DNA from: Acidimicrobiales bacterium
GTDB taxonomy: Bacteria; Actinomycetota; Acidimicrobiia; Acidimicrobiales; JAUJNH01
Reading direction: 5' to 3'
Length of the DNA stretch: 64,000 nucleotides
Assembly (NCBI GenBank): GCA_030448245.1
Contig: JAUJNH010000007.1
Coordinates: 124,001 to 188,000 of the forward strand
The position numbers and the translations under genes are program-made. Below, one piece after another: positions 1 through 64,000 of this stretch (the stretch's first letter is position 1; the number at the start of each line of letters is the position of its first letter). The notes below the pieces were generated by a model. That model worked only from the letters and a program-made list of their open reading frames with translations. It searched no databases and was not told the DNA's origin.

Positions 1-366
1 CAGGCCGAGCTCGAGGGCGCTGACGGGCAGCTGCTCGAAGTAGACGGTGGCGTCGGGTGTCGTGTGGCCGTTGAAGGTGCCGCCGTTGCCCTGCACCAGC
101 TGGGCGTGGCGCAGCTTCTCGAGGCTGGCCGACCCTTCGAACATCAGGTGCTCGAAGAGGTGGGCGAAGCCCGTGCGGCCCTCCGGCTCGCTGCGGAAGC
201 CCACGTCGTAACGGGCGAGCACCGCGACCGACGGCGCGGTGCGGTCGGGGGCCAGCACCACCTTGAGCCCGTTGCCCAGCGTGCGCCGCTCGACGGGAAC
301 GTCGGGGGCCGGCAGTCGTCGGCGGGGGGCTCCGGCGGCCGCGCCGCGCTTGGGGGCGGGGGGCAT
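1..366 (-). CDS. M16 family (insulinase-like) zinc peptidase, N-terminal part, truncated by window edge
   Basis: Minus-strand translation from ATG at 366: MPPAPKRG...VPVERRTLGNGLKVVLAPDRTAPSVAVLARYDVGFRSEPEGRTGFAHLFEHLMFEGS; HLFEH is the HxxEH motif of M16 peptidases. Confidence 0.85.
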   Translation of the reverse strand, partial: MPPAPKRGAAAGAPRRRLPAPDVPVERRTLGNGLKVVLAPDRTAPSVAVLARYDVGFRSEPEGRTGFAHLFEHLMFEGSASLEKLRHAQLVQGNGGTFNGHTTPDATVYFEQLPVSALELGL

Positions 367-377
367 GCGCCGGGACG

Positions 378-1355
378 CTACCGCCGGCCCGGGGACAGGC
401 GAGCGAGGCGGGCGACCAGCACCTCGAGGGTGATCCGCTCGGAGTCGCGGCCCGGGCCGTAGGTGCGCAGGCCCCGCAGGTCGAGGTCGGCCCGGTGCAG
501 CAGCTCGACGGCCCGGGCCACGCCTGCCGGGCCCAGCCGCCCGGCCTGCGAGAGGGCCTTGCGAGCCGGGAAGGTGCTGCCCTTCAGGCCCAGCACGGCG
601 GCGGCCTGGGCCTCGTTCCTGGCCCCGCTGCCCTCGAGGCGGAGGATGCGCTGGTAGTGGCCCCAGAGCGAGGCCAGGACCACGAACGGGTGGCGGGCGT
701 GCAGGAGCCGGTGCAGGTGGTGGAGGGAGGCCGCGGCGTCACCGCCGTCGATGGCGTCGGTGAGGTCCCATGGCGCACCGCCGCCCTCGTCGCCGAGCAC
801 CGGGTCGAGGTCGGCGGCGGTGATCGTGGCGCCCTCGCCGTGGGCCGCGGCGAGCACGTCGAGGATGCCGGGCAGGCGGCCGAGGTCCTCGCCCAGGTGG
901 GTCCCGAGGCGGGCTGCCGCCTGGCGGTCGAGACGGACGGGGGCGGCCTTGAGGCGATCGGACAGCCACCCGCTGCGGGCCTTGGCCTGGCCGGGGGGGC
1001 TTGGGTCCAGGACCCTGGCGCCTGCCTTCTTGGCGGCGTCGACCAGCTTCTTGCTGTCGCCGGAGAGGACCAGGACCAGGCTGGTCTGGGGGTTGGGGTC
1101 GGCCAGGTAGGCGGCGAGCCGGCGGACGTCCTCGGCCGCCTTGAGGTGGTCCTGGGCATCGCGGACGACCACCGCCTTGTCGGCGCCGCCCAGGAAGTAG
1201 GCGTTGCAGGCCTCGACCACCGACCCGATGGTGAGCTCCTCGCCGCCCAGCTCCTCGATGTCGAGGCCGGCCGCCCGCAGCTCGCCGAGCAGGTCGTGGA
1301 GGGCGTCGGCGACGAGAGCGGGGTCGCCCTTGACGACGTAGGCCCGCTCAGGCAC
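378..1355 (-). CDS. holA: DNA polymerase III subunit delta
   Basis: 325 aa ORF with HolA-like layout (MPERAYVVKGDPALVADALHDLLGEL...; VLVLSGDSKKLVDAAKKAGARVLDPSPP); lies downstream of comEC as in many bacteria. Confidence 0.85.
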   Translation of the reverse strand: MPERAYVVKGDPALVADALHDLLGELRAAGLDIEELGGEELTIGSVVEACNAYFLGGADKAVVVRDAQDHLKAAEDVRRLAAYLADPNPQTSLVLVLSGDSKKLVDAAKKAGARVLDPSPPGQAKARSGWLSDRLKAAPVRLDRQAAARLGTHLGEDLGRLPGILDVLAAAHGEGATITAADLDPVLGDEGGGAPWDLTDAIDGGDAAASLHHLHRLLHARHPFVVLASLWGHYQRILRLEGSGARNEAQAAAVLGLKGSTFPARKALSQAGRLGPAGVARAVELLHRADLDLRGLRTYGPGRDSERITLEVLVARLARLSPGRR

Positions 1356-2226
1356 CGGCGACCTCGGCGTCCCGGCCCGCCTGCTCGACGTTGGCCAGGC
1401 GAGCCGACAGGAGGGCTTCGAGGACGACGGCCACCCGCTTGGCGCCCTGCACGTCGTGCACCCGGACGATCCGGCAGCCCCGGGCGACGCCGAGGGCGTG
1501 GGCGGCGTGGCTGGCCAGCCGCCGCTCGTCGATCTCGAGGTCGAGCAGGGCCCCGAGGAAGCGCTTGTTCGACGCGCTGAGCAGCACTGGCAGCCCCAGG
1601 TCGGCCAGCGCCGCCGACTCCCGGAGGAGGGCCAGCGACTGCCGCGGCGTCTTCCCGAGGTCGAGGCCGGCGTCGACGACGATGCGGTCGGCTGCGACCC
1701 CGGCGGCCCGGGCCCTGGCCGCCCGCTCCGCGAGGAAGGCCCGCACCTCGCCCGCCAGGTCGGCGTACTCGGGGTTCGGGTCGGCGACCCGGGGCTGCAG
1801 GCGGATGTGGGTGGCCACCACCGTGGCTCCGGCGGTGGCCGCGGCGGGCAGGTAGTCGGGGTCGGCGAACCCGCTGATGTCGTTGCCCACGACGGCGCCG
1901 GCGGCGCAGGCCGCGGCCAGCACCTTCGACCGCCAGGTGTCGACCGACAGCGGCACCTCGAACCGGGCCCGCAGCGCCTCGATCGCCGGCACCACCCGGT
2001 CCAGCTCCTCCTCCTCGCCGACCTCCGGCCCGGGGCCCGCCTTGACGCCGCCGACGTCGAGGAGGTCGGCGCCCTCGGCGACCAGCCGGTCGGCCCGGGT
2101 CAAAAAGGCGTCGAGGGCGAAGTGGGCCCCGGCGTCGAAGAACGAGTCCCGCGTGCGGTTGAGGATCCCCATCACCAGCGTGCGCGTGGTGAGGTCGTGC
2201 TCGGTGGAGCCGAGGCGGAGGCGCAC
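1348..2226 (-). CDS. Dihydropteroate synthase-like protein (FolP2-type)
   Basis: GTG start about 2226: VRLRLGSTEHDLTTRTLVMGILNRTRDSFFDAG...DLLDVGGVKAGPGPEV...PLSVDTWRSKVLAAACAAGAVVGNDISG...VDAGLDLGKTPRQSL...RIVRVHDV; DHPS signature motifs, with DVGGVKAGPG typical of the actinobacterial FolP2 subgroup. Confidence 0.8.
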   Translation of the reverse strand: MRLRLGSTEHDLTTRTLVMGILNRTRDSFFDAGAHFALDAFLTRADRLVAEGADLLDVGGVKAGPGPEVGEEEELDRVVPAIEALRARFEVPLSVDTWRSKVLAAACAAGAVVGNDISGFADPDYLPAAATAGATVVATHIRLQPRVADPNPEYADLAGEVRAFLAERAARARAAGVAADRIVVDAGLDLGKTPRQSLALLRESAALADLGLPVLLSASNKRFLGALLDLEIDERRLASHAAHALGVARGCRIVRVHDVQGAKRVAVVLEALLSARLANVEQAGRDAEVAGA

Positions 2227-2303
2227 GCCCTTCGACGCTAGCGGCGCCGCCGGTGCCCACCTCGGGCCCGTGCGGGTGGGCAGGGCGGGCACTCGCGCGG
2301 GGT

Positions 2304-4101
2304 TCACGTGTCGCCGGTGCGGGTGACCTCGAGGGCGCCGGCCGGACGGGACGTGACGGTGAAGGGTCCGACCCGGACCTGGTCGCCCACCGGGAACGGG
2401 CGGAGGCCGGCGACGTCGAGGCGGGCTGGTCCGGCGAGGGTGACGACGTCGTGGCGGTCCAGCAGGGCGGCCAGCGGGGCGAGGACGCGCGGGCCGCTGC
2501 CGGTGGCGACCACGAGGTCGATGCGGTGGACCCGGCGGAGCCGCAGGGCCGTGAGCACGCGGGCCGGGTCGCCCCCCTCGAGCGCCGCCACGGTGACGCC
2601 CTCGGCCCGCCACAGCCGCAGTCCCAGGGCGGCGCGGTCGTCGATCAGGTCGCGAGGACCGGCGGCGGCCGCCACCACCGACGGCACCAGCAGCACGGCG
2701 GCGGCGGCCAGCCCGAGGCTGCGTGGGCTGGGCCGCCTTGCGTCCTTCCGCCGCACCGCCCACCAGGCCAGGCCGCCGGCCAAGGCGAGCGGCACGGCCC
2801 CGACGGGTGCCAGCGGGAGGCGGGCGGCCACGCCGGCGACGGTCACCAGCCAGGCGAGCAGGAGCCGGGTGGGCAGGTGGAGGACCCACGCCACCGGTCC
2901 TCCCAGCAGGCCGGCGGCGACGCCGCCCGTCAGGCCCCACACCATGACCGGTCCGGCTGCCGGCACGGCCAGGGCGTTGGCCGGCACCGACGCCGGCGCC
3001 AGCCCGCCGAGCGTGAGCAGGAGGGGGGCCGTGGCCGCCTGGGCCGCCAGCGTGGCTGCCACCGCGTCGCGCAGGGCCGCGGGCCCGGGCAGGCGGGCGG
3101 CCAGCGGGCGGGCCCACAGGGCCAGGCCCACGACGGCGGCCACCGAGAGGCGGAAGCCGAGGCGGTGCACGAGCATCGGGTCGACCAGGACCAGGGCGGC
3201 GACCGCCAGCGACACCAGCCGCAGGGCCGAGGCTTCGACCCCGAGCGTGCCGGCCAGCAGGGCGAGGGCGGCCATGGCCGTGGCCCGCAGCACCGACGGC
3301 TCCCAGCGCACGGCGGTGCCGAACAGGCCCAGCACGACCAGGGCGGCGACGAGGCGCCCTCGCAGGCCGAGCCGGCCGAGGACCGGGCCGACCGCGGCCA
3401 GGGCGAAGGCCACGTTCTGGCCGGAGACGGCCAGCAGGTGGGTGAGGCCGGCGGCCTGGAAGTCGGCCTCGACCTCGGGGGGCTCGTCGCGGTCGTCGCC
3501 CACCACCAGGCCGGTCCACAGGCCGCGCCGGTCCTCGGGCAGGGCGACGGCGCCCCGGGCCAGCGTGCGGCGCATGGCGTTGGCCGCCCGGATCCAGGGC
3601 CGGCCCGCCCCGGTGGGCCGGCACGAGGTGACGGTGAGGCGAGCCGACACGTGGCGCGCCGCCAGCCTGGCCCGGGACCCCCCGGCCGGGGGCGCCAGGG
3701 TGCCTGCCGCCTCGACCCGCTCGCCGGCCAGGCGCGGGCGGAGGCAGCCGCCGGCGGCGCCAAAGGCGAGGGCGTCGACGGTGGCGGCCGCCAGCCAGCC
3801 GCAGCTGGGTCCGGACGGCGCCGCCGCCCGGCGCCGGGTCGGTGACCAGCGTGGCCTCCCCGGCCCACCGGCCGGGCGGCGGCGGCTGGACCCCGGCCCA
3901 CGACCGGGCCCCGAGCACCGCGGCCAGGACCAGGCAGGCCGCTCCCAGGAGCAGCGGCCGTGAGGCGGCGGCCGCCACTGCGCAGCCCAGCAGCGCCCCG
4001 ACCAGGGCGAGCCACCCGGCGCCGGCAGGGGGCAGCAGCCTCGAGACCAGGGCGCCAGCCATGACCAGCACGGCCAGCACGACGCAGTGCCGGTCCTCCA
4101 C
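2304..4101 (-). pseudogene. comEC: ComEC/Rec2 family competence membrane protein, apparently frameshifted near 3785-3800
   Basis: N-terminus MEDRHCVVLAVLVMAGALVSRLLPP...GEATLVTDPAPGGGAVRTQLRLAGG is in one frame (ORF ending 1348); the continuation AAATVDALAFGAAGGCLRPRLAGERVEAAG...QAAGLTHLLAVSGQNVAFALAAVGPVLGRLGLRGR (ComEC motif) is in another frame (ORF 2304..4244). Confidence 0.75.
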
Positions 4102-4104
4102 CCG

Positions 4105-4803
4105 CTACACCCGCACCAGGGGGCGGAGGCGCTCGAGGCGGGCCGGACCGATGCCGGGAACCTCGAGGAGGTCGTCGATGCGGCGGAACCCGCCGTTCTC
4201 GTTGCGCCAGGTGATGATGGCGGCCGCCGTGGCCGGGCCGACACCCGGCAGGGTGTCCAGCTCGTCGGGCGTGGCCCGGTTGAGGTCGACCGGCGCCGTC
4301 CGGCCTGCAGCCGCGGGTCCGCTGGTCCCGCTCGGCCCGGGCGTCGGGAGGGGGGGCTCCCCCGCTCGCGGCACCCGCACCTGCTCGCCGTCGGCGACCA
4401 CCCGGGCCTGGTTCAGGCTGGCCACCTCGGCGTCGGGCGTGGTCCCGCCGGCGGCCGAGACGGCATCGAACACCCGGGCGCCGGACCGCAGGCGGACCAG
4501 CCCGGGTCGGGCCACCGCTCCCGCCACGTCGACCACCACCTCCTCGCCCGCTCGATCGGCCGCCGTGGTCGTGGAAGCCCCCGACCCGGTGGGCTCGCCC
4601 GGGGCGGGGACGGCCGACGGGAGGGCCAGGGTGACGGGCCGGGACGGGCGGAGGACCACGACCCCGGCGGCCACGGCGGCGGCGGCGAGCACGGCCAGGA
4701 CGGCCGCGGGACGGAAGGCAATGCGCCGTCGGAGGTCGTCGAGCGACGTCCTCCACGGCGGCTGGCCGGCCGGCGGCAGCGGCGGCAACGGGGCGTCGGG
4801 CAT
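4105..4803 (-). CDS. comEA: ComEA family DNA-binding protein (SLBB + helix-hairpin-helix)
   Basis: N-terminal TM, VDVAGAVARPGLVRLRSGARVFDAVSAAGG (SLBB), then VDLNRATPDELDTLPGVGPATAAAIITWRNENGGFRRIDDLLEVPGIGPARLERLRPLV (HhH). Confidence 0.93.
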   Translation of the reverse strand: MPDAPLPPLPPAGQPPWRTSLDDLRRRIAFRPAAVLAVLAAAAVAAGVVVLRPSRPVTLALPSAVPAPGEPTGSGASTTTAADRAGEEVVVDVAGAVARPGLVRLRSGARVFDAVSAAGGTTPDAEVASLNQARVVADGEQVRVPRAGEPPLPTPGPSGTSGPAAAGRTAPVDLNRATPDELDTLPGVGPATAAAIITWRNENGGFRRIDDLLEVPGIGPARLERLRPLVRV

Positions 4804-4966
4804 CGCGCCAACTCCTCAGGGACGGAACCGGTCGTCCAGCGAGGGGGAAGCGCCTTGGTTGCAACGGTAGCCCGTGTGCCTCGGGCACGTCCGGCGCCAT
4901 TCCTCCGCCGGGAGCGGCCGGCGCGGCTCCGCCCGCCCCGGGAAGGACCATCACGCCGGGCGGAGC

Positions 4967-5293
4967 TCAGGCGTGCGGCGGGCAGCCCCAGCCCAGGGTG
5001 CGGCGGGCCTCCCAGTCGGCCTGGATCTCCTCGGGCAGGCGGCGGTAGGCGGCGTCGTGGCCCCAGCCGTCGAGGCGCAGCAGCAGGTACCGGCCCAGGT
5101 AGCCGGCCAGGAAGCGGAGCACGCCCCGCTCCCGGTACTGGCGCACGTGCACCAGCTCGTGGGCCAGCAGGTAGCGGTCATCCTCGTGGCCCGTGCGCAC
5201 CATGACGAACCGGCCGAGGGTCATGGCGTCGGCTCCGGGCGGCACCGGGCCGCCCACGACCAGCACCGCCCCCTCGTGGCGGACCAGGCGCAT
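4967..5293 (-). CDS. Small HExxH-containing putative metallopeptidase-like protein
   Basis: 108 aa ORF with RYLLAHELVHVRQYRERG (HELVH zinc-binding motif), resembling DUF4157-type proteins. Confidence 0.6.
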   Translation of the reverse strand: MRLVRHEGAVLVVGGPVPPGADAMTLGRFVMVRTGHEDDRYLLAHELVHVRQYRERGVLRFLAGYLGRYLLLRLDGWGHDAAYRRLPEEIQADWEARRTLGWGCPPHA

Positions 5294-5300
5294 CGGCGGC

Positions 5301-6050
5301 TCAGAACAGGGCCGCGGTGAGGCGCTTGCGCCAGGCCGTGGTGCGGGGGTCCTCGGGGCCCAGCACCTCGAGCAGGTCGAGGAACTCCTTGCGGGCGCCC
5401 TCGTCGGCCTTCACCTGGCCCAGCAGCTCGCCGAGGCGGGCGTCCACGTCGCCCGGCAGCTCGGGGTTGCGGGCCCGCGCCTTGAGGTGGCGGACCTCGG
5501 GGGTCTCCGGCACCTTGTTGAGCAGGGCCACCGCCTCGTCGCCGTCGCCCTGCTCGACCAGCAGCTCGGCCAGCGCCAGGGTGGCGGCCAGGTGCCCGGG
5601 CTCGAGCTCGAGCGCCTGCCGCAGCGAGGCCTCGCCTCCGGCGGCCACCAGCGCGTCGGCCGGGCTCTGGACCGGCGCCAGGCCGGCCACGAACTCGCGG
5701 ACCCCGGCCTCGGGCAGCGCCCCGACGAACTGGTCGACGACCTGGCCCTGGCTGATGGCGAAGACGGCCGGGATCGACTGGACCTTGAACATCATCGCCA
5801 CCTGCGGGCTGGCGTCGACGTCGACCTTCGCCAGCTCGACCGCCCCGCCGGTCTCGGCGACCACCCGCTCGAGGACGGGCCCCAGCTGGCGGCACGGTCC
5901 GCACCACGCAGCCCACAGGTCGACCACCACGGGCACCTCGAACGATCGCTCGTAGACGGCGGACTGGAAGGTCGCATCGGTCACGTCGAGGGCCACGAGA
6001 GGGCGAACGTACACGGGGCCAGCCGTGTTCCAGACCAGGTCCGCCACCAC
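5301..6050 (-). CDS. Thioredoxin/YbbN-like co-chaperone (thioredoxin domain + TPR-like C-terminus)
   Basis: VVVDLWAAWCGPCRQLGPVLERVVAET...; WCGPC active site and helical C-terminal repeats (LRQALELEPGHLAATLALAELLVEQGD). Start may be a downstream GTG. Confidence 0.88.
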   Translation of the reverse strand: MVADLVWNTAGPVYVRPLVALDVTDATFQSAVYERSFEVPVVVDLWAAWCGPCRQLGPVLERVVAETGGAVELAKVDVDASPQVAMMFKVQSIPAVFAISQGQVVDQFVGALPEAGVREFVAGLAPVQSPADALVAAGGEASLRQALELEPGHLAATLALAELLVEQGDGDEAVALLNKVPETPEVRHLKARARNPELPGDVDARLGELLGQVKADEGARKEFLDLLEVLGPEDPRTTAWRKRLTAALF

Positions 6051-6073
6051 ACCCGGTCGCTAACGTCCGACGC

Positions 6074-7105
6074 ATGCGCGAGGCGGTCGGCATCGACGCC
6101 GGGAACGTCACCCGTTGGTTCGCCGAGCACGTGCCGGGCGTCAGCCCGCCGCTCGACTTCCTCCTCGTCGCCGGTGGGCGCTCGAACCTCACGTTCAAGG
6201 TCACCGACCAGGCCGGTCAGGCCTGGGTGCTGCGCCGCCCGCCGACCGGCCACGTGCTGCCCACGGCCCACGACATGGCGAGGGAGCACCGCATCATCTC
6301 GGCGCTGGCGCCCACGGCGGTGCCGGTGCCGTCGCCGGTGGGCCTGTGCACGGACCAGTCGGTGAACGGTGCCCCGTTCTTCGTGATGAGCTACCTCGAC
6401 GGGCACGTGCTGCGCGACGCGAAGATCGCCGAGACCCTCTACACGCCGGAGCAGCGGCGGGCCATCGGGTTCACCCTGGCCGACGTCCTGGCCGACCTGC
6501 ACGCGCTCGACGTGGACGCGGTCGGATTGGGAGACCTGGGCCGCCGCGACGGCTACGTCGCCCGCCAGCTGCAGCGCTGGTACGGGCAGTTCCAGGCCTC
6601 GACCCGGGAGACGGGGCGGGTCGTGCCGCTGGTCGACTCGGTGCACGACCGGCTGGCCGCCGCTGTGCCGGAGCAGCAGGGCGCCACGATCGTGCACGGC
6701 GACTACCGGCTCGACAACACTCTGCTCGACGACCAGGGCGCGCTGCTGGGGGTGCTCGACTGGGAGATCTGCACGCTGGGCGACCCCCTGGCCGACGTGG
6801 GCCTCCTGATGGTCTACTGGGCCGAGCCCGGCGACCCGTCGACGGCGCTCGACGTGGCGCCCACCACGGCCGGCGGCTTCCCCACCCGGGCCGAGATGAA
6901 GGCCCGCTACGCCGACCGGTCCGGCCGCGACGTCGACGTGCTCGACTTCTACGTGGCGTTCGGGTACTGGAAGCTGGCGTGCATCCTGGAGGGCGTCTTC
7001 ACCCGCTACACCGCCGGCTCGGGAGGCGGCGACCAGACCGGCTTCGACGCCTACGCGGCCCAGGTGGCCGTGCTCGCCCAGGCGGCCGACGCCAGGCTCG
7101 GCTGA
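6074..7105 (+). CDS. Phosphotransferase family protein (APH/ACAD10-like kinase fold)
   Basis: GGRSNLTFKVTDQAGQAWVLRRPPTGHVLPTAHDMAREHRI...IVHGDYRLDNTLLDDQGALLGVLDWEICTLGDPLADVG (HGDxxxDN and DWE motifs). Confidence 0.9.
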   Translation: MREAVGIDAGNVTRWFAEHVPGVSPPLDFLLVAGGRSNLTFKVTDQAGQAWVLRRPPTGHVLPTAHDMAREHRIISALAPTAVPVPSPVGLCTDQSVNGAPFFVMSYLDGHVLRDAKIAETLYTPEQRRAIGFTLADVLADLHALDVDAVGLGDLGRRDGYVARQLQRWYGQFQASTRETGRVVPLVDSVHDRLAAAVPEQQGATIVHGDYRLDNTLLDDQGALLGVLDWEICTLGDPLADVGLLMVYWAEPGDPSTALDVAPTTAGGFPTRAEMKARYADRSGRDVDVLDFYVAFGYWKLACILEGVFTRYTAGSGGGDQTGFDAYAAQVAVLAQAADARLG

Positions 7106-7133
7106 TCCGCCCCCCGGGCCGTAGGGTCTGCGC

Positions 7134-7997
7134 GTGGCCCTGTACGAGCTGTTCGCCCAGCCGCCCCGCATGGACCGGGTGCTGATCCTGGGCCTCGAAG
7201 GCTGGATCGACGCCGGGGCAGGCGGCGCTCAGGCCATGGCTGCGGTGCTGGCCGACACCACGACCGAGGTCATCGGCGCGTTCGACGGCGACGCCCTGAT
7301 CGACGCCCGGGCCCGGCGGCCGATGGTTCAGCTCACCGACGGGGTGCACGACGCCATCACCTGGCCCGCCATCGAGGTGCGGGCCGGGACCGACCGCTTC
7401 GGCACCGGGCTAGTGCTGCTCACCGGGCCCGAGCCCGACCTCCGCTGGCACGCGTTCACCGAGGACGTGCTGCAGCTGGCCGCCAACCTGTCGGTCACCA
7501 TGACGGTCGGCTTCGGCGCCTTCCCTGCCCCGGTCCCCCACACCCGGCCCGTGCGCCTGGCGGCCACGGCCACGTCGCGCGAGCTGGCCGACGGGGTCGG
7601 CTTCGTGCCGGGCACCATCGACGTCCCCGGTGGCATCCACGCCGCCATCGAGCAGGCCATGGGCGCCGAGGGCCGTCCGGCCACCGGCCTGTGGGCCCGG
7701 GTGCCCCACTACATCGCCAACCTCCCCTACCCGGCGGCGTCGGTGGCCATCCTCGACGGCCTGCGCTTCGTGGCCGGCGTCGACATCAACGCAAGCGAGC
7801 TGCAGGCCGCCTCGGCGGTCACGAACTCCCGGATCGACTCGCTGATCTCCAACAGCGACCAGCACTCCTCGATGCTGCAGGCGCTCGAGCAGCAGTGGGA
7901 CGCCGACCTGGGCCGGATCTCCGGCCCCATGCCGACGGACCTCCCGAGCGGCGACGAGCTGGCCGACGAGCTGGAGCGGTTCCTCCGAGATCAGTAG
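7134..7997 (+). CDS. PAC2 family (proteasome assembly chaperone-like) protein
   Basis: RVLILGLEGWIDAGAGGAQAMAAVLADTTTEVIGAFDGDALIDARARRPMVQLTDGVHDAITWP; PAC2-type N-terminus. Confidence 0.85.
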   Translation: MALYELFAQPPRMDRVLILGLEGWIDAGAGGAQAMAAVLADTTTEVIGAFDGDALIDARARRPMVQLTDGVHDAITWPAIEVRAGTDRFGTGLVLLTGPEPDLRWHAFTEDVLQLAANLSVTMTVGFGAFPAPVPHTRPVRLAATATSRELADGVGFVPGTIDVPGGIHAAIEQAMGAEGRPATGLWARVPHYIANLPYPAASVAILDGLRFVAGVDINASELQAASAVTNSRIDSLISNSDQHSSMLQALEQQWDADLGRISGPMPTDLPSGDELADELERFLRDQ

Positions 7998-8056
7998 TGA
8001 CATTTCGCCGGAAACGGCGGTGACCTTGGTTAGCGCAGCGGGAACGGGGAACAGCC

Positions 8057-8221
8057 GTGAGCATGAACCTCGTCTTGTGGATCGTGGCCGTCATCATCGG
8101 CATCATCGGCATCGTCCAGCTGCTGCAGGGGCAGATCATCCTCGGGATCGTGCTGCTGGTCGTCGCCTGCCTCGTCGGCCCTGGTGGCTACAGCATCTTC
8201 CGCCGGAGCGCCCACCGCTGA
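8057..8221 (+). CDS. Small GPGG-motif membrane protein
   Basis: Not in the ORF track (<60 aa). GTG 8057 or ATG 8063: (VS)MNLVLWIVAVIIGIIGIVQLLQGQIILGIVLLVVACLVGPGGYSIFRRSAHR*; two hydrophobic segments and GPGGY. Confidence 0.7.
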   Translation: MSMNLVLWIVAVIIGIIGIVQLLQGQIILGIVLLVVACLVGPGGYSIFRRSAHR

Positions 8222-10170
8222 CGCTGCCCTGACCAGCGGCGCGCGAGGGCGCCAGCCAGCATCGCCACCACCTCGGGCGGCGCCTCGAACCGGCGCCGCC
8301 CGTCGATGGCGCCGACGGCCACGAGGCCTCGGACGGCGCTGGTGAGCAGCACCGCGTCGGCCGCCACGAGGTGGTCGACGCCCAGCCGGCCGATGCGAAG
8401 CGGCACCCCGCAGTCGACCGCCTCGTCGAGCAGGGCGCGGCGGGTGACACCGGGGAGGATGCGGCCGTCCAGCGGCGGCGTCCAGAGGCGGCCGTCGACC
8501 ACGGCGAACACGTTGGCCCAGGTGGCCTCGAGCACCGACCCCTCCTTGTCGACCAGCACCGGGACCAACGGGGCGTGCTGCCGCTCCAGGTCCTCCAGCG
8601 CGCCGCGAGCCGCTCGCTTGTGGCCGCCCAGGCCGCCGGGCCAGCTGACGAGCGCGACGTCGGCGGCCGACCAGTGGCCGTCGAGCACCGGCGGTCGACC
8701 GGCCGGGGTGACCGTGACGCTCGGCGTGGCGCCGGCCTCGTCGATCCGCAGCCGCCACGACCCCGGCCCCAGGGCGGTGACGGCCGCCTCCACCGCGGGA
8801 CCCGCGTCCAGCCCGGTGGAACGCCGGAACCGCGCCAGGTGGGCCTCCCGCTCCACCACGAGCCCGTCGGTCACCAGCAGCGTGTCGAGGCAGGGGCCCG
8901 GGCCCGGGTCGGCCACGGCTGCCGGCGGTGCGGGGACTCCCCAGGGGGGCAACCCGGCGGCGGCCAGCACGGGCGCGGCCTTGGCCACGCACTCGTCCCA
9001 CTCGGCCACCCCGTCGCTGTCGGCCACGACCCCGCCGCCGACCCCGAGCCACAGGCGCCCGCCGGCGATCTCGAAGGTCCGGATGGCCACGTTCAGCTCG
9101 ACCCCGTGGTGCGGCGAGGCCAGGCCCACCGCGCCGCAGTACGCCTCGCGAGCGGTCGGCTCGAGCCGGCAGCACAGCGCCTCGGCTGCCACCTTCGGCG
9201 CCCCCGTCACCGAGCCCGGCGGGAAGCACGCCCGCACCAGGGCGGCGTCGCCGGCGTCCTCGGCCAGCGCGCCCTCGACCGTCGACACCAGGTGCCACAC
9301 GCCGGCCAGCGGCCGGGCCTCGAGCAGCCGCGACACCCGCACGGTCCCCGGGGCGCAGACCCGGCCCAGGTCGTTGCGCACCAGGTCGACGATCATCACG
9401 TGCTCGGCCCGGTCCTTCGGCGCCTCGACGAGCTCGCGCCGGCCTGCCTCGCCAAGGGCTCTGGTCCCCTTGATGGGCTGGCTGCTCGCCAGGCGGCCGT
9501 AGCGGAGGAGGAACACCTCCGGGGACAGGCTGCAGACCGCGCCCTCCTCGGTGGCGACAAAGGCGGCGCGCCCGGGCTGCAGCCGTGACCCGGCGGCGCA
9601 CCACAGGCCCAGCGGCGAGCCCTCGAAGGGCGCCTCCAGCCGCAGGCAGACGTTGGCCTGGTACAGCTGGCCGGCGGCGATCCGCAGCACGGCCTCCTCG
9701 ACCGCGCCGACGTGGTCGGCTCGGTCGGGGCGGGCGACGAGCTCGCCGCTCGACCAGCCCAGCGACGGCCCAGGACGGGCGAGGCGGGACTGCCACCGGG
9801 CCACGTCGTCCGGGTCGGGCTGGGCGACGGCCTCCACCCACCAGCGCCCCTGGTCGTCACAGCGGCAGATCGACTCGAAGCGGGCCAGGGCGGCCGGCGG
9901 CCGGGCCACGGGGCGGTCGCCGTCCGGCGGCAGGCGCTCGAGGCGCCGGCCCAGGCGGTAGCCGAGCCAGCCGGCCCACGTCCCGGTCGAGGTCAGCTCG
10001 AGCAGGGCGAACGGGTCGTCGTCGGGACCGGCCACCTGGGCGGGCCGGTCGGCCAGGACGGCTCCGCCGCCGCACCAGTCCCCGATGAATGCCACCGCTC
10101 GGGGCTCGGCGTGCAGGTGGGCGGCGACGGCCCACGGGTCGGCGCGCCCGGCGAGCGCTACCCGAGGCGT
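8188..10170 (-). CDS. pabB-pabC: Bifunctional aminodeoxychorismate synthase component I / aminodeoxychorismate lyase (PabB-PabC fusion)
   Basis: PabB half: SPEVFLLRYGRLASSQPIKGTRALGEAGRRELVEAPKDRAEHVMIVDLVRNDLGRVCAPGTV...FPPGSVTGAPKVAAEAL...AYCGAVG; PabC half: LEATWANVFAVVDGRLWTPPLDGRILPGVTRRALLDEA. Start codon uncertain. Confidence 0.9.
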   Translation of the reverse strand, partial: TPRVALAGRADPWAVAAHLHAEPRAVAFIGDWCGGGAVLADRPAQVAGPDDDPFALLELTSTGTWAGWLGYRLGRRLERLPPDGDRPVARPPAALARFESICRCDDQGRWWVEAVAQPDPDDVARWQSRLARPGPSLGWSSGELVARPDRADHVGAVEEAVLRIAAGQLYQANVCLRLEAPFEGSPLGLWCAAGSRLQPGRAAFVATEEGAVCSLSPEVFLLRYGRLASSQPIKGTRALGEAGRRELVEAPKDRAEHVMIVDLVRNDLGRVCAPGTVRVSRLLEARPLAGVWHLVSTVEGALAEDAGDAALVRACFPPGSVTGAPKVAAEALCCRLEPTAREAYCGAVGLASPHHGVELNVAIRTFEIAGGRLWLGVGGGVVADSDGVAEWDECVAKAAPVLAAAGLPPWGVPAPPAAVADPGPGPCLDTLLVTDGLVVEREAHLARFRRSTGLDAGPAVEAAVTALGPGSWRLRIDEAGATPSVTVTPAGRPPVLDGHWSAADVALVSWPGGLGGHKRAARGALEDLERQHAPLVPVLVDKEGSVLEATWANVFAVVDGRLWTPPLDGRILPGVTRRALLDEAVDCGVPLRIGRLGVDHLVAADAVLLTSAVRGLVAVGAIDGRRRFEAPPEVVAMLAGALARRWSGQRQRWALRRKML

Positions 10171-11831
10171 GCCAGCTCCTGGCTGAGGAGGTCGAGGCCC
10201 AGCGGCCCGAGGTCGAGCGCGGCGGCGTGGAAGGCCTTGAGGTCGAAGCCGACGCCTTGGCGGCGGCGGGCGTCCTCCCTCGACGCCAGCCACACCCGCT
10301 CCCCCACCTTGTACGAGATGGCCTGGCCCGGCCATCCCAGGTAGCGGTTGACCTCGTCGCGCACCCACGTCGGCTCGAGCGTGGTGCGGGCGGCGAGCAG
10401 CTCACGCATCGACGCCGCCGTCCACACCTCGCCGGTGCGCCACCCGAACGGGTTCGGCGGGATCCGGAGGCGGAGGTGGGCCCCGATGTCGACCACCACC
10501 CTGGCCGCTCGCAGCGCCTGCCCGTCGAGCATCCCGAGGCGGTGGCCGGGGTCCTCGAGGTAGCCGAGCTCGTCCATGAGGCGCTCGGCGTAGAGGGCCC
10601 ACCCCTCGCCGTGGCCGCTGACGAAGCACGCAGTCCGCTGGAACCGGTTGAGGTTGGCAGCGTTGAGCGTGACCTGCGCCACCTGGAGGTGGTGGCCGGG
10701 CACGCCCTCGTGGTACACGGTGGTCACCTCCTGCCAGGTCGAGAAGTCCTCCTGCCCGGGGGCCAGCGACCACCACATGGTGCCCGGCCGGCTCAGGTCC
10801 TCGGACGGCCCCGTGTAGTAGGCGCAGGCGTTGCCCCCCGGCGGGGCGATCTCGCAGCGCAGGGTCGAGATCGAGTCGGGGATGTCGAAGTGGGTGCCCT
10901 TCAGGCCGGCGACCGCCCCGTCGGACAGGTCCTGCATCCACCCTCGCAGCGCGTCGGGGCCGTGGATGGTCCTGCTCGGATCGGCGTCCAGGGCGGCCAC
11001 GGCGTCGGCCACCGAGCCGCCAGGGACGATGGCCCGGGCCACGGCCGCCTTTTCGTCCTCGATGCGGGCGAGCTCGTCCCAGCCCCACTGGTAGGTCTGC
11101 TGCAGGTCGAGGTGGGCACCGGTGAAGACCCGCGCCTCGAGCGGGTAGCGCTCGGGCCCCACCGCGTCGTCGTCGGCCGCCGCCGGGCCCAGCTCGTCGA
11201 CCAGGAACCGTGCCAGCTCTGCGTAGGCGGCCTCGGCGGCGGCGGCCGCCGCGGCCAGGCCGGGGACGTCGGGGGCAGCATCAGCCAGCCCCGAGAAGAA
11301 CCCGGCCCCGTCCTCCAGGCCCGCCCAGCGCCGGCACTGGGCGGCCACCTCGACCACCTGGCGCCGGGCCGGCACGAGGTCGCGACGGATCCCCTCCCGG
11401 TAGGTCTCGACCAGCCCACCGATGGCGCCAGGCACGGCGTCCAGCCGGAGCCGGACCACGTCGCGGTCGTCCCGGGTGGCGTTCGGCATGAGGTCGAACA
11501 CCTGCCGCAGGTCCTGGGCGGGGCTGGTGAGGACGTTGAGGTTGGCGAAGGGGAGCCCCGCCTCGTAGCGCTCGAGCTCGAGCCCGAGCCGCTCCTGCAT
11601 CAACGACCGGGCGACCCGGTCCCGATCGTCCTGCGGAGCGGCGCCGGCCAGGCGGGCCAGCGTCCGCCGCACCAGCGCCTCGCCCTCCGCGATCCCGGCC
11701 GGTGACAGGTCGTCGAGCTCGGAATCGTGACCCGAGACCCCGAGGTAGGTGGCAAGCATCGGCGACAGCGAGCACAGGTCCTCGACGTAGCGGTCGGCGA
11801 CGTCCGGGACCGACGGGGGGGCGGCGTCCAT
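10158..11831 (-). CDS. DUF885 family protein
   Basis: 557 aa ORF with VTTVYHEGVPGHHLQVAQ (HExxxGHH-like motif) and YAERLMDELGYLEDPGHRLGML, characteristic of DUF885. Confidence 0.85.
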   Translation of the reverse strand: MDAAPPSVPDVADRYVEDLCSLSPMLATYLGVSGHDSELDDLSPAGIAEGEALVRRTLARLAGAAPQDDRDRVARSLMQERLGLELERYEAGLPFANLNVLTSPAQDLRQVFDLMPNATRDDRDVVRLRLDAVPGAIGGLVETYREGIRRDLVPARRQVVEVAAQCRRWAGLEDGAGFFSGLADAAPDVPGLAAAAAAAEAAYAELARFLVDELGPAAADDDAVGPERYPLEARVFTGAHLDLQQTYQWGWDELARIEDEKAAVARAIVPGGSVADAVAALDADPSRTIHGPDALRGWMQDLSDGAVAGLKGTHFDIPDSISTLRCEIAPPGGNACAYYTGPSEDLSRPGTMWWSLAPGQEDFSTWQEVTTVYHEGVPGHHLQVAQVTLNAANLNRFQRTACFVSGHGEGWALYAERLMDELGYLEDPGHRLGMLDGQALRAARVVVDIGAHLRLRIPPNPFGWRTGEVWTAASMRELLAARTTLEPTWVRDEVNRYLGWPGQAISYKVGERVWLASREDARRRQGVGFDLKAFHAAALDLGPLGLDLLSQELARLG

Positions 11832-11887
11832 GGAAAAGCCAGTCTGCCCCGGCGGGCAGCCGGTGGTAACGTGCCCGGTCCGCAGAC

Positions 11888-11960
11888 GGGGCTATAGCTC
11901 AGTTGGTAGAGCGCTTCCATGGCATGGAAGAGGTCGCCGGTTCGATTCCGGCTAGCTCCA
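11888..11960 (+). tRNA. tRNA-Ala(GGC)
   Basis: GGGGCTATAGCTCAGTTGGTAGAGCGCTTCCATGGCATGGAAGAGGTCGCCGGTTCGATTCCGGCTAGCTCCA; acceptor GGGGCTA/TAGCTCC pairs, anticodon loop ATGGCAT gives GGC. Confidence 0.96.
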
Positions 11961-11977
11961 CGGTGCGCCCGGGGGCG

Positions 11978-12358
11978 CTACTCGCCCACGGCGAGCTCGG
12001 CGTCCCAGTCGACCCGGCCCGCGTCCTTCCAGAGGCGCTCGAGGTCGTAGTAGGCCCGCCACTCGTCCAGGAAGACGTGGACGATCATGTCGCCGTAGTC
12101 GAGCAGGATCCACGACGCCTCGTCCTTGCCCTCGACCCGCAGCGGCGAGGTGCCCCCCTCCTCCTTCACCCTGCGCTCGACCTCCTCGGCGACCGTGCGC
12201 ACCTGCCGGTCGTTGCCGGCCGAGCAGATCACGAACGCGTCGACGATCCCGAGCAGCGAGCCGACGTCCAGGACGACGGGTCGCTCGGCCTTCTTGTCGG
12301 CCGCGGCCAGGGCGGCCACGCGGCACAGCTCGAAGGTGTCGGGCGAGGTCAGGGGCAA
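11978..12358 (-). CDS. rsfS: Ribosome silencing factor RsfS
   Basis: ADKKAERPVVLDVGSLLGIVDAFVICSAGNDRQVRTVAEEVERRVKEEGG...EGKDEASWILLDYGDMIVHVFLDEWRAYYDLERLWKDA. GGAGGA precedes a TTG start at 12358; ORF remains open to 12463. Confidence 0.92.
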   Translation of the reverse strand: MPLTSPDTFELCRVAALAAADKKAERPVVLDVGSLLGIVDAFVICSAGNDRQVRTVAEEVERRVKEEGGTSPLRVEGKDEASWILLDYGDMIVHVFLDEWRAYYDLERLWKDAGRVDWDAELAVGE

Positions 12359-12529
12359 GGCAGGTCCTCCAATGGGGTCGTCGACAGCCAGCCAGCGCAG
12401 ATCGGTCGAGCCGAGCCGTTTCGGCCCGGTGCAGCCTCCAGCAGTCGGCCGCGGCGCAGCCATCCAGCGGAAGAGACGCCCCTCACGCGAGGGCGACCCC
12501 GCACGGCGTGCCGAGGTCGCAGCGCTGGC

Positions 12530-13165
12530 TCACGCCTCGGGGCCCTCGGGCAGCCGCTCGTCCATCCGCTGGGCAGCGTACAGCCCACGTCGGCGAAGCT
12601 CGCGCACTGCCGCCGCCGGCACGAGGTAGTCGAGCGGGCGACCGTCGGTGACCCTGGCCCGCAGGTCGGTGGACGACACCTCCAGCGCCGGGATCTCCAC
12701 GACGTCGGCCCGCCACCCCGCCGGCACCGCCGGCGGGGGCGCCCCGGGGCGGTTCACGATGGCCAGCCGGCACCGGGCCCGCACCTCGTCCAGCCGCTCC
12801 CAGGTGTGGAGCGAGGCGGCGACGTCGGCCCCGATGACCAGGACCAGGTCGGCCTCCCGGTCCCGGGCCCGCAGAGCGGCCAGGGTGTCGGCGGTGTAGC
12901 TGACCCCGCGGCGGGCCACCTCGAGGTCGCTCGCCTCGACGCCGGCCACGTCGCCGACGGCTGCCCGCACCACGGCCAGGCGGTCGGCGGCGGGCGTCAC
13001 CACCCGTGACCCCTCCTTCTGCCAGGGCCGGTTGGCCACCACGAGGAGCACCACGTCGAGGTCGAGGGCGTGGCGCACGTTGACCGCGGCCACCAGGTGC
13101 CCGACGTGGATCGGGTCGAAGGTCCCCCCGAACACCCCGACCGCCCGCCGAGCCGGCAGGCTCAT
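12530..13165 (-). CDS. nadD: Nicotinate-nucleotide adenylyltransferase
   Basis: MSLPARRAVGVFGGTFDPIHVGHLVAAVNVRHALDLDVVLLVVANRPWQK...ALEVSSTDLRARVTDGRPLDYLVP; GGTFDPIHxGH and SSTxxR motifs. Confidence 0.95.
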   Translation of the reverse strand: MSLPARRAVGVFGGTFDPIHVGHLVAAVNVRHALDLDVVLLVVANRPWQKEGSRVVTPAADRLAVVRAAVGDVAGVEASDLEVARRGVSYTADTLAALRARDREADLVLVIGADVAASLHTWERLDEVRARCRLAIVNRPGAPPPAVPAGWRADVVEIPALEVSSTDLRARVTDGRPLDYLVPAAAVRELRRRGLYAAQRMDERLPEGPEA

Positions 13166-13190
13166 GTGCTCCCTGAACGCCGCGGCGGCC

Positions 13191-14120
13191 TCATGTGCCG
13201 GCGAGCTGCTCGACGACCGGGGCGAAGGGCTCGATGTCGTCGACGTGGAAGACGTAGTACGAGAAGCCGTACCGCTCGCGCCGCTCCCGCAGGGTGTCGC
13301 AGACCTGGTCGACGGTGCCCACCACGACCATCGGCACCTCGAGGGCGGCGACGGGGTCGAGCCCGAAGCCGGGGGCCATGGCCTCGGCCAGGCCCTGGCG
13401 GTCGTCGGTGATGGCGGCCACGAAGGTGAGGATCTGCAGCTCGAGACCGGCGAAGCGGTCCCCGGCCGCCTCGCGGATCCAGGCCACCCGCTCGGTGAAG
13501 CGTTCGGCGGTGACACTGGCGGCCACCTCCGGGCCGATGGTTCCGGCCCGCAGGTTGGCGTTGACGCCCACGATGTCGGCGTGGCGGGCGGCAAAGCTCA
13601 GCACCCTCCTGCCGCCCCCGCCCACCAGCAGGGTGGGCCGAGGCGAGCGGAAGGGCCGCGGCATCCCCGTGGCCCCGGCCACCTGGTAGTGCGCGCCCGA
13701 GAACGTGCAGGTGCCGTCAGCCCAGAGCGCCTCGACGATCTGCACGCCCTCTTCGAAGCGCTCGACCCGCACGCTGGGCTCGTCGTAGGGGATCCCGGAC
13801 TGGTCGTAGTCCGCCTTCATCCACCCGGCCCCGAGGCCGACCTCCAGCCGGCCCTCGCTGAGCAGGTCGAGCGTGGCCATCTCCTTGGCCAGGACGACGG
13901 GGTGGCGGTAGTCGTTGTCGAAGACGAGGGCGCCGACCTTCAGGGTGGTCGTCGCCTCGGCCGCCGCGGTGAGGGCCACGATCGGTCCCCACTGCTCGCC
14001 CAGGTGGTCCGGCACGTACAGGGTGGCGTAGCCGAGGGACTCGACCTTGCGGGCCAGGTCGCGCCACGCCAGCCCGCTGGGGGCCCCCTCCAGCTGGACG
14101 GCGAACCGGAAGGGCTGCAC
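13191..14120 (-). CDS. LLM class (F420-dependent type) oxidoreductase
   Basis: RFAVQLEGAPSGLAWRDLARKVESLGYATLYVPDHLGEQWGPIVALTAAAEATTTLKVGALVFDNDYRHPVVLAKEMATLDLLSEGRLEVGLGAGW. Confidence 0.9.
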   Translation of the reverse strand: MQPFRFAVQLEGAPSGLAWRDLARKVESLGYATLYVPDHLGEQWGPIVALTAAAEATTTLKVGALVFDNDYRHPVVLAKEMATLDLLSEGRLEVGLGAGWMKADYDQSGIPYDEPSVRVERFEEGVQIVEALWADGTCTFSGAHYQVAGATGMPRPFRSPRPTLLVGGGGRRVLSFAARHADIVGVNANLRAGTIGPEVAASVTAERFTERVAWIREAAGDRFAGLELQILTFVAAITDDRQGLAEAMAPGFGLDPVAALEVPMVVVGTVDQVCDTLRERRERYGFSYYVFHVDDIEPFAPVVEQLAGT

Positions 14121-14130
14121 GGGCGGGCGG

Positions 14131-14625
14131 TCAGGCCGGGTCCGTCAGCGCGGCGACGGCGAGGGCGCCGGCCCCGTCGCCGGCCGGGACCCGGGTGGCC
14201 CCCCGCGGGACCCGACCCTCGCCCAGCACCACGAGCGGCCTGCCGGTCTTGGCCCACGCCGTGGCCGCCTTGTCGCTGCCTGACACCACGACCCCGTCCA
14301 CCCCCCGCCCGGCCAGGAAGGCCACGCAGGTCGGCGGGGCCACGACCAGGAGGTGACCGGCCTCGGCGGCGGCTGCAGCCATGGCGGCCACGTGCTGGGT
14401 CGAGGCCCCATCGGTGACGTAGGCGATGATCTTCGTGCGGCCGCTTCGCATCGAGGCCGCCGAGGCGTCGGCCACGTAGCCCAGCTTGCGGGCGGCCGCC
14501 TGCACCTTGGCCCGGGTGGGCTCGCTGACCCCCGGACGGCCGTTCAGGGCCACGCTGGCCGCCGAGAGCGAGACGCCGGCCGCCCGGGCGACGTCGATCA
14601 GGCGCACCCGCGCTCCCCGCTCCAC
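14131..14625 (-). CDS. Short LacI-type HTH regulator with abbreviated effector domain
   Basis: VERGARVRLIDVARAAGVSLSAASVALNGRPGVSEPTRAKVQAAARKLGYVADASAASMRSGRTKIIAYVTDG...; LacI HTH, but about 165 aa from GTG 14625. Confidence 0.75.
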   Translation of the reverse strand: MERGARVRLIDVARAAGVSLSAASVALNGRPGVSEPTRAKVQAAARKLGYVADASAASMRSGRTKIIAYVTDGASTQHVAAMAAAAAEAGHLLVVAPPTCVAFLAGRGVDGVVVSGSDKAATAWAKTGRPLVVLGEGRVPRGATRVPAGDGAGALAVAALTDPA

Positions 14626-14727
14626 GGCGGCGGAGGCTAGGGGTGAAACGTTCCACGGGCAAGAGCGACGGACGCCCCGCCCCGGCACCCTTTGCCGAAG
14701 AGGGGGGCGGTAAGGGACGATGGGGTC

Positions 14728-16071
14728 GTGGCACAGACCTGGACGCCGTCGTCGTGGCGCGACCTGCCAGTGGTGCAGCAGCCGGTCTGGCCCGACCCGG
14801 CCGCAGTCCAGCTGGCCGAGAAGCACCTCGCATCGGTGCCTCCGCTGGTCTTCGCCGGCGAGGCGCGCCAGCTCACCACCGCGCTGGGTGAGGTGGCGGC
14901 CGGCCGCGCCTTCCTCCTCCAGGCCGGCGACTGCGCCGAGAGCTTCTCCGACTTCTCGGCCGACTCCATCCGGGACAAGCTCAAGGTCATCCTCCAGATG
15001 GCGGTGGTCCTCACCTACAGCAGCGGGGTGCCGGTCGTGAAGGTCGGGCGGATCGCCGGCCAGTTCGCCAAGCCCCGCTCCAGCGACACCGAGGTCGTCG
15101 CCGGCCTCGAGCTGCCCAGCTTCCGGGGCCACAGCGTCAACGACGACCTGCCCACGGCCGAGGCCCGCACCCCCGACCCCCAGCGGCTGGTGCAGGCGTA
15201 CCACCAGGCCGCCGCCACGCTGAACCTGCTCCGGGCCTTCACCAAGGGTGGCTTCGCCGACCTCAGCCGGGTCCACACCTGGAACCAGCAGTTCGTCACC
15301 GCCAGCCCGCAGGGGCGGCGCTACGACCGGCTCGCCGGCGAGATCGACCGGGCGATGACCTTCATGCGGGCCTGCGGCATCGACCTCGACCGGGAGGCCG
15401 GCCTGCACCAGGTCGACTTCTTCACCTCGCACGAGGCGCTTCTCCTCGGCTACGAGGAGGCCCTCACCCGCCGCGACTCGCTCACCGGCGAGTGGTACGA
15501 CTGCAGCGCCCACATGCTGTGGATCGGCGAGCGCACCCGCCAGATCGACCATGCCCACGTCGCCTTCCTCGACGGCGTCCGCAACCCGGTGGGCGTGAAG
15601 CTGGGCCCACAGGCGACCCCCGAGGCGGCGGTGGAACTGGCCCGCCGCCTCAACCCCGAGCGTATCCCCGGCCGCCTCACCTTCATCAGCCGGATGGGCG
15701 CCGGGCAGGTCCGCCACGTCCTGCCCGGCGTGGTGCAGGCGGTCGCCGACGAGGGCACGCCGGTCGTCTGGGCGTGCGACCCGATGCACGGCAACACCTT
15801 CAGCGCCGCCAACGGCCGCAAGACCCGCCGGTTCGAGGTGGTCGTCGACGAGGTGGCCGGCTTCTTCGAGGTGTGCCGGGCCGCCGGCGTGTGGCCGGGC
15901 GGGCTCCACTGCGAGCTCACCGGCGACGACGTCACCGAGTGCCTGGGCGGCGGCGAGGACGTCCTCGAGGCGCAGCTCGACGTCAACTACACCAGCGCCT
16001 GCGACCCCCGCCTCAACGCCCGCCAGTCGCTCGACCTGGCCTTCCGCATCGCCGAGCTGCTCCGCACTTAG
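14728..16071 (+). CDS. Class II 3-deoxy-7-phosphoheptulonate synthase
   Basis: GTG 14728: [49 protein letters not shown]...[13 protein letters not shown]...[14 protein letters not shown]...[12 protein letters not shown]. Confidence 0.96.
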
Positions 16072-18869
16072 ACCACCACGTTCACCAGGGTCGGCGGGCG
16101 GGTCACCACCTTCTTCGGCGGGCGGCCGGCCAGCAGCTCGACGACCCTGGGGCTGGCCAAGGCTTCGGCCTCGGCCTCCTCGGCCGTGATCGAGGTGGCC
16201 ACCTCGAACCTGTCGCGCACCTTGCCGTTGACCTGGACCACCAGCGTCGCCGTGTCCTCGACCAGCAGAGCCGGATCGGCCCGGGGGAACGCCTGCAGGC
16301 CGATCGGCGCCGGGCGGCCCAGGCGGGCCCACAGCTCCTCGGCCAGGTGCGGGGCCAGGGGGGCCAGCAGCAGGGCCAGCGTCTCGCCCACCGCCCGCGG
16401 GCAGCGGCCCAGCTTGGTGACGTGGTTCACCAGCTCGTGGACCTTGGCCACCGCCGTGTTGAAGCGCAGGGCCGCGTAGTCCTCGGCCACCCCGTGGACG
16501 GCCCGGGCCAGCACCTTGGCCGTGGCCGGCTCGACCGGCTCGTCCACCACCCTCGCGTCGCCGGTGGACTCGTCGACCACCGCCCGCCACGCCCGCTGCA
16601 GCAGGCGGTGGGCGCCGACGATGTCACGGGTGTTCCAGGGCCGCCCCATGTCGAGCGGGCCCATCGACATCTCGTAGACGCGCAGGGTGTCGGCGCCGTA
16701 CTCCTCGTAGATCTCGTCGGGCGTCACCGCGTTCTTGAGCGACTTGCCCATCTTGCCCATCTCCCTGGTGACCGGCCGGCCGCCGCGGCTGAACGTGCCG
16801 TCCGGCTCCTCGACCACCTCGGCAGCAGGGACGTAGAGGCCGCGCTCGTCCAGGAACGCGGCGGCGCCGATCATCCCCTGGTTGAAGAGGCGCTGAAACG
16901 GTTCAGGGGTCGACACCTCGCCGAGGTCGAACAGCACCTTGTGCCAGAAGCGGCTGTACAGCAGGTGCAGCACCGCGTGCTCGACACCCCCGACGTACAG
17001 GTCGACCCCGCCGGGGGTGCCCCCGCTGGCCATCCAGTAGCGCTCGACCTCGCGGTCGACGAAGCGCTCGTCGTTGGTGGGGTCGAGGTAGCGCAGGTAG
17101 TACCAGCAGCTCCCGGCCCACTGGGGCATGGTGTTCAGCTCGCGCCGGTAGCGCTTCGGCCCGTCGCCCAGATCGAGCTCGACATGCACCCACTCGGGGT
17201 TGCGGCCCAGCGGCGGCTCGGGCTCGGAGGTGTCGTCGTCGGGGCGGCTGCGGGGGGCGAAGTCGTCGAGCTCGGGCAGCTCGACCGGCAGCATCGACGG
17301 CGGCAGCGCCACCGGCAGGCCCTCCTCGTCGTAGACGATCGGGAAGGGCTCGCCCCAGTACCGCTGGCGGGAGAACAGCCAGTCCCGCAGCTTGTAGGTG
17401 ACGGCCTCCCGGCCGTGGCCCTCCTCCTCGAGCCACTCGGTGATGTGGGCCTTGGCCTCGTGCACCCCCTTCCCGTCGAGCGAGACCGACGGGCCGGACG
17501 AGTTGATGGCCGGGCCGTCGCCGGTGTAGGCCCCGCCCCACCAGTCCTCGGGCGGCTGCACGGTGCGCACGATGTCGAGGTCGTAGGCCTCGGCGAAGGA
17601 CCAGTCCCGCTCGTCCTGGGCCGGCACGGCCATGATCGCCCCCGTCCCGTAGCCCATCAGCACGTAGTCGGCCACGAACACCGGGATCGGCTGGCCGTTG
17701 ACCGGGTTCGTGGCCCACCCGCCGGTGAACACGCCGGTCTTGGGCCGGGCCTCGGACAGCCGGTCCTGGTCGCTGGCCTTGCTGGCTGCGGCCCGGTAGG
17801 CGCCCACGGCCTCACCCGGGGTGGGGTCCTCACCCGTCCAGCGCGACCGGGTGCCGTCGGGCCAGGCTTCGGGCACCAGGCGGTCGACGAGCGGGTGCTC
17901 GGGGGCCAGGACCATGAACGTGGCGCCGAACAGGGTGTCGGGCCGGGTGGTGAAGACCTCGATCGGGCCGGCCGCCGACGGGAAGCGGATGGTTGCACCG
18001 GTCGAGCGGCCGATCCAGTTGCGCTGCATGAGCTTGACGGGCTCGGGCCAGTCGACGGCGTCGAGGTCGGCGAGCAGGCGGTCGGCGTACGCGGTGATGC
18101 GCAGCATCCACTGGGTCAGCGGCCGGCGGTACACCGGGAAGTTGCCCCGGTCGCTGCGGCCGTCGGCCGTGACCTCCTCGTTGGCCAGGACGGTGCCCAG
18201 GCCCGGGCACCAGTTGACCATCGCGTTGGCCCGGTAGGCGAGGCGGTGCTCGTCGACGCGACGGCGACGGTCGCCCGGGGTCAGGTCGTTCCACCCTGGC
18301 TGGCCGGCGAGCAGCGCCTCGAGCTCGGCGATGGGCCGGGCCCGCTGCTGGTGGGGGTCGAACCAGCTGTTGTAGATCTGCAGGAAGATCCACTGGGTCC
18401 AGCGGACGAAGGTCACGTCGGTGGTGGCCACGGCCCGGCGGTGGTCGTGGGCCAGGCCCAGCCGCCTGAGCTGGCGACGCATGTTGGCGATGTTCGCCTC
18501 GGTCGTGACCCGGGGGTGCTGGCCGGTGTCGACGGCGTACTGCTCGGCCGGCAGCCCAAAGGCGTCGTAGCCGATGGTGTGGATGACGTTGTGGCCGGTC
18601 ATCCGCAGGAACCGGCCGTACACGTCGGTGCCGATGTAGCCGAGGGGGTGCCCGACGTGCAGGCCGGCGCCCGAGGGGTAGGGGAACATGTCGAGCACGT
18701 AGGCCTTGGGCCGGCCGGCCACCCGGTCCCAGCCCTCGGCCAGCGGCCCCGCCGGGTTGGGCACCTCCCACGTGCCATCCTCGTCCCACCAGGCCTGCCA
18801 CCTGGCCTCGAGCTCGCCGGCCAGCCTGGCGTCGTAGCGGGCCTGCGGCGCGGCGGCGGGTTCGGACAT
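16068..18869 (-). CDS. leuS: Leucyl-tRNA synthetase
   Basis: 933 aa; [91 protein letters not shown] (KMSKS-like KMGKS). Confidence 0.97.
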
Positions 18870-18970
18870 GGCGGCAGCGTACCGAGGGGGGTCCGTCGGC
18901 CCGGAAGAGGTTCTGCCCCGCCCGCCGATTCTTCGAATACCTGATCCAGATACTCAACATTGGTGGTACC

Positions 18971-20749
18971 GTGCTCCTCGTGCCGGTCACCCCCGCCTTT
19001 CGCGAGGCCGCCGAGCGGGACATCGCCAAGCTCGAGCGCGACCTCCGGTCGTACCTGGCAGGCGAGCTCGAGGAGGACGTCTTCCGGGTCTGCCGCCTGA
19101 GCAACGGCGTCTACGGCCAGCGCCAGGGCGGCTCCAACCAGATGGTGCGCGTCAAGGCCCCGTACGGCGCCATCGACGCCGAGCAGCTCGAGGCGCTGGC
19201 CGAGGTGGCCGAGCGCTGGAGCCGGGGCTGGGGCCACCTCACCACCCGCCAGAACGTGCAGTTCCATTTCGTGCAGCTCGAGCAGGTGCCCGAGGCGCTC
19301 CGCCACCTGGCCGCGGTCGGCATGACCAGCCGCGAGGCGTGCGGCGACACCGTCCGCAACGTCACCGGCTGCCACCTGGCCGGTGCCTGCCCCCACGAGG
19401 TGCTCGACATCTCGGCCTGGGCCGACGCCGCCTTCCAGCACTTCCTGCGCAGCCCCTACAGCCAGCGCCTGCCCCGCAAGTTCAAGATCAACTTCTCGGG
19501 ATGCGCCACCGACTGCGGGCAGGCCATGTTCAACGACGTCGGCGTCGTCGCCGTCAACCGGCCCCTGCCCGACGGCACCCTCGAGCCGGGCTTCCGCGTG
19601 TTCGTGGCCGGCGGCCTCGGGGCCAACCCGTACCCCGCCTTCGCCCTCGAGGACTTCACCCCGCGGGACGACCTGCTGCCCACCATCGAGGCGTGCCTGC
19701 GCACGTTCGACCACTACGGCAACCGCGACAACAAGCTGCGGGCCCGCATGAAGTGGCTGGTGCAGACCATGGGCGCCGACCAGCTGCGCGAGCGCATCCT
19801 GAAGGAGCGCAAGTTCCTGCGGGCTTCGGCCGGCTGGCCCGGTCCTGGCGTGCCCGCGGTCGTGGCCGAGCGGGGCGACGACCCGGCCGGCGTCGGCACC
19901 GGGCCGGTCACCAGCCTCGACTCGCCCGTGGCGTTCCTGGGCAAGGGCGGCCAGCGCGAGCGGTGGGACGAGGCCAACGTCGTGCGGGGCCGGGCCAACG
20001 GCACCGTCTCGGCCTACGCCTGGTGCCGGCTGGGCGACATCACCAGCGCCCAGTTCCGCGGCCTCGCCGCCCTGATGCGCGAGGTGGGTGCCGACGTGCG
20101 CATCACCAACCGCCAGAACTTCGTGCTGCGCGGGCTTCGCGAGGACCAGCTCGACCTCGTGCACCAGCGCCTCGCCGCGCTCGACATGGCCGAGCCGGGC
20201 GCCGAACTGGCCCGCGACGTCGTGGCCTGCCCGGGCGCCGACACCTGCAACATCGCCGTCACCCAGAGCCGCGGCCTGGCCGACGCCATCGGCACCGCCC
20301 TCGAGGAGGCAGGGCTGGCCGAGGTGGGCGGCCTGCGCATCAACATCAGCGGCTGCACCAACTCCTGCGGGCAGCACCACGTCAGCGACATCGGCTTCTT
20401 CGGCGTCGAGCGCCGGGCCCACGGCCGGCCGGCGCCGGGCTACACGATGCTGCTGGGCGGCCACGTGGGCCAGACCCAGATCCACTTCGGCGAAAAGGCG
20501 CTGCGCCTGCCGGCGAAGGCGGCGGCGGCGGCCACGGTCGACGTGGTCGGGCGCTTCGCCAAGGATCGAGATCCTGGTGAATCGTTCCAGCAGTGGCTCG
20601 GGCGGTCAGGTGGCGCATCGGGCCTGGGCGAGGAGCTGAAGGGCTACGACCAGTTCCCCACCCCGGACGAGGCACCCGAGATGTACGTCGACTACGACGA
20701 GCAGGGCCCGTACGTCAAGGAGATCGGCGCCTCGGAGTGTGCAACGTGA
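18971..20749 (+). CDS. Nitrite/sulfite reductase (ferredoxin-type, assimilatory sulfite reductase)
   Basis: TTRQNVQFHFV, GCGDTVRNVTGCHLAG-like region, INFSGCATDCGQ, CPGADTCNIAVTQSRGLA, INISGCTNSCGQHHVSDIGFFG; siroheme/4Fe-4S motifs. Confidence 0.92.
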   Translation: MLLVPVTPAFREAAERDIAKLERDLRSYLAGELEEDVFRVCRLSNGVYGQRQGGSNQMVRVKAPYGAIDAEQLEALAEVAERWSRGWGHLTTRQNVQFHFVQLEQVPEALRHLAAVGMTSREACGDTVRNVTGCHLAGACPHEVLDISAWADAAFQHFLRSPYSQRLPRKFKINFSGCATDCGQAMFNDVGVVAVNRPLPDGTLEPGFRVFVAGGLGANPYPAFALEDFTPRDDLLPTIEACLRTFDHYGNRDNKLRARMKWLVQTMGADQLRERILKERKFLRASAGWPGPGVPAVVAERGDDPAGVGTGPVTSLDSPVAFLGKGGQRERWDEANVVRGRANGTVSAYAWCRLGDITSAQFRGLAALMREVGADVRITNRQNFVLRGLREDQLDLVHQRLAALDMAEPGAELARDVVACPGADTCNIAVTQSRGLADAIGTALEEAGLAEVGGLRINISGCTNSCGQHHVSDIGFFGVERRAHGRPAPGYTMLLGGHVGQTQIHFGEKALRLPAKAAAAATVDVVGRFAKDRDPGESFQQWLGRSGGASGLGEELKGYDQFPTPDEAPEMYVDYDEQGPYVKEIGASECAT

Positions 20750-21429
20750 GCCTCGTCGAGGTGACCGCCCCGGCGTTCTCGAACGCCGCGCTGGCCGAGC
20801 TGAACGACAAGTTCGAGACGGCGTCGACCACATCCATCGTGCGGTGGGCCGTCGAGACCTTCCACCCCTACCTGTGCCTCAGCGCGTCGATGACCGACGC
20901 CGTCCTCATCGACATCGCCACCCGAGTCGAGCCGTCGGTCGAGGTCGTGTTCATCGACACGGGCTACCACTTCCCCGAGACCCTCGACACGGTCGAGACG
21001 GTGCGCCGCCGCTACGGCCTGAACCTGCGGGTCATGACCGTCAAGCCCTTCGACACGCCGCTGTGGCAGAGCGACCCGGAGGGCTGCTGCTCGGCCGTGA
21101 AGGTGGGCCAGCTCGACCGGGCCCTGGTCGGCAAGCAGGCGTGGATGAGCGGGCTGCGCCGCTCCGAGTCGGAGACCCGCATGGGCGCGCCCATCGTGGC
21201 CCGCGACCTGCGCGGCCTGGTCAAGGTCAACCCCATCGCCACGTGGAGCGACCTCGACGTCGAGGCGTACATCCGCGACCACGACGTGCCCACCAACCCG
21301 CTGCTCGACCAGGGCTACCCGTCGATCGGCTGCTGGCCGTGCACCAAGCCGGTGGTCGAGGGCGAAGACGCCCGCAGCGGCCGCTGGGGCGGCCTGGGCA
21401 AGACCGAGTGCGGCCTCCACACGACCTGA
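20746..21429 (+). CDS. cysH: Phosphoadenylyl/adenylyl-sulfate reductase
   Basis: GTG 20746 overlaps the upstream stop; VSLVEVTAPAFSNAALAELNDKFETAS...VVFIDTGYHFPETLDTVE...GCCSAVKVGQLDRAL...GCWPCTKPV...TECGLHTT; two Cys pairs typical of 4Fe-4S APS reductases plus ECGLH. Confidence 0.93.
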   Translation: MSLVEVTAPAFSNAALAELNDKFETASTTSIVRWAVETFHPYLCLSASMTDAVLIDIATRVEPSVEVVFIDTGYHFPETLDTVETVRRRYGLNLRVMTVKPFDTPLWQSDPEGCCSAVKVGQLDRALVGKQAWMSGLRRSESETRMGAPIVARDLRGLVKVNPIATWSDLDVEAYIRDHDVPTNPLLDQGYPSIGCWPCTKPVVEGEDARSGRWGGLGKTECGLHTT

Positions 21430-21459
21430 GCGGTGCGACCGGGTAGAAGCTCCCCCAGC

Positions 21460-22557
21460 ATGATCTTCGACGCCTTCGCCCGAAGGCTCCGAGGAAGCGA
21501 GACCTGGCGCAGGGAGCAGGAGCACGTGGCGCGGCTGGTGGTGGAGCGACCGCAGGACACGCTCGCCTTCGCGGCCGTCCTCGACCTCGAGCTGGACCGC
21601 CGGGGCTTCGACCCGGCCGTCCACGCGGTGCGCAGCTCGTTGCTCGACCTGGTCTGCGGGCTGGTCCACGACGACGCCACCCAGCTGGCCGTGCGGCTCG
21701 CGTCACCGCCCCCCATGGCGGCGCCGGCCACCTGCGACCCACAGCACCGCGGAGGTCGGGCGGCGATGCAGATCGCCGGCACCAGGCCGGCGTCCGAGAT
21801 CTGGGAGCTCCTGGCCGCTCCCGACGGGCTCCGCCAGCACGACCCCGGCTTCGGGACCCTGCTGCTGCACGAGCTCGTCGTGCGGGGCCAGCCGGCGCCG
21901 GCGGCGTCTGGGTGGTACGGGGACTGGGCAGCCGAGACGGGGCACCCGCTCGCCCAGCTGCCCACCGAGCTGCTGGCCGTCGAGCTCGGGCTCCCCCGGC
22001 TGCTGCCGCGCTATGGGCGGGCGATCACCGCGGCGGGGCCCAGGCCTTCGGACCCGCGGCTCGGCGAGCCTCGCCACCTCGGCGCCATCCTGCCCGGCGT
22101 CGGCGACGCCGTCCGGGTCGACCGCGGCCGGGTCGGCGCCGCCTTCCGCGACTGGTCCGAGCAGGCCAGCGGCAAGGTCGACGTCTCCGCGTACGCCGCC
22201 GGGGCCGGGTTCCCGCCCGACCTCCCGGCACCCCGGCTGAGCGAGGGGCTCCGGGCCGCGAGGATCTCGCCGGCCACCGGTGTCGAGATGCTCTTCTCCA
22301 CCGCCGTGGCCGGTGGCGCCTACTCCAGGGGTCCGGGCGGCGCCCACGCCCGCCTCCGCACCTGGGAGACGATCTCCGGCATCGTCGACCGCACCTGGCC
22401 GGCGCCCGTCGAGCAGCTCGCCCAGGCCGCCGGCGAGGCGGGGTGGATCAGGGCCGAGCATGACGACCCGTGGTTCGGGGGCGGCCTGGGCCACCTCTGG
22501 CTCGTCGTCGAGGCGGCCGGCCGGCTCGTCGGGGTGGCGGCCACGGAGGCCGCCTGA
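21460..22557 (+). CDS. Uncharacterised 365-aa protein
   Basis: ATG 21460: MIFDAFARRLRGSETWRREQEHVARLVVERPQDTLAFAAVLDLELDRRGFDPAVHAV...; coding-like composition, no motif recognised. Confidence 0.6.
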   Translation: MIFDAFARRLRGSETWRREQEHVARLVVERPQDTLAFAAVLDLELDRRGFDPAVHAVRSSLLDLVCGLVHDDATQLAVRLASPPPMAAPATCDPQHRGGRAAMQIAGTRPASEIWELLAAPDGLRQHDPGFGTLLLHELVVRGQPAPAASGWYGDWAAETGHPLAQLPTELLAVELGLPRLLPRYGRAITAAGPRPSDPRLGEPRHLGAILPGVGDAVRVDRGRVGAAFRDWSEQASGKVDVSAYAAGAGFPPDLPAPRLSEGLRAARISPATGVEMLFSTAVAGGAYSRGPGGAHARLRTWETISGIVDRTWPAPVEQLAQAAGEAGWIRAEHDDPWFGGGLGHLWLVVEAAGRLVGVAATEAA

Positions 22558-22648
22558 CCGGCAGGCGTCTCAACCGAAGGGTTCGCGCGACGATGACCGG
22601 GTGGCCGGGGCCCTCGACGATCCAGCGGAGGCGGCCTCGCCACCCCGC

Positions 22649-23047
22649 ATGGTCCTCCGGGGGGTGGTGGGCCGGTGCCCCCTGTGCGGAGGCGGCGGCC
22701 TGTTCGTCCACTGGTTCACGCTGCGGGAGCGGTGCCCCACCTGCGGGCTGCGGTTCGACCGCAAGCCCGAGGAGGCGTTCTTCCTCGGGGCCTACACGCT
22801 CAACCTCGGCCTGGTCCTGTCCCTGCTGTGCATCGACCTGTTCCTCTACGGCCTGGCCGAGGGCGAGGTCATCGGCCTGCCCCCCTGGACGTTGATCGTC
22901 GGTGCCGTCGTCATCGCGGTCGTCATCCCGCTCCTCGGCTACCCCGCCAGCAAGACCACCTGGTCGGCCATCGACCTCGCCATGAACCCCCTCGACCCGG
23001 TGGAGCAGGCTGAAGCCCTCACCCACGCCGCCCGGGACCAGCGGTAG
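22649..23047 (+). CDS. DUF983 family membrane protein
   Basis: MVLRGVVGRCPLCGGGGLFVHWFTLRERCPTCGLRFDRKPEEAFFLGAYTLNLGLVLSLL; CPxCG/CPTCGL zinc-ribbon-like pairs followed by TM helices. Confidence 0.85.
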   Translation: MVLRGVVGRCPLCGGGGLFVHWFTLRERCPTCGLRFDRKPEEAFFLGAYTLNLGLVLSLLCIDLFLYGLAEGEVIGLPPWTLIVGAVVIAVVIPLLGYPASKTTWSAIDLAMNPLDPVEQAEALTHAARDQR

Positions 23048-23060
23048 CCGTCGGTCCTGC

Positions 23061-23720
23061 TCAGAGGTCGAGGCCGTCGAGGTGGCCGCAGTCGTTGTAG
23101 CGGTCCAGGCGCCACGAGCCGGCGTCGCTCCTGGACCAGATCGTGAGGCCGGTGTTGTCGGGCCGGAGCCGCCAGCCCGGCCCGGCGGTGGCCTGGCCCC
23201 AGGCGGCGAACGACGCCTCGATGACACCGCCGTGGCAGGCGACGACGACCTGCTGGCCCTCGTGGGCGTCGGCCACGGCCTGCAGACCCTGCGAGGCCCG
23301 GTCGACGAAGCCTGACCACGACTCGCTGCCGGGCGACAGGGGCACCGTCGGGTCGGTGTCCCACGACGGCCTGCCGTAGCGGCCGGTGAACTCGGTCCAC
23401 GGGAGGCCGTCGCCCTCGCCGACGTGCAGCTCGCACAGGGCGCAGCGCTGGACCACCTCGAGCTCGCCCGTCCCCACCCCGGGGGCGATCACCTCGGCGG
23501 TCTCCACCGCTCGCGCCAGCACCGAGGCGTAGAGCGCCCCGGTGCCACGCAGCAGCCCCGAGCCGACCAGGCGGTCCCGCAGGGCCTCGGCCTGCAGCCG
23601 GCCCCGCTTGGACAGCCCCGAGCAGGCGCCGTGGCCGCCGACGACCTGGTCGACGGTGACCTGGCTCTCGCCGTGGCGGACGAGGACGATCGTCGTGGGG
23701 GGCGGGGCCACGGTGTTCAC
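23061..23720 (-). CDS. Histidine phosphatase family protein
   Basis: TTIVLVRHGESQVTVDQVVGGHGACSGLSKRGRLQAEALRDRL (RHG motif) and VVVACHGGVIEASF. GTG start about 23720. Confidence 0.9.
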   Translation of the reverse strand: MNTVAPPPTTIVLVRHGESQVTVDQVVGGHGACSGLSKRGRLQAEALRDRLVGSGLLRGTGALYASVLARAVETAEVIAPGVGTGELEVVQRCALCELHVGEGDGLPWTEFTGRYGRPSWDTDPTVPLSPGSESWSGFVDRASQGLQAVADAHEGQQVVVACHGGVIEASFAAWGQATAGPGWRLRPDNTGLTIWSRSDAGSWRLDRYNDCGHLDGLDL

Positions 23721-23745
23721 GCTACGGCGCGGTAAGGAGGGGCTC

Positions 23746-24324
23746 GTGCCGGACGGAGAGGAGGTGATGCCCACCCTGGTCGGCACGCCCGACCGCACCG
23801 CTTCCGACCGGCACGCGACGTTCGTCGCCCTGTTCGACGCCCACTACCCGGCGGTCCTGGCCTACTGCCGGCGCCGCGCCGCCCCCGACGAGGCGGGAGA
23901 CGCCGCCCTGGCCACCTTCGAGGCGCTCTGGCGCAGCATCGACGAGCCACCGGTGCAGCCCCTGCCCTGGCTGTACCGGGTGGCGGCCGGCCAGCTGGCC
24001 AACAGCCGTCGCTCCGAGCGGCGGCGCCTCCGGCTGCTCGACCGGCTGGCAGGTCGGGCGCCCGCCAGCAACCCGGCCCGCGACCCGGCTGAAGCGGCCA
24101 CCGACGCCGCCGCCGCCCGGGCCGCCCTGGCCCGCCTGCGCCCCGGCGACCGCGAGGTGCTCCTCCTGGTGGCCTGGGAGGGGCTCGGGACCGACGAGGC
24201 GGCAGCCGCCCTTGGGGTGGCCCCCGGCACCTTCGCCGTCCGCCTCCACCGAACCCGCCAGCGCCTCGAGGCGCTGCTCGACGAGCACCACCCGCACCCT
24301 CCGCCCCACAAGGACGCACCATGA
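23746..24324 (+). CDS. ECF-type sigma-70 family RNA polymerase sigma factor
   Basis: GTG 23746 after AAGGAGG; FVALFDAHYPAVLAYCRRRAAPDEAGDAALATFEALWRSIDEPPVQPLPWLYRVAAGQLANSRRSERRRLRL...LARLRPGDREVLLLVAWEGLGTDEAAAALGVAPGTFAVRLHRTRQRLEAL. Confidence 0.9.
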   Translation: MPDGEEVMPTLVGTPDRTASDRHATFVALFDAHYPAVLAYCRRRAAPDEAGDAALATFEALWRSIDEPPVQPLPWLYRVAAGQLANSRRSERRRLRLLDRLAGRAPASNPARDPAEAATDAAAARAALARLRPGDREVLLLVAWEGLGTDEAAAALGVAPGTFAVRLHRTRQRLEALLDEHHPHPPPHKDAP

Positions 24325-25337
24325 CCTCACCTGCCAGCTCGCCCGCCGATGACGAGGCCGCCGTCCGCTCGCTCCTGGGCCCCGCCAACCCAGTGCCCGA
24401 CCTGTCGCTGTCGCCCGACGAGGTGCGGGCCGCTCGTGCTGGCCTCAGGATGGCGCGAGCCACGACGGCACCCGCCCGCCCGCCTCGGGGCCGCTTCCTG
24501 GTGGCCGGGGCGGTGGCCGCCGTGTCGGTGGCCACCCTGGTCGCCGTCGTGCTGATCCCGACGGGCGGGGGCCCGGGCACGACCAGCCTGGCCACAGGAC
24601 CCGGAGCGAAGGTGGTCGGGGCGGCTGTCGCCGCCACCCAGGCGGCCGAGACGGCTCGGGGCCTGCTCACGATCGCCCACCCGGGCGGCACGGTCACCGC
24701 CAGCGGGACGGGGAGCTTCGGCAGCGGCGACGCCGAGGCCCAGATCGCCGTGGCCGGCGACGCTCGAGGCACCACCGTCACGATCCTGCGCACCAGGACC
24801 GGCATCTACGCCAAGGTGCCCGAAGGGATGAGCCCGTTGTCGGGCGACAAGCCGTGGGTCAACGTGGACGCGCCCACGCTGGCACGGCTCACCCAGCTGG
24901 CCCTGGGAGACGCCGGCGCCCAGATCACCGGTGCCCCGCTCGACGCCCTCGGCTACCTGCGAGCGGTGTCGGGTGACGTGGCGGTCGTGGGGGCCGACAC
25001 GACCCGGGGTGAGCCCACCACCCACTACCGGGCCGCCATCGATCCCGCCAGGGCAGCGGCGCAGCTGCCGGCAGCGATGCGGGGGCACGCCCCACCGGGC
25101 GGGGCCCCGGCCAGCCTGCCAGCCGACGTGTGGATCGACGGCCAGGGTCGCCTGCGCAAGCTCGTCGTGGCCGCCGACCAGGCGACGCCACAGGCGAGCG
25201 GGATCGGGGCCGCCACGATCACGCTCGAGCTGTGGGACTTCGGCGTCCCGGTCCAGGTGTCGGCCCCCCCGGCCGAGCAGGTGGCCGACGTCAGCGGCCT
25301 CCTCGGCACCGTGGTCCAGAACCTCCAGACCCCCTGA
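24321..25337 (+). CDS. Single-TM extracytoplasmic protein translationally coupled to the ECF sigma gene (putative anti-sigma-like partner)
   Basis: ATG overlaps the sigma stop (ATGA); TM segment FLVAGAVAAVSVATLVAVVLI; extracytoplasmic region (GTGSFGSGDAEAQIAVAGDARGTTVTILRTRTGIYAKVPEGM...) resembling LppX/LprG-like domains. Confidence 0.65.
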   Translation: MTSPASSPADDEAAVRSLLGPANPVPDLSLSPDEVRAARAGLRMARATTAPARPPRGRFLVAGAVAAVSVATLVAVVLIPTGGGPGTTSLATGPGAKVVGAAVAATQAAETARGLLTIAHPGGTVTASGTGSFGSGDAEAQIAVAGDARGTTVTILRTRTGIYAKVPEGMSPLSGDKPWVNVDAPTLARLTQLALGDAGAQITGAPLDALGYLRAVSGDVAVVGADTTRGEPTTHYRAAIDPARAAAQLPAAMRGHAPPGGAPASLPADVWIDGQGRLRKLVVAADQATPQASGIGAATITLELWDFGVPVQVSAPPAEQVADVSGLLGTVVQNLQTP

Positions 25338-25386
25338 ACCCTGCCCGGCGTGGACCAGGCCGGGCTGTGGTCCTACATTCAGGCCG

Positions 25387-26127
25387 ATGGAAGACGACGC
25401 CACGCTGGTGACGGAGGCGGTGGGAGGCAACCTCGCCGCCTTCACCGCCATCTGCTCGCGGTACGAGGTGCAGGTCCACAACCTGGCCCTGGCCCTCCTG
25501 CGGGACCGCAAGGCGGCGTGGGAGGTGGTGAACGACACCTTCGCAGAGGCCAGCGAGCGGTTGGAGCGGCTCCAGGAGCCCTACCGGCTGGTGGTCTGGC
25601 TGCTGGCCATCACCCGCTTCCGGGCCAGCCTGGTCGCCGGCCCCACCGCCGGCCCCGACCGTCACCCCTTGCTCCCGGAGACCGACTTCGAACGGACCCA
25701 CCTGATCAGCCTGGTGTGGGAGGCGACCGCCGACCTCCTGCTGCGCGAGCGGGCCCTGATCGAGCTCACCCTCCGCCACGGGCTGGAAGGGGCCAACCTC
25801 GCCGACGCCCTCGGCGTCAGCCCGGCCGAGGCAGCCGACCTGCAGGCCCGCATGGCCGACCTCGAGAAGGGCCTCGCCGGCTACCTCATCATGCGGAAGG
25901 CGCACCGGCGCTGCGGTGACCTGCCGCTGGTGCTGCGGGGGTGGGACGGGCGCTTCACACCCGTCGTGGCCGACGGGATCGCCGCCCACGTCTCGGCGTG
26001 CCGGGTGTGCGAGGAGGATCGCCACGCGCTGCCGTCGCCCTTCAGCCTGTACGCGTCGGCGTTGCCAGCCCCCCTCCCGGGCGACGACGCCTTCGAGCGC
26101 CGAGAAGTCGACCAGGTGACGCCCTGA
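25387..26127 (+). CDS. Sigma-70-like protein with C-terminal HxxxCxxC (ZAS-like) motif
   Basis: MEDDATLVTEAVGGNLAAFTAICSRYEVQVHNLALALLRDRKAAWEVVNDTFAEASERLERLQEPYRLVVWLLAITRFRASL (region-2-like), ALIELTLRHGLEGANLADALGVSPAEAADLQARMADLEKGL (region-4-like), then IAAHVSACRVCEED (H-x3-C-x2-C). Confidence 0.75.
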   Translation: MEDDATLVTEAVGGNLAAFTAICSRYEVQVHNLALALLRDRKAAWEVVNDTFAEASERLERLQEPYRLVVWLLAITRFRASLVAGPTAGPDRHPLLPETDFERTHLISLVWEATADLLLRERALIELTLRHGLEGANLADALGVSPAEAADLQARMADLEKGLAGYLIMRKAHRRCGDLPLVLRGWDGRFTPVVADGIAAHVSACRVCEEDRHALPSPFSLYASALPAPLPGDDAFERREVDQVTP

Positions 26128-27209
26128 TGGCCGCACCCGCCAGGCCGAGCCCGCAGACCGAGTGGATGGACAACGGCTTCCCGCCGCGCTCGTTCCCGGT
26201 CGACACCACCCGCACCTCGGAGCCACCTCGGCCGGAGGCGCCCACCGTCGTCGGTCTGCCGCCCCCGCCACCGCCCCCGCCCGTCGCCCGCGGGCCACGC
26301 CGCCGGGGCCGGTGGTTCGCCCCGATCGCTGCGCTGATCGCCCTGCTCCTCCTCGCCGCCGGGCTGGCCCTCGCCACCCGGGGGGACGACGACGACGATC
26401 GGGTGGCGGCCGGCACCAGCTCCACCGCCGCCGACACCAGCGTTCTCGACCCCACGACGACCCTGGTCACCCCCAGCTCGCTGGAGCCGGTCGGTGCGAC
26501 CACGGCCGCCCCCGCTCCCAGCCCCGCCCCCAGCGCCGCGCCGGGAGTGCTCGAGACGGCCCAGACCACGCTGACGATCCCGAACGTCGACGCCACCGGG
26601 CCGCCGAGGTCGGCCCGTCTGACGCTTCGCAACCGCGGGACCGGCGAGCTGAGCTACACGACCCAGCCGAGCTCGGCGGCGCTGACGGCCAGCCCGGCCA
26701 GGGGAACCATCCCGGCCGGGGAGACCACCGACGTCACGGTCGCCCTGGACGGGTCGAACGCCACCACAGAGGGAGCGTTCAACGGCACCCTGAACGTCGG
26801 GGGCTCCGGCGGCACCAAGGTCGTGCAGGTCAGGTCCACCATCGGCCGGCCGCCCCGCATCATCGACAACGTGGGCGAGCCGTGCCCGGCGGGCCCCACC
26901 AGGTGCAGCAGGCAGATCAAGCTCGCCCCACCCACCCGCAACGACGCCAGCCCGTGCAACACCCCGTGGGCCTACGCGGTCACGATCACCGACCAGAGCC
27001 CGGTGCAGGCCCAGGCCGTGGCTCGCTTGGGCGCAGGCCGGGCCGACGCCGTGCTCGCGGCTGCGGCCCGCTCGGGCCCGCAGAAGGACATCTTCGTGTC
27101 GAGGCCGATGGCGCCGGTGCCGGCGGGGACCGAGCTGCGCTTCTCGATCGAGGCGGTGGACCAGCTCGGCTTTGGCGCCCGCTTGGCCGAGCAGGTGATC
27201 AGCTGCTGA
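26127..27209 (+). CDS. Proline-rich single-TM protein with extracytoplasmic Ig-like (BACON-type) region
   Basis: PPPPPPPPVARGPRRRGRWFAPIAALIALLLLAAGLALATRGDDDDD then Thr/Pro linker and SARLTLRNRGTGELSYTTQPSSAALTASPARGTIPAGETTDVTVALDGSN. Confidence 0.7.
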   Translation: MAAPARPSPQTEWMDNGFPPRSFPVDTTRTSEPPRPEAPTVVGLPPPPPPPPVARGPRRRGRWFAPIAALIALLLLAAGLALATRGDDDDDRVAAGTSSTAADTSVLDPTTTLVTPSSLEPVGATTAAPAPSPAPSAAPGVLETAQTTLTIPNVDATGPPRSARLTLRNRGTGELSYTTQPSSAALTASPARGTIPAGETTDVTVALDGSNATTEGAFNGTLNVGGSGGTKVVQVRSTIGRPPRIIDNVGEPCPAGPTRCSRQIKLAPPTRNDASPCNTPWAYAVTITDQSPVQAQAVARLGAGRADAVLAAAARSGPQKDIFVSRPMAPVPAGTELRFSIEAVDQLGFGARLAEQVISC

Positions 27210-28664
27210 TCACTGGAGGACGTCGACGAAGCGCTCCAGCTGCCGGAGGTTGCGGCACTCGAAGACACCGTCGCAGTGGTTGGCGTACTCGCCGACGATC
27301 GAGTCCCCCGTGTCCCAGTAGCTCTTCGGCTCCGGGTTCAGCCAGTACACGTGGCGGGCCTTGGCCCGGATCTCCTTCACGACCCACGAGCCGGCCGCGT
27401 GGTAGTTGTTCCGGGCGTCGCCGAGCAGGATGACCGTGGTCTTGGGGCCGATGTCGCTCCCCCACCGCTTCCAAAAGGTCTCAAAGGCGTGGCCGTAGTC
27501 GCTGTGGCCGTCGACCCAGATCACGTCGGCCTCGGTGTTCACCCGGTGGATGGCTGAGGCCACGTCGTCGACGCCGTCGAAGAAGCGGGTGACCTCGTCG
27601 ATCCCGTCGATGAAGACGAACGACCGGACCTTCGAGAACTGGCCGGCGATGGCGTGCACCAGCATCAGCGTGAAGCGGGCGAAGGCGGCGACCGACCCGG
27701 AGATGTCGGCGACCACGAAGATCTCCGGCTTGGTGGGGCGGGGGTAGCGGAACTTCGGCTCGGCCGGCACGCCGCCGTAGCTGAGCGAGTGGCGCACCGT
27801 GCTGCGGAAGTCGAGCGGGCCCTTCCGGCCGTGACGGCGCTTGCGGGCCAGGCGGACGGCGAGCTTGCGGGTGAGCGGGAAGAGCGCCTTGCGCAGCTGG
27901 GCCATCTCCTCCTTCGAGGCGTGCATGAAGTCGATGTCCTCGGGCAGCGGCTTGCGCAGCGTCTTGGCCATGGCCTGGGGGCCGCGGTCGGCCACGAGGC
28001 GGCGCCGGATCTCGGCCTCGATCTCCTTGCGCAACCGGTCCATGCGGCTCTCGAACTCGTCGAGGGCCAGCCGGCGCTCGAGGTCGGTGAGGCCGCCGTC
28101 GGCGTCGTCCTCGGCCTGCTCCAGGAGCCGCCGGAGCATCCCTTCGAGGTCGAGGTGGCGCAGCGTCCGGTAGAGGTAGTACGTGCCCCCCACCGGCCGG
28201 CCCGGCTCCATCCCGCTGAACCGGGTCACGGCCTGCTTGGCCAGCGCCTTGGTCACGGCGTCGTCGCCGTCGAGCATCGCCTTGTAGAGCATCTCGGCCA
28301 GCTCCTCGGCCGTGAGCCCCTCCAGGCTGCCGGCCCCCTCGGGCTGCCCGCCCTGCAGCTGCTGGAGCAGGCCGTCCAGATCGTCCTCCACCACCGGGCC
28401 CACGTCCCCCGGGTCGAGGCTGGCGTCACCGCCGAGCGCCGAGAAGTACACCTCGAAGACCGTCTCGAAGGGCCGCCAGTGCGAGTGGCTCTTCACCATC
28501 GTGGCCGCCAAGGCGTACTTGAGGGACTCGCGGTCGGCCAGGTCGACGACCCGCAGGGCCTCCATGGCATCGATGTGCTCGGTCAGCGACACGGGCAGGC
28601 CGGCGTTGCGCAGCTCGATGACGAACCCGTTGAGCACGTCGAGCAGGGAGCGGGTGGCGGCCAT
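27210..28664 (-). CDS. CoxE-like VWA domain-containing protein
   Basis: MAATRSLLDVLNGFVIELRNAGLPVSLTEHIDAMEAL...IFVVADISGSVAAFARFTLMLVHAIAGQFSKVRSFVFIDGIDEVT (MIDAS-like DxSxS). Confidence 0.88.
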   Translation of the reverse strand: MAATRSLLDVLNGFVIELRNAGLPVSLTEHIDAMEALRVVDLADRESLKYALAATMVKSHSHWRPFETVFEVYFSALGGDASLDPGDVGPVVEDDLDGLLQQLQGGQPEGAGSLEGLTAEELAEMLYKAMLDGDDAVTKALAKQAVTRFSGMEPGRPVGGTYYLYRTLRHLDLEGMLRRLLEQAEDDADGGLTDLERRLALDEFESRMDRLRKEIEAEIRRRLVADRGPQAMAKTLRKPLPEDIDFMHASKEEMAQLRKALFPLTRKLAVRLARKRRHGRKGPLDFRSTVRHSLSYGGVPAEPKFRYPRPTKPEIFVVADISGSVAAFARFTLMLVHAIAGQFSKVRSFVFIDGIDEVTRFFDGVDDVASAIHRVNTEADVIWVDGHSDYGHAFETFWKRWGSDIGPKTTVILLGDARNNYHAAGSWVVKEIRAKARHVYWLNPEPKSYWDTGDSIVGEYANHCDGVFECRNLRQLERFVDVLQ

Positions 28665-28666
28665 GG

Positions 28667-29560
28667 TCAGCGAGCCTTGAGCGGGTCGTTGACCGTCAGC
28701 TCCTTTGCCGCCCGCTGGATGTCGGACTGGTACTTGAGGAGGATGTTGAGGGTGCTCTTGGCCGTCTCGGCGTCGACGTCGTCGATGCCGAGGAGGAGGA
28801 GGGTGCGGGCCCAGTCGAGCGTCTCGGAGACCGACGGGTGCTTCTTCAGCTCGAGCTGGCGGATCGACCGGACGATGCGGACCACCTGGTCGGCCAGGTG
28901 CTCGGAGATGTCCGGCACCCGGGTGAGCACGATCTCCTTCTCGCGCTCCATCTGCGGGTAGTCGATGTGCAGGAACAGGCAGCGCCGCTTCAGCGCCTCT
29001 GACAGCTCACGCATGTTGTTCGAGGTGAGGAGCACGAGCGGGACCTGCTCGGCGGCCACCGTCCCCAGCTCGGGGATCGACACCTGGTAGTCGGACAGGA
29101 CCTCGAGGAGCAGCGCCTCGGTCTCGATCTCCAGGCGGTCGACCTCGTCGATCAGGAGCACCACCGGGTCGGTGGCCCGGATCGCCTCGAGCAGCGGCCG
29201 GCTCAGCAGGAAGCTCTCGGAGAAGATGTCCTCCTCGAGCTCGCTCCAGGTGGCCCCCTCGCCCTCGGCGTTGCGCTCGGCCTGGATCCGCAGCAGCTGC
29301 TTCTTGTAGTTCCACTCGTACAGCGCCTTTGACTCGTCGAGGCCCTCGTAGCACTGCAGCCGGATGAGGCGGGATCCGGTGACGGCGGCCACCGCCTTGG
29401 CCAGCTCGGTCTTGCCGGTCCCGGCCGGACCCTCGACCAGGATCGGCTTCTCCAGGCGGTCGGCCAGGTGGACGACGCCGCTGATGGCGTCGTCGGCCAG
29501 GTAGGAGACCGTCTTGAGGGCGTCCTTGACGTCGGCGGCTGACTCGAAGCGGGCGGCCAC
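28667..29560 (-). CDS. MoxR family AAA+ ATPase
   Basis: ILVEGPAGTGKTELAKAVAAVTGSRLIRLQCYEGLDESKALYEWNYKKQLL (Walker A), VVLLIDEVDRLEIETEALLLEVLSDYQVSIPELG (Walker B). Confidence 0.92.
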   Translation of the reverse strand: MAARFESAADVKDALKTVSYLADDAISGVVHLADRLEKPILVEGPAGTGKTELAKAVAAVTGSRLIRLQCYEGLDESKALYEWNYKKQLLRIQAERNAEGEGATWSELEEDIFSESFLLSRPLLEAIRATDPVVLLIDEVDRLEIETEALLLEVLSDYQVSIPELGTVAAEQVPLVLLTSNNMRELSEALKRRCLFLHIDYPQMEREKEIVLTRVPDISEHLADQVVRIVRSIRQLELKKHPSVSETLDWARTLLLLGIDDVDAETAKSTLNILLKYQSDIQRAAKELTVNDPLKAR

Positions 29561-29563
29561 GGA

Positions 29564-30835
29564 TCAGCGGACGTGGCCGTCGCCGTCGACCAGGTACTTG
29601 GTCGTCGTCAGCTCGCGCACGCCCATCGGGCCGCGGGCGTGGAGCTTCTGGGTGCTGATGCCGATCTCGGCGCCGAAGCCGAACTCCTCGCCGTCGGTGA
29701 AGCGGGTCGAGGCGTTGACCACCACGGCGGCGGCGTCGACCTCGCGCTGGAAGCGGGCGGCGCTGGCTAGGTCGCGGGTGACGATGGCCTCGGTGTGGCC
29801 GGAGCCGAAGCGGGTGATGTGCTCGACGGCCTCGCCCAGCGAGCCGACCACCCTGGCCTTGAGCACCAGGTCGAGGTACTCCCGGCCCCACTCGGCGTAG
29901 TCGTCGATCTCGGCGGCGGGGGGCCCGAGGAGGGCCACCGCCTCGGCGTCGCCCCGCAGCTCGACGCCCTCGAGGGCGGCCGCGGCACGGGGCAGGAAGC
30001 TGCTGGCCACGTCGCGGTGGACGAGCAGCGCCTCGGTGGCGTTGCACACCCCGGGCCGCTGGGTCTTGCCGTTGACGAGGATGGCCAGGGCGGCGTCGAG
30101 GTCGGCGCTCGCGTCCACGTACACGTGGCAGTTGCCGTCGCCGTCGATGACGTAGGGCACGGTGGCGTGCTCGACGATCGCCTCGATCAGGGAGCGGCCG
30201 CCCCGGGGGACGAGGAGGTCGATCGAGCCGCGCAGGCGCATGAAGTCGACGGCGCCGGCCCGGCTGGTGTCCTCGACCAGGGCCACGCAGTCGACCGGGA
30301 GGCCCTCCTTCTCGACCGCGTCGCGGAGGGCGGCGGCGATGACCAGGTTCGACGAGATGGCGGCCGCCGAGCCGCGGAGGAAGGCGGCGTTGCCGGCCTT
30401 CAGGCACAGGGCGGCGGCGTCGCTGGTGACGTTGGGCCGGCTCTCGTAGATGACGGCCACGACGCCGAGCGGCACCCGCACCCGGCGCAGGCGCAGGCCG
30501 TTGGGCCGCACCCACCCGTCGACCACCTCGCCCACCGGGTCGGCCAGCCCTGCCACCTGGCGCAGCCCGCCGGCCATGCCCTCGATGCGGGCCGGGCTGA
30601 GCCGGAGGCGGTCGACCAGTGGGCCCGGCGTGCCCTGCCCCTCGGCCCGGGCCACGTCCTCGGCGTTGGCCGCCAGGATGGCGTCGGCCCGGTCGACGAG
30701 CAGGTCGGCCGCGGCGAGGAGGACCGCGTCCTTGGTGGCCGACGAGGCGGTGGCCAGCACCCGGCTGGCCGCCTTCACCCGCCGGCCGAGCTCGGCCAGC
30801 GAGGCTGCCGTCGGCGGCGCGGCGGGATCGGCCAT
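29564..30835 (-). CDS. proA: Glutamate-5-semialdehyde dehydrogenase
   Basis: [41 protein letters not shown]...[34 protein letters not shown]...[19 protein letters not shown]. Confidence 0.96.
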
Positions 30836-30885
30836 GGCCTCAGCCTACCGACGGGCGGTCCGTCAGCCGCCCGGTTGCCCGGCCG

Positions 30886-31302
30886 TCAGCTGCGGCCCGT
30901 GACCTTCTTCTTGAGGGCGCCCAGCCCGCTCCTTCCGCCCTCCTTGGCCTTCGCCGCGTATCTCTTGGCCCGCTGCAGCAGGAGCCGGGCCCACACGAAC
31001 TCGGTGGCGAGGAGGGCCAGACCGGCGATGAGCACGAGGATGCCGGGCCCGGGCAGGACGAACATGGCGATGCCGGCGACCACGATCGTGACCCCCACCA
31101 CCAGGACGATCATGCGGTAGGCCTGGCGGACGATGACGTTCGGGCTGCGCCCCAGCTCGTACCAGCGCCGGGCCCGGTCCTCAGCCCGCTCCTCGAGCGG
31201 GTCGTCCAGCCGCTCCAGGCGCGGGTGCCGGTGTGCGCCGCCGCCCTCCACGGACGACAGTCTGCCCCGGCTGGTGCGGCTCTGCGCGGTCGACTCGGTC
31301 AC
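30886..31302 (-). CDS. PGPGW-like small transmembrane protein
   Basis: RQAYRMIVLVVGVTIVVAGIAMFVLPGPGILVLIAGLALLATEFVWARLLLQRAKRYAAKAKE; PGPG motif between TM segments; start overlaps terC stop. Confidence 0.8.
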   Translation of the reverse strand: MTESTAQSRTSRGRLSSVEGGGAHRHPRLERLDDPLEERAEDRARRWYELGRSPNVIVRQAYRMIVLVVGVTIVVAGIAMFVLPGPGILVLIAGLALLATEFVWARLLLQRAKRYAAKAKEGGRSGLGALKKKVTGRS

Positions 31303-32414
31303 CGGGGGGCTCGGTCCTCACCGTCGACCTCGGTCGGCTGCGCCAGGCCCTCCGAGGCCGCCGGTCCGCTCTCCCCGTCCCGGTCCCGGCGCCGCTCGGC
31401 CTCGCCCATCTCGTGGTCGACCGAGTCGTCGGTGTCGGCGTCGCGCTGGTCAGCCTTGAGCGACGCCACGATGGCCACCGTGAGCACGACGGCGATCACG
31501 ACCAGGGACAGCCAGGTCGGCGGGTGCAGCTCGAACGGCTTGCCGACGGCCAGCATCTTGAGGCCGACGTAGGCCAGGATCACGCCGAGCCCGAGGTTGA
31601 GGTACCGGAACTTCCCGGCCAGGCCGGACAGCAGGAAGAACAGCGAGCGCAGGCCGAGGATGGCAAAGGCGTTCGAGGAGAAGACGATGAACTGCTCGCG
31701 GCTGACGGCCAACACAGCCGGCACCGAGTCGACGGCGAACACCACGTCGGTGGTCTCGATCAGGATCAGGACGGCGAACAGGGGGGTGGCCACCCGCTTG
31801 CCGTCCTTCTTGGTGAACATCTTCTGGCCGTCGTACTCGTCGGTCGACGGGATCACCTTGCGCACGGCCCGGAGCGCGAGGTTCTGCGAGTAGTCGACCT
31901 CGTCGGTCTCGTCGTGGTGGGCGATCTTCCAGGCCGTGTACAGCAGGAAGACGCCGAACACGTACAGAACCCACTCGAAGCGCTCGATGAGGGCCACGCC
32001 CGCGAAGATGAAGACGGCACGAAGCACCAGGGCCCCGAAGATGCCCCAGAACAGCACCCGGAACTGGTACTGCTTCGGCACGCCGAAGAACGAGAAGATC
32101 ACGGCCCAGACGAAGACGTTGTCGATCGAGAGCGACTTCTCGATCAGGAAGCCTGAGATGTACTCGGTGGCCGCCAAACCGCCGTGCCAGCCGAACATCA
32201 GGCCCGTGAAGGCGACGCCGATCGAGATCCAGATGGCCGACTCGATCGCCGCCTCCTTGAAGCTGACGACGTGGGGCTTGCGGTGCACGATGAGCAGGTC
32301 GGCCACGACGAGCAGGGTGAGGAAGCCGAGGAGCGCGCCCCACTGCCAGGGGTGGACGTCGAAGGAGGCGAACCTCCCTCCGGCGTCGGCGGCGGCGGCG
32401 AGCATGGTGGGCAC
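31299..32414 (-). CDS. TerC family integral membrane protein
   Basis: KEAAIESAIWISIGVAFTGLMFGWHGGLAATEYISGFLIEKSLSIDNVFVWAVIFSFFGVP...PLFAVLILIETTDVVFAVDSVPAVLAVSREQFIVFSSNAFAILGLRSLFFLL; TerC signature regions. Confidence 0.95.
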   Translation of the reverse strand: MPTMLAAAADAGGRFASFDVHPWQWGALLGFLTLLVVADLLIVHRKPHVVSFKEAAIESAIWISIGVAFTGLMFGWHGGLAATEYISGFLIEKSLSIDNVFVWAVIFSFFGVPKQYQFRVLFWGIFGALVLRAVFIFAGVALIERFEWVLYVFGVFLLYTAWKIAHHDETDEVDYSQNLALRAVRKVIPSTDEYDGQKMFTKKDGKRVATPLFAVLILIETTDVVFAVDSVPAVLAVSREQFIVFSSNAFAILGLRSLFFLLSGLAGKFRYLNLGLGVILAYVGLKMLAVGKPFELHPPTWLSLVVIAVVLTVAIVASLKADQRDADTDDSVDHEMGEAERRRDRDGESGPAASEGLAQPTEVDGEDRAPR

Positions 32415-32559
32415 GATGGGTCTCCGGGGGGCTGGTGCGCGGGTGGGGTGGACCTACCCCTGGCGGCGTGTCCGTGACCATGCTGGCCGCCGCGGCTCGA
32501 CTACGTCAACCGTGGCTTGACAGGGTGGCAGGCGACCGGCCGCCATTAGCGTCTCGCCC

Positions 32560-34008
32560 GTGAGCTTCCTCGAGGGCGCCCTGCGCACCGTGCTCAGCGC
32601 CGGCCGCCCCGGGGCGCCCACGGGGCCGCTGGTCGAGCCGGTCGAGCGGTTCGTGGCCGAGGTGGCCGAGGTGCTCGTCGGCCTGGCCGGCACCGTCGCC
32701 GGCCGCCTGTCGGCCTCACCGGCCGAGCTCGAGCGGGATGTGGCGATCGAGGCGCTGAACATCGCCATGGCCATCGCCGACGCCGACGGGCGCCACAGCG
32801 ACACCGAGCTGGCCGCCCTGGGCCAGGCCTTTGGCGGCCGCTTCGGCTCGGCCGCCACCGTGGGCCTCGACGGCCGCAGCCGGTGGCTGGAGGAGCCGTC
32901 GACGCTGTTCGAGATCCTGGTCGGCCACGACGCCCGCGACGGCACCCGCACGGCGTGGCGCTACTACGAGCTGGCCATGCGCATCGCCCACACCACCGCC
33001 GGTCTCGACGCCGTCACGTCGGAGGCCGAGCTGGCGGCGATCGACCGGCTGCGCAGGACCCTCCTCGACACCATGCGCAGCGGCCCGCCCTCGCCCTCGG
33101 CCCGCCAGGCCTCGGGCGGCGGCCCCGCAGACCCGGCCGACGCGGCGGCGGGCACCCCACTGCCGGCGCCCGAGCAGCTGCCTCCGCCCCGGCCGCTGTC
33201 CGAGCTGCTGGCCGAGCTCGACGCCCTCATCGGCCTGGCCCCGGTGAAGGCCGAGATCCACCGGGTGGCCGACCTCCTCCGAGTCATGCAGCTGCGGCGG
33301 GAGCGGGGCCTGCCCACCACCGGTGGCAGCCGGCACCTGGTGTTCACCGGCAACCCTGGCACCGGGAAGACCACGGTGGCCCGGCTGGTGGCGCAGATCT
33401 ACCGCACCCTCGGCGTGGTCGAGGGGGGCCACCTGGTCGAGACCGACCGCAGCGGCCTGGTCGCCGGCTTCGTCGGGCAGACTGCGACGAAGGTGAAGGC
33501 CGTGGTCGACTCGGCTCTCGGCGGGGTGCTGCTCATCGACGAGGCCTACGCCCTGGTCCGGGGCACCGAGAGCGACTTCGGGCGCGAGGCCATCGACACG
33601 CTGGTGAAGATGGTCGAGGACCACCGCGACGACCTCGTCGTCATCCTCGCCGGCTACCCCGACGAGATGGCCCTGCTGGTGGCGGCCAACCCGGGGCTCA
33701 AGAGCCGCTTCCCGACCACCATCCACTTCCCGGACTACAGCACCGAGGAGCTGGTCGCCATCTTCGCGGTGATGTGCCGCTCCGCCTCCTACGAGCCGAC
33801 ACCCGCGGCCCTCGAGGTCGTGCGCCGACGCTTCGACGCCGACCCCCGCGGGCCCGGCTTCGGCAACGCCCGCGCCGCCCGGAACCTGTTCGAGGCGGCG
33901 CTGGCCCGCCACGCCAGCCGCATCGTCGACCTGACCGAGGCGGGGACGTCGGTCACCGACGAGCAGCTGAGCACCCTGGAGCCGGCCGACCTCGAGCCCA
34001 CGAGCTGA
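32560..34008 (+). CDS. TerB-like domain + CbbX/EccA-type AAA+ ATPase
   Basis: ALNIAMAIADADGRHSDTELAALGQAFGGRF (TerB-like helical region), then LIGLAPVKAEIHRVADLLRVMQLRRERGLPTTGGSRHLVFTGNPGTGKTTVARLVAQIYRTLGVV...GVLLIDEAYALVRGTESDFGREAIDTLVKMVEDHRDDLVVILAGY. Confidence 0.88.
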   Translation: MSFLEGALRTVLSAGRPGAPTGPLVEPVERFVAEVAEVLVGLAGTVAGRLSASPAELERDVAIEALNIAMAIADADGRHSDTELAALGQAFGGRFGSAATVGLDGRSRWLEEPSTLFEILVGHDARDGTRTAWRYYELAMRIAHTTAGLDAVTSEAELAAIDRLRRTLLDTMRSGPPSPSARQASGGGPADPADAAAGTPLPAPEQLPPPRPLSELLAELDALIGLAPVKAEIHRVADLLRVMQLRRERGLPTTGGSRHLVFTGNPGTGKTTVARLVAQIYRTLGVVEGGHLVETDRSGLVAGFVGQTATKVKAVVDSALGGVLLIDEAYALVRGTESDFGREAIDTLVKMVEDHRDDLVVILAGYPDEMALLVAANPGLKSRFPTTIHFPDYSTEELVAIFAVMCRSASYEPTPAALEVVRRRFDADPRGPGFGNARAARNLFEAALARHASRIVDLTEAGTSVTDEQLSTLEPADLEPTS

Positions 34009-34925
34009 TGTCACCGGGCCTGAAGAGCCTCGCCGCGCTGGTGGCCGCCGCGGCCATGGTGGGTGCCGCGGTCGTGGGGCGCGGTGCGCTCGAGACGAAG
34101 AAGGAGCGCGACGACCTCCGCCTCACGGTGGCGTGCGACCCCCTGGCCCAGGCGTTCTGCGAGGCGGCCGCGGCCGCCGATCCCCGCGTCACCGTCAAGG
34201 TCGAGGCGCCGGACGTCACCACCAAGCGGCTCGTCGGGCTGCAAGCCGGGGAGCGCCCTGACATCCAGGCGTGGGTCAGCGTCGGCCCTTGGCTCCAGAT
34301 GGCCGACGGCCGCCGCCCGGGCCAAGCCCGGTTGCAACGGGGCGATCCCCACTTCGTGTCCTCCACGCCGCTGGTGCTCGTCACCCGCGCCGGCCAGAGG
34401 CTCGACGCGTGCGGAAAGCCGCCGGCCGGCTGCCTGCCGCTGCCTCGCAGCTCGGTCGGCCTCCCGTCGCCCCGCAGCAGCGGCATCGGCCTGGCGGGTC
34501 TGGCCCAGGTGGTTCTGGCCGCCACCGGCACGGCGGCCGCCGAGCTCGACAGGTCGGTCATCGAGTCGGGCAGCGCGGTACCGGTGATCGACGCCCTCGA
34601 ACGGGCGACGAATCCGACCGCTGGCCTCGAGCAGCTCAACGCCAACTTCGCCCAGGCCAACCCGCTGGTCACCACCCAGGCGGCGGCGGCGGCGGTTGGC
34701 AGCCGCGCCGCCGTGATTCCGAGCGACCCGCCCGTCCGAGCCGTCCTCCAGGTGGGGCTGCTCGACGAGACCGCTCGCCTCGCCATGGGCGGCTCCGGGC
34801 CGGCAGGCAGGGCTTTGGCCAAGGCCGCCACCGATGCCGGCTGGGGCCCGCCGCTCGACCCCGCCGGCGGGCTCCCGGACCCCGGCGTCCTGGCCGCGCT
34901 CCAGGACGCCTGGCGGGGCCCATAG
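34008..34925 (+). CDS. Membrane-anchored extracellular solute-binding-like protein
   Basis: ATG overlaps upstream stop; N-terminal hydrophobic segment LAALVAAAAMVGAAVVG then LRLTVACDPLAQAFCEAAAAADPRVTVKVEAPDVTTKRLVGLQAGERPDIQAWVSVGPWLQMAD; SBP-like layout. Confidence 0.6.
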   Translation: MSPGLKSLAALVAAAAMVGAAVVGRGALETKKERDDLRLTVACDPLAQAFCEAAAAADPRVTVKVEAPDVTTKRLVGLQAGERPDIQAWVSVGPWLQMADGRRPGQARLQRGDPHFVSSTPLVLVTRAGQRLDACGKPPAGCLPLPRSSVGLPSPRSSGIGLAGLAQVVLAATGTAAAELDRSVIESGSAVPVIDALERATNPTAGLEQLNANFAQANPLVTTQAAAAAVGSRAAVIPSDPPVRAVLQVGLLDETARLAMGGSGPAGRALAKAATDAGWGPPLDPAGGLPDPGVLAALQDAWRGP

Positions 34926-34931
34926 CGATTG

Positions 34932-35597
34932 TCAGCCAGGCGCCGCCTCGGTCCCGAGGACGACCTGGAAGGCGCTCGCCCAGTCCTGGTAGCCAACGTC
35001 GTTGGGGTGGAACCAGTCGGCCGCGTACTTCCCCCGCCACGGTGGACCGGTTGCCGCCCACAGGTCGACGAGGCGCAGGTCTCGGGCCGAAGCCAGCTCT
35101 GCCAACAGCTCGTTGACCTGGTGGGCTTCCCGCTCCCGCAGGCCCCTGGGCAGGTTGGCCAGCAGCGAGCCGGCCGGCAGCGCAGCCGAGACCTGCTTCA
35201 TTGCCTCGGCCAGGCCTGCGGGCCGGCGCAGCAGGTCGTTGGCCCCGACCGCGCAGGAGACCAGGTCAGGTGTGAGGGTGGCGAGCGCTGGAACCTGGTC
35301 AACCAGCACGTCGGCGGCCAACGCCCCGCTCTTGGAGAGGTTGACCACCCGCCACTTCACCAGGTCGCGCTCCTCGAGCCAGGCCCGGACGAGCCCGACG
35401 TAGCCGCGGCTGGCCGCGCTGGCTCCGACGCCCTGGGCCGTCGAGTCACCGAACACGACCCAGAGCCGCTCCGTCCCCTGTCCGGGATGGTCGTTGGCCC
35501 GGCGCCACTCCTCGGCGTAGGCCAGGATCTGGTGGCGCCGCTCGCGGGTGCCGGGCAGGAGGCCGAGCAGCCGCCGCCGTACCGCCCCTCGCTCCAC
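34932..35597 (-). CDS. SGNH/GDSL hydrolase family protein
   Basis: RLWVVFGDSTAQGVGASAASRGYVGLVRAWL (GDS block), LVSCAVGANDLLRRP (GxND block), DWFHPNDVGYQDWA (DxxH block). Confidence 0.88.
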   Translation of the reverse strand: MERGAVRRRLLGLLPGTRERRHQILAYAEEWRRANDHPGQGTERLWVVFGDSTAQGVGASAASRGYVGLVRAWLEERDLVKWRVVNLSKSGALAADVLVDQVPALATLTPDLVSCAVGANDLLRRPAGLAEAMKQVSAALPAGSLLANLPRGLREREAHQVNELLAELASARDLRLVDLWAATGPPWRGKYAADWFHPNDVGYQDWASAFQVVLGTEAAPG

Positions 35598-35689
35598 GCC
35601 ACCTGCAACCCCGTCGTCAGCTCCCGCCTTCCACGCCAGCCGGTCGGGGCCTGAGCCCGTTCGCCGCAGGGTGGCCCTAACCTGCTCTC

Positions 35690-37489
35690 GTGCGCGCTCG
35701 GCTGGCCCTGCTCGCGGTGGCGGTGGCCCTGGTGGCGTCCGGCTGCAGCCCGAAGGGCGGTGGGCAGGACGAGGGCGACGCTCCCGAGGGGTGCACGACG
35801 ATCCAGGTGACCGTCAGCCCGGAGAAGGTCGACCTCATGACCGAGCTGGCCGCCGACTTCAACAAGACCCGGGAATCGAAGCAGGCGGCCGAGGGATCGT
35901 GCGCGTTCGCCAAGGTCCGCCGCCTCTCCTCCGGGGCGGGCGCCGAGGCCCTGCCGGCCGGATGGGCCGACGAGGCCGCCCACGGCCCCAAGCCGACGAT
36001 CTGGTCGCCGGCCGGCGCCGCCTGGGGCGCCGTGGCCAACCAGCGGCTGGCCGACAAGGGCCAGCCGGCCATGGCCCCACGCGACGCCCAGTCGCTCATG
36101 CTCACGCCCCTCGTCATCGGGATGCCGAAGCCGATGGCCGACGCGCTCGGCTACCCCGCCAAGCCGATCGGGTTCGACGACCTGGTCGCGCTGTCGCAGG
36201 ACCCGGCCGGCTGGGGCGGCAAGGGCCACCCTGAGTGGGGGCCGTTCAAGCTCGGCAAGACCAACCCGAACTTCTCGACCAGCGGGCTGAACGCCACCAC
36301 CGCCCAGTACTACACGGCGGTGAAGAAGACGTCGGGGTTGACCGCCGAGGACGTCGCCCGCCCCGAGGTCGCCGAGTTCAACCGCAAGATCGAAGCGGCG
36401 GTCGTCCACTACGGCGACACCACGCTCACGTTCCTGAACAACCTCTACCGGGCGGACCAGCGGGGCACCGCGCTCACCTACGTGTCGGCGGTGGCCGTCG
36501 AGGAGAAGTCGATCATCGACTACAACCGCGGCAACCCGGACGGCGTGCTCGAGCAGGGCGAGAAGCCCCGCCCGCCCCGAGTGCCTCTGGTGGCCGTGTA
36601 CCCGAAGGACGGCACCCTCTTCTCCGACAACCCGCTTTACGTCCTCGACGCCCCCTGGGTCACCCCCAAGCACCGGGCCGGCGGGCAGGCCTTCGCCCGC
36701 TTCGTCCAGGAGACCGACAACCAGAAGAAGGCGCTGGCCACCGGCTTCCGCCCGGCCAACCCGGCGGTGGCCGTGGCCGACCCGATCGCCGTCGCCAACG
36801 GCGTCGACCCGGGCCAGCCCGCCACCACCCTCGGCGTACCCGACCCGCCCGTGCTCGCCTCGATCATCACCAAGTGGGGCGAGCAGCGCAAGGGTGCGCA
36901 GGTGCTGCTGGTCATCGACGTGTCGGGCTCGATGGGCGAGGAGGCAGGCGACGGCCAGACCAAGCTCGACCTGGCCAAGCAGGCAGCCGTCAACGCCCTG
37001 TCGCAGTTCGGGCCGAACGACCTGGTCGGCCTGCGCATCTTCTCCACCGGCATCGGGCGCGGCGAGTCGACCGACTACCTCGACCTCGTCCCCATCGGCC
37101 CGATCGCCACCAACCGGGAGCAGATCGCCACCCGCATCCGAGGCCTGGTGCCGACGGAGGGAACCCCGCTCTACACCACGGCCACGGCCAGCTTCGAGCT
37201 CATCACCAGGCAGTACAAGCCCGCGCTGATCAACGCGGTGGTGCTCCTCACCGACGGCAGGAACGAGGACCAGCGCAACAACGACCTCCAGGGCACGCTG
37301 GCCAAGCTGAGCGCCGGGAGCGAGGGCGGCGGGACCCGCCCGGTGCGGCTGTTCACGATCGGGTTCGGCAAGGACGCCGACCAGGGCGCCCTCCGCCGGC
37401 TGGCCGAGGCCACCTCCGCCCGCGCCTACGACTCGTCCGACCCCAGGGCCATCGACCAGGTCTTCACCAACGTGATCTCCAACTTCTGA
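35690..37489 (+). CDS. Substrate-binding and VWA domain-containing lipoprotein
   Basis: Signal/lipobox LLAVAVALVASGC; SBP-like region (TTIQVTVSPEKVDLMTELAADFNKTRESKQ...KPTIWSPAGAAWGAVANQRLADKG); VWA with MIDAS QVLLVIDVSGSMGEEAGDGQTKLDLAKQAAVNAL. Confidence 0.88.
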   Translation: MRARLALLAVAVALVASGCSPKGGGQDEGDAPEGCTTIQVTVSPEKVDLMTELAADFNKTRESKQAAEGSCAFAKVRRLSSGAGAEALPAGWADEAAHGPKPTIWSPAGAAWGAVANQRLADKGQPAMAPRDAQSLMLTPLVIGMPKPMADALGYPAKPIGFDDLVALSQDPAGWGGKGHPEWGPFKLGKTNPNFSTSGLNATTAQYYTAVKKTSGLTAEDVARPEVAEFNRKIEAAVVHYGDTTLTFLNNLYRADQRGTALTYVSAVAVEEKSIIDYNRGNPDGVLEQGEKPRPPRVPLVAVYPKDGTLFSDNPLYVLDAPWVTPKHRAGGQAFARFVQETDNQKKALATGFRPANPAVAVADPIAVANGVDPGQPATTLGVPDPPVLASIITKWGEQRKGAQVLLVIDVSGSMGEEAGDGQTKLDLAKQAAVNALSQFGPNDLVGLRIFSTGIGRGESTDYLDLVPIGPIATNREQIATRIRGLVPTEGTPLYTTATASFELITRQYKPALINAVVLLTDGRNEDQRNNDLQGTLAKLSAGSEGGGTRPVRLFTIGFGKDADQGALRRLAEATSARAYDSSDPRAIDQVFTNVISNF

Positions 37490-37499
37490 GGTGGTCTGA

Positions 37500-38297
37500 G
37501 TGGCCGTCGAGCGCCTGCCCGAGGACGTCCGCACCCCGGCCGTGGCGCGGGCCATGTTCAGCCCGTCGGCCATCCTGCTCGGCGGCGGTGCGGCGTCGGT
37601 GGCCATCCTGGCCGGGCTGTGGCCGCTCGCCCCGGTCGCCGCCCTGGTCGGCTGGGGGGCGAAGGTGGCGCTGGCCATCCCCCGCAAGCGCCGGCCCACC
37701 ATCAACCCGGGCCGGCTGCCCAACCCGTGGAAGACCTTCGTGATCGAGGCGGCGCAGGCGGCCAAGCGGTTCAACGACCTGGTGCGCACGCTGCCGCACG
37801 GCCCGATGCGCGACGAGCTGGCCGAGGTGGGAGCGAGGGTGGACGAGGCCGTGCGGGAGTGCTGGGAGATCGCCAACCGCGGCGCCCGACTCGACCTGGC
37901 CCGCCGGCAGCTCGGCCTCACCCAGGCGGCCACGGAGCTCGAGCGCCTCAAGGGCGAGCGCCACCTGCGGGCCCAGCAGGGCATGGACCTGGTGTCGATC
38001 GACCGGGCCATCACCGCCGTGCAGCGCCAGCTGGCCGCCGGGCAGCGGGTCGAGGCGGCCGCCTTCGAGGCCCGCGACCGGCTGCGCGTGCTCAACGCCC
38101 AGCTCGACGAGGCGGTGGCCGCCGTCGTCGAGCTCAGCCTGCGACCCAGCGCCGGCGGCTCGGCCGGCGCCGTCCGTGGCCAGGTGAACGGCATCATCGA
38201 CGAGCTCGAAGCGCTGCGGCTGGCGCTCGACGAGACTGACACCCTCACCGCCCCCTCACCCGACGGGGCGGCCTCCTCTACCTTGGAGCAGCGATGA
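37500..38297 (+). CDS. Two-TM coiled-coil protein encoded upstream of pspA
   Basis: FSPSAILLGGGAASVAILAGLWPLAPVAALVGWGAKVALAI then long helical/coiled-coil region (LAEVGARVDEAVRECWEIANRGARLDLARRQLGLTQAATELERLKGERHL); overlaps the pspA start. Confidence 0.65.
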   Translation: MAVERLPEDVRTPAVARAMFSPSAILLGGGAASVAILAGLWPLAPVAALVGWGAKVALAIPRKRRPTINPGRLPNPWKTFVIEAAQAAKRFNDLVRTLPHGPMRDELAEVGARVDEAVRECWEIANRGARLDLARRQLGLTQAATELERLKGERHLRAQQGMDLVSIDRAITAVQRQLAAGQRVEAAAFEARDRLRVLNAQLDEAVAAVVELSLRPSAGGSAGAVRGQVNGIIDELEALRLALDETDTLTAPSPDGAASSTLEQR

Positions 38298-39112
38298 TCA
38301 AGCTCTTCCGCAAGATGGGCAAGTACATGACCGCCCTGTTCACCGGCAAGTTCAACGAGGCGGCCGACCCCAAGATCCAGCTCGAGCAGGCGATCATGGA
38401 GGCCCAGGACCAGCACCGGCGGCTCACCGAGCAGGCGGCCAACGTGATCGCCAACCAGAAGCAGACCGAGATGCGGCTGAACCGCTCCATGGAGGAGCTG
38501 GAGACGACCTCCGGCCGGGCCCGCCAGGCCCTCCTGATGGCCGACGACGCCAGCAAGAAGGGCGACGCCACCCGGGCGTCCGAGCTGGAGAAGACGGCCG
38601 AGATCCTGGCCAACAAGCTCATCCAGGTCGAGCGCGAGGTCGAGTCGCTCAAGCAGATGCACCTGCAGACCAGCGAGAACGCCAACAACGCCAAGCGGGC
38701 CGTGCAGTCCAACTCGGCCGCCCTGCAGAAGAAGCTGAGCGAGCGCCAGAAGCTCCTGTCGCAGCTCGACCAGGCGAAGATGCAGGAGCAGATGAACGTG
38801 GCGATGACCAGCCTGAGCGCGTCGGTGGGCCAGGACGTGCCGACCCTCGACGAGGTCCGCCAGAAGATCGAGTCCCGCTACGCCAAGGCGCTGGGCTCGG
38901 CCGAGCTGCAGGAGGACTCGGTCGAGACCCGGATGCTCGAGGTCGAGCAGGCCAGCGCCGACATGGAGGCCCAGGCCCGCCTGGCCGAGCTGCGCACCCA
39001 GCTGGGGCTGTCCGGTGGGACGGCGGCCACGGGCGAGGTCGGCACCGGCTCGGTCTCCGAGCAGGTGCCCCAGCCGGCCCCCTCGGCCGCCGAGGTCCCC
39101 CGCCAGCCCTAG
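38294..39112 (+). CDS. pspA: PspA/IM30 family protein
   Basis: MIKLFRKMGKYMTALFTGKFNEAADPKIQLEQAIMEAQDQHRRLTEQAANVIANQKQTEMRLNRSMEELE...; PspA-type coiled coil. Confidence 0.92.
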   Translation: MIKLFRKMGKYMTALFTGKFNEAADPKIQLEQAIMEAQDQHRRLTEQAANVIANQKQTEMRLNRSMEELETTSGRARQALLMADDASKKGDATRASELEKTAEILANKLIQVEREVESLKQMHLQTSENANNAKRAVQSNSAALQKKLSERQKLLSQLDQAKMQEQMNVAMTSLSASVGQDVPTLDEVRQKIESRYAKALGSAELQEDSVETRMLEVEQASADMEAQARLAELRTQLGLSGGTAATGEVGTGSVSEQVPQPAPSAAEVPRQP

Positions 39113-39122
39113 CGGCCAGCCC

Positions 39123-40208
39123 CTACGGCAGCATGACGAGGTCGTCCCGGTGGACGACCTCGTGCGGCATGTCGGCCGGGAGGTCGTCGGTGCGGCGGCC
39201 GGCCAGCGCCTCGATGGTGGCCGCGGCGTGGCGGACCAGGCCCTTGGCGAAGATCCGGCCAGCCGGATCGGCCAGCTCGACCGCGGCGCCGGCAGGGAAG
39301 CTGCCCTTCACGGAGACCACCCCCGCCGGGAGGAGTGACACGGCCCGCTCGGTGAGAGCCCGGCGGGCGCCGTCGTCGACGACCACCGTCCCGCTGGCGC
39401 CGACGGCGAAGGCGATCCACAGCTTGCGGGCCGGGAGGCGGCGGCCGCGGGGCACGACGACGGTGCCCACGCCCGGCCTCGCCGCCACCGCGTCGACCAG
39501 CACGTCGGGCCGGGCGGCGGCGGCGATCACCGCCCGCACCCCCGACCAGGCGGCGATCTTGGCGGCCGCCAGCTTCGAGGCCATGCCCCCGCTCCCCCGG
39601 GCCGAGCCGGCGCCGCCGGCCAGCGCCTCGAGGGCGGTGTCGACCTGGACGATCTCCTCGATGAGGGTGCCGGCGGCGTCGAGGCGGGGGTCGGCCGTGA
39701 GCAGGCCGGGGGCGTCGGTCAGCAGGACCAGGAGGTCGGCGTAGACCAGGTGGGCGACCAGCGCCGCCAGGTTGTCGTTGTCGCCGTAGCGGATCTCGTC
39801 GTCGGCGACGGCGTCGTTCTCGTTGACGACGGGCACCACGCCCAGCTCGAGCAGGCGGGTGAGGGTCTGGCGGGCGTGCAGGTACTGGGCCCGCTCCACG
39901 AAGTCGTAGGGAGCCAGCAGCACCTGCCCCGACACCAGGCCGTGCCCGGCCAATTGGTCGTCCCAGGTGCGCATCAGCCGGTGCTGGCCCACCGCCGCGA
40001 CCGCCTGCAGGGTGGGCAGGTCGTGCGGGCGGTCCAGGCCGAGCGGCGGCAGGCCGGCGGCGATGGCCCCGCTGGTGACGAGCACGACCCGGTGGCCGGC
40101 GGCTCGGAGCGCCGAGATCTCCCCGGCGACCTTGGCCACCATGACGTCGTCGATGCGGCCAGCCCGGTCGGTCAGGGACGACGTCCCGATCTTCGCCACC
40201 ACCAGCAT
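39123..40208 (-). CDS. proB: Glutamate 5-kinase with C-terminal PUA domain
   Basis: MLVVAKIGTSSLTDRAGRIDDVMVAKVAGEISALRAAGHRVVLVTSGAIAAGLPPLGL...VVNENDAVADDEIRYGDNDNLAALVAHLVYADLLVLLTD. Confidence 0.96.
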   Translation of the reverse strand: MLVVAKIGTSSLTDRAGRIDDVMVAKVAGEISALRAAGHRVVLVTSGAIAAGLPPLGLDRPHDLPTLQAVAAVGQHRLMRTWDDQLAGHGLVSGQVLLAPYDFVERAQYLHARQTLTRLLELGVVPVVNENDAVADDEIRYGDNDNLAALVAHLVYADLLVLLTDAPGLLTADPRLDAAGTLIEEIVQVDTALEALAGGAGSARGSGGMASKLAAAKIAAWSGVRAVIAAAARPDVLVDAVAARPGVGTVVVPRGRRLPARKLWIAFAVGASGTVVVDDGARRALTERAVSLLPAGVVSVKGSFPAGAAVELADPAGRIFAKGLVRHAAATIEALAGRRTDDLPADMPHEVVHRDDLVMLP

Positions 40209-40275
40209 CCGGGCCAGGTTACGAGAGGCCCCGGCCGCAGACGTCCGACATCCGCCGCCGGCGCGGCGGCCGTCC

Positions 40276-40800
40276 TCAGGCGGCGCCAGCGGCGCGACGC
40301 AGCTCGGCGATGTCCAGCTTCTTCATGCCGAGCATCGCCTTCATCGCCCGTTGCGATCGCTCGGGGTCGGGGTCGCCCAGGACCTCCCCCAGGGCGGCCG
40401 GGATGATCTGCCAGGAGAGGCCGAACCGGTCCTTCAACCAGCCGCACTGGCTCTCCTTCCCGCCGTCGGTGAGCCTGGTCCACAGCTCGTCGACCTCCTC
40501 CTGGGAGTCGCAGCTCACCTGGAACGAGATCGCCTCGTCGAAGGTGAACTGGGGGCCGCCGTTCAGGGCCACGAACTCGTGGCCCTCCAGCTGGAACCGC
40601 ACGACCATGACCATGCCCTCCGGTCGCGGCCCGGCCGGTCCGTAGAGGCTCACCTCCAGCACCTGCGAGTCCTTGAAGATGCTGCAGTAGAAGGTGGCGG
40701 CTTCCTCGGCCTGGGTGTCGAACCACAGGCAGGGGGTGATCCTGCTCAGTCTCGTCATCGGGTGCGTCCTCTCGCTCATGGCCGTCGTGGCCCCTTTCAC
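40276..40800 (-). CDS. VOC family protein (PhnB-like)
   Basis: RLSRITPCLWFDTQAEEAATFYCSIFKDSQVLEVSLYG...MVMVVRFQLEGHEFVALNGGPQFTFDEAISFQVSCDSQEEVDELWTRLTDGGKESQCGWLKDRFGLSWQIIP. Confidence 0.92.
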   Translation of the reverse strand: MKGATTAMSERTHPMTRLSRITPCLWFDTQAEEAATFYCSIFKDSQVLEVSLYGPAGPRPEGMVMVVRFQLEGHEFVALNGGPQFTFDEAISFQVSCDSQEEVDELWTRLTDGGKESQCGWLKDRFGLSWQIIPAALGEVLGDPDPERSQRAMKAMLGMKKLDIAELRRAAGAA

Positions 40801-40852
40801 TTCTCCTCGGACGAGCCGTCGCCCGCAAAGTCATCGGTCTGGGTGCCTTTCT

Positions 40853-40868
40853 TCAACCAGGTGGTTGA
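40853..40868. promoter_or_regulatory. Inverted repeat (putative ArsR-type operator 1)
   Basis: TCAACCA-GG-TGGTTGA, perfect 7-bp arms with 2-bp spacer, in the divergent VOC/ArsR intergenic region. Confidence 0.6.
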
Positions 40869-40898
40869 CAAGGGCGATTGTCCCGTCGTATCGTCTAT

Positions 40899-40914
40899 TC
40901 AACCAGACGGTTGA
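40899..40914. promoter_or_regulatory. Inverted repeat (putative ArsR-type operator 2)
   Basis: TCAACC-AGAC-GGTTGA, same arms as operator 1, centres 46 bp apart, just upstream of the ArsR gene. Confidence 0.6.
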
Positions 40915-40932
40915 CGAGCGGGAGAGGAGGAG

Positions 40933-41310
40933 ATGGTGTCGGCTGACCCGTTGTCACTGGTGTTCTCGGCGCTCGCCGACCCAACCCGCCGCGACATGGT
41001 GGCCCGGCTCACCGTCGCCGACGCCACCGTCAACGAGCTGGCCGCGCCCTACGACGTCACCGTCCAGGCCGTCTCCAAGCACCTGAAGGTGCTGGAGGAG
41101 GCTGGCCTGGTGAGCCGCAGCCGGGAGGCCCAGCGCCGCCCGGTCCACCTCGAAGCGGAGATCTTCGACCTCATGACCGCCTGGATCGAGCGCTACCGCC
41201 GCCAAGCCGAGGAGCGCTACCGCCGCCTCGACGACGTCCTCCGGTCGATGCCGGACGACGTCGAGCCCGTCCTGCCACCCAACCCACCCGAGACAGGAGC
41301 ACCGACATGA
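40933..41310 (+). CDS. ArsR family winged-helix transcriptional regulator
   Basis: DPLSLVFSALADPTRRDMVARLTVADATVNELAAPYDVTVQAVSKHLKVLEEAGLVSRSREAQRRPVHLEAE. Confidence 0.94.
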   Translation: MVSADPLSLVFSALADPTRRDMVARLTVADATVNELAAPYDVTVQAVSKHLKVLEEAGLVSRSREAQRRPVHLEAEIFDLMTAWIERYRRQAEERYRRLDDVLRSMPDDVEPVLPPNPPETGAPT

Positions 41311-41786
41311 CCACCAGCACCCACGAGACCCAGATCACGGGCGACCCTGACGTCCCGATCGTGCGGATCACCCGCGAGTTCGACGCCCCACCCGACAAGG
41401 TCTTCCGGGCCCACACCGACCCCGAGCTCGTCGTCCAGTGGCTGGGCCCCCGCAGCGTCCAGATGCGGATCGACCACTACGACTGCCGGACCGGCGGTTC
41501 CTACCGCTACGTGCACACCAGTGACGGCGTCGACTACGGCTTCCACGGCTGCTTCCACGAGGTCCGCCCCTCGGAGCTCATCGTCCAGACCTTCACCTTC
41601 GAGGGCGAGCCCGACGGCGTGGCGCTGGAGCGCCTCGTCCTCGAGGACCTCGGCAACGGGCGCACCCGGCTGACCGGGATCTCGCTCGTCGACTCGTTCG
41701 AGGGCCGCGACGCCATCCTGGCCAGCGGCATGGAGTACGGCGTCCGCGAGGGCTACGAACGCCTCGACGAGCTGCTGGCAGCCTGA
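41307..41786 (+). CDS. SRPBCC (AHSA1-type) family protein
   Basis: VPIVRITREFDAPPDKVFRAHTDPELVVQWLGPRSVQMRIDHYDCRTGGSYRYVHTSDGVDYGFHGCFHEVRPSELIVQTFTFEG. Confidence 0.93.
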   Translation: MTTSTHETQITGDPDVPIVRITREFDAPPDKVFRAHTDPELVVQWLGPRSVQMRIDHYDCRTGGSYRYVHTSDGVDYGFHGCFHEVRPSELIVQTFTFEGEPDGVALERLVLEDLGNGRTRLTGISLVDSFEGRDAILASGMEYGVREGYERLDELLAA

Positions 41787-41825
41787 TCCCTGGACCGCCC
41801 GCCGCCGGACCGCCACGTCGTCCGC

Positions 41826-42629
41826 TTAGGCGAGCAGTCCGCTCGCCCGGTCCCACGTGGCGGCATCGGCGGCCGACAGCAGGCCGAGCGTGGTCTGGGT
41901 CGGCAGGTAGGGCGAGCCGTCCAGCCTCCTGACGGTGGCGCCGGCCTCCTGGACGAGCAGGGCGCCGGGGGCGTGGTCCCAGGGGAGCGTCCTCCAGAAC
42001 AGGAGGAAGTCGATGCCTCCTTCGGCCAGCAACGGGTAGTCGATCCCGGCGCAGCCGTGACCACCGGACAGGGGGCCGAAGGCCTCCCGGTTGCGGTCGA
42101 CGGCGGCCGCGGTGGGTGGGTCCAGGTAGCGGGTCAGCACCGTGCCTCGAAGCCGGCGAGGGAGGACGTGCTCGGCCGAGCGTCGCCGGAGGAGGCTGCC
42201 GTTGCAGGTGGCGCCCGACCCCTGCTCGGCGACGTACATGCGGGCGGCGGACGGCTGCCAGATCCACGAGGCCACGGGTGCGCCGTGCTCGACCAGCGCG
42301 ACCATCACGGCCCAGTCGGCGGAGCCGGCCACGAAGTTCGACGTGCCGTCGAGCGGGTCGACCAGCCAGGCCCGGTCCCCCTCCAACGCCCGCACGAGCG
42401 ATCCGTCGAGGGAGCAGGCCTCCTCCCCGACGACCGGCACCCCGGGGAGCAGGTCTTCGAGGCGTCGGGTCAACAGCCGCTCACCCTCCCGGTCGGCGAC
42501 CGTGACCACCTCCCCCGGCGCCTTTTCGTGCACCTCCTCGCTCGAGAGGGCGGTGAACCACGGCTCGATCGTCGACGCGCTGACCTCACGGACGGCCGCG
42601 CCTACCTCCTCCAGCACGTCCGGCTTCAT
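41826..42629 (-). CDS. Inositol monophosphatase family protein
   Basis: GEVVTVADREGERLLTRRLEDLLPGVPVVGEEACSLDG...AWLVDPLDGTSNFVAGSADWAVMVALVEHG (DPLDGTxNF); TLPWDHAPGALLVQEAG. Confidence 0.92.
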   Translation of the reverse strand: MKPDVLEEVGAAVREVSASTIEPWFTALSSEEVHEKAPGEVVTVADREGERLLTRRLEDLLPGVPVVGEEACSLDGSLVRALEGDRAWLVDPLDGTSNFVAGSADWAVMVALVEHGAPVASWIWQPSAARMYVAEQGSGATCNGSLLRRRSAEHVLPRRLRGTVLTRYLDPPTAAAVDRNREAFGPLSGGHGCAGIDYPLLAEGGIDFLLFWRTLPWDHAPGALLVQEAGATVRRLDGSPYLPTQTTLGLLSAADAATWDRASGLLA

Positions 42630-42707
42630 GACCAGCGGACGGAACGGCCTGCACGCCCGGCCCGGGAGGACACCGTCGCCACGGCGCCCGAACCTACAGT
42701 CCGGCCC

Positions 42708-43862
42708 ATGCCAGGACGGCCTGTCGCCCGCCACGACGTCCTGCGGTTCCGGTTCCGCCAGCACCAGCTGGATCGTGAGCCGGGCGCGGCGGCCGGTCCC
42801 GACGACATCGCCCTGCTCCCGTTCGGGGTGCAGGACACGGGGACCGACGGCGCGGCCTGGGCCCTCGTTATCCGCGGCCTGCCGGCGATGGACCCGGGCG
42901 AGATCGCGCTGGCGTGGACCTTGCGAGGAGCCCCCCACGCCTACCGCCGGTCCGATCTGGCCGCGGTGGCGGTGGCGACGGCGCCGCTGTCCGAGCCGGA
43001 TGCTGCGAAGCGGATCTTCGATGCGGCAAGGCCACTGAAGGCAGCCGGGATCCCGGCCCTGGAGGGGCTGCGGGTCGTCGCCTGCCACCTGCGGGAGATC
43101 GTGTCCGAGCCCACCGTCAAGGGCGACGTGTCCGGTCGGCTCACCGAGCAGGTAGAGCAGCCCTACGTGCGGTTCTGCCGGCCCTGCGACACCACCCACG
43201 TCTACGAGATGCCGTTCCGGCTGGCCGCCCTCCAGGCCGGCCTCGAGCTCGACGCGGGCACGTCCCCCCCGGTGCTGCGCCCGGTCAAGGGCCTCTCCCC
43301 GCCCCTGTTCGAGCGGCTGGCCACCGAGGCGGCCCCGCTCTTCGACGTGATCCGCGGCTACCTGCGCTTCTACGGCCCGGCCCGGATCAGCGACGCAGCC
43401 ACCTTCCTCGACGCCACGGCGAAGGACGTCAAGGCCCACTGGCCGTCCGACGCCGTCGAGGTTGGGGTCGCCGACGCCGCCGGCACGGGCAAGCCCTCGC
43501 CCCGCTTCGCCCTGGCGGACGACCTCGAGGCCCTTCGCGGCACAGGAGCCGACGGCACCACTCGCCGTCTCCGGCTGGTCGGCCCCTACGACCCCTACCT
43601 CCAGCTCAGGGACCGCGATCTGCTGGTCGCCGACGAGGCCCGTCGCAAGGACCTGTGGCGCGTGCTCGGCCGGCCGGGCGCCATCATCGCCGACGGTGAG
43701 GTGATCGGGACCTGGCGACCCCGGGCGGCGCGTCAGAGGCTCACGGTGCGGATCGAGCCGTGGGGCCGCCTGCCAGCCCGGGCCCGAACCCTGGTCGAGG
43801 AGCAGGCCGAGCGGCTCGCCGCCCACCGCGGCGTGCACCTGGCCGGGATCACCGAGGCCTGA
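42708..43862 (+). CDS. Winged-helix DNA-binding domain protein (YcaQ/AlkZ-like HTH_42 superfamily)
   Basis: VLRFRFRQHQLDRE...AWTLRGAPHAYRRSDLAAVA...LTEQVEQPYVRFCRPCDTTHVYEMPFRLAALQAGLEL...LRFYGPARISDAATFLDATAKDVKAHWP...RLRLVGPYDPYLQLRDRDLLV. Confidence 0.75.
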   Translation: MPGRPVARHDVLRFRFRQHQLDREPGAAAGPDDIALLPFGVQDTGTDGAAWALVIRGLPAMDPGEIALAWTLRGAPHAYRRSDLAAVAVATAPLSEPDAAKRIFDAARPLKAAGIPALEGLRVVACHLREIVSEPTVKGDVSGRLTEQVEQPYVRFCRPCDTTHVYEMPFRLAALQAGLELDAGTSPPVLRPVKGLSPPLFERLATEAAPLFDVIRGYLRFYGPARISDAATFLDATAKDVKAHWPSDAVEVGVADAAGTGKPSPRFALADDLEALRGTGADGTTRRLRLVGPYDPYLQLRDRDLLVADEARRKDLWRVLGRPGAIIADGEVIGTWRPRAARQRLTVRIEPWGRLPARARTLVEEQAERLAAHRGVHLAGITEA

Positions 43863-43884
43863 CGGCCGTCGGTTCCGGGACCGC

Positions 43885-45199
43885 TCAGTCTTCCTCGTAG
43901 TCCAGCTCGAGCATGCCGATGCGCACCGGGTCGCCGGGCCGGGCGCCGGCGCGAGCCAGCTCCTTGTCCACCCCCATCCGCTTCAGGCGAGCCTGGGCGT
44001 AGCGAAGGGCGTCGGGGTTGTTGAGGTCGTTGAGCGCCACCGCCCGCTCGGCCTCCTTGCCGTGGACGACGTAGGTGCCGTCGTCGTCGCGGGTGATGAG
44101 GATGCCGGACGGCACGAGGCGGTGGACGGTGAACGTGCCCTCGGCCTGGACCCGCGCCTCCTCGGCCCTGGCCTGGTCGACGACGTCGGCCATGCGGCCG
44201 AGGAGGGGGCGGAGGCCCTCACCGGTGACGGCCGAGACCATCTCGCCCTCCCACGACGGGTCGGCTCGGGCGTCGTCGACCTTGGAGCCGACCACCAGGC
44301 GGGGCCGCTCCAGCAGCTCGGGCCGGTAGGCACCCAGCTCCTGCAGGAGGATCCGCTCCTGCTCGGCCGGGGGGTGCCCGCCGGCGTCCCAGCTCCTGCA
44401 GGAGGATCCGCTCCTGCTCGGCCGGGGGGTGCCCGCCGGCGTCCTCGGCGGCCAGGTCGACCAGCACCACCAGGGCCCGGGCCCGCTCGATGTGGCGGAG
44501 GAACTGGTGGCCCAGGCCGCGCCCCTCGCTGGCGCCCTCGATCAGACCGGGGATGTCGGCAACCGTCAGCTCGCGGCTGCCGATGCGGACGACGCCCAGG
44601 TGGGGCTCGAGGGTGGTGAAGGGGTAGTCGGCGATCTTGGGCCGGGCGGCCGAGATGCGGCTGATGAGAGTGCTCTTGCCGGCGTTGGGGAAGCCGACCA
44701 GCGCCACGTCTGCCATCAGCTTGAGCTCGAGGTCGAACCAGTGCTCGTCGCCGACCTCGCCCTGCTCGGCGAAGGTCGGAGCCTTCCGGCGGGCGGACGA
44801 GAACGAGGCGTTCCCGCGGCCGCCACGGCCGCCCGAGGCGGCCTGGAACCGGTCGCCGTGGCCGGCCAGGTCGGCCAGCAGCTCGCCGCCCAGCGCCGCC
44901 ACGACGGTCCCCACCGGCACCGTCACGGTCACGTCGTCGCCCGTGGCTCCGTGCCGCAGCTTGCCCGAGCCGTGCGTGCCGTCGGTGGCCCGGCGGTGCG
45001 GGTGGTCGCGGAACTGCAGGAGGCTCGAGACGTTGTGGTCGGCGAGCAGCCAGACGTCGCCGCCCTTGCCGCCGTTCCCGCCGTCGGGTCCCCCCTGGGG
45101 CACGTGAGCCTCCCGGCGGAACGAGACGGCCCCGGCCCCGCCGTTGCCGGCCTTGACGTGGAGCTGCGCCTGGTCGACGAACCCGGACTCCTGAGCCAC
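43885..45199 (-). pseudogene. obg: Obg family GTPase, reading frame split by a 55-bp tandem duplication
   Basis: N-terminal/G-domain part in ORF 44219..45199 ([49 protein letters not shown]...[34 protein letters not shown]); remainder in ORF 43885..44295 ([31 protein letters not shown]...). Removing one 55-bp copy rejoins them. Confidence 0.85.
44333..44444. repeat. Perfect tandem duplication, period 55 bp, inside obg
   Basis: CCCAGCTCCTGCAGGAGGATCCGCTCCTGCTCGGCCGGGGGGTGCCCGCCGGCGT at 44333..44387 repeated at 44388..44442 (match continues 2 nt further). Confidence 0.97.
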
Positions 45200-45211
45200 G
45201 GGCGCGGCCGG

Positions 45212-45490
45212 CTAGCCGGGAGGCGCGGGGGCGGCGTCGGCGAGGGGGCGCACGTCGACGACCTTGCGGCCCTTGCGGGCCCCGAACTTCACGGTGCCGG
45301 TGACGAGGGCGAACAGGCTGTCGTCGCCGGCCCGGCCCACGTTCTCGCCGGGGTGGAAGTGGGTGCCGCGCTGGCGCACGATGATGGCGCCGCCTTTGGC
45401 CAGCTGCCCGTCGAAGAGCTTGACGCCCAGGCGCTGCGCGTTCGAGTCACGCCCGTTCTTGGTGCTGCCGGCACCCTTGGTCTTGGACAT
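45212..45490 (-). CDS. rpmA: 50S ribosomal protein L27
   Basis: [69 protein letters not shown]. Confidence 0.98.
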
Positions 45491-45493
45491 CTG

Positions 45494-45865
45494 CTACTCC
45501 CCTGCGTCGCTCGGCTGCGGCTCGCCCGAGCCGGCCTCGTCGGGCTTGGCGCCGCCCGGAGCGGCGATCGTGGTGATCTCGATCGTCGTGTAGGACTGGC
45601 GGTGGCCCCACCGCCGCCTGGTGCGGGCCTTTGCCGTGTAGGTGAGCCCGCGGATCTTCGGGCCCCGCTCGGCACCCACGATGCGGGCGGCGACGCTGGC
45701 CCCGTCCAGCTCGGCCGGGGTGGCCAGCGTGGTGGCCCCGTCGACCAGGAGGACCGGGGCGAAGGTGACGTCGTCGCCCTCCGCGCCGGCCAGCCGCTCG
45801 ACGGCCAGGCGTGCGCCCTCCTGGACTCGGTGCTGCTTGCCTCCGGTGGCGATCACTGCGTACAC
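45494..45865 (-). CDS. rplU: 50S ribosomal protein L21
   Basis: MYAVIATGGKQHRVQEGARLAVERLAGAEGDDVTFAPVLLVDG...TYTAKARTRRRWGHRQSYTTIEI. Confidence 0.97.
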   Translation of the reverse strand: MYAVIATGGKQHRVQEGARLAVERLAGAEGDDVTFAPVLLVDGATTLATPAELDGASVAARIVGAERGPKIRGLTYTAKARTRRRWGHRQSYTTIEITTIAAPGGAKPDEAGSGEPQPSDAGE

Positions 45866-45889
45866 GAGGGGTCGATGCTAGCCGACGGC

Positions 45890-48155
45890 CTACTCCAACA
45901 GCTCGGTGGTGAGGGTGAAGCCGCGGCCGGCACAGACCGGGCACGTCTCCGACAGGCTCTCAACCAAGCCCTCGCTGACCCGCTTGCGGGTCATCTCGAC
46001 CAGGCCGAGCTCGGAGATGTCGAAGACCTGGACCCGGGTCTTGTCGCGGGCCAGGGCCTGGCGGAACCGCTTGCTCACCTGGTCGCGGTTCTCCTTCACC
46101 TCCATGTCGATGAAGTCGATGACGATGATCCCGCCGATGTCGCGCAGGCGCAGCTGGCGGGCGATCTCGTCGGCGGCCTCGAGGTTGTTGCGGAACACCG
46201 TCTCCTCGAGGTTGGTCCTCCCGACGTTCTTGCCCGTGTTCACGTCGATAACCGTCAGCGCTTCGGTGCGCTCGATGATGAGCGAGCCCCCGGACGGCAG
46301 CCACACCTTCCGGTCGATGGCCTTGTGCAGCTGCTCGTGCACGTGGTGGCGCTCGAACAGGGGCAGCGGGTCGGCGGCCTGGTCGTGCAGCTCGATCCGG
46401 TCGGCCAGCTCGGGGTTGATCGAGGTGACGTAGGAGAGGACCTCGGCGTGGAGCTCGGGGTCGTCCAGGATGACGCCGCGGAAGTCCTTGTTCAGCTCCT
46501 CACGGATGAAGCGGACGGCGATGTCGGGCTCGCGGTACAGCAGGGTCGGAGCCTTCGATCGCGTGGCCAGGGCGTCGATCTGGTCCCACTGGGACACCAG
46601 GCGGGCCACGTCGCGGCGGAGCTCGTCGTCGCTGCAGCCCTCGGCCGCGGTGCGAACGATGATGCCGTGGCCGGCCGGGCGGATCCCGTCGAGGATCCGG
46701 CGCAGCCGCTTGCGCTCCTCGTCGGGCAGGCGCTTCGAGATGCCGTAGGTGTCGGAGTTCGGCACCAGGACGACGAAGCGGCCGGGCAGCGAGACCTCCT
46801 GGGTGAGACGGGCTCCCTTGTGGGCGATGGGGTTCTTCGTGACCTGGCAGACGATCACCTGGCCGCCCTTCAGGAGCTGCTCGATCCGCACGTCGTCCTT
46901 GGCCCCCTTGCCCCCTTCCACGTCGTCGGCGTCGAAGCGGAGGTCGCCGCGGTAGAGCACGGCGTTCTTGGGGGTGCCGATGTCGACAAAGGCGGCCTCC
47001 ATGCCGGGCAGCACGTTCTGGACGCGAGCTAGGTAGATGTTGCCGTCGATCTCGGTGGTGTCGTTCTGGGGCCGGCTGACGACGTGCTGGATGAGGGTGC
47101 GGCCTTCGAGCACGGCGATCTGGGTGGCCTGCGGCTGGGTGTGGACCACCATCAGGTAGCGGCCCATGGGGCGCCCGTTGCGCTCCCGTCCCCGCCGGCG
47201 CTCGATCGCCTCGGCGCTCACCTCGCCGGCTGCCTCGTCGGCCGGGAGCCCGCCGACGACCGGCGAGCCGGTCCCGCCCCCGCCGCGCTTGCGCCGCCGG
47301 TTCCGCTTGGGCCCGGTGTCGTCGTCGCCGTCGCCGGCCGCCCGCGGGGGGGGCCCGGGTCCGCCCCCGGACCCCGGCACCCCACGCGCCGGCCCGGGGT
47401 CGCGGGCCCGAGCGGCCCGGCGGAGCGGGAGGCACAGGGCCCGAGCGGCCCGGCGGAGCGGGAGGCACAGGGCCGGACGGCCCCTGGGGCGGCGGTCGGG
47501 TTTCGCCGACGGCGGGTCGGCGGTCGGGCTTGGGCGGTGGGGCTTGCGGCGCCGCGGTGGTGGCCGCCTCGGCTGCGTCGCCGCTTTCGGCCCGGGAGCC
47601 CGGGCTGGGGCGGCGGGCCGGGCTGACCCGAGGTGGTGCGCCGGCAGGGCCTCCGTCGCCGCTGGCAGCCTCGCCGTCCACCTCACCGGCGCCACCGCCG
47701 TCGCCCTCACCGTCGCCACGAGGTCGCCCCCTCCCCCCGCGTGAGCCCCTCCGCCGGCGCTTGCGGTGTGCCGTGCCTGCGCCGCCGCCCTCGTCGACCG
47801 GCGAGCCCTGGCGTCCGTCGGCTGCCCCCTCCGACGACGGCCCGCCGGACGCGTCGTCTCGGCTCGACGGCGCGTCCGCGCCCGACGACGCTCGGTCCGC
47901 CGCTCGCGGGGGCTTCGGCGATGCGGCGTCACCACCCCCAGCCGGCCGGCGGATGGCGCGGGCCGGAGAGTCGCTCACCACGTTGGGCCCCGGCCCTGGT
48001 GTGGCCGGGCGGTCCTGGTTGGTGCGGCGCTCGGCCGGGCCCTCGGCGGGTTCGCGCCGCGCCCGGTCAGCCGCCGGCTGCCCCGGCGGGCTCGGAGGCG
48101 CGGCGTCCGGGGGGATGGCCCCGGCCCGCTCCGATGGTGTGTTCGGTTCCGACAT
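45890..48155 (-). pseudogene. rne/rng: Ribonuclease E/G family protein, apparently frameshifted in the N-terminal low-complexity extension
   Basis: Catalytic part (ORF ending 45890): MGRYLMVVHTQPQATQIAVLEGRTLIQHVVSRPQNDTTEIDGNIYLARVQNVLPGMEAAFVDIGTPKNAVLYRGD...TVIDVNTGKNVGRTN...IIVIDFIDMEVKENRDQV...CPVCAGRG. N-terminal extension MSEPNTPSERAGAIPPDAAPPSPPG...PPAPPGRSGP is in another frame (ORF 46500..48245). Confidence 0.8.
47411..47473. repeat. 33-bp in-frame tandem repeat in the rne/rng N-terminal extension
   Basis: AGCGGCCCGGCGGAGCGGGAGGCACAGGGC repeats with a 33-bp offset (47411 and 47444); encodes SGPVPPAPPGR twice. Confidence 0.85.
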
Positions 48156-48912
48156 GGGGGCTCCTCGAGAGGGGTGCACGCGCGGGCGCGTGCAGGGCGA
48201 GGGCGATCGTCGGCGGGAGCGGCAACGGCTCCCGGCGCTCGCCATCGCAATCGATCCACTGGGCGATCCTGCGCACGCGGCCGGCCCCGAGGTGCGGCCA
48301 CAGGGCCGAGACCACCTCGGAGGGGCGCACGGTCCTCCCGCCGGTCCCGGCGGCGCTGGCCAGCTCCAGGTGGAGCCGGGCGGCGTCGCCGATCATGACG
48401 GGCAGGAGGACGGCGAGCGACAGGAGGGCGGGGCGCAGGTCGGCGTCGGCCTGCACCCCCTTGCGGGTGACGCGGTACTGCAGGGTGCTGGCGGCCAGGG
48501 CCCGCTCCACCCCGGCCGTGAGGTCGAGCGGGTCGGCGCTCGGGAGGGCCACCTCCCACTCGGAGGAGGTGACGGTGTGCTGCAGGGAGCCGTCACCCGG
48601 AGGGACCGGCGTGACGGCGACCACGTCGACGCCCGGCGGGAGGGCGGCCGACAGGTCGTCGGGGAGGCGGTCGAGGTCGACGGCGGCCCCCTCGACCAGG
48701 TCGAGGTCGAGGAGCTCGGCGGTCGACTCGGCGCCTGTCGGGAGGGCGAGCCCAAAGGCGATCTTGGCTCGGGGGGAGAAGCCGCCGGTGCGGGCGACCG
48801 GGACGTCGGCCCGCCGCAGCGCCCGTTCGAGGCCGCGGGCCAGGTCGCGGTGGCCGAGGAAGCGGACCTTGCCGAGCTTGGTGTAGCGGAGGCGGAGCCG
48901 GGTGGCGGTCAT
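48067..48912 (-). CDS. TIGR03936/DUF2344 radical SAM-linked protein
   Basis: MTATRLRLRYTKLGKVRFLGHRDLARGLERALRRADVPVARTGGFSPRAKIAFGLALPTGAESTAELLDLDL; directly downstream of the B12-radical SAM gene. Confidence 0.9.
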   Translation of the reverse strand: MTATRLRLRYTKLGKVRFLGHRDLARGLERALRRADVPVARTGGFSPRAKIAFGLALPTGAESTAELLDLDLVEGAAVDLDRLPDDLSAALPPGVDVVAVTPVPPGDGSLQHTVTSSEWEVALPSADPLDLTAGVERALAASTLQYRVTRKGVQADADLRPALLSLAVLLPVMIGDAARLHLELASAAGTGGRTVRPSEVVSALWPHLGAGRVRRIAQWIDCDGERREPLPLPPTIALALHAPARAPLSRSPHVGTEHTIGAGRGHPPGRRASEPAGAAGG

Positions 48913-50852
48913 CGGCCGGTCCCGAAAGAGGCGGCGGTGCGGGTGGGGCCGAGGAGGACGGGGACCACGTCGCCGGTGGCCAGGTCCTGGCCTGTGCCCT
49001 GGCTGCCGCCCGCCGGTGGGGTGACCGAGGCGACCACGTGCTCGACGCCGTAGCCGGTGCAGGCTCCGCAGTCGTAGCAGGGGGTCCAGCGGCAGTCCTC
49101 GAGCGTGGCCTCGGCGATGGCGTCCTCCCAGTCCTGCCACAGGAAGTCCTCGTGGAGCCCGGCCGACAGGTGCGCCCACGGCAGGGGCTCGGAACGGGGC
49201 CGGTCTCGGTGGACCATCGCCTCGAGGTCCACCCCGCAGTCCCGGCAGGCCTCGAGCCACCGACCCAGCTCGAAGTGCTCGGTCCACTCCTGGAAGGTGC
49301 CACCGGCCCGCCACACGGCCTCGAGCACCGGGCCGAGCGTGCGGTCGCCGCGGGACATGAGCCCCTCGATGGTCGTGGCCGTGGGGTCGTGCCACTTGAG
49401 CTGGACGCCCTTGGCCGAGCGGGCGGCCGTGCGCAGGAGGTTGACCTTGCGCTGCAGCTCGGCGGCGGTGTCCTGGCCGAACCACTGGAACGGCGTGTGG
49501 GGCTTGGGCACGAAGCCGCCGACGCTCACCGTGACCGAGGCGCCTCGGGTGTGGCGGCGGCCGATCTCGGCGCAGCGGCGCCCCAGCTCGACGATGCCGA
49601 GGACGTCCTCGTCCCGCTCGGTGGGCAGGCCGATCAGGAAGTAGAGCTTGAGGCGGCGCCATCCTTGGGAGAAGGCGGCGTCGACCGCGGTGTACAGGTC
49701 TTCTTCACGGATCAGCTTGTTGATCACCTTGCGCATCCGCCAGGTGCCCCCCTCGGGGGCGAAGGTGAGGCCGGTGCGGCGGGCGCCCGCCACGTTGGCG
49801 GCCAGCCCGACGGTGAAGGCGTCCACCCGCAGGCTGGGCAGCGAGACGGCCACGTCGTTGCAGGTGATGGCCCCGACGACCTCCTCGATCCCGGAGTAGT
49901 CGGCGGTGGACAGGCTGGTCAGGGTGACCTCGTCGTGGCCGGTGCGGGCGAGGCCCTCGGTGACCATCTGGCTGACCTGGGCGGCCGGCCTCTCGCGCAC
50001 CGGGCGGGTGATCATGCCCGCCTGGCAGAAGCGGCACCCCCGGGTGCACCCGCGGAAGACCTCGACGTTGAGCCGGTCGTGGACCACCTCGGTGAGGGGC
50101 ACCAGCTGGCGCTTCGGGTAGGGCCACGCGGCCAGGTCGACGATCGTCCGCTTCTCGACCACCGCCGGCGCCGCCGGGTCGTCGGGGACCACCCGGCCGT
50201 CCGCCGCCACCCGGTAGAGCGAGGGCACGTAGACGCCGGGAACCGCAGCCAGGGCCCGGTGCGCCCCGCGCCGGCCGCCGGGCTGGCCGGCCCGCTTCCA
50301 GGCGCCGATCACCTCGGTGATCTCCCCCACCACCTCCTCACCGTCGCCCAGCACCGCGGCGTCGACGTGCAGGGCCAGCGGCTCCGGGTTGAACGAGCAG
50401 TGGCCGCCGATCAGCACCAGCGGGTCGTGGCCGGCCCGGTCGGCCGTGCGCACCGGCACCCCGGCCAGGTCGACGCACGAGAGGACGTTGGTGTAGGTCA
50501 GCTCGGCGGCCAGGTTGAAGGCGAGGATGTCGAAGTCGCCTGCCGGCCTGGTGGTCTCGATGCTGAACAGGGGCACGCCGGCGCGTCGCAGCTCGGCCTC
50601 CAGGTCGACCCAGGGGGCGTAGCACCGCTCGGCCACGGCGTCGTCGCGCTCGTTCAGGATCTCGGCCAGGATCTGCAGGCCGGCGTTGGGCAGCCCCACC
50701 TCGTAGGTGTCCGGGTAGGTGAGGAGCCACGCCACCTTGTCGGGGTGGTGCTCGGGGGCCGCGGCCCCGTCCTCGAGCCCGATGTAGCGCGCCGGCTTCT
50801 GGACCCGGTCGAGCAGGCGCTCGACGTCCTCCCAGATGCTCCCACGACCCAT
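48909..50852 (-). CDS. TIGR03960-type B12-binding radical SAM protein
   Basis: MGRGSIWEDVERLLDRVQKPARYIGLE...WLLTYPDTYEVGLPNAGLQILAEILNERDDAVAERCYAPW...NVEVFRGCTRGCRFCQAGMITRPVRER (CxxxCxxC). Confidence 0.95.
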   Translation of the reverse strand: MGRGSIWEDVERLLDRVQKPARYIGLEDGAAAPEHHPDKVAWLLTYPDTYEVGLPNAGLQILAEILNERDDAVAERCYAPWVDLEAELRRAGVPLFSIETTRPAGDFDILAFNLAAELTYTNVLSCVDLAGVPVRTADRAGHDPLVLIGGHCSFNPEPLALHVDAAVLGDGEEVVGEITEVIGAWKRAGQPGGRRGAHRALAAVPGVYVPSLYRVAADGRVVPDDPAAPAVVEKRTIVDLAAWPYPKRQLVPLTEVVHDRLNVEVFRGCTRGCRFCQAGMITRPVRERPAAQVSQMVTEGLARTGHDEVTLTSLSTADYSGIEEVVGAITCNDVAVSLPSLRVDAFTVGLAANVAGARRTGLTFAPEGGTWRMRKVINKLIREEDLYTAVDAAFSQGWRRLKLYFLIGLPTERDEDVLGIVELGRRCAEIGRRHTRGASVTVSVGGFVPKPHTPFQWFGQDTAAELQRKVNLLRTAARSAKGVQLKWHDPTATTIEGLMSRGDRTLGPVLEAVWRAGGTFQEWTEHFELGRWLEACRDCGVDLEAMVHRDRPRSEPLPWAHLSAGLHEDFLWQDWEDAIAEATLEDCRWTPCYDCGACTGYGVEHVVASVTPPAGGSQGTGQDLATGDVVPVLLGPTRTAASFGTGR

Positions 50853-50947
50853 CTCCTGGGCGATCCTACCGGGCTCCCGCCGCCGAACCCCGGGCCGCCG
50901 CGTCCCGAACACCGGGACCGGCCCGCTCGGCAGAGGCCGCAGACCCG

Positions 50948-52132
50948 TCAGGAGAAGCGGCGCATGTGGACGTTCAGGACCAGGCCGACGGCCCCGAAGC
51001 AGGCGATCGTCGAGGAGCCGCCGAAGCTGACGAAGGGGAGGGTGATGCCCGTGATCGGCATGATGCCCATCGTCATCCCGACGTTCTCGAACACCTGGAA
51101 GCAGAGCATGGCCAGCACGCCCACGCAGATGAGGGTGCCGACGCTGTCGTTGGCCATGGCCGCTGCTCGCCAGGTCCGCCACATCACGATCCCGAACAGG
51201 GCGAGCAGGAGGGCCGAGCCCAGCAGCCCCGTCTCCTCGCCCACCACCGAGAAGATGAAGTCGGTGTGCTGCTCCGGCACGAAGCGCAGCTTGGTCTGGG
51301 TCCCTTCGAAGACGCCCTTGCCGATGATGCCCCCCGACCCGATGGCGATCTTCGACTGGTTCAGGTTGAAGGCCGCGTCCCGGGTGCCCTTGGTGGGGTC
51401 GAGGAACGTGGTGAGGCGGTCCTTCTGGTAGTCCTGCAGGACTCCGCTCTTCAGGACGCCGGCACTGATGGCGACGACCACGGCGGCCAGGAGCAGCAGG
51501 TAGCGGGCCTGGGTGCCGCTGACGGAGAGGACAGCCAGGGTGATCGCCCCGAAGACCAGGGCGGTGCCCAGGTCGGGCTGCAGGAGGATGAGGGCCAGCG
51601 GCGCCGCGGCCAGGGCGATGGCCTTGGCGATGCGCCGGGGCCCCATGGGCAGAAGGTCGCCGGAGGAGGTCGACACCCCGCAGTAGGAGGCCAGCATGAT
51701 GATGACGCCGAGCTTGGCGAACTCGGACGGCTGCAGCTGGAAGCCGCTGGGGAGGGTGAACCAGGCTTGGGCGCCCCGCCGGTTGGAGCCCAGGGGGGTG
51801 AGCACGGCGAACAGCAGGAACAGGGTGGAGGCGTAGATGAACGGCGCCAGCTCGCGCAGGCGGCGGTAGTCGACGGCGGCCGCGAACGCCATGATGCCGA
51901 GGCCGATGACCACGTAGAGGCCGTGGCGCTCGAGGAAGAACGGGTCGATCGTGTCGGCGCCGCGGCGGCCCCGGGTGGCCGAGAAGATCATCAGGGCGCC
52001 AATGCCGGAGATGGCGACGACGGCCAGGACCAGCACCCAGTCGACGTGGCGCCAGGCCGCGCCCGGGTCCTGGTCGACGTTGGTGAGCGCGGGCCGGCGG
52101 GACAGCGCAGGGGAAGGGGATGCCGTGGCCAT
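50948..52132 (-). CDS. rodA: FtsW/RodA/SpoVE family glycosyltransferase
   Basis: WVLVLAVVAISGIGALMIFSATRG...WFTLPSGFQLQPSEFAKLGVIIMLA...DFIFSVVGEETGLLGSALLLALF...GMTMGIMPITGITLPFVSFGGSSTIA. Confidence 0.97.
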   Translation of the reverse strand: MATASPSPALSRRPALTNVDQDPGAAWRHVDWVLVLAVVAISGIGALMIFSATRGRRGADTIDPFFLERHGLYVVIGLGIMAFAAAVDYRRLRELAPFIYASTLFLLFAVLTPLGSNRRGAQAWFTLPSGFQLQPSEFAKLGVIIMLASYCGVSTSSGDLLPMGPRRIAKAIALAAAPLALILLQPDLGTALVFGAITLAVLSVSGTQARYLLLLAAVVVAISAGVLKSGVLQDYQKDRLTTFLDPTKGTRDAAFNLNQSKIAIGSGGIIGKGVFEGTQTKLRFVPEQHTDFIFSVVGEETGLLGSALLLALFGIVMWRTWRAAAMANDSVGTLICVGVLAMLCFQVFENVGMTMGIMPITGITLPFVSFGGSSTIACFGAVGLVLNVHMRRFS

Positions 52133-52144
52133 GTCGGTGCCTCC

Positions 52145-54124
52145 CTAGTCCGAGCTCTCGACCGCTTTGACGTCGCCCACGGGCTTGCCCGACAGGTGCT
52201 CCCAGATGCGACGTGACACGGGAGCGGCGGTGGTACCGCCGTAGCCGCCCTCTTCGAGGACGACCGACATGGCGTAACGGGGGGCGTCGGCCGGGCCGTA
52301 GGAGGCGAAGATGGCCGTGTCCATCTGGGGCTTGGGTTGCTGGGCCGTGCCGGTCTTGCCGGCGATCGGGATGCCGGTGTAGCCGGCGAAGGCGGGTGCC
52401 GCCGTGCCGTAGGCCGAGGCGACCGCCCCACGAAGGCCCTGGTGGATGGGGTCCCGCAGCTCGGGTGGGAGCGCCATGGTGCTCTTGGTGACCGGGGGCA
52501 GGGGGAAGCCCACGGCGCCCGTTGGATCGTCCGGGGTGGTGACCTGCCCCGCGATCCGGGCCTGGTACAGCGTCCCGCCGTTGGCGAAGGTGGCGTACTC
52601 CATGGCCAGCTGCAACGGCGTGACCACCGTCTCGCCCTGGCCGATGGCGGTGATGACGTTGTCACCGATGAACCACCTCGAGCTCGGGAAGGCCTTGGGT
52701 TGCTTCTCGTTCAGGCGCTTGCGCACCTCGGGGTCGCTGACCCGGCCCTCGGCCTCGGACGCCAGGCGGATCCCGGTGCGCTGGCCCAGCCCGAACTGGC
52801 GGGCCGTGTCCTGGATCGCCGTGGCCCCATAGGTGTTCCGCCCGATCCAGAACTTGGCACCCACGTCGTAGAAGTAGGTGTCGGACGACACGACGAGGGC
52901 TTCACGCAGGTTCACGGCGCCGTGCGGGGTGCGCCCGGCGTTCTGGAAGTCGCACCGGCCCGAGCACGGCGGCGGGATCTCGTAGAAGCCCTTGTCGTAG
53001 TAGCGGAAGTCGGGGCTCGGGATCACCCCCTTCACGAGCCCGGCCAGGCCGGTCGGCAGCTTGAAGGTGGAGGCCGGAGGGTAGAGGCCCTGGATGGCCC
53101 GGTTGGTCAGGGGCTTGTTGGGGTCGTCGTTGTAGGCCTGGAAGGCCACCGTCGAGATGCCGCCCACGAAGTCGCCAGGGGCGAAGTCGGGGGCCGACGC
53201 CATGGCCAGGACAGCGCCGTCGGTGACGTCCACCACCACCGCCGACCCGCCCGGGGCCCGCAGGAACCGGGGGTCCTCGTTGGTGAAGCGGCGCTCGCGC
53301 GCCCGCGCCAGGCCCAGCTTCAGCGACTCCTCGGCCGTGGCCTGCAACCTGGAGTCGATGGTGAGCCACACGTCGTCGCCCTGCACCGGGTCGGCCAGGC
53401 GGCGCTCGGTCAGGACCTTGCCCTTCCGGTCCACCTCCAGGGCGACCACCCCGGGCTTGCCCCGCAGCTCGGCGTCGAAGGAGGCCTCGACCCCGGTCTT
53501 GCCGATCTCGTCGTTCTCCTTGTAGTCGCGGCACTCCTCGACCGGGTCGAGACCGTCGGCTGGAGGCTTGTCGGCCCGCAGCCGGTCCAGCTCTCGCTTG
53601 GTGATGGGGCCGACGGTGCCGACGACGTGGCTGGCGAGCTTGCCGAACGGGTACCGGCGGCTGGCCAGCGGCACGGCGTCGACGCCGGGGAAGGTCAGCG
53701 AGTTCTCCCTCATGAAGATGACCTTCTCGGTGGAGACGCCGAACGCCACCGGCACCGGCTTCAGGTTGCTGTAGCGGGGATCGTCCAGGCGCTTCTGGAG
53801 CTCGGCCACCGGGTGCCCGGCAGAGCCGAGCAGCGCTGACAGGCGGGGCAGGGTCTCCGGCCGCTCGGCCACCGTCTTCTTCGACACGGTCACGGCCGTG
53901 GTCAGCTCGTTGTCGACGATCACCAGGCCGTTGCGGTCGCGGATGCGGCCTCGGGGTGCCGCCTCGCACAGGATGCGGACCTCGTTGCGCTTGGGCGCCT
54001 CGACGAACGTGGGGGCGTCGAGCACCTGGAGGTACCACAGCCTGGTCAGCAGGGCCGCGAACAGCGAGACCACGACGACGCCCACGACGGTGAGGCGGAG
54101 CTGGGTGGCGCCTCCGGTGGTCAT
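52145..54124 (-). CDS. mrdA: Penicillin-binding protein 2
   Basis: RGRIRDRNGLVIVDNELTTAVTVSK...GLYPPASTFKLPTGLAGLV (SxxK), VSSDTYFYDVGAKFWIG (SxN-like), IPIAGKTGTAQQP (KTG). Confidence 0.96.
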   Translation of the reverse strand: MTTGGATQLRLTVVGVVVVSLFAALLTRLWYLQVLDAPTFVEAPKRNEVRILCEAAPRGRIRDRNGLVIVDNELTTAVTVSKKTVAERPETLPRLSALLGSAGHPVAELQKRLDDPRYSNLKPVPVAFGVSTEKVIFMRENSLTFPGVDAVPLASRRYPFGKLASHVVGTVGPITKRELDRLRADKPPADGLDPVEECRDYKENDEIGKTGVEASFDAELRGKPGVVALEVDRKGKVLTERRLADPVQGDDVWLTIDSRLQATAEESLKLGLARARERRFTNEDPRFLRAPGGSAVVVDVTDGAVLAMASAPDFAPGDFVGGISTVAFQAYNDDPNKPLTNRAIQGLYPPASTFKLPTGLAGLVKGVIPSPDFRYYDKGFYEIPPPCSGRCDFQNAGRTPHGAVNLREALVVSSDTYFYDVGAKFWIGRNTYGATAIQDTARQFGLGQRTGIRLASEAEGRVSDPEVRKRLNEKQPKAFPSSRWFIGDNVITAIGQGETVVTPLQLAMEYATFANGGTLYQARIAGQVTTPDDPTGAVGFPLPPVTKSTMALPPELRDPIHQGLRGAVASAYGTAAPAFAGYTGIPIAGKTGTAQQPKPQMDTAIFASYGPADAPRYAMSVVLEEGGYGGTTAAPVSRRIWEHLSGKPVGDVKAVESSD

Positions 54125-54648
54125 CAGGCCATCCCCGGAGAGCTGGGCTCGGCGTTGACGGCCCAGCGCATGGCGATGGCGGCGGGGACGGACAGGATGG
54201 CGTTCGCCATCCCGGCCACGACGACGATGTAGGCGACCGCCTTGGGGTCGCTGATTACGAGGGACTGGTCGGTCACGGCGGCGATGCCGACGTAGAGCAG
54301 CTCACCGATGGCCGTGCCCACCGCCCCCGTCAGGGGGACCACCCACCAGGGGCCCTCGATGAGCGTCTGGACGATCGATCCCACGGCGAAGCCGGTGAGG
54401 GTGAACACCAGCGCCGACAGCCCGAACGCCGTGGGCAGCGGCACGTCGGCAGCCAGGCCGCTGATGAAGCCGACCCACGCGCCCTCGCCGGGACCGGCCA
54501 CCAGGCCGGCGACCACCGGCAGGAGGAGGAACAGGTCGGGGTGGGCGCGGGCCACCTGCACGCGGTCCAGCACCGGGCCCTGGAGGAGGATGACCCCCAG
54601 GATGAGCAGGAGGACGCGGCCGTTGCGGCCGACGACGGCCCCGATCAC
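54124..54648 (-). CDS. mreD: Rod shape-determining protein MreD
   Basis: GTG 54648; multi-TM RVLLLILGVILLQGPVLDRVQVARAHPDLFLLLPVVAGLVAGPGEGAWVGFISGLAADVPLPTAFGLSALVFTLTGF; between mreC and mrdA. Confidence 0.88.
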   Translation of the reverse strand: MIGAVVGRNGRVLLLILGVILLQGPVLDRVQVARAHPDLFLLLPVVAGLVAGPGEGAWVGFISGLAADVPLPTAFGLSALVFTLTGFAVGSIVQTLIEGPWWVVPLTGAVGTAIGELLYVGIAAVTDQSLVISDPKAVAYIVVVAGMANAILSVPAAIAMRWAVNAEPSSPGMA

Positions 54649-55511
54649 GGCTCCTCCGCCGTGACGCGGGCGGTGGGGCCGTTGGGGCCCCGTCGCACCA
54701 GGACGCTCACGAACTCGAGGCGGCCGAAGTCGGTGACGGGCTCGACCTCGACCCGCTGGTAGGACACGCCAGCCACCGCTTCGGCCTTCACCACCCGCCC
54801 GATCGGGATGCTGTCCGGGTAGTTGCCGCCGATGGCGCTGGTGACGACCGCCTCGTTCTCCCCGATGGGCTGGTCGGGCTTGATCTCCTGGGCGCGCAGG
54901 AGGGCGGCGGCGCCGTTGCCCTTGACCGAGGTCAGCACGCCGCTTGCGGCCAGCCGGGCTGCGACGTTCATCTCGGGGTCGGTGATGAGGCGGACGACGG
55001 ACCGGGACCCGCTGGTCGAGGCGATCCGGCCCACCAGGCCACTGCCGGCCACCACGGGCATCCCCGTGGCCACGCCGTCGTCGGTGCCTCGGTCGATCTC
55101 GACCGTGAGCTGGACGTTGGACGGGGCGGTGTTGACCACGCGCGCCGCCACCCGCGGGATGTCCTTGACCACCTCGAGCTTGTTGAGGTCGAGCAGGGCG
55201 GTGAGCTGGCGCTGGGCGTCGGCGCTCTGCAGCACCTCGCCCTGCAGCCGACCGTTCTCTTCGCGCAGGCGGCGGTTCTCGCCCTTGAGGTCGCCCGCGT
55301 TCACGAGCCCGTCGGCGAAGTCGGCCACCGGCTGGGCGACCTGGCCCAGGCTGGCCTGGGCGGGGTCGAGGACGTCGCGGGCGTTCGAGCGGATGGTCAT
55401 CAGGACCCCACCGCCGTTCGCCTTTGTGTCGATCGTGATGAGGGTGAGGCACACCATCACGAGGACCATCACCGTGAACCGCGACCGTTGGCCGCTCCGG
55501 GGCGCGGCCAT
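54645..55511 (-). CDS. mreC: Rod shape-determining protein MreC
   Basis: RFTVMVLVMVCLTLITIDTKANGGG...RLREENGRLQGEVLQSADAQRQLTALLDL...ARVVNTAPSNVQLTVEIDRGTDDGVATGMPVVAGSGLVGRI. Confidence 0.94.
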   Translation of the reverse strand: MAAPRSGQRSRFTVMVLVMVCLTLITIDTKANGGGVLMTIRSNARDVLDPAQASLGQVAQPVADFADGLVNAGDLKGENRRLREENGRLQGEVLQSADAQRQLTALLDLNKLEVVKDIPRVAARVVNTAPSNVQLTVEIDRGTDDGVATGMPVVAGSGLVGRIASTSGSRSVVRLITDPEMNVAARLAASGVLTSVKGNGAAALLRAQEIKPDQPIGENEAVVTSAIGGNYPDSIPIGRVVKAEAVAGVSYQRVEVEPVTDFGRLEFVSVLVRRGPNGPTARVTAEEP

Positions 55512-56551
55512 CACTGGATGGTGGACGAGAGCAGGACGTCCTTCAGGACCTCGAACTCCTCCAGGCACTGCCCGCCGCCGATGACGACCGAGTGCAGGGG
55601 GTTGTCGGCCACGACGATCGGCATCCCCGATTCGGCGTGGAGGCGGACGTCGAGGCCGTTGAGCAGGGCTCCGCCCCCGGTGAGCACGATGCCCTGCTCC
55701 ATGATGTCGGCGGCCAGCTCGGGCGGGGTCTTGTCCAGGGTGACCTTCACGGCGTCGACGATCGCCGCCACCGGTTCCGAGATGGCCTCGCGGATCTCCT
55801 CGGTGGAGGTGACGATCGTCTTGGGCAGGCCCGTGATGAGGTCACGGCCGCGCACCTCGGCGTACAGCTCGGACTCCAGCGCGCAGGCCGAGCCCAGCTT
55901 GATCTTGACCACCTCGGCCGTGGGATGGCCCAGCGCCAGGCTGTACTCCTTCTTGATGTAGCTGATGATCGCCTCGTCCAGCTCGTCGCCGGCGATGCGG
56001 ACGCTCTGGCTGGTGACGATCCCTCCGAGGGAGATGACCGCGACCTCGGTGGTGCCGCCGCCGATGTCGACGACCATGTTGCCGGTCGGCTCGTGCACGG
56101 GCAGGCCGGCGCCGATGGCCGCGGCCATGGGCTCCTCGATGATGTACGGGGTCTTCTTGGCGCCGGCGAACTCGGCGGCCTCCTGCACCGCCCGCTTCTC
56201 GACGCCCGTGACGCCGGAGGGCACGCAGATGACCATCCGCGGCCGGTTGCCGAACCGGCGGGGGTGCACCTTGTTGATGAAGTACTGCAACATCTTCTCG
56301 CAGATCTCGAAGTTGGCGATGACGCCGTCGCGCAGCGGCCGGATCGCCTTGATGTGCGCCGGCGTCCGGCCGATCATCCGCTTGGCCTCGGCACCGACCG
56401 CGAGGGGCCGCCCGCTCCGGACGTCGATGGCGACGACCGACGGCTCGTTCAGGACGATGCCGCGGCCACGGACGTAGACCAGGGTGTTGGCGGTGCCGAG
56501 GTCGACGGCCATGTCGCGGCCGAGGAACCCTCCGAAGAGGTTGTCGGACAT
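55511..56551 (-). CDS. mreB: Rod shape-determining protein MreB
   Basis: GRDMAVDLGTANTLVYVRGRGIVLNEPSVVAIDVRSGRPLAVGAEAKRMIGRTPAHIKAIRPLRDGVIANFE...TGNMVVDIGGGTTEVAVISLGGIV. Confidence 0.98.
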   Translation of the reverse strand: MSDNLFGGFLGRDMAVDLGTANTLVYVRGRGIVLNEPSVVAIDVRSGRPLAVGAEAKRMIGRTPAHIKAIRPLRDGVIANFEICEKMLQYFINKVHPRRFGNRPRMVICVPSGVTGVEKRAVQEAAEFAGAKKTPYIIEEPMAAAIGAGLPVHEPTGNMVVDIGGGTTEVAVISLGGIVTSQSVRIAGDELDEAIISYIKKEYSLALGHPTAEVVKIKLGSACALESELYAEVRGRDLITGLPKTIVTSTEEIREAISEPVAAIVDAVKVTLDKTPPELAADIMEQGIVLTGGGALLNGLDVRLHAESGMPIVVADNPLHSVVIGGGQCLEEFEVLKDVLLSSTIQ

Positions 56552-56660
56552 GTTGGCGAGCTCGCCTTAGGGTCGTCGGACGTTTCGGACAGGCTACGCG
56601 CCCGGCACCCCGCTCCGCAGGCCACCTCGTGTGACGGCGGCTCAGCGGTCGCCGCAGCCT

Positions 56661-57068
56661 TCACAGGTGCGGGAAGAACAGGGCGATCTCGCGGGCTGCC
56701 GACTCGGGGCCGTCGGAGCCGTGGATGAGGTTCTCGCTGACCTCCGTGGCCAGATCCCCCCGAATCGTGCCCGGCGCTGCCACCGCCGGGTCGGTGGCGC
56801 CGATGAGCGTGCGAACGACCCTCCAGGTGTCGACCGGTCCCTCGACCACCATGGCGACGAGCGGGCCACGGGTGAGGAACGAGACGAGCGAGTCGAAGAA
56901 GCCCTTGCCCTCGTGCTCGGCATAGTGCTGGCGGGCCGTGGCCTCGTCGAGCTGGCGCAGCTCCAGGGCGACGAGGCGGAGGCCCTTGCGCTCGAGGCGG
57001 CTGATGACCTCGCCGGCCAGCCCCCGTTCGACGGCGTCGGGCTTGGCCAGGACGAGGGTGCGCTCCAC
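56661..57068 (-). CDS. ndk: Nucleoside diphosphate kinase
   Basis: [41 protein letters not shown]...[34 protein letters not shown]. Confidence 0.97.
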
Positions 57069-57080
57069 GGAGGGGCGAAC

Positions 57081-57953
57081 CTAGCGCGAGGGCTGCTCCT
57101 TGCCCGCGGCCCGGGAGCGCCGGAGGACGAGGCCGGTGCTGCCGAGGACGAGCAGCGCGAGGAGGGCGGAGAAGGCGAGCAGCGAACCGGGGATCGGCTG
57201 CCGCGGCACCGAGGCGGCGGGCTCCCGGCCCGGGAGGCTGACCGGTGAAGCGGCGACCGCCCCGCCATCGGCAACGGCGGCCGGTGCCGGCGCCGGTGGG
57301 GCGGGTGGCGCGGGCGTCGGTGCCGGCGCCGGCGCGTTCGTCGGTGGGACCGGCGCCACCGTGGTGACCACCGGCCTGCGGGTCGGGGCGGTGGTCGACT
57401 GCGGCCGGGCGGTGGTGGGAGGAGGTGCCGGTGGTCTGGTGGTGGCGGTTCCACCGCCGGCTGGCTGCAGGAACACGTGCGTCGTCCAGAGGACGCCCCG
57501 ACCGTCGTCGACGGTGCCGATGCCGATTCTGGAGTAGGCGGGGTCGGACATGTTGCGCAGGTGGGCCGCGCTGTTGACGAGGGCATCGAAGATCACGCCA
57601 ACGGTGCTCCCGGTGCCGACGTTCTCCCCCAGCGTGATCCAGCTCTGGGTGACCTGGCTGGCCAGGGCGCCGTTGTGGGCAAGGGTCCCGCTGTTCGCCA
57701 TGTCGTTCGACCAGGCGCGGGCGACGCGCGACAGCTCTGGATCGAGGGTCAGGGGGCCGAGCCCGCGCGTCGAGCGCAAGCCGTTGATGCGCGAGAGGAA
57801 GCCGCTGTCGGCCGAGGGCGCCGACGTGGCTCCAAACGCGGACCCGGCCAGCGGGCCCGCCACCACCAGGAGCCCAGCCACGACCACCAGCACCGCGACG
57901 TTCAGGCGGCGGGACGGGCGCTCGGCGGTCACCCTGGGTTCTCTCGGCACCAA
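57081..57953 (-). CDS. CAP (SCP/PR1-like) domain protein with Pro/Thr-rich stalk and C-terminal TM
   Basis: [46 protein letters not shown]...[56 protein letters not shown]-terminal TM followed by [13 protein letters not shown]. Confidence 0.9.
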
Positions 57954-57984
57954 AGGCGCGACCTTGAGGGGTGGCGATCAGGGA

Positions 57985-59292
57985 CTAGGGCAAGCTAGCC
58001 CGGGCGGCGCCGACCACGTAGAGCGACCCGGTGACGAGGATCGTCTCGTCGGCCGCCGCGTCGGCCCTCGCCGCATCGACGGCCTCGGCCACCGACGGCA
58101 CCTCCACCGCCTCGACACCCAGCCGGCGGGCGGCGTCGGCGACCTCGCCCGGCCCGAGGGTGCGCGGGGAGGGCGCCGGGCAGGCGATGACGAGCCGGAG
58201 CCGCGATGGCCCCAGGGCTTCGAGGAGCTCGCCCGGCTCATGGCCGGCGAGCACGCCGACCACGGCGACGACTGGCCCGCCGCCGGCGAACTCCTCGTCG
58301 AGCGCCCGGCCCAGGGCCGACATGCCCTGGACGTTGTGGGCACCGTCGAGCAGCACCAGCGGGTCACGGCCCACCACCTCGAGCCGTCCCGGCGAGGTGG
58401 CCCGGGCCAGTCCCTCGGCGACGACGTCGCCGGCGAGCGGAGCGTCGAGGAAGGCCTCGGCGGCGGCCACGGCCAGCACCGCGTTGTGGCCCTGGTGGTG
58501 GCCGTGGAGGGGGAGGAAGACCTCGGTGTGCTCGGACCAGGGGGTGCGCAGGTCCAGCATCCGGCCGCCGACGGCCAGCTCGTTCCCCTCGCAGGCCAGG
58601 TCCCGCTCGAGGAGCAGGACCCGGGCGGCACCGACCTCGGCCGCCCGTCGCTCCACCACCTCGACGACGGCGGGGTCACGTGCGCCGACCACCACGGTGG
58701 CGCCCGCCTTGATGATCCCGGCCTTCTCCTCGGCGATGTCGACCACGGTGGGGCCGAGGTACTCGGTGTGGTCGAGCGCCACCGTGGTCAGGACGGCCAC
58801 CTGCCCGTCGGCGACGTTCGTGGCGTCCCAGCGGCCGCCCATGCCGACCTCGACCACGGCGGCGTCGACGGCCGCGTCGGCGAACCACCGGAAGGCGCAG
58901 GCGATCACGAGCTCGAACCACGAGGGGCGGGCGGCGAGCAGCGACTCGAGGCCCTGGAGCACGCGGAGGTGGTCGGCCAGGTCGGCGTCGGGTATCGGGT
59001 CGTGCTGGCGGCGGGCCCGCTCGCGCCGGCGGGGCCCGACCGGCGGCCCGGTGATCCGCTCGTTGATCCGCTCCAGGTGCGGGCTCGTGGTGGTCCCCAC
59101 CGCCAACCCGGACGCGACAAGCAGCGACGCCAGGATGCGGGCGGTGGAGGTCTTGCCGTTGGTGCCGGTCAGGTGCAGGACCGGGTAGGCCCGCTGTGGC
59201 TCGGCCGAGGCGTCGAGCAGGGCCCGCATGCGGTCGAGGGTGGGCGCCCGGGTCGGGGCGCCGGGCGGGACGCCCAGGCTCCTGGCCTCCAT
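57985..59292 (-). CDS. folC: Folylpolyglutamate synthase / dihydrofolate synthase
   Basis: [45 protein letters not shown]...[15 protein letters not shown]...[17 protein letters not shown]. Confidence 0.95.
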
Positions 59293-59351
59293 GTTCCAGT
59301 GGCTGTCCAGCCAGGCCAGGAGGTCCGGCAGGTCGCCGCCGGCTGGCGACG

Positions 59352-60632
<1,281 letters not shown>

Positions 60633-60657
60633 GTCGCCCTCGTCCCGGTCCCGAGCC

Positions 60658-61287
60658 TCAGGCGACGCCGGCGGCCACCGGCACGCCCTTGAGCTCACGG
60701 ACGGTGATGACCTCGTCGATGATCCCGTACTCGCGGGCCTCGGCGGCCGACAGGATGAAGTCGCGGTCGGTGTCGTTGGAGATCTTCTCGACGGTCTGGC
60801 CGGTGTCGTGGGCGAGCATCTCGTTGAGCAGCTCGCGCATGCGGAGGATCTCCTTGGCCTGGATCTCGATGTCGGAGGCCTGGCCGCCCGCCCCGCCGTA
60901 GGGCTGGTGCAGCAGGATCCGGCTGTGGGGCAGCGAGAACCGCTTCCCGGTGGTGCCGCCGGCCAACAGGACCGCAGCCGCCGACGCCGCCTGCCCGTAG
61001 CAGAACGTCGTGATGTCGTTCTTCACGTACTTCATCGTGTCGTAGATCGCGAACAGCGCCGTGATGTCGCCGCCGGGGCTGTTGATGTAGATCGAGATGT
61101 CCTTGTCGGCGTTCTCCGACTCGAGGAACAGCAGCTGGGCCGACACCAGGTTGGCGACCGTGTCGTCGATCGGGGTGCCGAGGAAGATGATGTGCTCCTT
61201 CAGCATCCGGCTGTAGAGGTCGAACGCCCGCTCGCCACGGTTGGTGCTCTCCACCACCGTCGGCACGAGGTAGTTCTGGGCCTGCAT
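60658..61287 (-). CDS. clpP: ATP-dependent Clp protease proteolytic subunit
   Basis: [126 protein letters not shown]. Confidence 0.98.
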
Positions 61288-61290
61288 CGG

Positions 61291-62655
61291 CTACTCCTGC
61301 TCCTCGGTCACGGCGTCCTGTTCGAGCCCAGCGGCTCGTAGCGCGTCCCGGTCGACCGGGTTGCCCTCTGTGTCCTTCACCTCGACGTGCTCCAGGAGCC
61401 AGTCGAGGGCCTTGCCCTTCCGCACGTCCGAGCGTACCGCCTGCACCCCGTCGTTGCGGTCGAACATCTGGCGCAGCTGCGCGGGTGACTGGCCGAGCTC
61501 CTTGGCCAGCCTGGCCACCGCCTCGTCGAGCTCGTCGTCGCTGACCTCGATGCCCTCGGTTTCGGCGATGGCCCGCAGCGCCAGGTCGGCCTTGACGGCC
61601 GGGATGGCCTGGACGCGGAGCTGCTCGATGATCACGTCTGACCCGCCCAGGGCGTCGATGTACTGGCCCAGCTCGACGTTCTGCTGGCGCAGGTTGCGCT
61701 CGAGCTCGGCCGCCTGGCGCTGCACCTCCTCGGCCACGAGGGGCTCGGGCACCACGTCGTCGGGCACCAGCTTCACCAGCTCGGGGACCGTCTTCTGCTT
61801 CAGAGCGGCCCACGCGGTGCGCAGCCGGCCCTTCTCGAGCCGCTCCCGCACGTCGACGAGCAGCTCGTCGACGGTGGCGACCTCGCTCGACTCCTCGACC
61901 CAGGCGTCGGTGAGCTCGGGCAGGTCCTTGGACTGCACCTTCTTGACCGAGATGGCGAAGGTGATGGGCGTGGCGTGGTCGCCTTCGCCGACGATGGTCT
62001 CGAAGCGGCGGTCCTCGCCGGCGCTGGCGCCGGTCAGCTGCTCGTCGACCGCCGGCGGGAACCCGGTGGCATCGCCGATCTCGTAGGTGTAGTCCTGGAC
62101 GTCGTCGAGGATCTCCTCCTTGCCCTCGTCGTCCGCCCTGGTCGCCTTCAGGTCGATCGTCAGCACGTCGCCCTGCTCGGCCGGCCGGTCGACGTCGACC
62201 AGGGTGGCGTCGGCCGAGCGCAGGCGGCGGAGGGCCCGCTGGACGTCGTCGTCGGTGACCTCCATCCGGGGGACGATGACGGTCAGGCCGCCGTAGCCCT
62301 CGATCTCGATGGACGGCCGCACCTCGACGGTGGCCTCGAAGGTGACCGGGCCGCTCTCCTCGCCGGCGGTGACCGAGATCTCCGGCTGGGCGATGGCGTC
62401 GACGTCGTTGTCCTTCAGCGCCTCGACGTAGTAGCCGGGCAGGGCGTCTCGCAGCGCCTCCTGCCGGGCCATCGTCGAGCCGACCCGCGCCTCGAGCACC
62501 CGGCGGGGGGCCTTGCCCGGGCGGAAGCCGGGGATGCGCACCTCCTTGGCGATGCGGCGGAAGGCCTTTTCGAGGGCAACCTCGAACTCGGCGGCGTCAA
62601 CCTCGACCAGGAGCTTGACCTTGTTCCCCTCGAGGGGCTCGACGGTGCTCTTCAT
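61291..62655 (-). CDS. tig: Trigger factor
   Basis: MKSTVEPLEGNKVKLLVEVDAAEFEVALEKAFRRIAKEVRIPGFRPGKAPRRVLEARVG; Tig N-terminal signature; clpP-clpX neighbourhood. Confidence 0.96.
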   Translation of the reverse strand: MKSTVEPLEGNKVKLLVEVDAAEFEVALEKAFRRIAKEVRIPGFRPGKAPRRVLEARVGSTMARQEALRDALPGYYVEALKDNDVDAIAQPEISVTAGEESGPVTFEATVEVRPSIEIEGYGGLTVIVPRMEVTDDDVQRALRRLRSADATLVDVDRPAEQGDVLTIDLKATRADDEGKEEILDDVQDYTYEIGDATGFPPAVDEQLTGASAGEDRRFETIVGEGDHATPITFAISVKKVQSKDLPELTDAWVEESSEVATVDELLVDVRERLEKGRLRTAWAALKQKTVPELVKLVPDDVVPEPLVAEEVQRQAAELERNLRQQNVELGQYIDALGGSDVIIEQLRVQAIPAVKADLALRAIAETEGIEVSDDELDEAVARLAKELGQSPAQLRQMFDRNDGVQAVRSDVRKGKALDWLLEHVEVKDTEGNPVDRDALRAAGLEQDAVTEEQE

Positions 62656-62736
62656 ACGTGGGGGGCGATGGTACCGGCCCAGGGGGCGTTCCCCGGCGTG
62701 ATCGTCGGCCGACCGGGGCGTGGCGACCCCTGGTGG

Positions 62737-62960
62737 TCAGCGCCTCCCCTTGACGAAGCTGGCCGTGAAGGCCGTGGCCGTGGCCGGCGCGACGACGGTG
62801 TGGACCCGGGCTGCACCGTCGGACCAGGACCGGAACGAGTGCTTCTTCTGCGGCGACGGGGCTTCCAGCGTCACCGCCCAGCCTTCCCACGAGGTGACGG
62901 CCGCCGGCCCGGTGAACGACGTGCCGTTCACCTTGACGGTGAGACCGCCGCCGGATCGGT
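62737..62960 (-). pseudogene. C-terminal domain remnant of a larger (probably secreted) protein
   Basis: GLTVKVNGTSFTGPAAVTSWEGWAVTLEAPSPQKKHSFRSWSDGAARVHTVVAPATATAFTASFVKGRR*; resembles a C-terminal domain of actinobacterial PQQ-dependent sugar dehydrogenase-like secreted proteins; no catalytic domain upstream. Confidence 0.55.
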
Positions 62961-63093
62961 TGCGCGGGCGGAATCCCCTTCTGCGTGCAACGTGCGCCCT
63001 CGGCTGGTCGGCCGACTCGCGGCGACCCGCGCGCGGTCGGAACGCCTCGGGCCGGGCCGGTGTGGCCGGTAGGCTCGGCGCCCACAGGGACAC

Positions 63094-63165
63094 CGGGGAG
63101 TGGCGCAGCGGTAGCGCACCTGCTTTGGGGGCAGGCGGTCGGGGGTTCGAATCCCCCCTCCCCGA
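63094..63165 (+). tRNA. tRNA-Pro(TGG)
   Basis: CGGGGAGTGGCGCAGCGGTAGCGCACCTGCTTTGGGGGCAGGCGGTCGGGGGTTCGAATCCCCCCTCCCCGA; acceptor CGGGGAG/CTCCCCG; anticodon loop TTTGGGG gives TGG. Confidence 0.95.
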
Positions 63166-63211
63166 CCGCTCTGACCTGCGGTGATACACTTCCGCTCAGC
63201 ATTCGCCCGGT

Positions 63212-63233
63212 CGATGTATCAGCGATGTATCAG
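63212..63233. repeat. Two abutting perfect 11-bp direct repeats upstream of the integrase
   Basis: CGATGTATCAG at 63212..63222 and 63223..63233. Confidence 0.9.
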
Positions 63234-63265
63234 GCGGCGTCGCCTGACCTGCGGGAGGGAGAGCC

Positions 63266-64000
63266 ATGGGCTGGAAGGCAACAGGTCAGCCGATGGTCCG
63301 CCAGCAGCGTTCGAAGTGGGTGGTGCGTGTCGACGGCATAGACACCGAGACGGGCAGGCACCGCCCCCGCCAGCTCGGCACCTTCCCATCCCAACGGGCT
63401 GCGCTGAAGGCTTCCCGGACCGCCGTGGTCGAAGGGCGGACGAGCGAACGGGGCACGGTCGGCTGGCTCGTCCGGCGCTACGTCGCGTCGCGTTCCGATG
63501 TCACGGTCAAGACCCGTGAGCAGTACGAGTGGGCCATCCCCCACATCGACTCCGGTCTCGGGGCCATCCGGCTCGATCGCCTGGACCGGGAGGACGTCGC
63601 CCGCTGGCTCGAGTGCCTGGCGGCGTCAGGCACGCTGGCCCACCGCAGCATCCAGGTCTGCCGCAACGTCTTGCGGGCTGCCCTCGCCGACGCGGTCGAG
63701 GAGGGCCTGCTCCGCCGCAGCCCGGCGGCCAGGGTGGCGATGCCGCGCCGGATCGCGAAGGCCGGCCTGCAGCGGGAGGCCACCGCTTGGGATCGGGCCG
63801 AGGTGGCGCATTTCCTGGACGTAACCGCAGAGCACCGCTGGGCCGTCGGCTTGCGGATCGCAGTGCTCTACGGGCTTCGCCGCAGCGAGCTGCTGGCCCT
63901 CCGCTGGGACGACCTCGATCTGAAGGCGGCGACGTTGCGCATCGACGAGGGACTGGTGCCGGTCGTAGGAGGCACCGCCTGGACCGAAGCCAAGAACGCC
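63266..64000 (+). CDS. Tyrosine-type site-specific integrase, truncated by window end
   Basis: ATG 63266: MGWKATGQPMVRQQRSKWVVRVDGIDTETGRHRPRQLGTFPSQRAALKA...VGWLVRRYVASRSDVTVKTREQYEWAIPHIDSGLGAIRLDRLDREDVARWLECL...RWAVGLRIAVLYGLRRSELLALRWDDLDL (catalytic-domain ...GLRRSELLALRW). Confidence 0.93.
   Translation, partial: MGWKATGQPMVRQQRSKWVVRVDGIDTETGRHRPRQLGTFPSQRAALKASRTAVVEGRTSERGTVGWLVRRYVASRSDVTVKTREQYEWAIPHIDSGLGAIRLDRLDREDVARWLECLAASGTLAHRSIQVCRNVLRAALADAVEEGLLRRSPAARVAMPRRIAKAGLQREATAWDRAEVAHFLDVTAEHRWAVGLRIAVLYGLRRSELLALRWDDLDLKAATLRIDEGLVPVVGGTAWTEAKNA

Follow-up and report, generated by a model that had tools for sequence, protein, structure and literature searches.

Five genes form a conserved unit of fixed order in Actinomycetota, and this apparently unnamed set probably guards the cell envelope. 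They encode an AAA+ protein of the CbbX/SpoVK class (AAA+), an anchored protein with a solute-binding-like domain (SBP1), a lipoprotein in which a solute-binding-type domain is fused to a VWA domain (SBP-VWA), a coiled-coil membrane protein (CC), and PspA, in that order. The same order is found on one strand in 24 loci that span at least 15 families and two class-level groups of the phylum. One of these loci lies in the window, the whole stretch of 64,000 nucleotides analyzed here (Acidimicrobiales bacterium, GCA_030448245.1, contig JAUJNH010000007.1, positions 124,001 to 188,000); in two others, a contig end cuts PspA (L018) or the AAA+ protein (L026). Because the order recurs in 24 loci, the gene arrangement is not a product of chance. 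The original prediction, which proposed an envelope gene set ending in PspA, staked itself on co-occurrence of the genes beyond this lineage, and that expectation was borne out. Compared with the initial proposal, the functional unit comprises fewer genes and is found more widely.

All of the genes named at the outset are present in the window at the stated coordinates. The plus strand carries the genes for AAA+ (32560-34008; PF00004, AAA, and PF17866, AAA_lid_6), SBP1 (34008-34925), SBP-VWA (35690-37489; PF13531, SBP_bac_11, E=1.5e-11; PF00092, VWA, E=1e-10), CC (37500-38297), and PspA, a member of the IM30/ESCRT-III superfamily (38294-39112; PF04012, E=5.8e-30). The stop/start overlaps that had been claimed are also found, as TGATG at 34006-34010 between AAA+ and SBP1 and as ATGA at 38294-38297 between CC and PspA. 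The expectation of a single operon does not hold here, because a gene for a GDSL/SGNH hydrolase, overlooked initially, lies on the minus strand between SBP1 and SBP-VWA (34932-35597; PF13472, E=2.8e-21). The window genome consequently has two plus-strand units, AAA+/SBP1 and SBP-VWA/CC/PspA. The insertion is restricted to the window locus, with no homologue in the other mapped loci, and the hydrolase gene is outside the conserved unit. Separate from the PspA cluster, the window also contains a MoxR-class AAA+/CoxE-type VWA pair (27210-29560) upstream of proA, which is kept beside proA in many Acidimicrobiia loci.

A single-sequence contig scan had retrieved only three relatives, and profile searches of whole genomes were therefore used. 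CC was searched in 40 relatives, and neighborhoods of at most 20 kb were mapped with the proteins of the window or with profiles derived from these. Most Acidimicrobiales-type loci are located between proB and proA, and synteny within the Acidimicrobiia is less informative since the proA/MoxR/CoxE flank is conserved there too. The informative setting is provided by three families of the same phylum outside the class (f74, f81, and f88), in which the same block occurs without adjacent proA, proB, or MoxR genes; in this group the block is retained amid differing surroundings (L075, L077-L081, L083, and L084). Where coordinates are listed, the CC match is separated from the pspA match by 27-166 bases, or by ∼1.7-2.3 kb with a murJ gene between. 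Several loci carry further genes. In family f81, the opposite strand between AAA+ and SBP1 encodes a protein kinase that has a PQQ-type beta-propeller (L078 5358-7667; also L079). In L023 (13291-13971), the same two genes are separated by a gene for a Crp-family regulator in the orientation opposite to both. In L021 (12565-14023), NfeD and band-7/SPFH genes occupy the stretch from proB to pspA, which fits reported PspA/band-7 associations.

The association extends to an even sample of 396 genomes of the phylum. With an AAA+ orthologue defined as a full-length match that scores more than 600 bits and is clearly set apart from lower-scoring matches, and CC as a match of at least 120 bits, AAA+ and CC are each present in 23 genomes and occur together in 21 (Fisher p=1.6e-30, without correction for phylogeny). 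A strong SBP-VWA match (>700 bits) occurs in 17 genomes, 16 of which harbor CC and 16 AAA+. Few candidates were scored per genome, and absences are accordingly less certain than presences.

Reduced and divergent loci reveal that CC is the common element and hub of the cluster. The SBP/VWA genes are missing from three loci that retain AAA+-CC-MurJ-PspA (L033, L036, and L157), and smaller sets consist of CC-MurJ-PspA (L155 and L156), CC-PspA (L040), and MurJ-PspA (L146). AAA+ is not obligatory, since it is absent from the lineages of a divergent locus with SBP1-SBP-VWA-CC (L085) and of two loci with SBP-VWA-CC-PspA (L086 and L092, the CC-like gene of the latter being highly diverged). A CC-like gene still adjoins distant SBP-VWA genes, and comparison of CC with the CC-like set there gives 98.6%. 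On Streptomyces and Miltoncostaea plasmids, SBP-VWA is likewise followed by a CC-like gene; in contrast to the cluster, neither PspA nor an AAA+ of the CbbX/SpoVK class is annotated close to these plasmid genes. The genome of the window harbors a second SBP1-like/CC-like pair on contig 4 (L034 8558-10365), without VWA or PspA, and L042 contains a similar pair. In L041 (4512-5645), a CC-type domain is fused to an RDD membrane domain.

CC is a helical protein with two N-terminal transmembrane (TM) segments and a long, mostly coiled-coil remainder, as assigned from hydrophobic segments and an AlphaFold model (pLDDT 87) with helices at residues 22-37 and 41-59 and long helices extending to residue 250. 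No known Pfam family is among those listed for CC, and a fold search returned no PDB match at E<0.001; what it did return were helical bundles of a generic kind and weak matches to BAR-like folds. An identity as XpaC/TelA was considered and dropped, as no XpaC (PF10112) is among the families listed for CC (best 25 of 44). The same identity was ruled out for the extra gene found between CC and PspA, which encodes the lipid II flippase MurJ (PF03023, E=4.9e-79 and 4.1e-89). In most loci, CC adjoins pspA or is one murJ away from it; the PspA of the window is the only one found in its genome.

The position of murJ raises the alternative that the cluster is a constitutive morphogenesis or peptidoglycan-export module, in which PspA and CC organize the growth-site membrane for MurJ and are regulated by AAA+ and the SBP/VWA proteins. 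The roles of PspA known so far are mostly related to stress, which counts against a constitutive function. The murJ gene is part of the operon in many Acidimicrobiia and lies between CC and PspA in nine full loci, and six genomes (G006, G147, G166, G186, G280, and G383) have no strong MurJ other than the one encoded in the locus. The MurJ-PspA pair, moreover, persists in L146 without CC, AAA+, or SBP genes. Also in favor of this alternative, RsmP, a corynebacterial PspA homologue, is described as a regulator of rod shape in the survey of Ravi et al. 2024 (PMC11237479). On the other hand, the operons of the other class-level group do not contain murJ, and the single MurJ found in the window genome is encoded on contig 17, outside the cluster. 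A constitutive growth module appears rather unlikely. The embedding of murJ in the operon of many relatives points to a function of the cluster where peptidoglycan precursors are exported.

The AAA+ protein falls in the class of CbbX, SpoVK, and EccA, to which its best NCBIfam matches belong (TIGR02881/02880/03922), and its top fold match is CbbX (E=1.7e-20). Consistent with this class, it combines AAA with AAA_lid_6 and has intact Walker motifs; across 14 orthologues, there is little or no variation in Walker A (GNPGTGKTT), in Walker B (IDEA), or at Arg383. It scores below all three equivalog cut-offs, at 243/459, 277/423, and 233/467 bits (score/cut-off) for CbbX, SpoVK, and EccA, respectively, the 277 being TIGR02881. 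The all-helical N-terminal domain differs from that of CbbX (the activase of red-type Rubisco), SpoVK, and EccA, and unlike the settings of those proteins, no Rubisco or ESX genes are seen beside the cluster AAA+. No TM or signal segment was found, and the protein is predicted to be cytosolic. A role in anti-phage defense was rejected, as PADLOC gave only weak generic AAA+ matches.

The N-terminal helical domain contains acidic DADG...EL-type motifs that resemble TerB, and in the window the TerC/Alx-family gene (31299-32414, minus strand; TIGR03718, 388 bits) is divergent from the AAA+ gene, with a gene for a small PGPGW membrane protein beyond it (30886-31302, minus strand; PF09656, E=1.3e-18). 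These features had suggested a Ter-type metal or tellurite stress system with a TerB-AAA+ protein and TerC at its core. TerC and PGPGW are indeed divergent genes as described, but they are private to the window neighborhood and absent from every other conserved locus. The TerB domain itself was not recovered: the window protein has no match at E≤1, none is among the families listed for the 14 orthologues, PF05099 has no match in the whole genome, and hhalign of AAA+ against TerB gives a probability of 13%. The locus genes scanned with Pfam likewise matched neither TerD nor TelA. The Ter framing fails on both counts, and a system of this type is highly improbable.

SBP1 has a single N-terminal TM anchor ahead of its extracytoplasmic domain and four cysteines that are invariant in the orthologue alignment. 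The window protein has no Pfam match of its own, and its assignment relies on profile comparison with SBP-VWA (hhalign probability 97.6%, E=3e-12, 333 columns); SBP_bac_11 is matched in 4 of 12 SBP1 orthologues. These alignments identify SBP1 and the solute-binding half of SBP-VWA as paralogues, which upholds the earlier claim of two SBP-like proteins. Across 16 SBP-VWA orthologues, the lipobox Cys19 and the residues of an intact MIDAS (D410, S412, S414, T492, and D522) are invariant. NCBI's 'substrate-binding and VWA domain-containing protein' has the same architecture and belongs to the same family, with no function annotated. The matches to SBP_bac_11 and SBP_bac_8 could indicate part of a solute transporter whose neighborhood is incidental. 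The block, however, contains no conserved extra gene fit to be an ABC permease or ATPase, and its order is kept across two class-level groups, making a transporter extremely improbable.

Both SBP1 and SBP-VWA are predicted to be exported, which would place them on the opposite side of the membrane from AAA+ and PspA. This topology bears on the model of the original prediction, in which AAA+ and VWA form a remodeling complex of the MoxR or CbbX-CbbO type with SBP domains as sensors. AAA+/VWA pairs are common elsewhere, and the two genes are close together in the 24 loci. A direct AAA+/VWA machine is nonetheless topologically unlikely, because the lipoprotein that bears the VWA domain is exported, as its invariant lipobox cysteine indicates, whereas AAA+, with neither an export signal nor a TM segment, is predicted to be cytosolic. 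The genes are also lost independently: some loci that lack the VWA gene still have AAA+ together with CC, MurJ, and PspA, and others have SBP-VWA but no AAA+. The cluster differs from MoxR/CoxE or RavA/ViaA pairs in the lipoprotein nature of the VWA partner and in having an AAA+ of the CbbX class rather than the MoxR class. The proposed machine is therefore very unlikely.

Among the closest known systems is the ClgR-PspA-PspM-PspN system of mycobacteria, also Actinomycetota, in which PspA is likewise encoded beside a membrane protein of ∼270 aa that combines two TM helices at its N terminus with a helical cytosolic portion. CC is not recognizable as PspM by sequence: hhalign of CC against 13 PspM sequences from ClgR-PspA-PspM loci gives 50.7% over the C-terminal 59 columns only (PspA control, ∼0.9% or less), which is only suggestive of homology. 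PspM is reported to be restricted to mycobacteria and corynebacteria (PMC11237479). The block lacks PspN and adds AAA+, SBP1, SBP-VWA, and often MurJ. No HTH domain that could represent ClgR is present among the scanned locus genes, and PspB, PspC, and PspF of the E. coli-type Psp system are absent from Pfam scans of the locus.

A link between PspA and AAA+ proteins is also found in the PspA/Snf7 operons of Ravi et al. 2024 (PMC11237479), some of the longer of which include a solute-binding protein. The AAA+ partners described in that survey are of the double-AAA, Vps4-like, or beta-propeller-fused type, and some are accompanied by genes for an ABC transporter and for a PBPB-OmpA protein; compared with the operons described there, the present cluster has a CbbX/SpoVK-class AAA+ and an SBP-VWA fusion and no ABC transporter. 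The main text of two genome-wide PspA surveys in the open-licence literature (PMC11237479 and PMC9239133) makes no mention of comparable VWA or SBP partners, and no study of a Psp response in Acidimicrobiia and relatives was found in that literature. The cluster can be described as a Psp-type envelope system with added AAA+, SBP1, and SBP-VWA, and is apparently unnamed.

The reading we favor, which is plausible but tentative, is a Psp-type envelope-maintenance module of Actinomycetota in which CC anchors PspA, AAA+ remodels PspA or CC, and the SBP/VWA proteins report an envelope signal. CC would sit in the membrane through its TM hairpin with the helical region in the cytoplasm, and may anchor PspA polymers at the membrane by analogy with PspM in mycobacteria. 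The CbbX-class AAA+ would then extract subunits from PspA and/or CC assemblies, leading to remodeling or recycling, in analogy to Vps4 acting on ESCRT-III. SBP1 and SBP-VWA may serve as an optional extracytoplasmic input, binding an envelope-derived ligand or partner in a metal-dependent manner via the MIDAS and reporting to CC. The very short loop of the CC hairpin makes it harder to see by what route the exported proteins could signal to CC. Where murJ is present, the module could be coupled to lipid II export.

A more specific proposal, possible though doubtful, is a bacterial counterpart of ESCRT-III/Vps4, in which the dedicated CbbX-class AAA+ remodels CC-anchored PspA polymers at lipid II export sites, with exported SBP/VWA proteins as the controlling sensors. 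PspA is a member of the ESCRT-III superfamily, and AAA+ is genetically tied to it. Unlike ESCRT-III/Vps4, no MIT domain is among the 25 families listed for AAA+, the C-terminal tails of PspA have no conserved MIM-like motif for AAA+ binding, and the AAA+ is of another class.

The existence of a dedicated PspA motor equivalent to Vps4 is an open question, and whether PspF has a Vps4-like role for PspA has been left open (PMC8281802). An AAA+ gene tied to pspA via a membrane anchor offers a testable candidate for such a motor. The frequent presence of murJ in the operon suggests a possible link between membrane remodeling and the export of cell-wall precursors, in a cluster that occurs in many little-studied actinobacteria.
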